Assembly: GCA_024229195.1 (NCBI GenBank) | Contig: JAAESS010000005.1 | Coordinates: 1-41,043, forward strand | Length of the DNA stretch: 41,043 nucleotides | Direction of reading: 5' to 3' | Source: Flavobacteriales bacterium | Lineage (GTDB): Bacteria > Bacteroidota > Bacteroidia > Flavobacteriales > Flavobacteriaceae | In this document: positions 1 through 41,043 of the stretch, piece after piece | Layout: the number at the start of each line of letters is the position of its first letter | Position numbering within the stretch: the stretch's first letter is position 1 | Notes under the pieces: model-generated | Told to the model about the DNA's origin: nothing | Databases searched by the model: none | The model's input: only the letters and a program-made list of their open reading frames with translations | Made by a program: the position numbers and the translations under genes

Positions 1-529
1 GATAATTTTGGTCAACTAAAAACTCTGAAGAAAAATCTCTCGGATAAAGATAATTTTCATAATAGTCCCAGTTCTTATCTTTTTTAATGTCAATATATGT
101 TAGGGAAGGATTAAACTTTTTCTCTAATGATGCGGTCATCTCATCTCTTAACCCTATCGTATCCTTAACATAATAGACATCAAATGCCATACATTGATAG
201 GTCAAAAATGCAACCAAACGTTTTGGGGTAATCTTGTCAATAGCAATAGCAATAGAATCAGAGAAGGCATATACATCATTTAAACTGTCATCTGCAGGGA
301 ATCCATTTTTTCTACATTTTTTAAATTTTGCACCCGCAACAACCAGATTTCTGTAATTGGGTTTATTCAAATCAAAATTGAGATCAAGAGATACAGCCAT
401 TACTCCTTTGTCTTTAATGATCACATATTCTATCCAATCCTCCTGAGCCAACATTTCTGAAGTACTACTCATAAAAAGAATTAAAAAAAGATTCGTTAAA
501 AAGGCCTTAACAGTCAATGAAATATTCAA
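1..529 (-). CDS. Secreted DUF695-like protein (partial, 3' end off window)
   Basis: This gene is missing from the ORF track because its stop codon lies outside the window. Reading the minus strand from a TTG at 529 gives an open frame to base 1. The N-terminus (LNISLTVKAFLTNLFLILF...) looks like a signal peptide ending near MLAQ|EDW. The body starts EDWIEYVIIKDKG, continues VSLDLNFDLNKP, then has a DSLNDVYAFSDSIAIAI stretch and a YVKDT segment. This layout resembles DUF695-type domains, which have an opening tryptophan-tyrosine strand, a paired acidic helix and a late aromatic strand. The first ATG (470-472) would remove the signal peptide, so I prefer the TTG; an in-frame TAA lies a few codons upstream. 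The function is unknown. The family name is from memory of its pattern and is moderately sure; the gene itself is more certain. Confidence 0.65.
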   Translation of the reverse strand, partial: MNISLTVKAFLTNLFLILFMSSTSEMLAQEDWIEYVIIKDKGVMAVSLDLNFDLNKPNYRNLVVAGAKFKKCRKNGFPADDSLNDVYAFSDSIAIAIDKITPKRLVAFLTYQCMAFDVYYVKDTIGLRDEMTASLEKKFNPSLTYIDIKKDKNWDYYENYLYPRDFSSEFLVDQNY

Positions 530-545
530 ATTGTATAATTTTAAT

Positions 546-561
546 TATGATAATTATCATA
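546..561. promoter_or_regulatory. 16-bp perfect palindrome in divergent promoter region
   Basis: TATGATAATTATCATA is identical to its reverse complement. It lies between the divergent DUF695-like gene and the MORN-repeat gene, 54 bases before the latter's ATG. The core TGATAA/TTATCA half-sites resemble those of Fur-family metal regulators, but the usual central base is absent. It could be an operator for either gene. No binding protein is encoded nearby. Confidence 0.35.
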
Positions 562-615
562 GGGGAAAATCGAAATAAAAACGATATTTATATATCAGTT
601 TAAAGTACTAAAATA

Positions 616-954
616 ATGAGAAAAATAATCATTTCCCTGATTTTTGTTTTTTGTACGACTCTCACCTTTTCTCAGGATAGACGGAACCAAAAAATTGAGC
701 CCATTGGAGACTTTTTTGAAGTCACTATTTACTATGCTGACGGCAGTATTATGCAACATGGTTTTCTTACGAAAGATGATAAACTACACGGCTCTTGGGA
801 AAGTTACTACGCAAATGGAAATAGAAAAGCTGTGGCTTTTTATGATTATGGTGACAAGGTTGGAACCTGGTATTATTGGTTTATGGATAAAAAAACCATG
901 GTTGTATATAACAGGAATAAAATTGTTAAAGTAGAGGAGTTAAGTATTGAATAA
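616..954 (+). CDS. Secreted MORN-repeat protein (YwqK-like)
   Basis: This 112-residue protein has a cleavable signal peptide (residues 1-19, ending FSQ). It carries MORN-like repeats, visible as YYADGSIMQHG, DDKLHGSWESYYANGNRKAVAFYD and GDKVGTWYYW. Such repeats occur in the YwqK 'antitoxin-like' family of Bacteroidota, whose function is unproven despite the automatic name. The signal peptide makes a periplasmic or surface role more likely than a toxin-antitoxin role. It is monocistronic: the downstream neighbour is convergent, 14 bases away. The overlapping track ORF at 644-934 is a frame shadow. Confidence 0.8.
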   Translation: MRKIIISLIFVFCTTLTFSQDRRNQKIEPIGDFFEVTIYYADGSIMQHGFLTKDDKLHGSWESYYANGNRKAVAFYDYGDKVGTWYYWFMDKKTMVVYNRNKIVKVEELSIE

Positions 955-968
955 ACCGAATTCCATGA

Positions 969-2027
969 TTATTGAGAAAAGCCTCTGATCAGTTCAACAA
1001 ACACTGGATAGTGATCACTAAACCCTCCGGAGAATCGATTGTTATCAAAACTTCTCAATGGATACCCTTTATATTTTCCATGCTGTGAAATCAAGTATGA
1101 AGGATTATAAATACCTGCCCGTAAAAATGAAAAACTAGTCTGACTTTTTTCGCGACTTATTAAATTTTTCGAAAAAATAATCTGATCAAAGAGATTTAAT
1201 CCATCACGGTATGCTAATGTATTCATGCCTTTTTTGTGCATTTTTTCCATGGGATTAAAAAAATTTGTTGAGCAATCTGTTTTGGAACAAGCAGACATAA
1301 GGAGTTCATTTTTTATACTTTTATCTGTTGGATCATCGTTGAAATCTCCAAGAATAAAAATGGTTGCATCGGGTTCAGTCATAAGAATATCGCTGACTTT
1401 ATTCTTGACAACATAAGCAGCTTTCATCCTTTTTGGGTCACTTCTTGTTTTTCCTCCCCTACGAGAGGGCCAATGGTTTACAAAAATGTGGATGACTTGG
1501 TCATCTAAAATACCTTTCGCATAAAGTATATCTCTTGTATATATTCGTTCTCCTTTCTCATTCCAAAGTTTTAATTCAATAAATTCGAATTCAATTGGAG
1601 AATATGATGAGTTCTTATAGAGTAATGCAACATCAATACCTCGACGATCCGGAGAATCTTTGTGTATGATTTGATAGTTCTCCTGCACTAATTGTTCTTG
1701 ATCAACCAAATCGTTGAGCACCCCAAAATTTTCGATTTCTGCCAAGCCAATTAAATCCGGCCCTTTTTTCTCAGCATTCATTCCTAATTCTGAGATCACT
1801 TTTGCCGTATTCCTAATTTTCCCCAAATAGTCTTGATATGAATAATGATTTTTACCTGATGGAGTATAAGCCTCATCTATTGTTTCAGAATCATCGATGG
1901 TATCAAAAAGGTTCTCAACATTGTAAAAACCAATTATCCTGAGGGAGTACTTTTCAGACTGACCAAAAGAAAAGAAAACACATAATTGCGTAATCAAATG
2001 GAAAATATAGAGGAACTGATAAGGCAT
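969..2027 (-). CDS. Secreted endonuclease/exonuclease/phosphatase family protein
   Basis: This is an EEP-superfamily (DNase I/AP-endonuclease fold) hydrolase that would cleave phosphodiester or phosphomonoester bonds outside the cytoplasm. From M2027 the protein is 352 residues. The signal peptide MPYQFLYIFHLITQLCVFFSFG covers residues 1-22. The family's metal-binding and catalytic motifs follow in order: FYNVENLF (34-41), GLAEIEN (94-100), NHWPSRRGG (184-192), LGDFNDDP (226-233) and SDHYPVF near the C-terminus. The track starts at 2081, but that is a TTG that would bury the signal peptide, so I moved the start to the ATG. It is divergent from a TonB-dependent receptor. A second EEP paralogue flanks the other side of that receptor locus, suggesting a shared substrate. 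The exact substrate cannot be read from sequence. Confidence 0.85.
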   Translation of the reverse strand: MPYQFLYIFHLITQLCVFFSFGQSEKYSLRIIGFYNVENLFDTIDDSETIDEAYTPSGKNHYSYQDYLGKIRNTAKVISELGMNAEKKGPDLIGLAEIENFGVLNDLVDQEQLVQENYQIIHKDSPDRRGIDVALLYKNSSYSPIEFEFIELKLWNEKGERIYTRDILYAKGILDDQVIHIFVNHWPSRRGGKTRSDPKRMKAAYVVKNKVSDILMTEPDATIFILGDFNDDPTDKSIKNELLMSACSKTDCSTNFFNPMEKMHKKGMNTLAYRDGLNLFDQIIFSKNLISREKSQTSFSFLRAGIYNPSYLISQHGKYKGYPLRSFDNNRFSGGFSDHYPVFVELIRGFSQ

Positions 2028-2073
2028 ATTTCTTAAAACTTTTGGTTCAATTTTATGAGTTAAATCGGGAGAA

Positions 2074-2110
2074 GTTAACAATCATACTCAAAGATTTTTG
2101 ATTTGTTAAC
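2074..2110. promoter_or_regulatory. Inverted repeat between EEP nuclease and TonB receptor genes
   Basis: GTTAACA and TGTTAAC form perfect 7-base arms 23 bases apart, in the short divergent region upstream of both the secreted EEP gene and the TonB-dependent receptor. The similarity extends inward: GTTAACA-ATCA faces TGAT-TTGTTAAC with one extra base. The position suggests a shared operator for co-regulation of the locus. The regulator is unknown. Confidence 0.4.
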
Positions 2111-2163
2111 CTATTGTGGAAGATCACATCAAGAATGTATAGATCTCGAATTAGTCTTCTTTT

Positions 2164-4962
2164 ATGGAATCAAAAGTTCTTTTAGTCATATTGGTTTACG
2201 CACTCAGCGGATATGTAACTTTGGCTCAGGTAAAAGTCATAGGAAGAGTTGTTGATCAGGTTTCTGGAAAGTATTTACATGGAGTTCGAATTGGTTTTGA
2301 AAAAAAGAGGCTTTCTGTATTCTCAGACGAAGGGGGATATTTCAGTATTGATAAAATTCGACAAAAATCTACAGTATTGATTTTTGAATTTAAGGGATAT
2401 GAAAAATTAAGAATACCTGTTTCATCAAAATCAAATCTTAAACAACTCGATCTTGGATTATTAGAGATGTTTAGACATCAGGATATGGATACCAAGGCTG
2501 ATTGGGCAACACTAAATTCAATTGAACTCGACGAGGATCAGTATGAGGTTCAAAATGTTACAGGTGTTTTAAATGCAGGAAAAGATCTTTTTTCAAGAAC
2601 AGCAGCTTATGATTTCGGCTCAAATTTTTTTAGACCCAGATTTCTTGGAAGTGAGCATGGAATAGTAATGCTTAATGGCGTTACTTTAAATAAGATTGGC
2701 ACGGGTCGTCCTGAGTGGAGTAATTGGGGAGGTTTAAATGATGCACTCAGACGGCAAGAACAATTTACCTATATGAAAAGTTCACCCTACAATTTGGGGG
2801 GATTATCTCTTGGAATGAATATGATTAGCAGGGCATCTAAACAGAAAGAAGGGATTAAATTTTCGATGGCTTTTTCTAATAAAAACTATCAGAGCAGGGT
2901 CATGTCGACCTATTCAAGTGGTGTTTTAAGGCATGGCTGGGCCTTTTTGATTTCCGGATCATTAAGGATGGGCGATGAGGGTTTTAGAGCTGGTACAAAC
3001 TATAAAGGGTACTCTTTTTTGGCCTCTGTGGATAAACAAATAGGAAAAAAACATCATCTAAACGCGACACTAATTTATGCGTATAATGAAAAAGGGAAGT
3101 CAGCTCCAATGACTCAGGAAGTATATAAATTGAAAGGCATTTCGTACAATTCTTATTGGGGATATCATCAGAAACAAAAGCGTAACTCAAGAGAAAAAAG
3201 AGTACTTGAACCAATATTTCAATTGAATCATCAGTATCAGGTGAATGAAAACTTAAATATTCACAATCATTTCACATATCAGATTGGAACTAAGGCGACG
3301 AGCAGGCTAGATTATGGCGGAGCTAGGATTTTAAAAAACAGCAGCACTATTGTGGGTGGAGGCATGAATCCTGACCCATCCTATTATCAGAAACTGCCAA
3401 GTTATTTTTTAAAAGACTCTACTCGGCCTGATTATGGCCGAGCCTATTTAGCAGAAAGAGAATTTCGCGAGAACGGACAGATCAATTGGGAAGAACTGTA
3501 CGCGGCAAATATGAATTCTCCATCTAAAAATAATGCGATATACGCTTTATATGATGATCGTCAAGATAGTGAGAGTTGGTCTCTAAATTCAGGATTTTCA
3601 AGTGCAATTAACAATATATTTTCATTGAATGGGTCGATAAACTTGTCGGGAAATTCTTCTCAAAGTTATGCTCATATGTTAGATCTTCTTGGAGCTGATG
3701 GATATCTGGATGTTGATCCCTTTGGCGAAAACAATTCAGAAGCACAAAATGATCTCCAGGATCCCAATAGAATAGTATATGACGGAGAGAAATTTCGTCA
3801 TAACTATCAACTTCAGACCAGACAGATAGGAGCTTATTTGAATTTGAATTATGCTTCAAAAAAAACAGATACCTATGTGGGCGCTGAGTTTGAGTCTGTC
3901 AACTACAGACGAAACGGAATTTTTGAGAATGGGGCATATCCCGGAGCCTTGTCTCTGGGTAAAAGCAGGGGAGTCAGTTTCCAATCTTATGGCCTAAAAA
4001 CAGGTCTGTCGCATAAATTTAATGGTAGACATATTTTTTTGATGAATGCCAACTACCTGAGAAAGGAACCAGTGTTAAATCATGTTTTTTCCAATGTTAG
4101 GATTAGTAATGAAATAGTTAAAGGACTGAAGCTAAATACTTATATCGGACTTGATCTAAAATACATCTGGAGACATACTCATTTTAATGCATCACTTTCC
4201 GGTTATTATTTGGTCCTTACTGACGAGTCAAAGATTGCGTTTTATTATGCAGATGGACTGACAGGACTCGATAAGGCAACCTCAAGTGCCTATGTTCAGG
4301 AGGTGCTCACCGGGATAGACAGACAAAATTCGGGAATTGAATTTAGTATAGAAGTGCCCTTATTAATGAATGTAAAACTGAAAGGAGTAGCCGCCATAGG
4401 TCAGTCAGTTTACGTTTCAAATCCTGAAGTTTACCTCAATTCAAATGCCTTTGAAGGCTCTCTGGATCTGGGAAAATCATACTTAAAGGGTTATTTCGCC
4501 ACAGGAGGTCCGCAAAGTGCATACTCATTAGGGATAGAATATTCCAGTCCAGATTATTGGTGGCTTAGTGGGAGTTTTAACTTTTTTGATAAATCCTTTA
4601 CGAGTGTGGCCCCGATTACCAGGACCAGAAATTTTTTTCTCGACACTGACGGGCTTCCTATTCATATACTTGATCCTTTTACAGCCCGGGAGTTGTTAAG
4701 ACAGGAATCATTACCTGCTTATATCAATTTTAACTTGGTTGGAGGTAAGTCCTGGAAAATTAAGGACTGGTATTTAGGCTTGTTTGTCTCCTTAAATAAT
4801 CTGTCAAATAATCTTTACAGGACCGGAGGTTACGAACAATCAAGAACAGCAAATTATCTGACATTGAAGGAAGATAAAACCAGGACAAAACCATTATTTG
4901 GTTCAAAATATTGGTTCGGTTTTGGGACCACATTTTTTACATCATTATACATCAGAATATGA
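2164..4962 (+). CDS. TonB-dependent receptor with N-terminal carboxypeptidase-regulatory-like domain
   Basis: This 932-residue outer-membrane transporter has a signal peptide at 1-21 (ending TLAQ). A carboxypeptidase-D regulatory-like domain occupies about 23-100 (VIGRVVDQVSGKYLHGVRIGF, then FSDEGGYFSID). A plug domain follows at about 115-235, and a long aromatic-rich beta-barrel runs to the C-terminal SLYIRI. Such receptors import large substrates using TonB-ExbBD energy. The downstream DUF5689 lipoprotein gene overlaps its stop by 4 bases (ATGA), implying translational coupling and a SusC/D-like pair, although no SusD is present. Flanking EEP hydrolases suggest a phosphorus- or nucleic-acid-containing substrate. 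There is no obvious carbohydrate-active enzyme nearby, so glycan uptake is less likely. Confidence 0.9.
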   Translation: MESKVLLVILVYALSGYVTLAQVKVIGRVVDQVSGKYLHGVRIGFEKKRLSVFSDEGGYFSIDKIRQKSTVLIFEFKGYEKLRIPVSSKSNLKQLDLGLLEMFRHQDMDTKADWATLNSIELDEDQYEVQNVTGVLNAGKDLFSRTAAYDFGSNFFRPRFLGSEHGIVMLNGVTLNKIGTGRPEWSNWGGLNDALRRQEQFTYMKSSPYNLGGLSLGMNMISRASKQKEGIKFSMAFSNKNYQSRVMSTYSSGVLRHGWAFLISGSLRMGDEGFRAGTNYKGYSFLASVDKQIGKKHHLNATLIYAYNEKGKSAPMTQEVYKLKGISYNSYWGYHQKQKRNSREKRVLEPIFQLNHQYQVNENLNIHNHFTYQIGTKATSRLDYGGARILKNSSTIVGGGMNPDPSYYQKLPSYFLKDSTRPDYGRAYLAEREFRENGQINWEELYAANMNSPSKNNAIYALYDDRQDSESWSLNSGFSSAINNIFSLNGSINLSGNSSQSYAHMLDLLGADGYLDVDPFGENNSEAQNDLQDPNRIVYDGEKFRHNYQLQTRQIGAYLNLNYASKKTDTYVGAEFESVNYRRNGIFENGAYPGALSLGKSRGVSFQSYGLKTGLSHKFNGRHIFLMNANYLRKEPVLNHVFSNVRISNEIVKGLKLNTYIGLDLKYIWRHTHFNASLSGYYLVLTDESKIAFYYADGLTGLDKATSSAYVQEVLTGIDRQNSGIEFSIEVPLLMNVKLKGVAAIGQSVYVSNPEVYLNSNAFEGSLDLGKSYLKGYFATGGPQSAYSLGIEYSSPDYWWLSGSFNFFDKSFTSVAPITRTRNFFLDTDGLPIHILDPFTARELLRQESLPAYINFNLVGGKSWKIKDWYLGLFVSLNNLSNNLYRTGGYEQSRTANYLTLKEDKTRTKPLFGSKYWFGFGTTFFTSLYIRI

Positions 4963-6353
4963 GGTTTATCAATATTATAATATTGTTTTTTATCGTATTC
5001 ATTTGTTGTTATGCTTGTATTGATCGATTTGAATTTGAAATTGAAGAACCAGTTAATTTTCAGCTGAATGAAGAAGCCACTTCAGATATTACAACAGTTA
5101 TTAATGCTTTCAAGCAGTCAGATCAACAGATTTTTACTTTTGATGCTGAGCATGCTATTCTGGTTCAGGCCTATATTATATCCAGCGATGAGGCAGGAAA
5201 TTTTTACAAGACCCTGATCATTCAAGATAGTCCCGAAAATCCCAAGTCCGGATTGGAAATTAAAATTGATTTGAGGTCATATTACAGCAAATATAATTTT
5301 GGAAGAAGAATATTGCTAAGACTGTCAGGATTGAGTATACAAGAGGATAATGGAAAATATGTAGTGGGATATTTATCAGGAAATGCTTTGGTAGATATTC
5401 CTGAGAGTTTACTTGATCATTTTATTTTGCGATTTTCTGAAACATCTCAAATTATGCCAAAATCAATCCGCTTAGAAGAGATTTCACAGAACTCGATCAA
5501 CACGTATGTTGTAATTGAACAGGTACAGTTTTTAATGTCAGATATAGGGAAGTCATTTGCAGCTGAAGCTTATGATAAATATAACGGGCAGCGGCTAATT
5601 GAGCAATGTGATAATCTTGCAAAAAGCTACTTGTATACAAGTTCATATGCAGATTTTAGTACGAACTTATTGCCTGAAAGTAGTCTGTGTCTCACAGCCG
5701 TATTAACTGCTGACAGTTATTCAAAGGAGGTCATATTTGTCATGAATATTCCTGAGGATATTGAATTGTTGGATCAGCAACGATGTGATCCCATATTTTA
5801 TGAATGCCCTGAAACCCCGTTAATCGATAAAAAACAGATTTTGTACTATGAGAATTTTGAAAGATTGGCAAGTACAAGGGATATTGAAAAAATAGGATGG
5901 CAGAATATCAATGTTAATTTTGGTAATGGAAGATTTAGAAAAAGAAGTAAAAAGGAAAATACGTTTGTACAAATCTCAGCCTATGATTCCAGGGAGTTCG
6001 TCATGGAAGTATGGCTTTTGAGCCCGGCAATTGACCTGGATCAATCTGTAAATGAATTTCTAACTTTTGATACAAGGGCCACTTTTGAAGAAGGGTCAGT
6101 TTTAACATGCTGGTTTAGTGAAGATTACAAAAACGATGTAAAAGATGCTACCTGGGAACAGTTAGATATAGAAATATCGGTTGGGTCGGGGGATGGAAGT
6201 AATGAACTGTTTCAAGATTCAGGTACTATTGTCCTAGATTGTATTGATGGAAATATTAGACTGGCGTTCCGTTACATGGGATCTGATCCGGGAATATCGA
6301 CAACCTATGATTTGGATAACATATTGATATTGGGAGATAAAATTTTAGAATAA
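4959..6353 (+). CDS. DUF5689 lipoprotein with C-terminal choice-of-anchor-J-like domain
   Basis: This is a predicted surface lipoprotein of 464 residues. The track start (4911) lies inside the receptor gene and does not give a signal sequence. The ATG at 4959 gives MRFINIIILFFIVFICCYAC, a lipoprotein signal with Cys20 as the likely lipidation site, although the lipobox is imperfect. Residues of about 45-265 match the DUF5689 pattern (VQAYIISSDEAGNFYKTLIIQD, LEIKIDLRSYYSKYNFGRRI). Residues of about 295-464 resemble a choice-of-anchor J / jelly-roll module (ILYYENFE, WLLSPAIDL, YDLDNILI). The start overlaps the receptor stop (ATGA), so the two are almost certainly one unit and the lipoprotein probably acts as the receptor's substrate-binding lid. 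The ligand is unknown. Confidence 0.85.
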   Translation: MRFINIIILFFIVFICCYACIDRFEFEIEEPVNFQLNEEATSDITTVINAFKQSDQQIFTFDAEHAILVQAYIISSDEAGNFYKTLIIQDSPENPKSGLEIKIDLRSYYSKYNFGRRILLRLSGLSIQEDNGKYVVGYLSGNALVDIPESLLDHFILRFSETSQIMPKSIRLEEISQNSINTYVVIEQVQFLMSDIGKSFAAEAYDKYNGQRLIEQCDNLAKSYLYTSSYADFSTNLLPESSLCLTAVLTADSYSKEVIFVMNIPEDIELLDQQRCDPIFYECPETPLIDKKQILYYENFERLASTRDIEKIGWQNINVNFGNGRFRKRSKKENTFVQISAYDSREFVMEVWLLSPAIDLDQSVNEFLTFDTRATFEEGSVLTCWFSEDYKNDVKDATWEQLDIEISVGSGDGSNELFQDSGTIVLDCIDGNIRLAFRYMGSDPGISTTYDLDNILILGDKILE

Positions 6354-6383
6354 AGGATTATATTTTTTATCATGCAGCGCTTA

Positions 6384-7319
6384 TCAAGCTCCCATATTTT
6401 CGAAGTAAACAAAAACTGGAAAATGATCACTATATCCTGCTTGATGATAATTTCCAGTAAAAGTTCTTTTGGGGGATCCTTTAAATCTTCCTGTTTTTTG
6501 AATCAGAAAGGGCTCGACAAAAATATGGGCTTTCAGATAGTTAAACCAACTTGTATTTTTCAGGTTTTTATTAAATAGAATCTGGTCAAACATGATCCAT
6601 TTCCCTTTAAATCTTACAGAACCTTTTTTTTGCTTTTGAAAATCGGCCATCGGATTTATAAAACCATTTGACGACAATGCCTGCATACTTTCGCTGGACG
6701 GGTCATCGTTAAAGTCTCCCATGATAAGTATATTAGCCTCAATCTCGGTTTGATTTATTTTCTGAATGATTTTTTTCACTATGTCTGAAGCGGTAACTCG
6801 TTTAAAGTTGGTTTTAATTGTACCATCTGTTCGTGAAGGCCAATGATTCAGAATCAGATGAATTTTATTACCAAAAAGTTCACCGACGATATGAAGTATG
6901 TCTCTGGAATATTCTAATTCAGAATTTGTTTTAAGATCTAATGAGTATGGTTTGTATTGTAAAACCGTAAAATGTGGTGATTGATATAGAAGCGCCACAT
7001 GAATGCCTCTTGGATCATTTGATTCATGAAAAACATATTTATAATCGAAATTTTTTAGAGAGTCTGATTTCAAGAGATCTTGAACACATTTTTCATTTTC
7101 AACCTCGCAGACTCCCAGTAATACTGGAGGTATGTCAGATCGGGATGTGCCTACTTTTGATATGGTTCGAGACAGATGATCGATTTTTTGATCATACTTC
7201 TCCTTATCCCATTTAAATTTTCCTGTTGGGGTGTAGTCTTTGTCAAGATTTGTCTCCTTATCGAAAGGATCAAAGAGGTTTTCTAGGTTGTAAAATCCGA
7301 TTGAGAAGATGTTAGACAT
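6384..7319 (-). CDS. Endonuclease/exonuclease/phosphatase family protein, no signal peptide
   Basis: This is a second EEP hydrolase (311 residues), clearly paralogous to the one at 969-2027. It shares FYNLENLF (9-16), GVCEVEN (69-75), NHWPSR (about 158), MGDFNDDPS (about 199) and a terminal SDHFPVF. It begins directly at MSNIFSIGFYNLENLFD with no hydrophobic leader, so it is predicted to be cytoplasmic, or exported by another route. It is convergent with the DUF5689 gene (30 bases between stops) and divergent from hflX. A secreted/cytoplasmic pair around one receptor could process the same substrate before and after import. An alternative is an unrelated repair nuclease role. The catalytic motifs appear intact. 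Confidence 0.85.
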   Translation of the reverse strand: MSNIFSIGFYNLENLFDPFDKETNLDKDYTPTGKFKWDKEKYDQKIDHLSRTISKVGTSRSDIPPVLLGVCEVENEKCVQDLLKSDSLKNFDYKYVFHESNDPRGIHVALLYQSPHFTVLQYKPYSLDLKTNSELEYSRDILHIVGELFGNKIHLILNHWPSRTDGTIKTNFKRVTASDIVKKIIQKINQTEIEANILIMGDFNDDPSSESMQALSSNGFINPMADFQKQKKGSVRFKGKWIMFDQILFNKNLKNTSWFNYLKAHIFVEPFLIQKTGRFKGSPKRTFTGNYHQAGYSDHFPVFVYFENMGA

Positions 7320-7381
7320 AAAATTTTAACAGGTATTGTCCAAAATAGGAAAAATCAATAAGATAAATATAAAAAGGATTG

Positions 7382-7389
7382 TAAATTTG
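7382..7389 (+). promoter_or_regulatory. -7 promoter element for hflX
   Basis: TAAATTTG followed by C matches the Bacteroidota -7 consensus TAnnTTTG exactly. It ends only 4 bases before the hflX ATG, so the transcript would be leaderless or nearly so. No clear -33 TTG is seen at the expected distance. Confidence 0.4.
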
Positions 7390-7393
7390 CCAT

Positions 7394-8617
7394 ATGATTG
7401 AAAAAAGAGATTCTAAGATTGAAAATGTGGTTTTGGTGGGTATCATTACCAAGGAGCAGAATGAAGAAAAGTCAGAGGAATATCTTGATGAACTTGAATT
7501 CTTAACTTATACAGCTGGTGGAGAGGTAGTTAAAAGGTTTGTTCAAAGATTGGAATTTCCAAATCCCAAAACTTTTATTGGGTCAGGGAAATTGGATGAA
7601 GTAAAGAGTTTTATAGTAGATAAATCTGTCAAAACAGTCATTTTTGATGATGAGTTGAATCCGGCACAATTACGAAATATTGAAAAATTGCTTGATTGTA
7701 AGGTACTTGATCGCACGAATCTTATACTGGATATATTTGCCCAACGTGCGCAAACTTCTTATGCCAGAACCCAGGTGGAACTGGCCCAATGCCAATATTT
7801 ACTGCCAAGGCTGACAAGAATGTGGACTCACCTTGAGCGTCAAAAAGGGGGTATCGGATTAAGAGGACCCGGAGAAACGGAGATTGAAACCGATAGGAGG
7901 ATCATTCGGGATAAGATCTCCTTGCTCAAGAAAAAATTGAACAAGATTGATCGGCAGATGGCAGTGCAAAGAAAAAACCGGGGAAAAATGGTTAGGGTCG
8001 CCTTGATTGGTTATACAAATGTGGGTAAATCGACTTTGATGAATGTAATCAGTAAAAGTGAGGTCTTTGCCGAAAATAAACTTTTTGCAACGCTCGATAC
8101 CACGGTAAGAAAAGTTGTTATCAGAAATATTCCTTTTTTACTTACCGATACTGTCGGTTTCATTAGAAAACTTCCCACACAACTTGTTGAATCTTTTAAA
8201 TCAACTCTGGATGAGGTCAGAGAGGCGGATCTGTTGCTGCATGTAGTTGATATTTCTCATTCTAATTTTGAGGATCACATAGAGTCTGTCAATAAAATCA
8301 TTAGTGAGATTACACCTGAGGGAGAAAGTTCAAACCAGCCAACCATTATGATATTTAATAAGATTGATGCTTATAAACATAAGGTTATCGCAGAAGATGA
8401 TCTGATTACAGAGCGCTCAAAAGATCATTACACACTTGATGACTGGAAAAAGTCATGGTATGCTAAAATGGAAAATCAATGCGTATTTATTTCGGCATTA
8501 AATAAGGTCAATCTTGAAGAATTCAAAAAAAAGGTATTTGATGAGGTAAAAAAGATTCATATTACCAGGTTCCCGTATAATGATTTTTTATATCAGGAAT
8601 ATGAAGACTACAACTAA
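7394..8617 (+). CDS. hflX: GTPase HflX
   Basis: This is a ribosome-associated GTPase that, in studied bacteria, splits stalled or stressed ribosomes. It is 407 residues, normal for the family. The HflX N-terminal domain (about 1-195) contains FIGSGKLDEV and the diagnostic glycine-rich segment GGIGLRGPGETEIETDRR (152-169). The G domain has the P-loop GYTNVGKST (206-214), a DTVGF switch II near 252 and NKID near 324. The C-terminus ends in a short acidic tail. It appears monocistronic: the downstream CNNM gene is convergent and the stop codons overlap by 4 bases. All nucleotide-binding motifs are intact. Confidence 0.96.
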   Translation: MIEKRDSKIENVVLVGIITKEQNEEKSEEYLDELEFLTYTAGGEVVKRFVQRLEFPNPKTFIGSGKLDEVKSFIVDKSVKTVIFDDELNPAQLRNIEKLLDCKVLDRTNLILDIFAQRAQTSYARTQVELAQCQYLLPRLTRMWTHLERQKGGIGLRGPGETEIETDRRIIRDKISLLKKKLNKIDRQMAVQRKNRGKMVRVALIGYTNVGKSTLMNVISKSEVFAENKLFATLDTTVRKVVIRNIPFLLTDTVGFIRKLPTQLVESFKSTLDEVREADLLLHVVDISHSNFEDHIESVNKIISEITPEGESSNQPTIMIFNKIDAYKHKVIAEDDLITERSKDHYTLDDWKKSWYAKMENQCVFISALNKVNLEEFKKKVFDEVKKIHITRFPYNDFLYQEYEDYN

Positions 8618-9693
8618 TCGTCTTTTAAATCATCTTTATTATCGATAATTCCATGACGCTTTGCTCGAATCCTCCAAATTTTTCGGGCTAATACCTGCAG
8701 ATCCTCATCTCCATCACTTTCATCAACAATCTCAAAACCAAGTAAGGTCTCAATGATATCCTCCTGAGAAACAACACCGCTTATTGAACCAAATTCATCA
8801 ACAACTAATGCGATGTGTTCTTGTTTATCAATAAGTTGATCAAAAAGTACTTTGATAGGTGTATCTCTGCTTGTCACAAATATTTCTCTGGAAATACTTT
8901 TCAATTCTTGATCTCCTTTTCCATCTATGATGGATTCAAATAATTCATCTTTGAGAAAATAGCCTGAAATATCATCGCTAGTTTCTTTAAACATCGGAAT
9001 TCTTGAAAATTTTAATTTGGGATTAAGGTCATAAAACTCTTTGATCTTCATTGTTTCCGGAGCCGTTTTTAAAACAGTTCTGGGAGTCATTATATCTTTG
9101 ACCGCCATTTTTTTAAAATCAATCAGGTTCTTGATCACCAGACTTTCTGATTCCTGAAAAACCCCTTCCTCCCTTGCTATATCAGCCATGGCATGAAAAT
9201 CTTCACGACTTACATTGGTATCATGTTTATTTTTACCGACGATTCTTGTCGTAAATTCAAGTAACCATAAAATGCCTGTATATTTGAGAGGAAACATCAG
9301 AAAAACGATTGCTTTTGTCGAAAAATTCGCAAGGTTTTTCCAGTAATTAGCCCCAATTGATTTTGGAATGATCTCTGACAATACCAAGATCAAAAACGTC
9401 ATTATTGCGGAAACTATTCCAACAGAATTATTTCCGGATCCGAATGTCTTTTCGGCCTGTACACCAACCAATATAGCACCAACTGTATGCGCTACGGTAT
9501 TGACCGTTAATATGGCGATCAATGGCTGGTCTATTTTTTCTTTCAGTTTCTTTAAAGTTCTAGCATATGCTTTTCCCTCATTAATTTTCACTGTCACATA
9601 AGTAGGGGTAACACTGAGTAAAACGGCCTCGAGGATAGAACATAAAAATGAAAAACAAATAGAAAGAAGTCCGTATACTATTAACAGGGTCAT
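8614..9693 (-). CDS. CNNM (DUF21) transmembrane protein with CBS pair
   Basis: This is a 359-residue membrane protein. Residues 1-150 form a DUF21/CNNM domain with about four hydrophobic segments and the conserved LVLSEIIPKSIG motif. A linker (VSREDFHAMADIAREEGVFQ) leads into VKDIMTPRTV and a CBS-domain pair ending with ALVVDEFGSISGVVSQEDIIETLLG. This is the arrangement of CorB/MpfA-type Mg2+ or Co2+ exporters. It stops soon after the second CBS domain and lacks the C-terminal CorC/HlyC transporter-associated domain of longer homologues. Cation efflux is inferred from the family. It is convergent with hflX, and no terminator is visible between them. Confidence 0.88.
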   Translation of the reverse strand: MTLLIVYGLLSICFSFLCSILEAVLLSVTPTYVTVKINEGKAYARTLKKLKEKIDQPLIAILTVNTVAHTVGAILVGVQAEKTFGSGNNSVGIVSAIMTFLILVLSEIIPKSIGANYWKNLANFSTKAIVFLMFPLKYTGILWLLEFTTRIVGKNKHDTNVSREDFHAMADIAREEGVFQESESLVIKNLIDFKKMAVKDIMTPRTVLKTAPETMKIKEFYDLNPKLKFSRIPMFKETSDDISGYFLKDELFESIIDGKGDQELKSISREIFVTSRDTPIKVLFDQLIDKQEHIALVVDEFGSISGVVSQEDIIETLLGFEIVDESDGDEDLQVLARKIWRIRAKRHGIIDNKDDLKDD

Positions 9694-9794
9694 ATATCTG
9701 GCTTTAGGCTAAAGTATAAAATTAATTTTTGACACTAGATTTTAGATCAAAAAATTTATAATCAGCCTTTTCAAAAAGAGAATCTCAGAAACGA

Positions 9795-10718
9795 TTAGTC
9801 AAGTGTGATATTAAGACCAATCAACCAGTATGACTGAAGGTCGTTATCCACGTTGCCAAGCGTTACATCAGGATCAACATCTCGGTAATAGTTAAATGCT
9901 TCCTGCTTATTTTTCCTCAAACCAAAGTCAAAACCGACACCGAGAGATTTCCAGAATGTGTAACTAAAGGAATTAGTCCATGTATAATTGGAATAATCAG
10001 AACCCTCATAGCTCATAAAAACGGAAAGATTTGACTTCAAATTCAAACCACCAAATGATCTGGTATAATCAGCGACTACCTTAGCACCAAAGGATGAATC
10101 GTATTCTGCATCTCCGCTGCTAAACACGAAATTGTAGTTGGCAGGATGGATCACAACGGTCAGTTCAGGAAGTGGTGTCCAGGTACCACCAACACCTATA
10201 TCAAGAAAACCAGGATCGTTGAAATTCTGGATCAGCGTTGAACGATATTCCATCAAAGCAGAAACTGCAAAGTTTTTGGCAACTTTATACCCATAAAGTG
10301 AACTCAGACTGAAAACATCTGTTGCAACCTCGTAAGCATCGCTATCTGTAGGATCATCTTCATCATCAAACTTTACCCATCCAATATTTATGTTTGTAGA
10401 ATTTTTCCAAAAATATTTTTCTTCAATAAGATCTGCGTAAGCATTTAAGTTGATACCAAAATTACCAACGGAAGAATTAGGCGCATCTTTTGAATACCAA
10501 TTGTTGAATCCTGAAATGCTACCACCGATTGTTCCGGTCGCTTTTATTCTCCAGCCTGGTAAGGCATCAATCTGTCCTTGAATGGCATCTGCTTTACCTT
10601 GTAAAACAGCTATAGAATCATTTTTTTCTTTTTGAAGGGCTTTGAGCTCCTCTTTTGTTTGTGATGTAACACTGTTAAGTCCGAAGACTACACAGATGAT
10701 TAGTAGTAGTTTTTTCAT
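9795..10718 (-). CDS. DUF3078 family outer-membrane beta-barrel protein
   Basis: This 307-residue protein has a signal peptide (MKKLLLIICVVFGLNSVTSQ). A short charged helical stretch follows (about 20-52, KEELKALQKEKNDSIAVLQGK), then a series of alternating, aromatic-rich strands ending GLNITLD, as in an outer-membrane barrel. The order of motifs (GWRIKATGTIGGSISGFNNWY, EVATDVFSLSSLYGYK) matches the Bacteroidota DUF3078 family, of unknown function. It lies downstream of the suf accessory genes in the same orientation but has its own strong promoter (10745-10774), so it may be independently transcribed. Confidence 0.85.
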   Translation of the reverse strand: MKKLLLIICVVFGLNSVTSQTKEELKALQKEKNDSIAVLQGKADAIQGQIDALPGWRIKATGTIGGSISGFNNWYSKDAPNSSVGNFGINLNAYADLIEEKYFWKNSTNINIGWVKFDDEDDPTDSDAYEVATDVFSLSSLYGYKVAKNFAVSALMEYRSTLIQNFNDPGFLDIGVGGTWTPLPELTVVIHPANYNFVFSSGDAEYDSSFGAKVVADYTRSFGGLNLKSNLSVFMSYEGSDYSNYTWTNSFSYTFWKSLGVGFDFGLRKNKQEAFNYYRDVDPDVTLGNVDNDLQSYWLIGLNITLD

Positions 10719-10744
10719 GGGGAACGAAATTTTTTTAGTAGATG

Positions 10745-10774
10745 CAAAAATAACTAAAATAGACTATAAACAAA
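10745..10774 (-). promoter_or_regulatory. Promoter (TTTG-N18-TATTTTTG) for DUF3078 gene
   Basis: On the minus strand, TTTG (10774-10771) is followed after 18 bases by TATTTTTG (10752-10745). This is an excellent match to the Bacteroidota -33/-7 promoter. It lies 27 bases upstream of the DUF3078 ATG and is embedded in the inverted repeat 10755-10786. Confidence 0.65.
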
Positions 10775-10786
10775 GCGTCTATTTTA
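10755..10786 (-). terminator. Putative terminator hairpin after DUF2480 gene, overlapping next promoter
   Basis: TAAAATAGAC and GTCTATTTTA are perfect 10-base inverted repeats around a 12-base loop. The 5' arm (minus strand) overlaps the DUF2480 stop codon. The hairpin is followed by GTTATTTTTG, a short T-rich run. The stem is AT-rich, so termination is probably partial. The same DNA holds the downstream gene's -33 and -7 elements. Confidence 0.4.
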
Positions 10787-11288
10787 TCTTTTTGTATAAT
10801 GGAACGCTAGAACAAGCCTCTCCGAACATTAGTGAGCTTACTACAGGGACCAATCTTTGACACATAAGCGCGTAAGCTGAGTCCGGAATCTGTTTATTTG
10901 AACACCCTTTTATAATGACAGGAACTCCTTTAAATTGATCCATTGGGATATCCATAATGATTTCTTGAAAAACCATATTTTCAAGAAGGTTGAGATCACC
11001 AATGATAAATTTTTTTGAAAAAGGAGCTAATTCCGTACTGATCAATAAATAAGCCCAGGAGGGTATAATGGCGTCAGTGGAACAAGTGACGGCAACATAT
11101 TGATTGAGGTATTGTTTCCAATTATGTTGTTTTACTGAATCTCTGAATTCTTTTTCTTTTAGGATAAAACCTTCGTATAACCATGCGCTGATATCCAATA
11201 AAACTCTTTTCCCTTCTGGATAAAAATCCTCTAGATCCAGGGTCACAATTTTGCTGTTCGCAACTCTATTTACTATTTCTCCCGACAT
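10779..11288 (-). CDS. DUF2480 family protein
   Basis: This is a 169-residue soluble protein that matches the DUF2480 pattern of Bacteroidota: IVTLDLEDFYPEGKR, LDISAWLYEGFILKEKEFR, then VAVTCSTDAIIPSWAYLLIS and a terminal SSLMFGEACSSVPLYK. No enzymatic motif is known; conserved cysteines and CSTDAI suggest a possible metal or cluster link, which is inference. It follows the DUF59 gene by 38 bases and belongs to the sufE-DUF59-DUF2480 unit. This placement is common in flavobacteria and supports a role in Fe-S cluster assembly or delivery. Confidence 0.85.
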   Translation of the reverse strand: MSGEIVNRVANSKIVTLDLEDFYPEGKRVLLDISAWLYEGFILKEKEFRDSVKQHNWKQYLNQYVAVTCSTDAIIPSWAYLLISTELAPFSKKFIIGDLNLLENMVFQEIIMDIPMDQFKGVPVIIKGCSNKQIPDSAYALMCQRLVPVVSSLMFGEACSSVPLYKKIK

Positions 11289-11326
11289 ATCAAAAATAAA
11301 AGGTTATACTAATGCTGGTAATAAGC

Positions 11327-11647
11327 TCATAGAAAGCCCAACTCAAGTTTTGCTTCTTCACTCATCATATCCTGGGTCCAGGTGGGGTCAAAAGTAATCT
11401 CAACCTCTGCATTTCTCACTTCTTCTATGGAACGGATTTTTTCCTCTACTTCCATTGGAAGTGTTTCAGCAACAGGACAGTTGGGTGAAGTAAGCGTCAT
11501 TAAGACCTTGACATCCATATCTTCATTTACAAATACGTCATAGATCAGTCCTAATTCGTAGATGTCAACCGGAATTTCAGGATCAAAGATGGTCTTGATC
11601 ACTTCAACAATCTTTTCTCCAAGATCTTCCTTTATTTTATTATCCAT
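11327..11647 (-). CDS. DUF59/MIP18-family Fe-S assembly protein (SufT-like)
   Basis: This is a 106-residue MIP18-fold protein. Members assist late Fe-S cluster assembly or transfer. The conserved FDPEIPVDIYELGLIYDV (21-38) and LTSPNCPVAETLP (52-64, Cys57) are intact, and the C-terminus has VEITFDPTWTQDMMSE. It sits between sufE and the DUF2480 gene in the same orientation, 71 bases after the sufE stop. The length is typical for the stand-alone family. The name SufT is often used for relatives, so I leave the symbol open. Confidence 0.9.
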   Translation of the reverse strand: MDNKIKEDLGEKIVEVIKTIFDPEIPVDIYELGLIYDVFVNEDMDVKVLMTLTSPNCPVAETLPMEVEEKIRSIEEVRNAEVEITFDPTWTQDMMSEEAKLELGFL

Positions 11648-11718
11648 GGCAATTCTTTAAAATCATTCTAAATAAGGGTAAAGATACGTCAATGAAACTT
11701 TACGACAAAATGTCCTAA

Positions 11719-12141
11719 TCAAGCATTTTTCGATTTATGCGCCAATGCAAGTAGCTTGATTTGCTTGACCATAGACAGTAATCCATTGGCTCTGGTAGGC
11801 GATAAATGATCTTTTAATCCGATGGAATCGATAAAATATGGATCTGTACCCAGAATATTATCAGCAGTCTGATCATTGTACACTTTTAAAAGTAAAGAAA
11901 TGATCCCTTTCGTCAGAATGGCGTCACTGTCAGCAGAGAAATGCATCTTTCCATCTTCATAATCTGCATGAAGCCATACTTTGGACTGGCAACCTCTGAT
12001 GAGATTATCTTCAGATTTATTGACCTCCTCTATTTGAGGAAGGGATTTTCCGTTTTCTATGATAAATTCATATCGTTGCATCCAGTCATCAAATAGATCG
12101 AAGTCTTCGATAATTTCTTCTTGTATTTCTTTAATAGTCAT
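11719..12141 (-). CDS. sufE: SufE family cysteine desulfuration protein
   Basis: SufE accepts persulfide sulfur from the cysteine desulfurase SufS and passes it to the SufBCD scaffold. It is 140 residues. The active-site motif NLIRGCQSKVW places the acceptor cysteine at Cys51, and the family segments FDDWMQRYEFIIENGKSLP (17-35) and GLKDHLSPTRANGLLSMV (about 108-125) are present. It leads a leftward operon with DUF59 and DUF2480. The sufBCDS genes are not in this window; a PfkB kinase is divergent upstream instead. Confidence 0.93.
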   Translation of the reverse strand: MTIKEIQEEIIEDFDLFDDWMQRYEFIIENGKSLPQIEEVNKSEDNLIRGCQSKVWLHADYEDGKMHFSADSDAILTKGIISLLLKVYNDQTADNILGTDPYFIDSIGLKDHLSPTRANGLLSMVKQIKLLALAHKSKNA

Positions 12142-12148
12142 ATTTAAA

Positions 12149-12170
12149 ACTTATTTTTGCAAAAATAAGT
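12149..12170. promoter_or_regulatory. 22-bp perfect palindrome formed by opposed -7 elements
   Basis: ACTTATTTTTGCAAAAATAAGT equals its reverse complement. It contains TATTTTTG on each strand (plus 12152-12159; minus 12167-12160), both exact TAnnTTTG matches. The sufE ATG is 8 bases to the left and the pfkB ATG 14 bases to the right. The symmetry could reflect two overlapping divergent promoters, an operator, or both. I do not see good -33 boxes on either side. Confidence 0.5.
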
Positions 12171-12183
12171 AATTTGTACTGAT

Positions 12184-13113
12184 ATGGGAAAACTTTTAAT
12201 CGTAGGGACAGTCGCTTTTGATGCCATTGAAACTCCTTTTGGAAAGACTGATAAAATATTAGGAGGAGCCGGAACTTATATAGGACTTTCGGCCTCTCAT
12301 TTTGGTGTTGAATCTGGCTTGATATCGGTAGTTGGAGGAGATTTCCCTGAAGAGTATTTACAAATGCTCAGAGATAAAAATGTTGATACATCCGGAGTAG
12401 AGATGATCAAAGAGGGAAAGACCTTCTTTTGGAGTGGAAAATATGATTACAATTTGGATACCAGGGACACACTTGTCACGGATCTTAATGTGCTGGCTGA
12501 TTTTAATCCGGTGGTGTCTGAAAATTTCACAGATTGTGACTTTTTGATGTTGGGAAATTTGCACCCAGCAGTTCAGATGTCTGTGATCAAACAAATTCCT
12601 AAACGTCCTAAATTAGTTGTGCTCGATACCATGAATTTTTGGATGGACAACACCATGGATGAATTGTTGGAGGTCATCGGGAAAGTTGATGTGATTACGA
12701 TAAATGACGAAGAAGCAAGACAACTTAGTGGAGAATATTCTTTGGTAAAAGCAGCGCAAAAGATCCATAAAATGGGACCTGAATATGTCGTGATCAAGAA
12801 AGGCGAAAATGGTGCATTGTTGTTTCATGATAGTGAAATCTTTTTTGCGCCGGCACTTCCATTGGAAGAAATATTTGATCCAACCGGGGCAGGAGACACT
12901 TTTGCAGGAGGGTTTATTGGATATTTGGCAAGTACGCATGATATTTCTTTTGACAATATGAAAAGAGCCGTAATTTACGGATCTAATCTAGCTTCTTTTT
13001 GTGTTGAAAGGTTTGGGACAGAAAGAATGCTGAATTTAGAACAGAAAGAAATTCAAAAAAGATTAAAACAATTCAAACAATTGACTCAGTTCGAAATAGA
13101 ATTAACACAGTAA
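12184..13113 (+). CDS. PfkB family carbohydrate/nucleoside kinase
   Basis: This is a 309-residue ribokinase-fold sugar or nucleoside kinase. The N-terminal GGAGTYIGLSAS (27-38) is the substrate-side PfkB signature. The C-terminal DPTGAGDTFAGGF (232-244) is the second signature, with Asp238 the expected catalytic base. KKGENGALL (205-213) marks the ATP side. The substrate cannot be read from sequence. It begins a plus-strand operon: purF starts 12 bases after its stop, followed by a small lipoprotein gene. The pairing with PurF suggests a role in ribose or purine metabolism, which is inference. Confidence 0.9.
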   Translation: MGKLLIVGTVAFDAIETPFGKTDKILGGAGTYIGLSASHFGVESGLISVVGGDFPEEYLQMLRDKNVDTSGVEMIKEGKTFFWSGKYDYNLDTRDTLVTDLNVLADFNPVVSENFTDCDFLMLGNLHPAVQMSVIKQIPKRPKLVVLDTMNFWMDNTMDELLEVIGKVDVITINDEEARQLSGEYSLVKAAQKIHKMGPEYVVIKKGENGALLFHDSEIFFAPALPLEEIFDPTGAGDTFAGGFIGYLASTHDISFDNMKRAVIYGSNLASFCVERFGTERMLNLEQKEIQKRLKQFKQLTQFEIELTQ

Positions 13114-13125
13114 CTTCTTATAAAA

Positions 13126-15018
13126 ATGAGTGATGCTATAAAACATGAATGTGGAATTGCAATGGTTAGATTGCTAAAACCACTTCAGTATTATAAAGAC
13201 AAATACGGTACCGTTTTTTATGGAATCAATAAGATGTACTTGTTGATGGAAAAGCAACACAATAGAGGTCAGGACGGGGCCGGATTTGCGAGTATTAAAT
13301 TTGATGTAGACCCGGGAACCAGATATATAAGCAGGGTCAGGTCAAATGAGCAACAACCCATTCAGGATGTTTATGCCAAGATCAATTCTCGATTAAACGG
13401 AGTGATGAAGGAACATCCAGAAAAAGCAAATGACTTGGACTGGCAATTGACTCATATGCCCTATTTAGGGAATGTATACCTTGGTCATGTTCGTTACGGA
13501 ACTTTCGGGAACAACAGTATTGAAAGCGTACACCCTTTTTTAAGACAAAATAACTGGAAACATAAAAACCTTATCGTTGCCGGGAATTTTAATATGACCA
13601 ACTCCGGGGAATTATTGAAGGAGCTTATTGAACTGGGACAACATCCTAAGGAATATACGGACACCGTAACGGTCATGGAAAAAATAGGACATTTTTTGGA
13701 TGATGAAGTATTGGATTTATATTATAAATTCAAGCAGGACGGAATCAGCAAAAAAGATGCCTCTCCTTTGATTGCTAAGGAATTAAATATTCAAAAAATA
13801 TTAAAAAGAGCTTCTAAAAACTGGGACGGAGGCTATGCCATGGCTGGGATGATTGGGCATGGAGATGCTTTTGTACTTAGAGATCCTGCCGGGATCAGAC
13901 CTGCATACTTTTATAAAGATGACGAAGTTGTAGTTGTAGCTTCAGAGAGACCTGTTATTCAAACCGTGTTTAATGTTGATATCGATCAAGTAAAAGAGAT
14001 CAAGCGAGCACATGCCTTGATTATTAAAAAGGACGGAGAGGTAAGTATGGAAAAGGTTACAGACGAACTTCCTAAAAAATCTTGCTCATTCGAAAGAATT
14101 TATTTCTCTCGTGGAAGTGATGCTTCCATCTACCAGGAAAGAAAAATGTTAGGAAAATATATCTTTCCTAAGGTTTTAGAATCGATCAAAAACGATATTT
14201 CCAATTCAGTCTTTTCTTATATTCCTAATACCGCTGAAACTTCATTTTATGGCATGACAGAGGCTGCTGAAGAATATTTGAATGAGCACAAATTACAAAC
14301 TATATTAAACGGGAATAAAAACATTTCGGCTAAAAAGCTGACAGAAATTTTATCTGAAAGACCAAGAATTGAAAAGATAGCGATAAAGGATGCCAAGTTA
14401 AGAACCTTTATTACTGATGATAACAGTAGAGATGACTTGGTGGCGCATGTATATGATGTGACTTACGGTGTTGTAAAACCATCGGATAATCTGGTGATTA
14501 TCGATGATAGTATTGTAAGAGGGACCACTTTAAAAAAGAGTATTATTAAAATATTGGATAGACTAGGTCCAAAAAAGATCATAGTTGTTTCTTCTGCTCC
14601 ACAGATCAGATATCCGGACTGTTATGGAATCGACATGGCTCGTATTGATGAGTTTATCGCGTTTAAGGCTACCTTGGAACTTCTTAAGGACACAGATCAA
14701 TATCATATTATCGATGATGTATATCTTAAATGTAAGGCAAGTTTAAATGAAAGCAGTCCTGAAAATTATGTAAAGGAGATCTATGCTCCTTTTACACCGG
14801 AACAGATTTCTGATAAAATTGCAGAATTGTTAAAAACTGACACGATCAAGGCTGATGTAAAGATCATTTTTCAGTCTATTGAGAACCTGCATAAAGCCTG
14901 TCCGGATAATAAGGGAGATTGGTATTTTACAGGAGATTTTCCAACCCCAGGAGGCATAAAAGTAGTAAATAAAGCTTTTATGAATTTTTATGAGGGTAAA
15001 AAAGTACGCGCTTATTAA
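13126..15018 (+). CDS. purF: Amidophosphoribosyltransferase (long Bacteroidota form)
   Basis: This enzyme catalyses the first step of purine synthesis, converting PRPP and glutamine to 5-phosphoribosylamine. It is 630 residues, longer than the roughly 470-510 of classical PurF. An 8-residue propeptide precedes the nucleophile Cys9 (KHECGI). Glutaminase motifs are NRGQDGAGF (46-54), GHVRYGTFG (about 119) and RDPAGIRPAYF. The PRTase PRPP loop is VIIDDSIVRGTT (457-468). The usual NGN signature near 145 reads GNFNMTN. An inserted region of over 100 residues lies between the two domains. It is probably co-transcribed with the PfkB gene (12-base gap). A divergent function is possible but less likely than genuine PurF. 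Confidence 0.88.
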   Translation: MSDAIKHECGIAMVRLLKPLQYYKDKYGTVFYGINKMYLLMEKQHNRGQDGAGFASIKFDVDPGTRYISRVRSNEQQPIQDVYAKINSRLNGVMKEHPEKANDLDWQLTHMPYLGNVYLGHVRYGTFGNNSIESVHPFLRQNNWKHKNLIVAGNFNMTNSGELLKELIELGQHPKEYTDTVTVMEKIGHFLDDEVLDLYYKFKQDGISKKDASPLIAKELNIQKILKRASKNWDGGYAMAGMIGHGDAFVLRDPAGIRPAYFYKDDEVVVVASERPVIQTVFNVDIDQVKEIKRAHALIIKKDGEVSMEKVTDELPKKSCSFERIYFSRGSDASIYQERKMLGKYIFPKVLESIKNDISNSVFSYIPNTAETSFYGMTEAAEEYLNEHKLQTILNGNKNISAKKLTEILSERPRIEKIAIKDAKLRTFITDDNSRDDLVAHVYDVTYGVVKPSDNLVIIDDSIVRGTTLKKSIIKILDRLGPKKIIVVSSAPQIRYPDCYGIDMARIDEFIAFKATLELLKDTDQYHIIDDVYLKCKASLNESSPENYVKEIYAPFTPEQISDKIAELLKTDTIKADVKIIFQSIENLHKACPDNKGDWYFTGDFPTPGGIKVVNKAFMNFYEGKKVRAY

Positions 15019-15033
15019 GACTAAAAATAAATT

Positions 15034-15519
15034 ATGAAAGTATCGAAATCAATTTGTATTCAATTTACATTAGCTGTTTTATCTGTTATTGTTTTTGGTT
15101 GTAAATCTCAAAGTCTTGAAACTAGTGCACCATTCGATATTTATGAGAAAACTTATTTTTATTGGGTCGATAGTAAAAAGGGAACAGAAGGCACAACAAT
15201 AAGACTTGCCGGTCGCACCCAATCATTGAATATTTCATTTTCGAAATTGTATTTTCAAAATCATGAATATACGATTGTTCCTCAATTTAATAGTCAGGGA
15301 TTTATCATTGAAGGAACTTTTTCAAAATTCAGAAAAAAAGAGATGATTATGCATAGAGACCCTGCTGAAGAATTTGGAAATGAAATCCCACAAATAGAAA
15401 AAAAGATTCCCTTCGACCTAGAGAATGATGAAGCAATTTTACTTTATTCCATAAACGGTATGGAAGGATACCATAAAGTTAAAGGTATCAAGGAACTCGA
15501 TAAAGTTTTGATGCCTTAA
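15034..15519 (+). CDS. Small lipoprotein of unknown function
   Basis: This 161-residue protein has a lipoprotein signal (residues 1-23, lipobox VFGC, then KSQSLETSAPF). The mature part contains KTYFYWVDSKKGTEGTTIRL and repeated short beta-like segments, with no recognisable catalytic motif. I do not recognise the family, though the pattern looks like conserved flavobacterial lipoproteins. It starts 15 bases after purF and probably shares its transcript. Its stop codon abuts the stop of the convergent gene at 15520 with no spacer. Confidence 0.75.
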   Translation: MKVSKSICIQFTLAVLSVIVFGCKSQSLETSAPFDIYEKTYFYWVDSKKGTEGTTIRLAGRTQSLNISFSKLYFQNHEYTIVPQFNSQGFIIEGTFSKFRKKEMIMHRDPAEEFGNEIPQIEKKIPFDLENDEAILLYSINGMEGYHKVKGIKELDKVLMP

Positions 15520-15948
15520 TTAGACATTAAAACTGAGACCAACAGCCCCATGGTTTCCGAGCTCGGCGTATATACCTACTTTTTTTGTGACAAAGTATCG
15601 AAAGCCAACATAACCGGCTAAACCGATTTTTTCATTTGATACATAACCAAGTTCAGCTCCTGGGTAAATATCAAATTTACTGGGTAAGTCAAAAACAATT
15701 CCAAGATGGACGTGCGTTCTGGCATAGATGAAATAATCATTTTCTTCATTATCAAAATAGACTGTGCCTCCGGCACCAATAGAAAAGAGTTCACTTAGTC
15801 CATAATCGTAAGTAGCTTTAATACCATTTCCCAGGCCATAGGCTTCATATCCAATATTAAATTTTTTGTCACCTTTTCCGTCATAAGATTGTCCATTGAC
15901 AGCGATAACACACATAAAAAAAGCAAGTACAAATAATAAATTTTTCAT
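15520..15948 (-). CDS. Small outer-membrane beta-barrel-like protein (DUF6646-like)
   Basis: This 142-residue protein has a signal peptide (1-19, ending VNG|QSYDGKGDKKF). It then shows alternating strands rich in Gly, Tyr and Phe (FNIGYEAYGLGNGIKATYDYGLS, VGFRYFVTKKVGIYAELG), ending GLSFNV. This fits a small 8-strand outer-membrane barrel. The opening 'KGDKKFNIGY' resembles DUF6646-type flavobacterial proteins, but that name is a tentative recollection. The function is unknown. It stands alone, with about 700 bases of intergenic DNA upstream. Confidence 0.75.
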   Translation of the reverse strand: MKNLLFVLAFFMCVIAVNGQSYDGKGDKKFNIGYEAYGLGNGIKATYDYGLSELFSIGAGGTVYFDNEENDYFIYARTHVHLGIVFDLPSKFDIYPGAELGYVSNEKIGLAGYVGFRYFVTKKVGIYAELGNHGAVGLSFNV

Positions 15949-16280
15949 AGCAAAAGTTTAAAGGATTAAACTCCTAGTTAATAACGAAAATCAAGCTTGA
16001 ATATTGTATTTTTTTATGTCAAAATTCCTGCTATTTAGCAATCATTAAATTAGAAGAAGCGGTCTGGTTTTAAGATGGGAAAAATACATGATTTGAAGGT
16101 TTTCATAGTCTTAAATTTTCATTCCGAAAACATGGGCCTGAATATACTATTCGACTGTAAGGGTATAATGGATTTGCGTCTAATAGAGGGTGTGAAGAGA
16201 TTTTTAAATTCTAAAACCAACTGATAGCTAGATAGATATTTAAGATTTTATTAACAGTTGAAACTATTTTGAAAATTAAG

Positions 16281-16297
16281 TTGGCACGAAAATTGAT
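16281..16297 (+). promoter_or_regulatory. Sigma-54-like (-24/-12) promoter
   Basis: TTGGCACGAAAATTGAT matches the RpoN consensus TTGGCACG-N4-TTGCW at every position except the -12 C, which is A. The GG at 16283-16284 and the G at 16295 have the correct spacing. It points rightward into a region with no ORF that ends at a strong terminator, with predicted initiation near 16307. Confidence 0.5.
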
Positions 16298-16306
16298 TTC
16301 TTGTTA

Positions 16307-16631
16307 TAGATTGTCTAAAGGTTTTATCTCCTCTCAAAATAACAAACTTTAACATTAGATTATGATAATTTGGAAAAAGAAGGAATTATTTTTGTAACCG
16401 AAGAAAGAATTAAATGGCGGTTGAGAAAAGTGATTTTCTTAGATAAGAAAAATACATCAAAAAGAAGCTAATGTTCTTGTTTGATTGATAACAAAGCGGT
16501 TAGAAAAGCGTTAGAAAATTTAAGAAGAATTTAGAAACGCAAGGAAGATATTTAAAATAAGGTTTGGTTAGTTGATTTTGGTTGATTTATTTCAACCAAA
16601 CTTCGCCCCGAGAGATCGGGGCGATTTTTTT
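16307..16631 (+). ncRNA. Candidate small regulatory RNA
   Basis: A transcript from the sigma-54-like promoter to the terminator would be about 325 nucleotides. The interval has stops in all plus frames and no ORF over about 11 codons with a credible start. Near the 3' end, GTTTGGTT (16562-16569) and TTTGGTTG (16577-16584) can each pair with the single segment CAACCAAAC (16593-16601), giving mutually exclusive stems just before the terminator. Three TTAGAAA copies occur at about 16500-16536. No known RNA family is recognised. It could instead be a long 5' leader of nothing, or a decayed gene. Confidence 0.35.
16604..16631 (+). terminator. Intrinsic (rho-independent) terminator
   Basis: CGCCCCGA-GAGA-TCGGGGCG forms a perfect 8-bp GC-rich stem with a 4-base loop, followed by A and seven Ts. 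The T-run lies only on the plus-strand side, so it terminates rightward transcription. The flanking aldehyde dehydrogenase is on the opposite strand, so the terminator must serve a transcript arising in the intergenic region. Confidence 0.88.
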
Positions 16632-16647
16632 GGATTAAATTCACTGT

Positions 16648-18201
16648 TTAAAGATCAAATTTTATGCCTTGCGCCAATGGTAAATCAGCAGTATAATTAA
16701 TCGTATTGGTTTGTCTTCTCATATAAACCTTCCAAGCATCTGAACCTGATTCACGGCCACCTCCGGTTTCTTTTTCTCCACCAAATGCACCACCTATCTC
16801 GGCTCCTGAAGTACCTATATTTACATTGGCTATTCCGCAGTCAGAACCTGATACTGATAAAAATAATTCAGCTTCTCGTAAATTATTAGTCATAATTGCC
16901 GAGCTAAGCCCCTGAACAACTCCATTTTGGATGTCAATTGCATTTTGAAGATCACCTGAATATTTCAGGAGGTATAGAATAGGGGCAAAAGTTTCATGCT
17001 GAACTATTTGAAAATTGTTTTGCGCTTCTGCAATGGCAGGCTTTACATAACATCCACTTTCAAATCCTTCACCATCAAGTTGACCACCGGGAAGTAAGAG
17101 TTTTCCGCCTTCTTCAATGACTCTTTCAAGTGCCTCTATGTACATCTTAACAGCCTCTTGGTCGATCAAAGGACCAACGTGGTTGTTTTCGTCTAAAGGA
17201 TTTCCAATACGTAATTGAGCATAAGCTTCTACTAAGGCATTTTTTACCTTATCATAGATACTATCATGGATGATCAACCTTCTCGTTGAAGTACATCTTT
17301 GTCCGGCAGTTCCAACTGCACCAAATACAGCTCCTATAATTGTCATTTTAATATCAGCATCCGGACTAACGATAATCGCATTATTACCTCCCAATTCTAA
17401 AAGTGACTTTCCTAATCGTGCAGCCACTTTTTGCGCAACAATTTTTCCCATTCTGATAGAGCCTGTTGCTGAAACCAAAGGAATTCTTTTGTCTGTTGTA
17501 AGCATTTCACCAACTCGATAATCACCATTAATCAAACAAGATATGCCTTCAGGAAGATTATTGGCCTTCATAACCGAAGCCGCAATATGCTGGCATGCGA
17601 TACCACAAAGTGGTGTTTTTTCACTTGGTTTCCAAACGCAAACATCACCACAAATCCATGCTAAAGCAGTATTCCATGCCCAAACAGCTACTGGAAAATT
17701 AAAGGCTGAAATGATTCCGACTATCCCTAAAGCGTGATATTGTTCATACATTCTATGACCTGGTCTTTCACTATGCATAGTTAGTCCGTGAAGTTGTCTT
17801 GATAATCCAACTGCAAAATCACAGATATCGATCATTTCCTGTACTTCTCCTAAACCTTCTTGTAAGCTTTTTCCCATTTCATAGGAAACAAGTTTACCAA
17901 GAGGTTCCTTGACCTCCCTTAGTTTTTCTCCAAATTGTCTTACAACCTCTCCTCTTTGAGGTGCAGGGATCGTTCTCCAATGCTTGAAAGCATCTGAGGC
18001 TGTGCTCATGACTCTTTCGTAATCCTCTGGAGAGGTAGTGCTTACTTTTGCAATTAATTTTCCGTCTACCGGAGAATATGAAGAGATTGAATCTCCATTG
18101 GCAAAAAATTCTGAACCTGTTGAACTTCCTTTATTGATATCCTCAATACCTAATTCTTTCAAAGCCTCTTTGATTCCAAAATCAGTAGCAACTATACCCA
18201 T
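16648..18201 (-). CDS. Aldehyde dehydrogenase, ALDH7 type (aminoadipate-semialdehyde dehydrogenase-like)
   Basis: This is a 517-residue NAD-dependent aldehyde dehydrogenase. The catalytic glutamate is in LLELGGNN (Glu269) and the nucleophile in GTAGQRCTSTRR (Cys303). SAFNFPVAVWAWN (165-177) and the C-terminal GGAFGGEKETGGGRESGSDAWK fit the antiquitin/ALDH7 branch, which oxidises alpha-aminoadipic semialdehyde (piperideine-6-carboxylate) in lysine degradation. No lysine aminotransferase or other lysine gene is in view, so the substrate is inferred from the family. It is a single gene: the intergenic terminator lies downstream on the other strand and the ECF cluster is upstream. A 6-7-6 inverted repeat sits 36 bases before the ATG. 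Confidence 0.92.
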   Translation of the reverse strand: MGIVATDFGIKEALKELGIEDINKGSSTGSEFFANGDSISSYSPVDGKLIAKVSTTSPEDYERVMSTASDAFKHWRTIPAPQRGEVVRQFGEKLREVKEPLGKLVSYEMGKSLQEGLGEVQEMIDICDFAVGLSRQLHGLTMHSERPGHRMYEQYHALGIVGIISAFNFPVAVWAWNTALAWICGDVCVWKPSEKTPLCGIACQHIAASVMKANNLPEGISCLINGDYRVGEMLTTDKRIPLVSATGSIRMGKIVAQKVAARLGKSLLELGGNNAIIVSPDADIKMTIIGAVFGAVGTAGQRCTSTRRLIIHDSIYDKVKNALVEAYAQLRIGNPLDENNHVGPLIDQEAVKMYIEALERVIEEGGKLLLPGGQLDGEGFESGCYVKPAIAEAQNNFQIVQHETFAPILYLLKYSGDLQNAIDIQNGVVQGLSSAIMTNNLREAELFLSVSGSDCGIANVNIGTSGAEIGGAFGGEKETGGGRESGSDAWKVYMRRQTNTINYTADLPLAQGIKFDL

Positions 18202-18236
18202 ATTGTATATTTTGTTTTAATGTTCGTCTTATTAGT

Positions 18237-18255
18237 ATGTGCCAGCATTGCACAT
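18237..18255. promoter_or_regulatory. Inverted repeat upstream of aldehyde dehydrogenase
   Basis: ATGTGC-CAGCATT-GCACAT has perfect 6-base arms around 7 bases, 36 bases before the ALDH ATG. It is a plausible operator or a small leader hairpin. No adjacent regulator gene helps decide. Confidence 0.3.
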
Positions 18256-18379
18256 TTGAATGTAAAATTAATAGGATTTAGCTTAAGAATTAAGGATTAT
18301 TAAAAAAACTTTAAAAATAATTAGATCAAAATATGATATTCTTAAAAGCCTAAGAGAAAATTAAAGGAGAGAAAGGGAA

Positions 18380-19630
18380 TTAAAACTTGTAGTTTAAGCC
18401 TGAATAAAGTCCAAAGTAGTAAGGTCTGAAATTTCCGGAATCACCAGAATAAGTGTTGAATTGATATTTAAACATTGGTGCAACGTTTAAGTACCAGCTT
18501 TTACTGATCTTATAATCAAGATCAACCCCAACATTTCCACTAAAATTGAAATCATTAAGGTTATTTGCATCACCTAGATCGGTAATATCACTGTCCGAAA
18601 TAATAGAAACTGAATTATTAGATAAAATAAGTGTACTAAATCCACCAACAAGATTAAGTCCAATTTTCTTATCATAGAGACTGTATTTCATTTCAATAGG
18701 TAATTCATAATATTCTATTGACTGATTCAGATCGCCGCTTATACCTGATTTATTCAATTCAGACCCTGAATTAGAAGATCCACCTCGAATAGGAGTTAAA
18801 ATAACACCAGACTTATCAGTATTCAAATTATTAAATGAATTCTTTGAAGAGGTTATCAATGCATTTACATTTTTCGTGTTGTATGCTAATTCAACCTTGT
18901 TCACACCAGATTGAATAAAAAACTTATTCGATACCTTATAATTGACCTTGACACCAAGAGATAGTGCATTGTCAGAAGTTTTGGTGTTATTGGCCAGAGA
19001 CCCATCGATGGGTGATCCATTCTGTAACGAATTATAAAAAACAGGGGCCACAGTAGGGCCTACAGACCATTTTTTATCAATTGTACTGGTCTTGATATTT
19101 TTTACCGGAATGCTTTCCATTCTGGCTGTAATTGATTCGGATTCATCTAATTGCTGAACAAAATCACTTTTATCCACAATGTATTTATTTTCAATTGTAG
19201 AATATATGGATGCTATGTCATTGGTTGTGATGATCACTTTGTTATTTGGTTTTTTAACAAAGATTGATTTTTCTGTTTCTCTCGCTTCTTGTGTTGCTTG
19301 ATCATTTTCAGCTAATTCCAATTCGGGCCTTAAGACGACCGGTGTTATTCGATTGTTTGGAGATTGATCGATCTCAGGCTTATTGGTTTCGCCAACCTGA
19401 GAATTTACTGGAATTACTTCATTGTTGTTAAAATAGAAAAGTCCGGCAGATAATATCACCGCTAGTATCATGGCAATACCACTCAGTTTTTTCCATAGGG
19501 CAATCGGGGGCGTTGAAACCTCGCCGTTAAGCTCACCTTCAATATTATTCCAGACTCTTTTGTTTGGATAAATTTCCAAATCCTTGAGATTTTCCTGAAA
19601 AACCCTATCTATGTTTTTTCTTTCTAACAT
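18380..19630 (-). CDS. Transmembrane anti-sigma-like protein fused to beta-barrel-like domain
   Basis: This is a 416-residue protein. The N-terminal region (1-45) is a short charged, helical domain (IDRVFQENLKDLEIYPNKRVWNNIE) typical of proteins encoded after ECF sigma factors in flavobacteria. One transmembrane segment follows (about 48-67, SGIAMILAVILSAGLFYF), then a low-complexity linker (70-190). The C-terminal half looks like an outer-membrane barrel (VGPTVAPVFYNSLQNG, LGVKVNYKVSNKFFIQSGV, ending FGLYSGLNYKF). There is no cleavable signal peptide, so how such a barrel-like domain reaches the envelope is unclear. It lies 16 bases after the sigma gene and probably regulates it. Anti-sigma activity is inference from context. 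Confidence 0.75.
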   Translation of the reverse strand: MLERKNIDRVFQENLKDLEIYPNKRVWNNIEGELNGEVSTPPIALWKKLSGIAMILAVILSAGLFYFNNNEVIPVNSQVGETNKPEIDQSPNNRITPVVLRPELELAENDQATQEARETEKSIFVKKPNNKVIITTNDIASIYSTIENKYIVDKSDFVQQLDESESITARMESIPVKNIKTSTIDKKWSVGPTVAPVFYNSLQNGSPIDGSLANNTKTSDNALSLGVKVNYKVSNKFFIQSGVNKVELAYNTKNVNALITSSKNSFNNLNTDKSGVILTPIRGGSSNSGSELNKSGISGDLNQSIEYYELPIEMKYSLYDKKIGLNLVGGFSTLILSNNSVSIISDSDITDLGDANNLNDFNFSGNVGVDLDYKISKSWYLNVAPMFKYQFNTYSGDSGNFRPYYFGLYSGLNYKF

Positions 19631-19646
19631 TTCACTAATCTGTGAA

Positions 19647-20189
19647 TTAAATCAATCCTGTATTTTGTTGTTGTTGACTTAATTCAACTTTTTCTTTTAA
19701 TATCAATCTTGCTCTTGACAAGTTTGATTTTGACGTTCCTTCTGCTATATGAAGCATTCGAGCGATATCCTTGTGCGAAAAACCATCTAGTACGTAGAGG
19801 TTGAACACCATTCTATATCGTTCAGGTAATTCCTGAATTATTTTCAGTAAAAAATCAAGAGAAATTTCACTTTCGTTAATTTCTACTTCAACTTCCTCCG
19901 GATAATTTTCTTCAATAAGATTTAACACATTCTTTTGACGGTATGTCTGAAGTGCGGTATTAATCACAATTCTTTTCATCCACCCTTCAAAAGAACCTTT
20001 AAATTGAAACTGTTCAATTTTTTTAAAAATTGTAATAAAAGCCTCTTGTAAATTGTCTTCTGCTTCTTGCTGAGTTTTTGAATACTTCAAGCATATGGCA
20101 AAAAGCTTACCAGCGAATAAGTGGTAAATCTCTGACTGGGAGATTAAATCTCCATTTTTACATTTTTGTATGAGTCCTTTCAATCTCAC
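19647..20189 (-). CDS. ECF-type RNA polymerase sigma factor
   Basis: This is a 180-residue sigma-70 family protein. Region 2 (about 20-90) contains ALCLKYSK-like and EAEDNLQEAFITIFKKIEQF segments. Region 4 (about 115-165) has LPERYRMVFNLYVLDGFSHKDIARML and the recognition helix AEGTSKSNLSRARLILK. The start codon is GTG at 20189, placed inside the 3' end of the upstream lipoprotein gene (32-base overlap), which implies translational coupling. The partner downstream is a membrane anti-sigma-like protein. The glutamine-rich tail is unremarkable. The target promoters are unknown. Confidence 0.93.
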   Translation of the reverse strand: MRLKGLIQKCKNGDLISQSEIYHLFAGKLFAICLKYSKTQQEAEDNLQEAFITIFKKIEQFQFKGSFEGWMKRIVINTALQTYRQKNVLNLIEENYPEEVEVEINESEISLDFLLKIIQELPERYRMVFNLYVLDGFSHKDIARMLHIAEGTSKSNLSRARLILKEKVELSQQQQNTGLI

Positions 20190-20616
20190 TGGCTTTCTGA
20201 TTACTTATATTTATTACCGGAACCTCAACTATCAAATAAATGGGTTCTCCATTATCGTCGTCTCCTTGCCAGAATCTAAAGATATAGGGACTTGCCTGCA
20301 GAGCATGTACTCGAAAGATAAGTTCCTGTTCTAAATCAATGGTTTCGCAATCATTACTATCAATGACCAGCGAAATCACTGCAACGTTTCTAGCATCTTC
20401 ATCATATTCATAAAGAATATCACTGTTAGTATAACAGTCTTCGGGCAAATTATATTTTACTGTAATATCATATAATTGACCGTATTCAAATACTTCTGGC
20501 ACCAAAGCTTCTTCAATGGGAAGCAATTCATAGTGATAGTCAATGCTGTCATCGTCTGAACATGATACCATCGTTAGAACCGCAAAAATTACGAAAAAAA
20601 TCTTTCTAAAGCCCAT
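20158..20616 (-). CDS. Lipoprotein of unknown function, first gene of ECF cluster
   Basis: This 152-residue protein has a lipoprotein signal (1-19, lipobox TMVSC, then acidic SDDDSIDYHY). The mature part has two further cysteines (near 62 and 90) that could form a disulfide: LPEDCYTNSDI and IDSNDCETIDLEQ. A tight beta-rich segment FRVHALQASPYIFRFWQGDDDNGEP precedes the end. I do not recognise the family beyond flavobacterial lipoproteins seen next to ECF sigma genes. Its last 32 bases overlap the sigma gene, so it may act as the envelope sensor of this system, which is inference. Confidence 0.8.
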   Translation of the reverse strand: MGFRKIFFVIFAVLTMVSCSDDDSIDYHYELLPIEEALVPEVFEYGQLYDITVKYNLPEDCYTNSDILYEYDEDARNVAVISLVIDSNDCETIDLEQELIFRVHALQASPYIFRFWQGDDDNGEPIYLIVEVPVINISNQKASEIERTHTKM

Positions 20617-20688
20617 ATTTTAGCAGAAAAAGCAGTTATAGTTATACCTTAAGATACTTATTTGTGAATTGGTTGCGTAAAAAAGAGG

Positions 20689-20696
20689 TACTTTTG
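20689..20696 (+). promoter_or_regulatory. -7 promoter element for LuxE-like gene
   Basis: TACTTTTG followed by C matches TAnnTTTG exactly, 23 bases before the ATG at 20720. A TTTG at 20661-20664 is slightly far (24 bases) for a -33 element. Confidence 0.45.
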
Positions 20697-20719
20697 CTGA
20701 AAAATTAGCCTTATTTTAC

Positions 20720-21688
20720 ATGGATATTTTCAATATTTCAGATGTTCGGAAGTTTGAAGCCGAGGCCTTGAAAATATATAGGCACCAAGCCAAGAATAAT
20801 AAAGTTTATAAGCAATTTCTGGATCTTATAAAGATTGACCCGCTTACCGTAAATAAAATAGAAAAAATTCCATTTCTTCCGGTTGAATTTTTCAAATCTC
20901 ATCAAATTTTAAGTAATAAAGATCAAGTAGCGAGAACCTTTTCCAGTAGTGGCACCTCCGGATCTGTTCAAAGCCAACATTTTGTAACAGATCTTAAAAT
21001 TTATGAAGAAAGTTTTAAGAGAGGATTTGAATATTTTTATGGCAACATAGAAGATTATACTGTCTTAGCTTTACTTCCTGGTTATTTGGAAAGAGAGGGT
21101 TCTTCTTTAATCTACATGGTAGATCAACTGATCAAAGACAGCAGATCAAAAGACAGCGGATTTTATCTTAATGAACTTGATCAGTTAAGCGAATTGCTCA
21201 CAACCCTCGATTCCGGAGGGAATAAAGTACTTCTTATAGGGGTGACTTATGCCTTGCTTGATCTTATCGAAGATCACACATTCAAGCTGAATAATACAAT
21301 CGTTATGGAAACGGGTGGGATGAAGGGTAAAAGAAAGGAACTTATTCGAAGTGAGTTACATAAAATTCTATCGGATGGTTTTGGTCTTGAGGATATTCAC
21401 TCTGAATATGGAATGACCGAATTACTCTCTCAGGCCTACTCTAAAGGGGGAGGTATTTTTCAAAGCCCTCCATGGATGAAGATCATGATCCGAGATACCG
21501 AAGACCCTTTTCATCATCTTTCTTATGGCAGAACAGGTGGGATCAATATCATAGATTTAGCAAATATTAATTCATGTTCTTTTATTGCCACACAAGACTT
21601 AGGACGTAAAATAAGTGAAGAAAAATTTGAGATCCTTGGAAGATTTGATCATTCAGATATCAGAGGCTGCAATCTTATGGTGGTTTAA
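20720..21688 (+). CDS. LuxE/PaaK-family acyl-protein synthetase-like enzyme
   Basis: This is a 322-residue member of the adenylate-forming LuxE group, which activates fatty acids to acyl-AMP and acylates a protein. The ATP-binding loop FSSSGTSGSVQSQH is at 74-87, and HSEYGMTELLSQ (about 235) is the second adenylation motif. A C-terminal GRTGGINIIDLANINSCSFIATQDLGR segment matches the domain's hinge region. No luxC, luxD or luciferase genes are nearby, so bioluminescence is not implied. Flavobacteria often keep such a gene alone. It is convergent with the PAP2 gene, with overlapping stop codons (TTAA). The acyl substrate and acceptor are unknown. Confidence 0.85.
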   Translation: MDIFNISDVRKFEAEALKIYRHQAKNNKVYKQFLDLIKIDPLTVNKIEKIPFLPVEFFKSHQILSNKDQVARTFSSSGTSGSVQSQHFVTDLKIYEESFKRGFEYFYGNIEDYTVLALLPGYLEREGSSLIYMVDQLIKDSRSKDSGFYLNELDQLSELLTTLDSGGNKVLLIGVTYALLDLIEDHTFKLNNTIVMETGGMKGKRKELIRSELHKILSDGFGLEDIHSEYGMTELLSQAYSKGGGIFQSPPWMKIMIRDTEDPFHHLSYGRTGGINIIDLANINSCSFIATQDLGRKISEEKFEILGRFDHSDIRGCNLMVV

Positions 21689-22257
21689 TATTTATTTTCT
21701 ATCCAATTCAGTAATTTTAAACTGAGCACATAAAAAAGATAACCGATCATTAAGCCCAGAATGGCTCCCATGGTTACATCTATAGGAAAGTGGACACCCA
21801 GATACATTCTGCTATATGAGAACAAAAGGGGCCATATAAAAAACAGGAGGGTGTATTTATAATATTTCTTCAGAGTGAGATGCATCAATAAAGTGACGGC
21901 CGTAGACGTAGTTGCATGACCCGACACAAAACTAAAGCTGGAATTATTTTTAAGGATTCTGATAACTTCGTTGATCGAAGGATCCCGATTGGGCCTGAGT
22001 CTCTCAAAATAATTTTTCAAGAATACTGTAAACTGGTCAGAAAATGTGACTAATAAAGCTGTAAGAAGAATTAAACCAAGACCTTTTTTCCAACCCAATG
22101 ATTTAAAGATCAAATAAAAAAACAACAAGTATAGTGGAATCCAGCTAAGCTGATTGGTAATAACGAGCCAGAAACCGTCCCAGTTTTCTGTTCCCATTCC
22201 GTTGATAAAGATCAATAGATCCTTATCATACTGAATAATTTTCTCTAAAAAGTCCAA
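21685..22257 (-). CDS. PAP2 family phosphatase
   Basis: This is a 190-residue integral-membrane phosphatase with about six hydrophobic segments. The three PAP2 motifs are intact: KNYFERLRP (Lys81, Arg88, Pro89), SFVSGHATTS (His114) and SRMYLGVHFPID (Arg150, His156, Asp160). The family dephosphorylates lipid phosphates such as undecaprenyl pyrophosphate or phosphatidic acid. The start codon is TTG at 22257, one base after the tatA stop; this start is needed for the MDFLEKIIQYDKDL N-terminus. It is very likely co-translated with tatA. Confidence 0.92.
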   Translation of the reverse strand: MDFLEKIIQYDKDLLIFINGMGTENWDGFWLVITNQLSWIPLYLLFFYLIFKSLGWKKGLGLILLTALLVTFSDQFTVFLKNYFERLRPNRDPSINEVIRILKNNSSFSFVSGHATTSTAVTLLMHLTLKKYYKYTLLFFIWPLLFSYSRMYLGVHFPIDVTMGAILGLMIGYLFYVLSLKLLNWIENKY

Positions 22258-22258
22258 C

Positions 22259-22543
22259 TTATAAGTTTCTTTTTATCGGTCCGGTGAGGTCATCGATATT
22301 ATCCGTCACCTTCTTTTTGATATTCGCAACATCCTTTTGAATATCTTTTGTGAATTCTGTATCGATTCCTTGTTTTTTAACCCCGTCAGTAATTTCCTTT
22401 TTAACCTCGTTTGTGGCGTTTTTTAATTGTTGCATACCTTTTCCCAGCCCTCGCGCCAATTCGGGTAATTTATCGGCACCGAACAGCATCACGACGATTA
22501 CAAGAATTATAAATATCTCTGCACCACTAATAAATAAAAACAT
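22259..22543 (-). CDS. tatA: Sec-independent translocase subunit TatA
   Basis: This is a 94-residue TatA/TatE protein. A single N-terminal membrane segment (about 4-20, ISGAEIFIILVIVVMLF) is followed by FGADKLPELARGLGKGMQQLK, the diagnostic hinge and amphipathic helix. A charged tail follows. TatA forms the pore of the twin-arginine pathway with TatC, which is not in this window. A -7 element (TATCTTTG, minus strand 22569-22562) lies 19 bases upstream, so tatA and the PAP2 gene form an independent two-gene operon. Confidence 0.94.
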   Translation of the reverse strand: MFLFISGAEIFIILVIVVMLFGADKLPELARGLGKGMQQLKNATNEVKKEITDGVKKQGIDTEFTKDIQKDVANIKKKVTDNIDDLTGPIKRNL

Positions 22544-22561
22544 ATTCTTTCAATTACCCTA

Positions 22562-22569
22562 CAAAGATA
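22562..22569 (-). promoter_or_regulatory. -7 promoter element for tatA
   Basis: The minus-strand sequence TATCTTTG is an exact TAnnTTTG match, 19 bases upstream of the tatA ATG. No clear -33 TTG is seen. Confidence 0.4.
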
Positions 22570-22619
22570 ATATAATTACTCATTTGTGGGCAGCTTAGTC
22601 TTAATGGCTTTTATTGTTT

Positions 22620-24356
22620 TTAATCTTTATACCTCCAACTTGTAAGATCGGCACCCGGAGGAGCAGAAACAGAAATACGTTTCATAATTTTTGGAACATA
22701 CATGGAATTATAGCGTAAACGGGAAATATGATTGGGATTTTCCTGATCTCCGTTCCAGCAATGCTCTGCCCTGTCACCGTAATCAACTTCTCCATCATAG
22801 TAAGGATCTGAGGTACTCTCTAAAAAAGATTCCATGGAATAAACAGCATTATTTAAATAGTAATTATCCATATCGCCGCAATAAATATGGATTTTTCCTT
22901 TCAATTTATCGCCCAATTTATCCCAATCTCTTTCGAGGATAAATCTCAGGTCATAATTTTCCTTCCAATACTCAGCGACTTCAGGATTGATATCACCGGT
23001 CCTTTTATCCCAAATTCTTTGTGGATACCCGTCTTCAGCCTGCGGAGAATAGGTAGCCTCCCAGATATCAAATTGCTGACCGGATCTTGATTTGTCACCC
23101 AAAACAAGCTCGAGATAATTATCTTGTTTGACAGTTGATGTGATCTGTCCAAGATAATCCCGGCGAGACGGAACTTCTAGTGTTTTAAAATCACTCTCGT
23201 AGTAATAGGCATTTTTATCTTCATAAATATTGGTCAGGCAATAGCTGCTAAAGTCTATCGGATCCGGGCATGCGGCAAAACATCCATTATATTCTTCGGG
23301 ATATTTAACTTGGACAGCAAGTGCTTCCCATCCTCCGGTAGACCCTCCATATAGAAATCTTGACCAACCTTCACCTAGACCTTGGAACTCTTTTTCGATA
23401 TAGGGAATAAGTTCATGGGTAATGGCATCACCATATGGCCCCTGACTTGCTGAATTAACAGCATAAGAATCGTCATAATAAGGAGTAGGATGTTGGATCT
23501 CAATAATCAGAAATCTCGGAAAATCCGGGTCATTCCATCGTTTGTAGAAATTATATGCTTCTTCTTGCTGCATGATATTATACCCCTCAACATTGAACCT
23601 GTCTGAGTAAACCGATTCTAAATTTTTATCAGGTGGCGTTGTTCGAAATCCGCCAAAGTCAGAAGGAAAATGGCCATGAAAGATCATGAGTGGATATCTT
23701 GCTTCAGGATGTTTATCAAAATTTTTAGGTAATAGGATATGCGCGCCAAGATAGATATCTCGTCCCCAAAAAGCTGATAATTTTTCTGATTTTAGTTTGA
23801 TATGTTTGATCCATTTGGTATCCTCCGGCTCCTCAATTTCAGGAATAACCTGGTCCAAAGACAGCTCAAAATTGTCTAATCCATTTTTACCAATAATTAT
23901 CTTGAATGGCTTACTGTAAAGATTGCCCGGAGAACGATTCCATTGCTGACCTTCTCCATTATCCATAGGTAGTTTAACTGTATGGCCAGAGGAGAGTTCA
24001 AAAGTTTCGTAGACATGTAATAGTGCCTGAACATAATAATCACCTTCTTTGAGCCCGCTGAGTTGTTCTACAGGGAAACCCAGAGCCTGATTGTCAAATC
24101 GAATTTTTTGTCCAGGAACATGATTCTCAACATTCGTCCCAAAGATCACCTGTGTATTTAAACCGCCATTGATCTGAAATCTGGGTTCTGTATCGTTATT
24201 CTTTGCAAAAATCAATAAAAGTCTTCCGTCAATACTTTTTTGCTCCTTGTTTTCAGGAACAAAAAGACTGATCTCCAAATTATTATGATTTGCATTTTGC
24301 TGACAAGATGAGATCAATAAAATAATAATTGCGGCTAGTGGTAAGTATAATTTCAT
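22620..24356 (-). CDS. Esterase-like alpha/beta hydrolase lipoprotein
   Basis: This is a 578-residue predicted lipoprotein (lipobox ISSC, Cys18). Residues of about 28-170 form a beta-rich accessory domain. The hydrolase domain covers about 185-578. The nucleophile elbow is YGGSTGGW with Ser339, and likely acid and base residues lie in CGDMDNYYL and AEHCWNGD near the C-terminus. The arrangement (YPLMIFHGHFP, then a long insertion) resembles putative-esterase (feruloyl-esterase/enterochelin-esterase) proteins. The substrate is unknown. It follows mutS by 52 bases on the same strand, but a functional link is not expected. It is probably exposed at the cell surface or in the periplasm. Confidence 0.83.
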   Translation of the reverse strand: MKLYLPLAAIIILLISSCQQNANHNNLEISLFVPENKEQKSIDGRLLLIFAKNNDTEPRFQINGGLNTQVIFGTNVENHVPGQKIRFDNQALGFPVEQLSGLKEGDYYVQALLHVYETFELSSGHTVKLPMDNGEGQQWNRSPGNLYSKPFKIIIGKNGLDNFELSLDQVIPEIEEPEDTKWIKHIKLKSEKLSAFWGRDIYLGAHILLPKNFDKHPEARYPLMIFHGHFPSDFGGFRTTPPDKNLESVYSDRFNVEGYNIMQQEEAYNFYKRWNDPDFPRFLIIEIQHPTPYYDDSYAVNSASQGPYGDAITHELIPYIEKEFQGLGEGWSRFLYGGSTGGWEALAVQVKYPEEYNGCFAACPDPIDFSSYCLTNIYEDKNAYYYESDFKTLEVPSRRDYLGQITSTVKQDNYLELVLGDKSRSGQQFDIWEATYSPQAEDGYPQRIWDKRTGDINPEVAEYWKENYDLRFILERDWDKLGDKLKGKIHIYCGDMDNYYLNNAVYSMESFLESTSDPYYDGEVDYGDRAEHCWNGDQENPNHISRLRYNSMYVPKIMKRISVSAPPGADLTSWRYKD

Positions 24357-24408
24357 GTTGATAATTTTGACATGAAGTTAAGCATAAAAAATTTTCGGAA
24401 TGAACTGC

Positions 24409-27018
24409 TTACTTTTTAGTAAGCATCCTTTTGATTTCATTTAGTTTCATAAGGGCATCAATAGGAGTCAAATTATCAATATTTGTACCGAGGATCTCCT
24501 CTTTGATTTCTTCCAGTAAAGGATCATCTAGGTTGATAAAGCTGAGCTGAACTTCTTGTTGAGAAGCAGCTTTCATTTTTGCCTGAATATCTTCGGAGGC
24601 ATGACTTTTCTCCAGTCTTGACATCATCTTATTTGCTCTGTGAAGCACAGGGCTCGGCATACCGGCAAGTTTGGCTACATGTATTCCAAAACTGTGCTTG
24701 CTTCCGCCCGGAACGAGTTTTCTGATAAAGATGACCTTATCTTTAAGCTCCTTTACTGATACGTTGAAATTTTTAATCCTTTCGAATGTTTCGCTCATAT
24801 CATTGAGCTCATGGTAATGTGTGGCAAAAAGAGTTTTCGCCTTGGTGGGATGTTCATGTAAATATTCTGCAATGGCCCAGGCGATCGAAATACCGTCATA
24901 AGTGGATGTACCGCGACCAATTTCATCCAGTAAAATGAGGCTGCGCTCAGATAAATTATTGAGGATGTTAGCCGTTTCATTCATTTCGACCATAAAAGTT
25001 GATTCCCCCATAGAAATATTATCACTGGCGCCCACTCTTGTAAAGATCTTATCGACAAGACCCAGTCTTGCATTTTGAGCCGGAACATAAGAGCCAATTT
25101 GTGCCAATAATACGATAAGGGCAGTTTGTCTTAAAATAGCAGATTTACCACTCATATTTGGCCCGGTAATCATGATGATCTGCTGTTGATCCCGATTTAG
25201 AACAACGTCATTAGCGACGTACTGTTCTCCTACAGGTAGCTGATTTTCGATAACAGGATGCCTTCCGTTATTGATTTCAATAAGGGTCGAATCATCGATA
25301 ACTGGCCTTACATAATTATGAACTATGGCGGTTTTTGCGAAGGATCCCAAACAGTCAAATTGCGCAATGATTTTTGCAGTTTTTTGAATCTTTTGGATAT
25401 ATGGAAGAATACTTTCAAGCAGCTCCTGGTATAAGCGAAGCTCAATGGCCGCAATCTTTTCCTGGGCACCAAGTATTTTCGATTCATACTCTTTAAGTTC
25501 CTCAGTGATATATCGTTCCGCTGAAACCAGCGTTTGCTTTCTGACCCAATCTTCAGGAACTTTATCCTTATGGGTATTTCTTACCTCAATATAATAGCCG
25601 AATACATTGTTAAAGGCAATTTTTAAACTCGAAATCTGTGTCCTTTCAATCTCGCGTTTCACAATATGATCGAGGTATTCTTTACCGGAATTCGAAATAG
25701 ACCTTAAGTCATCTAATTCGTCGCTAATCCCTAATTTAATAGCATTTCCTTTACTTATTTGTACAGGAGCATTTTCTTCTAAAGTCTCGTTGATTTTTTT
25801 GATCAGATCCTCATTTGGATCTATTTCGTTTGCAATTGACATCAAGGCTTCATGTTCGCTTTCCAATGCTTTATCCTTGATAGGGATGATGGATTCAAGG
25901 GAGTTTTTTAACAAGACAACTTCACGTGGATTGATTTTTCCGGTTGCCACTTTTGAAATAAGTCTTTCAAGGTCACTGATCTGATTGATCTGATGATTTT
26001 GAAATTCGAGATAAGCGTCATTTTGGATTAGAAATCTGACAATTTCATGACGGTTATTGATGGCCGTTGCATTTTTAAGGGGCAGGGCCAACCATCTTTT
26101 AAGCATCCTGCCTCCCATTGGAGAAATCGTTTCGTCGATGATATCCAGCAGCGTCACCGCTCCTTGTGTATTGCCCTGATAGAGCTCAAGATTTCGAATG
26201 GTAAATCGATCCATCCACACATAATCATCTTCGATGAGTCTTTGGATATTCGATATATGTTCGAGTTTGTGATGTTGTGTTTCTGACAGGTAATGAAGGA
26301 TAACACCTGAGGCTATAACCCCTTCATGTAGATCATCGATTCCATATCCCTTTAGGGAACGAACCTTAAAATGACTCCTTAGAATTTCATTAGAAGCATC
26401 TTGTTTAAAGATCCAGTCGTCGAGAAAAAATGAATAAAACTCCTTACCAAAATGCGAATGAAACTTAAGCTTATGATCTTTTTGAACCAAAACTTCACTC
26501 GGATTGAAATTTTGCAATAGCTTGTCGATATATTCGTGGTTGCCCTGTGATGTAATGAATTCTCCTGTGGAGACATCCAGAAATGAAATTCCTATAATTT
26601 TTTTTCCAAAATGAACTGCGGCTAAAAAATTATTGGTTTTAGATTGTAATACTTCATCGTTTAGAGCCACTCCGGGAGTCACAAGTTCTGTTACCCCTCG
26701 CTTCACGATTTTTTTTGTCATTTTAGGATCTTCCAGTTGGTCGCAAATTGCGACTCGAAGTCCTGCTTTTACTAATTTGGGCAGATAGGTGTTTAGAGAA
26801 TGGTGCGGGAATCCAGCCAAAGCTGTTTCACTTTCAGATCCTGCCCCTCTTTTTGTAAGAATGATCCCTAAAATTTTTGCAGCGATCTTGGCATCTTCTC
26901 CAAAGGTCTCGTAAAAATCTCCGACTCGAAAAAGCAGCAAGGCATCAGGGTACTTTATTTTGATGTTGTTATACTGCAACATCAAAGGAGTCACTTTTTT
27001 CGCTTTAGCTTTAGTCAA
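24409..27018 (-). CDS. mutS: DNA mismatch repair protein MutS
   Basis: MutS recognises base mismatches and recruits MutL. It is 869 residues, normal for MutS1. The mismatch-binding LFRVGDFYETFGEDA (about 29-43) carries the Phe-x-Glu of domain I. The ATPase has Walker A GPNMSGKSA (about 615-625), a signature loop with GASDNISMGESTF and Walker B LLDEIGRGTSTYDG (about 695). The C-terminal HtH region ends with KLNEIKRMLTKK. The start is a TTG codon: a stop lies two codons upstream, and the next ATG (codon 13) would remove conserved TKAKAKKVTPL residues. The divergence distance to cysH is 184 bases. Confidence 0.97.
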   Translation of the reverse strand: MTKAKAKKVTPLMLQYNNIKIKYPDALLLFRVGDFYETFGEDAKIAAKILGIILTKRGAGSESETALAGFPHHSLNTYLPKLVKAGLRVAICDQLEDPKMTKKIVKRGVTELVTPGVALNDEVLQSKTNNFLAAVHFGKKIIGISFLDVSTGEFITSQGNHEYIDKLLQNFNPSEVLVQKDHKLKFHSHFGKEFYSFFLDDWIFKQDASNEILRSHFKVRSLKGYGIDDLHEGVIASGVILHYLSETQHHKLEHISNIQRLIEDDYVWMDRFTIRNLELYQGNTQGAVTLLDIIDETISPMGGRMLKRWLALPLKNATAINNRHEIVRFLIQNDAYLEFQNHQINQISDLERLISKVATGKINPREVVLLKNSLESIIPIKDKALESEHEALMSIANEIDPNEDLIKKINETLEENAPVQISKGNAIKLGISDELDDLRSISNSGKEYLDHIVKREIERTQISSLKIAFNNVFGYYIEVRNTHKDKVPEDWVRKQTLVSAERYITEELKEYESKILGAQEKIAAIELRLYQELLESILPYIQKIQKTAKIIAQFDCLGSFAKTAIVHNYVRPVIDDSTLIEINNGRHPVIENQLPVGEQYVANDVVLNRDQQQIIMITGPNMSGKSAILRQTALIVLLAQIGSYVPAQNARLGLVDKIFTRVGASDNISMGESTFMVEMNETANILNNLSERSLILLDEIGRGTSTYDGISIAWAIAEYLHEHPTKAKTLFATHYHELNDMSETFERIKNFNVSVKELKDKVIFIRKLVPGGSKHSFGIHVAKLAGMPSPVLHRANKMMSRLEKSHASEDIQAKMKAASQQEVQLSFINLDDPLLEEIKEEILGTNIDNLTPIDALMKLNEIKRMLTKK

Positions 27019-27202
27019 TTTTCAGGATTTTTTTATTTAGCTGACAGGATCTTATCGATACAAGTGTCAGGCAAACAAAGATATAATTTTAAGTAGAATA
27101 TGGAAATGTGAGCCTGTCTAAATAATACGCATAAAACGTACTTTTAAACTTTCAATAATATCTTTTACTTTTTGGTCTTGTCAGAGCGTTGATCTATTCA
27201 AT

Positions 27203-27880
27203 TTAGAGATGTAATCCACATTCGGTTTTTGGAGAATTGTTCCATCTGCCATGACGATCTTCACCTGGCATGGTGCAATGAAAGCATCCAATTGAAGAGT
27301 ATCCCTTTGATTTAAGTGGATGAAAAGGTAAATGATGGTCAAGAATAAATTGGTCCCTTTGCGCGTAATCAATATCCAAAAGGGGATAAAATTTTAGGAT
27401 TTGCTCTTTTTCTTCAAAAATATTCAAGCTACCTCTGTGATCACTTTGCCATTTCATTAATCCTGAAACCCATATTTTATAATCTTTTTTAATATGATCG
27501 AGAGGTTTGACTTTATTGATATGACAGCATCGGTTTGGACTATTTTTCCAAAGTTGCTTATCTTTTGTAAACTGATATTCAGCCGGATCTGCCTGTATAC
27601 TGAGGACCTTAAGATCATATAGTTTGGTCAGATATTCTTTGTAAACCAGCGTTTCTTTAAAATGATAACCTGTATCAATAAAATAGATAATCTGATCTTT
27701 GTTAATATCTGAAAATACTTTTAATAAAAATGCAGAAGTGGCCGCAAAAGCAGAGGTGATCATGATATCTTTTTCATCAAAATCTTTATACAATTGTTCT
27801 ACTCTCTGATAAACATCCAGAGGATCGTATATCTGATTAAGTTTTGCTAAATCAGTAATTTTCAAGCTGTCAATCATCAT
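27203..27880 (-). CDS. cysH: Phosphoadenylyl/adenylyl-sulfate reductase family protein (CysH-like)
   Basis: This is a 225-residue PAPS/APS reductase. The four Fe-S-coordinating cysteines of the APS-reductase type are present: Cys118-Cys119 (NRCCHI) and Cys199/Cys202 (IGCFHC). The catalytic C-terminal motif is TECGLH with Cys221. This predicts thioredoxin-dependent reduction of adenylyl sulfate to sulfite. The substrate segment, normally RR-x-QS-x-TR, reads KWQSDHRGS here, a mild divergence. No other sulfate-assimilation genes (cysD, cysN, sulfite reductase) are visible in this window. A -7-like TATTTTTG lies upstream (minus strand 27908-27901). Confidence 0.9.
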   Translation of the reverse strand: MMIDSLKITDLAKLNQIYDPLDVYQRVEQLYKDFDEKDIMITSAFAATSAFLLKVFSDINKDQIIYFIDTGYHFKETLVYKEYLTKLYDLKVLSIQADPAEYQFTKDKQLWKNSPNRCCHINKVKPLDHIKKDYKIWVSGLMKWQSDHRGSLNIFEEKEQILKFYPLLDIDYAQRDQFILDHHLPFHPLKSKGYSSIGCFHCTMPGEDRHGRWNNSPKTECGLHL

Positions 27881-28081
27881 ATGATTTTAAAAACAAAGCG
27901 CAAAAATACTAATATATTTGAGCTTTTAAAGGAATAGGATGTTAAAAATCTATAAACCCTAGCGGAGTTGTATGATAAATGTCATGTTTTGCGAAATTTA
28001 GAATAATTTTAAATAAAAAATCCTCCAAACAGTTTAAGGTAATATGGATTTTATAATTTCGCAATTCGAAAAGCCAAGATC

Positions 28082-28615
28082 ATGCGGAAATTAAAGAACA
28101 GTGAGTTAAACAGGCTCAATGTAGAAGAGTTTAAGCAATCTGAGAAAATTCCTTTGATTGTTGTATTAGATAATATAAGAAGTCTCAATAATATTGGTTC
28201 AGTTTTTAGAACTTCCGATGCTTTTTTGATTGAAAAAATATATTTGTGCGGTATTACGGCCCAACCTCCCCACAAGGAAATTCACAAAACGGCCCTCGGA
28301 GCAACTGAGGCGGTAGACTGGGCCTACGCTCAAAATACTGAGGAGCTCGTGCGACAACTAAAAAGTGAGCATGTTCAAATTCTTTCTATTGAACAGGCAG
28401 AAAACAGTACCCCTTTGCAATCTTTTAGTCCTGTTGAAGATATTAAATACGCAGTGATCTTTGGGAATGAGGTAAAAGGGGTGTCTCAAGAGGTTGTCAA
28501 TCAATCAGACCATTGTATCGAAATCCCTCAATTTGGGACCAAACACTCCCTGAATATTGCTGTTAGCTGCGGGATAGTTTTATGGGATATTTTTTCTAAA
28601 ATGAAACTTAAATAG
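28082..28615 (+). CDS. TrmH-family (SpoU) RNA methyltransferase
   Basis: This is a 177-residue SPOUT methyltransferase that 2'-O-methylates tRNA or rRNA using SAM. The three SpoU motifs are visible: LDNIRSLNNIGSVFRTSD (about 30-47), VIFGNEVKGVS (about 122-132) and IPQFGTKHSLNIAVSCGIVLWD (about 150-170). The length equals a bare catalytic domain, without the N-terminal RNA-binding extension of TrmH or RlmB. The target nucleotide is unknown. It is divergent from cysH, with about 200 bases between them. Confidence 0.9.
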   Translation: MRKLKNSELNRLNVEEFKQSEKIPLIVVLDNIRSLNNIGSVFRTSDAFLIEKIYLCGITAQPPHKEIHKTALGATEAVDWAYAQNTEELVRQLKSEHVQILSIEQAENSTPLQSFSPVEDIKYAVIFGNEVKGVSQEVVNQSDHCIEIPQFGTKHSLNIAVSCGIVLWDIFSKMKLK

Positions 28616-28636
28616 GAGCAGAAAAAATATTTTTTG

Positions 28637-28669
28637 AATTTGTTAGAACATATTTGTTCAAATTTTCTT
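28637..28669 (+). terminator. Weak intrinsic terminator after TrmH-family gene
   Basis: AATTT ... AAATT enclose GAACA-TATT-TGTTC, with a four-base bulge on the 5' side, followed by TTTTCTT. The stem is AT-rich and interrupted, so the call is weak. It lies 22 bases after the TrmH-family stop. Confidence 0.3.
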
Positions 28670-28788
28670 GTTGAAGACCATAGGCAATTCAATCTGTTGA
28701 ACCCAAATTTTGATATTTTTTTAACAGCTTTCATTTTAAAGTTTCCTATTTTCGCTTATTCAAGAATCATATAGGATAGCCAGCAAAC

Positions 28789-29217
28789 ATGACGGATAAA
28801 AAACAGCGAAGGTATGACCAGGCTTATTTGAAAATGGCATTGGAATGGTCAAAACTTTCGCACTGTAAAAGGAAACAGGTAGGAGCCTTGATCGTAAAGG
28901 ATAAAATGATCATCTCTGACGGATATAATGGAACACCAACAGGATTTGATAATTGCTGTGAAGATGACGAAGGAAATACAAAATGGCATGTATTGCATGC
29001 AGAAGCTAATGCCATTCTAAAAGTTGCCTCATCTACCCAAGCTTGCCAGGGAGCAACACTTTACATTACATTATCACCATGCAAAGAATGCAGTAAACTG
29101 ATTCATCAATCTGGTATCCGAAGAATGGTATATGCCAATGCATACAAGGATGATTCCGGAATCGAATTTTTAAGAAAAGCCAATATTGAAATTTTATATT
29201 TGCCCATAAATGAATAG
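28789..29217 (+). CDS. Deoxycytidylate (dCMP) deaminase family protein
   Basis: This is a 142-residue zinc-dependent deaminase that would convert dCMP to dUMP for thymidylate synthesis. The catalytic HAEANAI (His70, Glu72) and PCKECSKLI (Cys98, Cys101) zinc ligands are intact. N-terminal CKRKQVGALIVKD and DNCCEDDEG match the ComEB/dCMP-deaminase branch rather than cytidine deaminase. Its last 8 bases overlap the S41 protease gene, indicating a shared transcript, a common but functionally unexplained pairing. Confidence 0.92.
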   Translation: MTDKKQRRYDQAYLKMALEWSKLSHCKRKQVGALIVKDKMIISDGYNGTPTGFDNCCEDDEGNTKWHVLHAEANAILKVASSTQACQGATLYITLSPCKECSKLIHQSGIRRMVYANAYKDDSGIEFLRKANIEILYLPINE

Positions 29218-30802
29218 AAAAACAAGAATATTTCTTCCATTGATCATTGCGGTTTCTATCGCATTGGGTATATTTTTTGGTACTTCACTGAATTATCAAA
29301 AGAAAACGATCACCTTTTTTGGGGGTACTCCACAAGAGAGGAAAATAAAAAGACTGATTGATTATATCCAATACGAATATGTTGATGAGGTTGATACGGA
29401 TAGTTTATTGGACGGCACAATTAAAAACATGCTTGATAAACTAGATCCTCATTCAGTTTATATCACAGCAAATGAATTGGAAGGTGTTTCAGAAACCATG
29501 AATGGGAAATTTGTGGGTATTGGTATTCAATTTAGAATGTATAGGGATTCACTCACAGTGATCAAAGTACTTGATAATGGACCGAGTAAAAAGGCGGGTA
29601 TTAAGGCTGGTGACCGAATTTTAGTGGCTGATAATGATACGCTTTATGGAAAATCAATAGGAAGCGACTATATCCTCAAAACGCTCAAAGGGAAACCCAA
29701 TACCTCAGTTGACCTTTTGGTTTATAGAAAATCGGAGCAAAAAGAATTGCCCTTTACAATCGATAGAGGAGAAGTTCCTATTAGCAGCTTGGATGCCTAT
29801 TATATGCTTAATGATGAATTGGGCTATATCAAGATCAATAAATTTGCTGCTACTACCTATGATGAATTCAAAGGAGCCATGGATGAACTCCTCGAAAGTG
29901 GCATGCAGAAACTAGTACTTGATCTTAGACATAATCCAGGAGGTTATTTGCAGGTAGCTACAAAAATTATAGATGAATTTCTGGAAGATGGGAAACTCAT
30001 TGTATTTACCAAAAATAAGAAAGAACGAATAGACGAAACCTATGCAACCAGCAGAGGAGATTTTGAAGATGGCCATGTTTTCGTATTGATAAATGGCGCA
30101 TCTGCTTCGGCAAGTGAGATCGTTGCCGGTGCGTTGCAGGATAATGATAAAGGAACTATTGTTGGAAGAAGATCATTTGGAAAAGGTCTCGTTCAACAAG
30201 AAATGCAGCTTGGTGACGGTTCGGCTGTGAGGTTAACCGTATCGAGATATTACACTCCTACCGGAAGATCTATCCAAAAACCCTATGAAAATAAACGTAA
30301 CGGAGAATACTTTAATGATTTCCAAGAGCGATATCACGGTGGTGAATTGATGAATGTAGACAGTATCAAAGTAAATGACTCTCTTAAATTCGAAACTCCT
30401 AAAGGTAAAATTGTTTACGGAGGTGGTGGAATTATGCCGGATGTATTCGTTGCAATTGATACCACTATGCTCTTCCCTGATTTTCATTACCAAAAATCAC
30501 GACAATTCGTCTTTCAATACTTCGATGAACATATCAATGAGTTCGATGGATGGAGTTTTGATAAATTTATGACAGACTTTGATTTGGATAGCCATATTTT
30601 TGATGAATATATGTCCGAAGTCCCAAGCGAATTCCAATATTTAACGACAGAAGAAAAGCAAAACTTTAGGTTATTTTTAAAAGCATTATTTGCACAGCAG
30701 GCCTTTGACACGAATGCCTATTATCAGATTGTTAATCAACAGGATATGATGCTCGATAAAGTGATAGAGTTGAATAATGAAGGGTATCCTCTCCAGCCAT
30801 AA
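29210..30802 (+). CDS. S41 family C-terminal-processing peptidase
   Basis: This is a 530-residue CtpA/Prc-like serine protease. An uncleaved or cleavable N-terminal membrane segment (about 7-25) directs it to the periplasm. A PDZ domain (about 90-165, FVGIGIQF, SKKAGIKAGDRIL) precedes the catalytic domain. The Ser/Lys dyad is predicted as Ser300 in GASASASE and Lys325 in RRSFGKG, with the standard 25-residue spacing. Such proteases cleave the C-termini of envelope proteins. It overlaps the dCMP deaminase stop by 8 bases and converges with the FAD oxidoreductase gene (10-base gap). Confidence 0.94.
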   Translation: MNRKTRIFLPLIIAVSIALGIFFGTSLNYQKKTITFFGGTPQERKIKRLIDYIQYEYVDEVDTDSLLDGTIKNMLDKLDPHSVYITANELEGVSETMNGKFVGIGIQFRMYRDSLTVIKVLDNGPSKKAGIKAGDRILVADNDTLYGKSIGSDYILKTLKGKPNTSVDLLVYRKSEQKELPFTIDRGEVPISSLDAYYMLNDELGYIKINKFAATTYDEFKGAMDELLESGMQKLVLDLRHNPGGYLQVATKIIDEFLEDGKLIVFTKNKKERIDETYATSRGDFEDGHVFVLINGASASASEIVAGALQDNDKGTIVGRRSFGKGLVQQEMQLGDGSAVRLTVSRYYTPTGRSIQKPYENKRNGEYFNDFQERYHGGELMNVDSIKVNDSLKFETPKGKIVYGGGGIMPDVFVAIDTTMLFPDFHYQKSRQFVFQYFDEHINEFDGWSFDKFMTDFDLDSHIFDEYMSEVPSEFQYLTTEEKQNFRLFLKALFAQQAFDTNAYYQIVNQQDMMLDKVIELNNEGYPLQP

Positions 30803-30812
30803 TTAGATCACC

Positions 30813-31427
30813 TTAATCCTTTGGCTCGGAATCATGAACCATAGCCGTTTGACCACCATTCCAAAGTGTCAGGATGTCTGTGGCAACATGAGCTCCACTT
30901 CCTGCAGCAGTGGCGAACTGACTTCTCCAACCTGCTAAAACGCCTGAAACATATAAATTTTCTGAAACTTTGTGGTTCGTGTTTTTTAACTGAATACGTT
31001 GTTTACGAGCAGGCAGGTTTTTATGAGGTTCAATATATTGTTCCAAGCCTTTAATATTGAATAAATTGGAGGGCCCTACAGCGACTACCACAATTCGACT
31101 GCAAAAGCTACTTTTATTCGTCATGATTTCGAACCCTCCATCTATGGGTTGAACCGAAGTCACCTTTTCATTGGCAATCTGATGTACATGCGGATAGGTT
31201 TCAGTCAGTTGTTTTCTCCCATTTTCAAGTAATTCTTTACCTGTGGTCCCAGGGGCGATACCTAATACATTATTGAATAAGGCTCCGTTCAGGGCAGAAG
31301 ATTTCTGGTGCATAAGGATGCCTATTTTTTTATCTATTGCGAAAGGCTTCTTTTTTGCTGAACCTAAAACCAGTGCTGCAGACATTCCTGCAACTCCTCC
31401 GCCAATAATCAGTACATCAAAATCCAT
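30813..31427 (-). CDS. Short FAD-dependent oxidoreductase (thioredoxin-reductase-like)
   Basis: This is a 204-residue flavoprotein. The dinucleotide-binding motif IIGGGVAGMSAALVLG is at 6-21, and a second FAD-contact region reads NLYVSGVLAGWRSQFATAAGSGAHVATDIL near the end. It aligns in pattern with thioredoxin reductases but lacks the inserted NAD(P)-binding domain and the CxxC redox pair, so it is not a normal TrxR. The frame is intact, so it looks like a reduced family member rather than a broken gene. Substrate and electron donor are unknown. It starts 6 bases after the marC stop and is probably co-transcribed with it. Confidence 0.82.
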   Translation of the reverse strand: MDFDVLIIGGGVAGMSAALVLGSAKKKPFAIDKKIGILMHQKSSALNGALFNNVLGIAPGTTGKELLENGRKQLTETYPHVHQIANEKVTSVQPIDGGFEIMTNKSSFCSRIVVVAVGPSNLFNIKGLEQYIEPHKNLPARKQRIQLKNTNHKVSENLYVSGVLAGWRSQFATAAGSGAHVATDILTLWNGGQTAMVHDSEPKD

Positions 31428-31433
31428 CTTCTG

Positions 31434-32009
31434 TTAATTAATTAGTCCTTGAATGTTAGAGGCAAATAGCTTGACAGCGATAGCCAGTAGAATTACACCA
31501 AATATTTTTCTAACTACATTGATACCACCTTCACCAATGAGTCTTTCGATCTTTGCGGATGATTTTAAAACGATATAGACAAATATAATGTTGATGACAA
31601 TAGCTATAATGATATTGACTGTATGAAATTCAGCTTTTAGCGATAATATGGTAGTCATCGTACCTGCACCTGCAATCAATGGAAACGCAAGAGGGACTAC
31701 ACTAGCTGTTTTAGGTGATTCTTCTTTATATAATTGTATTCCAAGGATCATTTCAATTGCCAGAAAGAAAATTACAAACGAACCTGCTACTGCAAATGAA
31801 TAGACATCTATACCAATCAGGTTCAATATCTGTACCCCGACAAATAAAAACAAAATCATGATCAGCATGGCAACTATGGATGCCTTTTCTGATTGAATAT
31901 GACCGACTTTCTGTCTCAGGTCGATAATAATTGGAATACTTCCAACAATATCGATCACAGCAAACAATACCATTGTTGCCGTTACAATTTCTTTAAAATT
32001 AAGTTCCAT
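31434..32009 (-). CDS. MarC family integral membrane protein
   Basis: This 191-residue protein is mostly hydrophobic, with about six membrane segments. The MarC features are the opening ATMVLFAVIDIVGSIPIIIDL and the central VVPLAFPLIAGAGTMTTIL. The family was once linked to multiple antibiotic resistance, but its role is undetermined. A -7 element (TAACTTTG, minus strand 32039-32032) lies 22 bases upstream of the ATG. It probably heads a two-gene operon with the short FAD oxidoreductase. Confidence 0.9.
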   Translation of the reverse strand: MELNFKEIVTATMVLFAVIDIVGSIPIIIDLRQKVGHIQSEKASIVAMLIMILFLFVGVQILNLIGIDVYSFAVAGSFVIFFLAIEMILGIQLYKEESPKTASVVPLAFPLIAGAGTMTTILSLKAEFHTVNIIIAIVINIIFVYIVLKSSAKIERLIGEGGINVVRKIFGVILLAIAVKLFASNIQGLIN

Positions 32010-32031
32010 TGTATTAGTTTAATAATCTGCG

Positions 32032-32039
32032 CAAAGTTA
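32032..32039 (-). promoter_or_regulatory. -7 promoter element for marC-like gene
   Basis: The minus-strand sequence TAACTTTG followed by C is an exact TAnnTTTG match, 22 bases before the MarC start codon. No good -33 box is evident. Confidence 0.4.
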
Positions 32040-32140
32040 TAGAAATAGATTTAATACATTGATAGAAATATTATGGTCGTATATGAAGGTTTGATCTATG
32101 TAAATGTGAGCGGAAAAACTTGACAAAACAGTTGAGATTA

Positions 32141-32171
32141 TTGATCTATTGTTAAAAAGAATGTATTTTTG
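32141..32171 (+). promoter_or_regulatory. Promoter (TTG-N20-TATTTTTG) for DUF3109 gene
   Basis: TTG at 32141-32143 and TATTTTTG at 32164-32171 are spaced by 20 bases, close to the Bacteroidota optimum. The -7 element ends 20 bases before the ATG at 32192. Confidence 0.6.
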
Positions 32172-32191
32172 CCCTTCATAATTTAAGGATC

Positions 32192-32773
32192 ATGTTTCAA
32201 CTTGATAAAACCATTGTTTCCGAAGAAATTCTTGAAAAGGAATTTGTTTGTAATCTGAATGCATGTAAAGGAGCTTGCTGTGTTGACGGTGATGCGGGGG
32301 CACCACTTGAACAAGAGGAACTGGTCATATTAGAAGAAATACTCCCGGTACTTAAGGGTTATTTGAGACCAGAAGGGCTTCAAGCCATCGAAGCACAAGG
32401 GCTTTATACGACCAACGAGCAAGGGGAACATGAGACAACTTTGGTCAAAGGAGAGGATTGTGCCTATGTGATCTACGATGAAAAAAATGTTGCTATGTGC
32501 GGAATTGAAGAGGCATATAATCAAGGAGAGATATCATTTAAAAAACCTATTTCCTGTCATTTATATCCTGTAAGAATTAAACAGTACAGTGAGTTTGCTG
32601 CCGTTAATTATGATAAATGGGAAATATGTGATGACGCTTGTAGTCTTGGAAGCGAACTTGGAGTTCCAGTTTACAAATTTGTCAAACAGGCACTTATTCG
32701 AAAATTTGGTGAGGATTGGTACTTTGAACTAGAAAAAGTCGCTGATCAAAGAAACAATTCCAATCTTAGCTAG
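32192..32773 (+). CDS. DUF3109 family cysteine-rich protein
   Basis: This is a 193-residue soluble protein with a characteristic cysteine cluster: FVCNLNACKGACCVDGDAGAP near residue 20, then GEDCAYVIYD, AMCGIEEA and ISCHLYPVRI. The order resembles YkgJ-type metal-binding domains and fits DUF3109, which is frequent in Bacteroidota. A zinc- or Fe-S-binding role is likely, but no reaction is known. It has its own promoter. The CHAT-domain gene follows after 67 bases on the same strand, and TTGAAGCTCTTCAA (32774-32787) lies just after its stop. Confidence 0.88.
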   Translation: MFQLDKTIVSEEILEKEFVCNLNACKGACCVDGDAGAPLEQEELVILEEILPVLKGYLRPEGLQAIEAQGLYTTNEQGEHETTLVKGEDCAYVIYDEKNVAMCGIEEAYNQGEISFKKPISCHLYPVRIKQYSEFAAVNYDKWEICDDACSLGSELGVPVYKFVKQALIRKFGEDWYFELEKVADQRNNSNLS

Positions 32774-32840
32774 TTGAAGCTCTTCAATTAGTCAACTTAG
32801 TATATATTTACTATATAATTTAATTCGATATGATTAATTT

Positions 32841-35696
32841 GTGGTAAATAAAGTTTTATATATTTTTATTCTTTTTCCCTATCTAATCTATGGTCAAACT
32901 ATAGGTAAGGATTATGTGATTTCCGAAAACAAAAGAGCCTCTGAACTCAATCGCGAAGGAAAATTTTTACAAGCCAACAAAATTCTAGATAATCTTCTAT
33001 TAAGCTTAGAGGACGAAAACAGTGAAGAGAAACTTTTTGCCGCAACTTATCAGATCAAAGCAAAAGTTGTTCAAAGTCTCGGAAATTACGAGGAATCAAG
33101 CAAGTTAGCCAGGCAATCACTTATGATAAGCCTGAAGGATCACGATAGTCTGAACATGGCAGACAATTATAATACCATTGGGGTCAATCATTATTTCGAA
33201 GCCGATTATGACAGCACGACTTATTATTATGAAAAATCTTTAGACATAAAAAGAAAAATAAAGACTGATCCATATGCCTTAGCGGTATCCACTTATAACC
33301 TGGCACTTGTTTATGATGATTTAGGTCAGACGGATAAAGCAATGGAATTTTATGAGCAGGCCGAAAAGTATCTTATAGAAAGTAAGCATAGCAAGAATTT
33401 CTTATCAGATGTATATGTAGGAATAGCCTTGATTCATTTTTATTCGGGAGATATTTCTAAAGCTGAACTATATGCAGAAAAGGCAATGGAGAATGGCTTG
33501 ATATCCTATGGAGAATACAATCCAAACATGACTTTTGTCTACACCACGTATGCAAATATTCTTGAAGCGGATAAAAAATATGATGAGTCTATATCATTAC
33601 TGGAAAAAAATTTAAAAATAAGGCGTTCTACCTATGGTGAATTTCACAGGTGGACTTGCGAAACATACTACGATCTCGCGAATGCCTATGTATTGGTAAA
33701 GAACTATGATAAAGCTGAGATGCATTACAAGAAGGCATTGGAAATTGGCAAAAAAATTAACAGCCGTCAATATTTGGCTAATGCAAGAAACTTTTTAGCG
33801 CAACTTTATATCGACCGAGGAATTCATTTAGATGAATCAGAAAGGTTACTTCAGGCCTCTCTTGCAACCAATCTTAATATCTATGGAGACAAAAGTGATC
33901 TTGTTGCTGAAAACTACCTTCATCTGGCAAAAGTGTATAAGCGTAAAGAGGAGGGATCACACTTTCATGAATATATTCAAAAGAGTCTTGATGCTGCCAA
34001 TTATAATCAAAATGATCTGAATAGTGTAATTGGTCCTTTTCAAGTTTTGGATGCATTGATGCTTGTCAGTGAATGGTATAATGAAATCTATGAAAAGGAG
34101 AAATCTATTGAATATTTGATTGATAGATATGAACTTATAGACCAAAAGATGTCACTGATCAAACACACTCAGAATAACTTTTCATCTGACCGATCACGCA
34201 TAAATTTTGCAAATAAATATCGAGAAGTTTTTGAAAAAGACCTCGGTCTTTGCTGGTTGCTTTATCATAAAACGCTGGAACAGAAATATCTTCAAAAAGC
34301 CTTTGAGCTATCTGAAACCAATCGAAACACTACTTTATTAACAGGGCTTCAGGGAATTGAATATAGATCTTATGGTGACATACCAAAAGACAAACTTGAG
34401 CTTGAAAATTCAACGAAAAAGGCATTGGAAAAAGTAAAAATGGATATCTTTTTTGAAAAGACTGCCAGTGAGCCCGATAAGGAATATTATAGATCTTTGT
34501 TAGACGATAGAATTTTATTGAGTAACAAACTGGACAGTATTTATAAGGATTTTTATAAGAATTATCCAAAATTTAAAATTATTGAATCAGCGAATGAATC
34601 AACAAGAATTGAAGATGTTCAAGCTCAATTAAATGAAGAGACACAATTAATCGCCTATTTTTTGGGAGAACAAAGTTTGTTTAGCTTCAATATTACTAAA
34701 GATACCGTAAGCTTGTTAAGAGCTGATATTTCTGATAAATTGATTAAAAGCACCAATGATTTTAAAAATCATTTATCAAAAAGAGAGGATATAAATGAAT
34801 TAAGTTATGACCTGTATATGTATTTGTTAGGTCAGCAACTGAATCGAGAAAAAAAGAACCTCATCATTGTGGCCGATAATGTTTTGAATTATATTCCTTT
34901 TGAAATACTTAGGTCTTCAAATGGCTCGCTGCTTATAGAAAATTATAATGTTAGTTATAATGGTTCGGTGAGGATATATTTAGAGCTGAAAAAGGACTTT
35001 TTCAACTATGAAACACCCAATAATTGGGTGGGATTTGCACCTAAATACTTTAATGATGCAACATTGTCATCATCTATAGAAGAGGTTAATGAAATTGCTA
35101 AGCTGACTGATGGAGTAAAATTTATAGAAGGAGCAGCAAACAAGGAAAATTTCAGATTGCATAATAAAGAATTCTCTATTATACATTTAGCGATGCATGC
35201 TAAAATTGATAACGAAAACCCTCTCTATAACAGATTACTTTTTGATGATGAGGAACTTACCGCCTCTGAAATCTATACCTCAACTTCAAAAGCAAATTTA
35301 GCTGTATTAAGTGCTTGCAATACAGGTTTTGGTAAAATTGAAAAAGGGGAAGGGGTAATGAGTATGGCAAGAGCCTTTCACTATTCAGGAATACCCTCTG
35401 TTCTTATGAGTTTATGGAAGGTTCCGGATCAGGAGACTAAAATCATCATGACAGATTTTTATCGATACCTAAAAAAAGGGAAGAGTAAAAGTGAATCATT
35501 GAGAATGGCAAAGCTCAGTTATTTGGATAGAAACGACCATAATACTTTAGATCACCCTTATTATTGGTCAGGCTTTGTGATCAATGGAAATACTGATGCT
35601 ATGGATTTGAATAGTGGAAATTCATCGATTCAATGGATCATCTTAAGCATTTTTTCACTTCTTTTACTGGGTTTTTTATACCAGAGATTTAAATAA
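32841..35696 (+). CDS. Secreted TPR-CHAT caspase-like protease, C-terminally membrane-anchored
   Basis: This is a 951-residue protein starting at a GTG; the only other in-frame codon before an upstream stop is TTT. A signal peptide (1-18, LYIFILFPYLIYGQ) leads into many tetratricopeptide repeats (about 35-430; for example ALAVSTYNLALVYDDLGQTDKAMEFYEQAEKYL). A helical linker follows, then a CHAT domain of about 610-920. The caspase-like dyad is intact: IHLAMHA with His786, and VLSACNTG with Cys826. The C-terminus has one membrane helix (about 926-946, IQWIILSIFSLLLLGFLY), placing the protease on the periplasmic face. It abuts, stop to stop, a gene for a membrane TPR anti-sigma-like protein. 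A protease-sigma switch is proposed in the findings; the substrate is unknown. Confidence 0.9.
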   Translation: MVNKVLYIFILFPYLIYGQTIGKDYVISENKRASELNREGKFLQANKILDNLLLSLEDENSEEKLFAATYQIKAKVVQSLGNYEESSKLARQSLMISLKDHDSLNMADNYNTIGVNHYFEADYDSTTYYYEKSLDIKRKIKTDPYALAVSTYNLALVYDDLGQTDKAMEFYEQAEKYLIESKHSKNFLSDVYVGIALIHFYSGDISKAELYAEKAMENGLISYGEYNPNMTFVYTTYANILEADKKYDESISLLEKNLKIRRSTYGEFHRWTCETYYDLANAYVLVKNYDKAEMHYKKALEIGKKINSRQYLANARNFLAQLYIDRGIHLDESERLLQASLATNLNIYGDKSDLVAENYLHLAKVYKRKEEGSHFHEYIQKSLDAANYNQNDLNSVIGPFQVLDALMLVSEWYNEIYEKEKSIEYLIDRYELIDQKMSLIKHTQNNFSSDRSRINFANKYREVFEKDLGLCWLLYHKTLEQKYLQKAFELSETNRNTTLLTGLQGIEYRSYGDIPKDKLELENSTKKALEKVKMDIFFEKTASEPDKEYYRSLLDDRILLSNKLDSIYKDFYKNYPKFKIIESANESTRIEDVQAQLNEETQLIAYFLGEQSLFSFNITKDTVSLLRADISDKLIKSTNDFKNHLSKREDINELSYDLYMYLLGQQLNREKKNLIIVADNVLNYIPFEILRSSNGSLLIENYNVSYNGSVRIYLELKKDFFNYETPNNWVGFAPKYFNDATLSSSIEEVNEIAKLTDGVKFIEGAANKENFRLHNKEFSIIHLAMHAKIDNENPLYNRLLFDDEELTASEIYTSTSKANLAVLSACNTGFGKIEKGEGVMSMARAFHYSGIPSVLMSLWKVPDQETKIIMTDFYRYLKKGKSKSESLRMAKLSYLDRNDHNTLDHPYYWSGFVINGNTDAMDLNSGNSSIQWIILSIFSLLLLGFLYQRFK

Positions 35697-36443
35697 TCAT
35701 TGGAGATAATTCAAAACTTCTTGAGCTTCTTGTTTTTTAAAATTTGAAGAAGGATTATTCTGAATGAGAGACAGTTTTTCAATCGCTTTTTCTGTTTCAT
35801 TATTTTTCAGAAGGGCCAATGCTATATACCAATTTGCCTTTTCTATTAAGCTTATGGATCGATCATCTACATTCTTATTAGAGGCTACTTGATTCAATAA
35901 AGAAATCGCTTCATCCGGTTTATCTAAGGCTAAATAACATAAACCTTTATAGTACATGATATAATTCAGGTCAGGATTTTCTACTGAATTAAATAAATTA
36001 ATGGCCTTATAAAAATCTTGTGATTCATAGGCAACAAAGGCAAGATACTCTATTGTTTTTGAGCTCTCTCCTCTGACAACAGGTTGAACAGTATTTCTAT
36101 CGAATTGGAAATATGTTTTATAAATGGCTTCATTGGATGGATAATAGATACTTTTCACTCCCCATACTCCTAAAGCGGTGATCAGCAAAAAAGAAGCTGC
36201 GACCATCCACTTTTTTGGGATTCGCATGAAGCTAGAATTCAATTTTGCTTTATCCTCAATTTGAGAAAGTGTAGACTTTAATTCTTCTTGTTGGCTTCGC
36301 TTGATTACCTGTCTCAGGTCCTTTTGAAAAATAAATTCGTCTTTAAAATTTGAATCGTTTTGCAAAAGGTTATTAAAAAGTTTCTGTTCCTTGGGACCAA
36401 GAGAATCATTGAAATAGCGATCTATTAAATCATGATTTTTCAT
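35697..36443 (-). CDS. Membrane-spanning TPR protein, anti-sigma-factor-like
   Basis: This is a 248-residue protein. The N-terminal cytoplasmic region (1-75), DLIDRYFNDSLGPKEQKLFNNLL ... FKDEFIFQKDLRQVIKRSQQEEL, has the pattern of short helical anti-sigma domains common in Bacteroidota. One membrane helix follows (about 79-96, WMVAASFLLITALGVWGV). The outer part (about 110-248) has TPR-like repeats (LAFVAYESQDFYKAINLFNSV, YYKGLCYLALDKPDEAISLLNQV, WYIALALLKNNETEKAIEKL). Its 5' end overlaps the sigma gene by 14 bases, implying coupled translation. Holding the sigma factor at the membrane is inferred from topology and context. The TPR region could bind the TPR-CHAT protease. Confidence 0.8.
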   Translation of the reverse strand: MKNHDLIDRYFNDSLGPKEQKLFNNLLQNDSNFKDEFIFQKDLRQVIKRSQQEELKSTLSQIEDKAKLNSSFMRIPKKWMVAASFLLITALGVWGVKSIYYPSNEAIYKTYFQFDRNTVQPVVRGESSKTIEYLAFVAYESQDFYKAINLFNSVENPDLNYIMYYKGLCYLALDKPDEAISLLNQVASNKNVDDRSISLIEKANWYIALALLKNNETEKAIEKLSLIQNNPSSNFKKQEAQEVLNYLQ

Positions 36444-36996
36444 AATGCTTATTGACCAAATCTTTTAGTTGTTTGATACAACGTGATTTTTGGCTTTTTA
36501 AAACTTTTTTATTACTATAGTTTAAAATTGACCTGATTTCATCAAGGTTATAGCCCTGATAATAAAACAAATTTAAAATACTTTTACATCTATCACCTAA
36601 TTGGTCATAGTATTTTTTTAATAGCTGTTGTTCCTTAGTTAAAACTGGTCCGTAAAGGTTAACATCAAAATCGATATCTTCTTCAACCAGATTAAAATCA
36701 TTCGTTATGTGCAATTTTGATTTAACTCTAAAGTTATGAAATATTCTGTATTTACCAATCGCAAAAAGATAGGTTGAAATATTACTTTGTAAATTATCAA
36801 TTCGACCATTGATAGCATTATCTCTGAGGATCAGAATGGAATCCTGATAAATATCGATTGCATCAGATTCATTTACATTATATTTTTTGGAAAAATTGAT
36901 GAACCCCTCTCTATTATCAAGATATATTTTTTCTAGGGTTTTAGTGTCGCCCTGCTTTAATAAGTCTATGATATTTTTTGATTCTTGGAGATTCAT
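36430..36996 (-). CDS. ECF-like RNA polymerase sigma factor of CHAT module
   Basis: This is a sigma-70 family protein of 188 residues from the ATG at 36996. The track start at 37005 is a TTG that overlaps a -7-like CTTTG, so I prefer the ATG. Region 2 lies around 20-85 (YNVNESDAIDIYQDSILILRDN, ISTYLFAIGKYRIFHNFR). Region 4 covers about 125-180 (LGDRCKSILNLFYYQGYNLDEIRSILNYSNKKVLKSQKSRCIKQL), with a helix-turn-helix. It overlaps the membrane TPR gene by 14 bases. The two genes form an operon facing the TPR-CHAT gene. Target promoters are unknown. Confidence 0.88.
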   Translation of the reverse strand: MNLQESKNIIDLLKQGDTKTLEKIYLDNREGFINFSKKYNVNESDAIDIYQDSILILRDNAINGRIDNLQSNISTYLFAIGKYRIFHNFRVKSKLHITNDFNLVEEDIDFDVNLYGPVLTKEQQLLKKYYDQLGDRCKSILNLFYYQGYNLDEIRSILNYSNKKVLKSQKSRCIKQLKDLVNKHYEKS

Positions 36997-37005
36997 ATGT
37001 AACAA

Positions 37006-37322
37006 AGAAAGTAAAAAGTTTTTTAAGAAGCTCCAGAACCCTCAATGGATCGTATGGAACATTTGATTTAGGTCAAAATTATAACAGATTATTAATTATC
37101 TAACTTAAATCTCCCTGCTTATGGTAAGGATTATCCTTTAAAAATGTATTTATTTTGAATGTGATCAAAATGAAAGATCGCTTTCCTCAAAATAAGTGAA
37201 AGCTACAATAAGATGAGCTAAAACTAATTTAGCTTAATCAGCTTGAGATAAACCTTGAAAAGAATTTTATACGGAATATGGACAAGCATCGTTATGAATA
37301 TTAATTATCTTCGAAGCGTCAA
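37006..37322. other. Divergent intergenic region (about 320 bp) with small inverted repeat
   Basis: This region separates the sigma gene from the mannose-6-phosphate isomerase gene and must hold both promoters. I see no ORF, RNA gene or convincing TAnnTTTG box. AGCTAAA-ACTAA-TTTAGCT (37216-37234) is a perfect 7-base inverted repeat that could be a weak hairpin or operator. Confidence 0.4.
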
Positions 37323-38534
37323 ATGAATTATATGAAAAAGGTATTTGGTTTAAAAGGACATATTCAGCATTATGCCTGGGGAGGTCAGACATTTATTCCC
37401 AGATTACTGGGATTAGAGTCTAGCGCTAATCCATATGCAGAATATTGGTTGGGGGCACATGAAAATGCGCCTTCACTTGTGCAAACTGAAGATAGAGAGA
37501 TTCCTTTGGATACTTTTTTGAATAGTGATATCAAATTATTTTTAGGAGAAGAGACCAATAAAAAGTTTGGTCTGTTGCCATTTCTTTTTAAAGTTCTCGA
37601 TGTTCATCAAATGCTTTCGATTCAAGTACATCCCAGTAAGATTGAGGCAGAAAAAGGATTTAAAAAAGAAAATAAGTTAGGAATTCCTTTAAATGCACCA
37701 AACAGAAACTACAAGGATAAAAACCATAAACCGGAAATCATGGTTGCTTTGGGGGAATTTTGGTTATTGCACGGGTTTCTTCCCAAAAGGAAATTAATAA
37801 ATACCTTAGAAAAGCACAAAGAATTTCAAGCTTTACTTCCTATATTTTTGAAGGATGGATATAAAGGACTATATCAATATGTGATGGAGTTGCCTCCTGT
37901 CGAGAGCGACAAGATACTCCAGCCATTAGTTGATAGGATACTTCCTTTATACAAAAAAAATAAACTCTTAAAGTCATCAGCTGATTATTGGGCAGCAAAG
38001 GCAGTTCTTGCTCATGACTCAACATCTATCGATAAAGGAGTTTTCTCGATTTATTTTTTTAATCTACTCAAGTTAGAAAAAGGAGAGGCAATTTTCCAGG
38101 ACTCAGGAGTACCACATGCCTACCTCGAGGGACAGAATATGGAATTGATGGCGAATTCTGATAATGTGTTGAGAGGTGGTCTGACCCAAAAACATATTGA
38201 CGTCCCTGAATTGATAAAGCATGTTGATTTTGAGGAAACTATTCCCCATATTTTTAATGGAACTTTAGTAGATAATGGTATTGAAAGGAAATACATATGC
38301 CCGGCTCCAGATTTTGAGTTGAGTGAAGTAATCATAAACCAAGAACATGCTTACAATGTCCAATCAACATCTGTTGAAATATATATTCTTATGGAAGGGG
38401 AAGCGGAGGTCATAGAAAAAAATACATCCCTTCAACTTAAAAAAGGAGAGAGTTTTCTAGCCTTGGCGGATGCTAAATTTCGAATTTCAACTTTGAGCGA
38501 TGCGGTTTTTTACAAAGCGACCACTCCTCAATGA
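37323..38534 (+). CDS. manA: Mannose-6-phosphate isomerase, class I
   Basis: This is a 403-residue zinc-dependent isomerase interconverting mannose 6-phosphate and fructose 6-phosphate. The opening LKGHIQHYAWGG is characteristic. Zinc ligands are expected in SIQVHPSK (about 97-104), in KPEIMVAL and in the late GVPHAYLEGQNMELMANSDNVLRGG segment, all intact. A C-terminal cupin-like tail ends KATTPQ. The alternative ATG at 37332 (MKKVFGLKG) is equally plausible. It is a single gene, convergent with the GH144-like gene (7 bases between stops). Product mannose 6-phosphate supplies GDP-mannose for surface glycans, which is general family knowledge. Confidence 0.93.
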   Translation: MNYMKKVFGLKGHIQHYAWGGQTFIPRLLGLESSANPYAEYWLGAHENAPSLVQTEDREIPLDTFLNSDIKLFLGEETNKKFGLLPFLFKVLDVHQMLSIQVHPSKIEAEKGFKKENKLGIPLNAPNRNYKDKNHKPEIMVALGEFWLLHGFLPKRKLINTLEKHKEFQALLPIFLKDGYKGLYQYVMELPPVESDKILQPLVDRILPLYKKNKLLKSSADYWAAKAVLAHDSTSIDKGVFSIYFFNLLKLEKGEAIFQDSGVPHAYLEGQNMELMANSDNVLRGGLTQKHIDVPELIKHVDFEETIPHIFNGTLVDNGIERKYICPAPDFELSEVIINQEHAYNVQSTSVEIYILMEGEAEVIEKNTSLQLKKGESFLALADAKFRISTLSDAVFYKATTPQ

Positions 38535-38541
38535 TTTCGGC

Positions 38542-39915
38542 TTATTTGAGGTAGCTGAATTCTAATTTATCCAATCCCTTTTGCACATCTTCATTCTGCA
38601 TAAACAGATTCCAAAGCAGACCTGTTCTGTGATTTTCGATCATGACAACTGTTGGCCCCTGATCAATTGCAAGATACCCTTTGGCAACCCATGTGCTTCC
38701 GGGTTTAAAAGCATCATAAAAACCGGCAGGCCCCAAGAGTTTGTTTTTGTTATCATAAAAATACCGTAGTGCTTTTAAAGATTCCTCTGGGGTATAAGGC
38801 ATTGAAGACAGTGCTGCTGTTGGTGATACAATACCAAGATCATTTCCCGGTGCATGCGCTGAGTAGCCCATACTTCCGTCAGCATTTCTTGAGTAACTGG
38901 CAGTCAGACCCCAGCAAGATTCTCCATATTCAGGAAAATTTTTAGGATTATCAACGCAGTACTGATAATTTACTTTGGAATGGTTCTTATTGACGTCCCA
39001 ATAATTTACAAATTCGTCCTGAAGTCCGTTAGGGTTTAATCCTAAATAGGAATAATGCGCCCAAAAAAGGGGACCACCATAAGTCCTTGCTCCGTTATGC
39101 TTAACAAGAAGTGGAATTCCATAAGTAATTTGATCACTTTTGATGCTGCCATCATTTGCCCAGCCTGAACTATAGGCTTCTTTACTGATCGAATGATCAA
39201 CAGAGGCTGCTGCCATGATATAGGTAATCAGCACTTCATTATATCCTGAAAGTTTGAAATTGATCGAAAAGTCATAGTTCGGACTCCAATGCCAATACAA
39301 CGCATCTTCACCTTGTGTATACCAATCCCATTCTACTCCTTTCCAAAGTTGATCTGCTTTTTGAGCGAGCTGTTTTTCAAGGTCAGTTCCATCTTTAAAA
39401 TATTCCTTAACACAGATTAATCCCTGACATAAAAATGCCGTTTCTACCAGATCACCACCGTCATCTTTGTTTCCAAAAGGGATCACCTTACCCGTGTTTC
39501 CGTCTATCCAATGCGACCAGGCACCGTGAAAGCGATCAGCTGAGGCTAAAAAGGTCAAGATTTTATCCAATCTTTGAGCTCCTTCCGCTCTTGAAACAAA
39601 ATTTCTGTCTATGCCGACAAGAATTGACATCAAACCAAAACCTGTTCCTCCAGAGGTTACAATATTGGCATCAAATGAAGGATTGTCTGGATGAAAACGC
39701 TCGCGTGCCGCACCTGAATTAGATTCTGCATAATCCCAGAAATATCGAAAAGTTTCTCTTTGAGTTAGATCGAGAAGTTCTTCGTCTATTATTTCTTCAT
39801 CAGGAATATCTGGAATATCTGGTGGATCCTTAGGCTCATCTCCTCCGCATGACATCACTGTCCAAAGAGCAAAAATACCTATCAATAAAATTTTGCTAGA
39901 TCTGTTACTTTTCAT
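38542..39915 (-). CDS. Glucoamylase-family lipoprotein (GH144-like, putative beta-1,2-glucanase)
   Basis: This is a 457-residue lipoprotein from the ATG at 39915 (lipobox VMSC, Cys23). The track start at 40029 adds a non-signal extension and is rejected. After the cysteine comes an acidic Pro/Asp linker (DPPDIPDIPDEEIIDEE), encoded in part by a tandem 9-base repeat, then the catalytic domain: RETFRYFWDYAE, SGGTGFGLMSILVGIDR, GAWSHWIDGNTG, DGGDLVETAFL, and later GYSAHAPGNDLGIVSPTAALSSMPY. The (alpha/alpha)6 'glycoamylase' family includes Bacteroidota endo-beta-1,2-glucanases of GH144, the most likely activity. Alternatively it cleaves another beta-glucan. There is no susC/D pair beside it, so it is not an obvious PUL. 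Confidence 0.87.
   Translation of the reverse strand: MKSNRSSKILLIGIFALWTVMSCGGDEPKDPPDIPDIPDEEIIDEELLDLTQRETFRYFWDYAESNSGAARERFHPDNPSFDANIVTSGGTGFGLMSILVGIDRNFVSRAEGAQRLDKILTFLASADRFHGAWSHWIDGNTGKVIPFGNKDDGGDLVETAFLCQGLICVKEYFKDGTDLEKQLAQKADQLWKGVEWDWYTQGEDALYWHWSPNYDFSINFKLSGYNEVLITYIMAAASVDHSISKEAYSSGWANDGSIKSDQITYGIPLLVKHNGARTYGGPLFWAHYSYLGLNPNGLQDEFVNYWDVNKNHSKVNYQYCVDNPKNFPEYGESCWGLTASYSRNADGSMGYSAHAPGNDLGIVSPTAALSSMPYTPEESLKALRYFYDNKNKLLGPAGFYDAFKPGSTWVAKGYLAIDQGPTVVMIENHRTGLLWNLFMQNEDVQKGLDKLEFSYLK
39803..39820. repeat. Tandem 9-base repeat in lipoprotein linker
   Basis: GGAATATCT occurs twice in direct tandem, encoding the PDI-PDI stretch of the linker after the lipobox of the GH144-like lipoprotein. 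Copy number could vary by slippage without breaking the frame. Confidence 0.7.
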
Positions 39916-40149
39916 TTTTGTTTCCCTGCTAATCAAATTTGAATGCAAGATATAACAATCGAGAAATCTGAGTATTATTTTTTTATAAATTAGGATTTCG
40001 ATGATTATGCCTTTTTTTCTCACGTTCATGGTTTTTTAAAAGGGAAATAGCGATGTCCATTATTTTTGTAAATTCACGCTGATTTCAAACAGTTGACCAT
40101 TTTAAACAAGTAGCTTTACTGAAGTATTTTAATGTTATATAAACCAACA

Positions 40150-41043
40150 ATGAGAAACCAATATTTCTTAATTATTTTCCTGAGTCTTCTTTTCATTTCT
40201 TGTGCAAAAGGACAAGATACTTACAACAGAAATAATGATGCCGATGTGAAGCACTACATTTTTAATTTATCTCTCAATGACGAAACAAATGAGATCACAG
40301 GAGAAGCAGAGATAAAAGTCGAATTTAAGAATGCTACCAACAACTTTAACCTTGATTTGATCGGGAAAAATGGAGTTTACGGTATGGAGCTTATCGAAGT
40401 TTTAGAAAATAATGAAAAAGCAAAATATACCTATGAAGATGATATAATCGTTATTTCTCCATCACTTGATGCAACATTAAAAAGTACTTATAAAGTTAGA
40501 TACAGAGGAATCCCTGAAAGGGGATTGGTAATCGATACCACAAAGTACGGTCAACGTTCATTTTTTGGGGATAATTGGCCAAATTTAGCCAGGTATTGGC
40601 TCCCTACAGTTGATCATCCTTATGATAAGGCATCCATCGAATTTAGAATTACTGCTCCTGATGAATATGAGGTGGTGGCTACAGGGATTAAAAAAGAAGA
40701 AATTGATCTTGAAAATGGATATAAACGGACCAGTTACAGCGAGACAGCGCCCGTTGCTACCAAGGTTATAACCATAGGTGTTACAAACTTTGCTTTTAAG
40801 GATCTGGGAACTGTTGAGGATATTGAGGTAAGTGCTTGGGTTTATCCGGAGAATAGTGAGGAGGGATTTGATGATTTTCAGGAGGCCCCCAAAATTTTGA
40901 AATATTTTATTGACCAGATAGGCCCATATTCTTATTCTAAATTAGCCAATATGCAGGTAAAAACAGCATGGGGCGGTCTTGAGAATGCCGGAACGATTTC
41001 ATACAACGAGAAGCTGGTAACGGGTAAAAAGAAAATACAGGGA
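40150..41043 (+). CDS. M1 family metallopeptidase, aminopeptidase N-like (partial, 3' end off window)
   Basis: This gene is missing from the ORF track because it has no stop codon in the window; it is open for 298 codons to the last base. The N-terminus MRNQYFLIIFLSLLFISCAKGQ is a signal, possibly a lipoprotein (Cys18). The N-terminal beta-saddle domain of M1 peptidases follows (YIFNLSLNDETNEITGEAEIKVEF, then FFGDNWPNLARYWLPTVDHPYDKA). The exopeptidase signature, normally GxMEN, appears as GGLEN at 275-279. The zinc motif HExxH and its downstream glutamate would lie beyond the window and cannot be checked. A TATTTTTG -7 box at 40061-40068 may drive it. Confidence 0.9.
   Translation, partial: MRNQYFLIIFLSLLFISCAKGQDTYNRNNDADVKHYIFNLSLNDETNEITGEAEIKVEFKNATNNFNLDLIGKNGVYGMELIEVLENNEKAKYTYEDDIIVISPSLDATLKSTYKVRYRGIPERGLVIDTTKYGQRSFFGDNWPNLARYWLPTVDHPYDKASIEFRITAPDEYEVVATGIKKEEIDLENGYKRTSYSETAPVATKVITIGVTNFAFKDLGTVEDIEVSAWVYPENSEEGFDDFQEAPKILKYFIDQIGPYSYSKLANMQVKTAWGGLENAGTISYNEKLVTGKKKIQG

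Follow-up and report, generated by a model that had tools for sequence, protein, structure and literature searches.

A predicted protease-gated switch pairing periplasmic TPR-CHAT proteins with bitopic TPR anti-sigma factors in Bacteroidota

In type III-E CRISPR systems (Craspase), the TPR-CHAT protease Csx29 cuts Csx30, which inhibits an ECF sigma factor (PMC10028731). Csx29 is cytoplasmic, bound to Cas7-11 and activated by target RNA, and has neither signal peptide nor membrane anchor; Csx30 does not belong to the bitopic TPR proteins, and the residue preceding its cut (P1) can be A, L or M, with no conservation (PMC11106740). In the ECF54 group, genes for a CHAT protein and a subtilase are conserved beside the ECF sigma factor, and the group is said to be without an anti-sigma factor (PMC8999054). 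The RseA-DegS-RseP pathway has a bitopic anti-sigma factor whose periplasmic stalk receives the first cut from a PDZ-trypsin protease, and a second protease of the RseP type. DdvA of Myxococcus xanthus has its CHAT domain fused into the anti-sigma factor itself, and its PDB entries (8rot, 8rw5) are titled transmembrane anti-sigma factor, CHAT domain-containing protein. The literature searched, with preprints and most subscription journals lying outside it, contained no paper joining a periplasmic CHAT protein with an anti-sigma factor in Bacteroidota.

Here we describe a trio of genes in a window of 41,043 nucleotides (the whole stretch of DNA analysed) and its relatives across the phylum. The source genome is a draft bin from a Flavobacteriaceae-type family, and its nearest named relatives are Lutimonas, with 64-66% identity in the CHAT protein. 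ORF calls recovered a CHAT gene, an anti-sigma-like gene and an ECF sigma gene (Table 1). The stop codons of the two facing genes abut (CHAT TAA at 35694-35696, anti-sigma TGA at 35699-35697), and the sigma and anti-sigma ORFs have 14 bases in common (36430-36443); coordinates, abutting stops and overlap were all as an earlier note on this DNA had given them. Upstream of the trio, a DUF3109 gene (32192-32773) stops 68 bases before the CHAT gene, and near relatives keep a gene of the same size at this position; the two genes may share one transcript, or this may merely be old synteny.

Table 1. Features of the trio and their positions in the window
Feature	Position	Strand	Details and basis
TPR-CHAT protease, periplasmic, membrane-tethered (predicted)	32841..35696	+	951 aa, GTG start; ORF, PF12770, TPR families
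Signal peptide, residues 1-18	32841..32894	+	Hydrophobic N-terminus, conserved in kind among relatives; cleavage predicted before Q19
TPR helical region, residues 23-596	32907..34628	+	Pfam TPR matches, AF2 helices
CHAT peptidase domain, residues 663-917	34827..35591	+	PF12770
E748, predicted S1 acid reading P1	35082..35084	+	Start of alpha1 after beta1; equivalent of gingipain R D163/separase E917; P1 covariation
Catalytic H786	35196..35198	+	Invariant, 205/205 linked CHATs
Catalytic C826	35316..35318	+	Invariant, 205/205 linked CHATs
D863, predicted second S1 acid, alpha4 N-terminus	35427..35429	+	First in helix 863-878; D in all E748 CHATs, E in type II
C-terminal transmembrane anchor, residues 928-946	35622..35678	+	Hydropathy, conserved in relatives
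Bitopic TPR anti-sigma factor (predicted)	35697..36443	-	248 aa; overlap with sigma gene, NF052375 on homologues, AF2
Periplasmic TPR domain, residues 131-247	35703..36053	-	Pfam, AF2
Predicted cleavage site R124|G125, periplasmic stalk	36069..36074	-	Conservation, AF2 loop, covariation, decay
Transmembrane helix, residues 77-100	36144..36215	-	AF2, hydropathy
Cytoplasmic helical domain, putatively sigma-binding, residues 3-68	36240..36437	-	AF2, positive-inside rule
ECF sigma factor	36430..36996	-	188 aa; TIGR02937 over cut-off

The CHAT domain matches PF12770 with 182.3 bits (cut-off 24; E=1.8e-53 in the Pfam profile search) and is preceded by TPRs. Together with the His/Cys dyad, this profile match identifies the protein as a CHAT peptidase, with predicted proteolytic activity. 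The AF2 model has a mean pLDDT of 92, and the nearest solved folds are those of Csx29 (best: 8eey) and separase. CHAT homologues as a rule carry a signal peptide and, at the C-terminus, a transmembrane segment followed by basic residues. The earlier description of this protein as a secreted TPR-CHAT with intact His786 and Cys826 and a C-terminal anchor was borne out by the residues, the signal peptide and the transmembrane segment.

The middle protein is encoded with the sigma factor and has an N-terminal cytoplasmic domain and one transmembrane helix, as a bitopic anti-sigma factor does. Its AlphaFold model has a mean pLDDT of 91, and a fold search returned TPR proteins only. The NCBIfam anti-sigma model NF052375 gives weak matches to 22 of 41 homologues and misses the window protein itself, so that position, topology and homologues are the basis of the label 'anti-sigma'; the cytoplasmic domain probably binds the sigma factor. 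The third protein, as had been proposed, is a sigma factor, scoring 47.8 bits against the NCBIfam sigma70-ECF model TIGR02937 (cut-off 42.9). The second protein had been read as membrane-spanning, which agrees with the single helix and with the K and R residues on its N-terminal side; this side is the richer in K/R in 116 of 119 such proteins. Hydropathy, the positive-inside rule and the signal peptide thus place both the CHAT domain and the anti-sigma TPR domain in the predicted periplasm, and the two membrane proteins face the same compartment, where the earlier note had counted a confident prediction of opposite compartments against its proposal.

The trio is like the Csx29-Csx30-CASP sigma system in having a TPR-CHAT protein of the same family (by profile matches and the best fold match, 8eey) and an inhibitor of an ECF sigma factor as the proposed substrate, and by analogy Csx29-Csx30 can be considered its functional parallel. 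In contrast to Csx29, the window CHAT carries both a signal peptide and a C-terminal anchor. Neither a Cas7-11/crRNA partner nor a CRISPR locus nor a cytoplasmic location was found for it, and no CRISPR was seen in the window or in the neighbourhoods of relatives. There are no direct repeats of at least 22 bases within 400 bases in the window, and therefore no CRISPR array; PADLOC, run on the three proteins, matched nothing except a generic TPR model. A CRISPR or defence locus was rejected on these two results, in line with the earlier statement that no CRISPR component is present. DdvA is among the fold matches of the CHAT protein, but in the window the two functions are carried by separate paired proteins with genes on opposite strands. 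The proposed switch shares with RseA-DegS-RseP the bitopic anti-sigma factor, a first cut predicted in the periplasmic stalk and an RseP-type second protease, for which a gene is present here. The linked protease is, however, not DegS-like but a CHAT protein: it has the caspase fold of a cysteine peptidase, its TPRs are the putative sensor, and the ectodomain of the proposed substrate is itself made of TPRs. In ECF54 a CHAT gene lies beside an ECF sigma gene as it does here, and subtilase genes occur in some relatives of the window locus too; as far as the published description allows comparison, the groups differ in that the window cassette has an anti-sigma factor (PMC8999054). Csx29-Csx30 and DdvA are the closest known systems to the two-protein periplasmic arrangement, which suggests that the CRISPR-linked switch belongs to a broader CHAT/anti-sigma theme.

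Of 151 genomes of the family, 62 contain CHAT relatives and 54 the anti-sigma factor. Half of 40 neighbourhoods were convergent as in the window and 10 were sigma/anti-sigma/CHAT operons (type II), the rest being divergent or interrupted by genes. A set of 80 loci from named genomes was taken on CHAT similarity only, so that linkage played no part in the choice; in 69 of them an anti-sigma gene lies within about 6 kb (convergent in 61), and of the remaining 11, three (L141, L168 and L187) end at contig ends. This is strong adjacency, where the earlier note had named a lack of co-occurrence across genomes as grounds for abandoning its proposal. An operon as the sole conserved arrangement was rejected, the convergent one being the commonest; whether gene order is convergent, operonic or divergent, linkage is maintained throughout. 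At L180 and L192 the CHAT gene even lies between the sigma and anti-sigma genes on the opposite strand, with linkage still kept. The same trio is found in dozens of genera, far beyond chance, and relatives extend to Cytophagales, Chitinophagales and Saprospiraceae. Where a genome carries more than one copy, the CHAT, anti-sigma and sigma genes share their nearest relative in 14 of 20 tests, and by this measure the three genes appear to travel together.

Between the transmembrane helix and the TPRs, the anti-sigma factor has a loop (residues 112-130) in which R124 is the most conserved residue and the surroundings are variable. R occupies this column in 95% of 107 homologues outside type II, with G or S at P1' in nearly all, and the column lies 20-24 residues outside the membrane across homologues (24 in the window protein). 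Type II anti-sigma factors have M in the same column, followed by S or G. A cut at this column leads one to expect an S1 pocket that is acidic with R and neutral with M. Residue 748 of the CHAT domain is L or I in type II versus an invariant E in the rest; this column was chosen from type II alone and was confirmed afterwards in an unrelated clade. Across 140 loci, in which three R are shifted in the alignment and one row is a broken gene, all E748 CHATs pair with R/K and all L/I748 CHATs with M. Within type II, position 748 is L, V, I or T in all 42 intact CHATs, and the M is invariant in 44 linked partners; the operon-type system L236 has R in the partner and E748 in the CHAT. Sampling of the whole phylum gave a second, unrelated clade with a neutral 748, and 35 of 35 partners there have M or L at the site.

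The full set comprises 205 non-redundant pairs. E748 is matched by R/K in 123 of them, and in three more read by eye, where the R lies one or two residues off in the alignment; a non-acidic 748 goes with M/L in 77 (two independent clades) and with K at two loci. No other CHAT-domain column pairs with P1 as well as column 748 does in this set. On a tree of 409 branches the P1 class changes twice, each time in a clade where 748 changes too. Only three independent changes of 748 are found, and in the third (L272, L323) P1 becomes K rather than neutral; this neutral-748/K pair is a partial exception to the pairing.

The acids that receive P1-Arg in gingipain R, MALT1 and separase are found at the same secondary-structure places, with gingipain R D163 and separase E917 as counterparts of CHAT 748 (PMC4626109), the likeness of 748 and 863 to known S1 acids being one of secondary-structure position alone. 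In the AF2 model, the catalytic Cys region is succeeded by a strand and then by a helix that begins with D863; this residue is D in all E748 CHATs and E in type II. By profile alignment, the solved Craspase TPR-CHAT chains have the 748 region deleted and a non-acidic residue at the 863 position, which fits the varied, neutral P1 residues (A, L, M) published for Craspase homologues (PMC11106740). Since these homologues tolerate varied P1 residues, the pairing is not a general CHAT rule. For the periplasmic systems we propose an S1/P1 code in which E748 goes with R|G/S, L748 with M|S/G, A/S748 with M|D/G and V/M748 with K|S/G.

The fate of the motif after loss of the protease was followed in six type II anti-sigma factors from genomes with no intact type II CHAT. 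Their motif is kept at 20 of 42 positions versus 187 of 222 other conserved positions of the same proteins (p=1.2e-6), with the six loci pooled, some of them at a shared genomic site, and the signal coming from four or five of the six. In CHAT-linked type II anti-sigma factors 99% of the motif is kept, and at L102, where the CHAT gene is freshly broken by six stops, the motif is still there. Congeneric genomes with an intact CHAT exist for the loss cases G044, G133 and G350, which marks at least three of the losses as recent and separate. Three of the six loci are without a sigma gene too, and loss of the sigma factor relaxes the whole anti-sigma factor, a concern that the within-protein control answers in part. 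After CHAT loss the motif thus appears to decay faster than the rest of the protein. Full-length anti-sigma ORFs persist at L104, L110 and L201, which share a genomic site, after loss of both CHAT and sigma genes.

We consider it very likely that the trio is a regulated-proteolysis switch, in which the CHAT protein cuts the anti-sigma stalk and frees the sigma factor. The sigma factor would be held by the cytoplasmic domain of the anti-sigma factor, and the tethered TPR-CHAT protein would presumably be activated by a ligand or stress acting through its TPR superhelix. It would then cut the stalk after R124 (R124|G125), 24 residues outside the membrane, Glu748 and Asp863 forming the S1 pocket that chooses the residue before the cut. 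With the TPR ectodomain removed, the stub would be exposed to the site-2 protease RseP and to cytoplasmic proteases, and its degradation would leave the sigma factor free. The sequences themselves supply the gene linkage, the topology, the intact dyad, the covariation of S1 and P1, the decay of the motif after protease loss and an RseP-family (M50) gene in the genome (PF02163 at G000 C141), to which we add, by inference, the cut itself, the site-2 step, an activating signal and a regulon. The earlier note had proposed that the periplasmic protease cleaves the outer TPR domain of the anti-sigma factor to release the sigma factor; linkage, topology, covariation and motif decay support cleavage and release, while the cut within the TPR domain gives way to the juxtamembrane stalk site.

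That a CHAT pocket and one anti-sigma residue change together in more than 200 gene sets means that the protease very probably cuts the anti-sigma factor, but this covariation could also be compatible with docking without cutting. The main rival sharing the sequence signature of the switch is a securin/separase-like lock, in which the loop fills the CHAT active site uncut and the protease is inhibited or held in a stable sensor complex. It would predict the covariation and the motif decay equally well, and the nearest folds of the CHAT protein, Csx29 and separase, speak for it. The conserved residue is, however, the one that Arg-specific clan CD enzymes favour at P1, the small residue after it is substrate-like rather than inhibitor-like, and the dyad is intact in 205 of 205 CHATs, all of which makes such a lock unlikely.

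Alternatively, the CHAT protein may be an output of the sigma factor, a regulon member that cuts other envelope proteins and is linked by co-regulation only. The secreted proteins, retropepsin-like protease and response regulator beside CHAT at type III loci would suit such a role, as would the upstream region that the type I CHAT has of its own. The tracking of position 124 by the S1 residue and the decay of the motif after CHAT loss would be left unexplained, and inspection by eye found no obvious common promoter element upstream of the CHAT and sigma genes; we judge this very unlikely. The R-G element could also cap the TPR domain structurally, its correlation with CHAT 748 being a matter of clade history, given that 748 changes only three times on the tree and that several other columns differ between clades too. 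Two independent clades have nevertheless reached M with a neutral 748, this is the best column in the domain and stands where related enzymes read P1-Arg, and the loop is the first part to decay on CHAT loss, which leaves a structural cap the least probable account, and a highly improbable one.

Regulated proteolysis of the stalk may extend to the whole phylum. It seems likely that a family of free-standing periplasmic caspase-fold site-1 proteases, each matched to one bitopic TPR anti-sigma factor through the S1/P1 code, controls many Bacteroidota ECF sigma factors. A recognised class I anti-sigma domain lies near only ~6% of the ECF sigma factors of the phylum (PMC7406223), and for the control of these sigma factors the trio offers a specific mechanism, a predicted cut site and a predicted specificity residue. 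The S1/P1 pairing would also give orthogonal, insulated protease switches for engineering.

Additional genes adjoin some of the loci. At the type III loci L091-L095 (e.g. L092:4129-11000), CHAT is preceded by a PKD/DUF7849 protein and lipoprotein-like genes and followed by a retropepsin-like aspartyl protease and by a LuxR response regulator. A subtilase (PF00082) gene lies between the anti-sigma/sigma gene and CHAT at L245, L312, L313, L318, L325, L335 and L272, which belong to the second M-type clade or are the K-type locus; the subtilase may supply the cascade with a second protease. Small lipoprotein-like genes without a Pfam match adjoin CHAT at two divergent loci (L100:7830-8210, L098:7345-7803), and are possible ligands or inhibitors of the protease.
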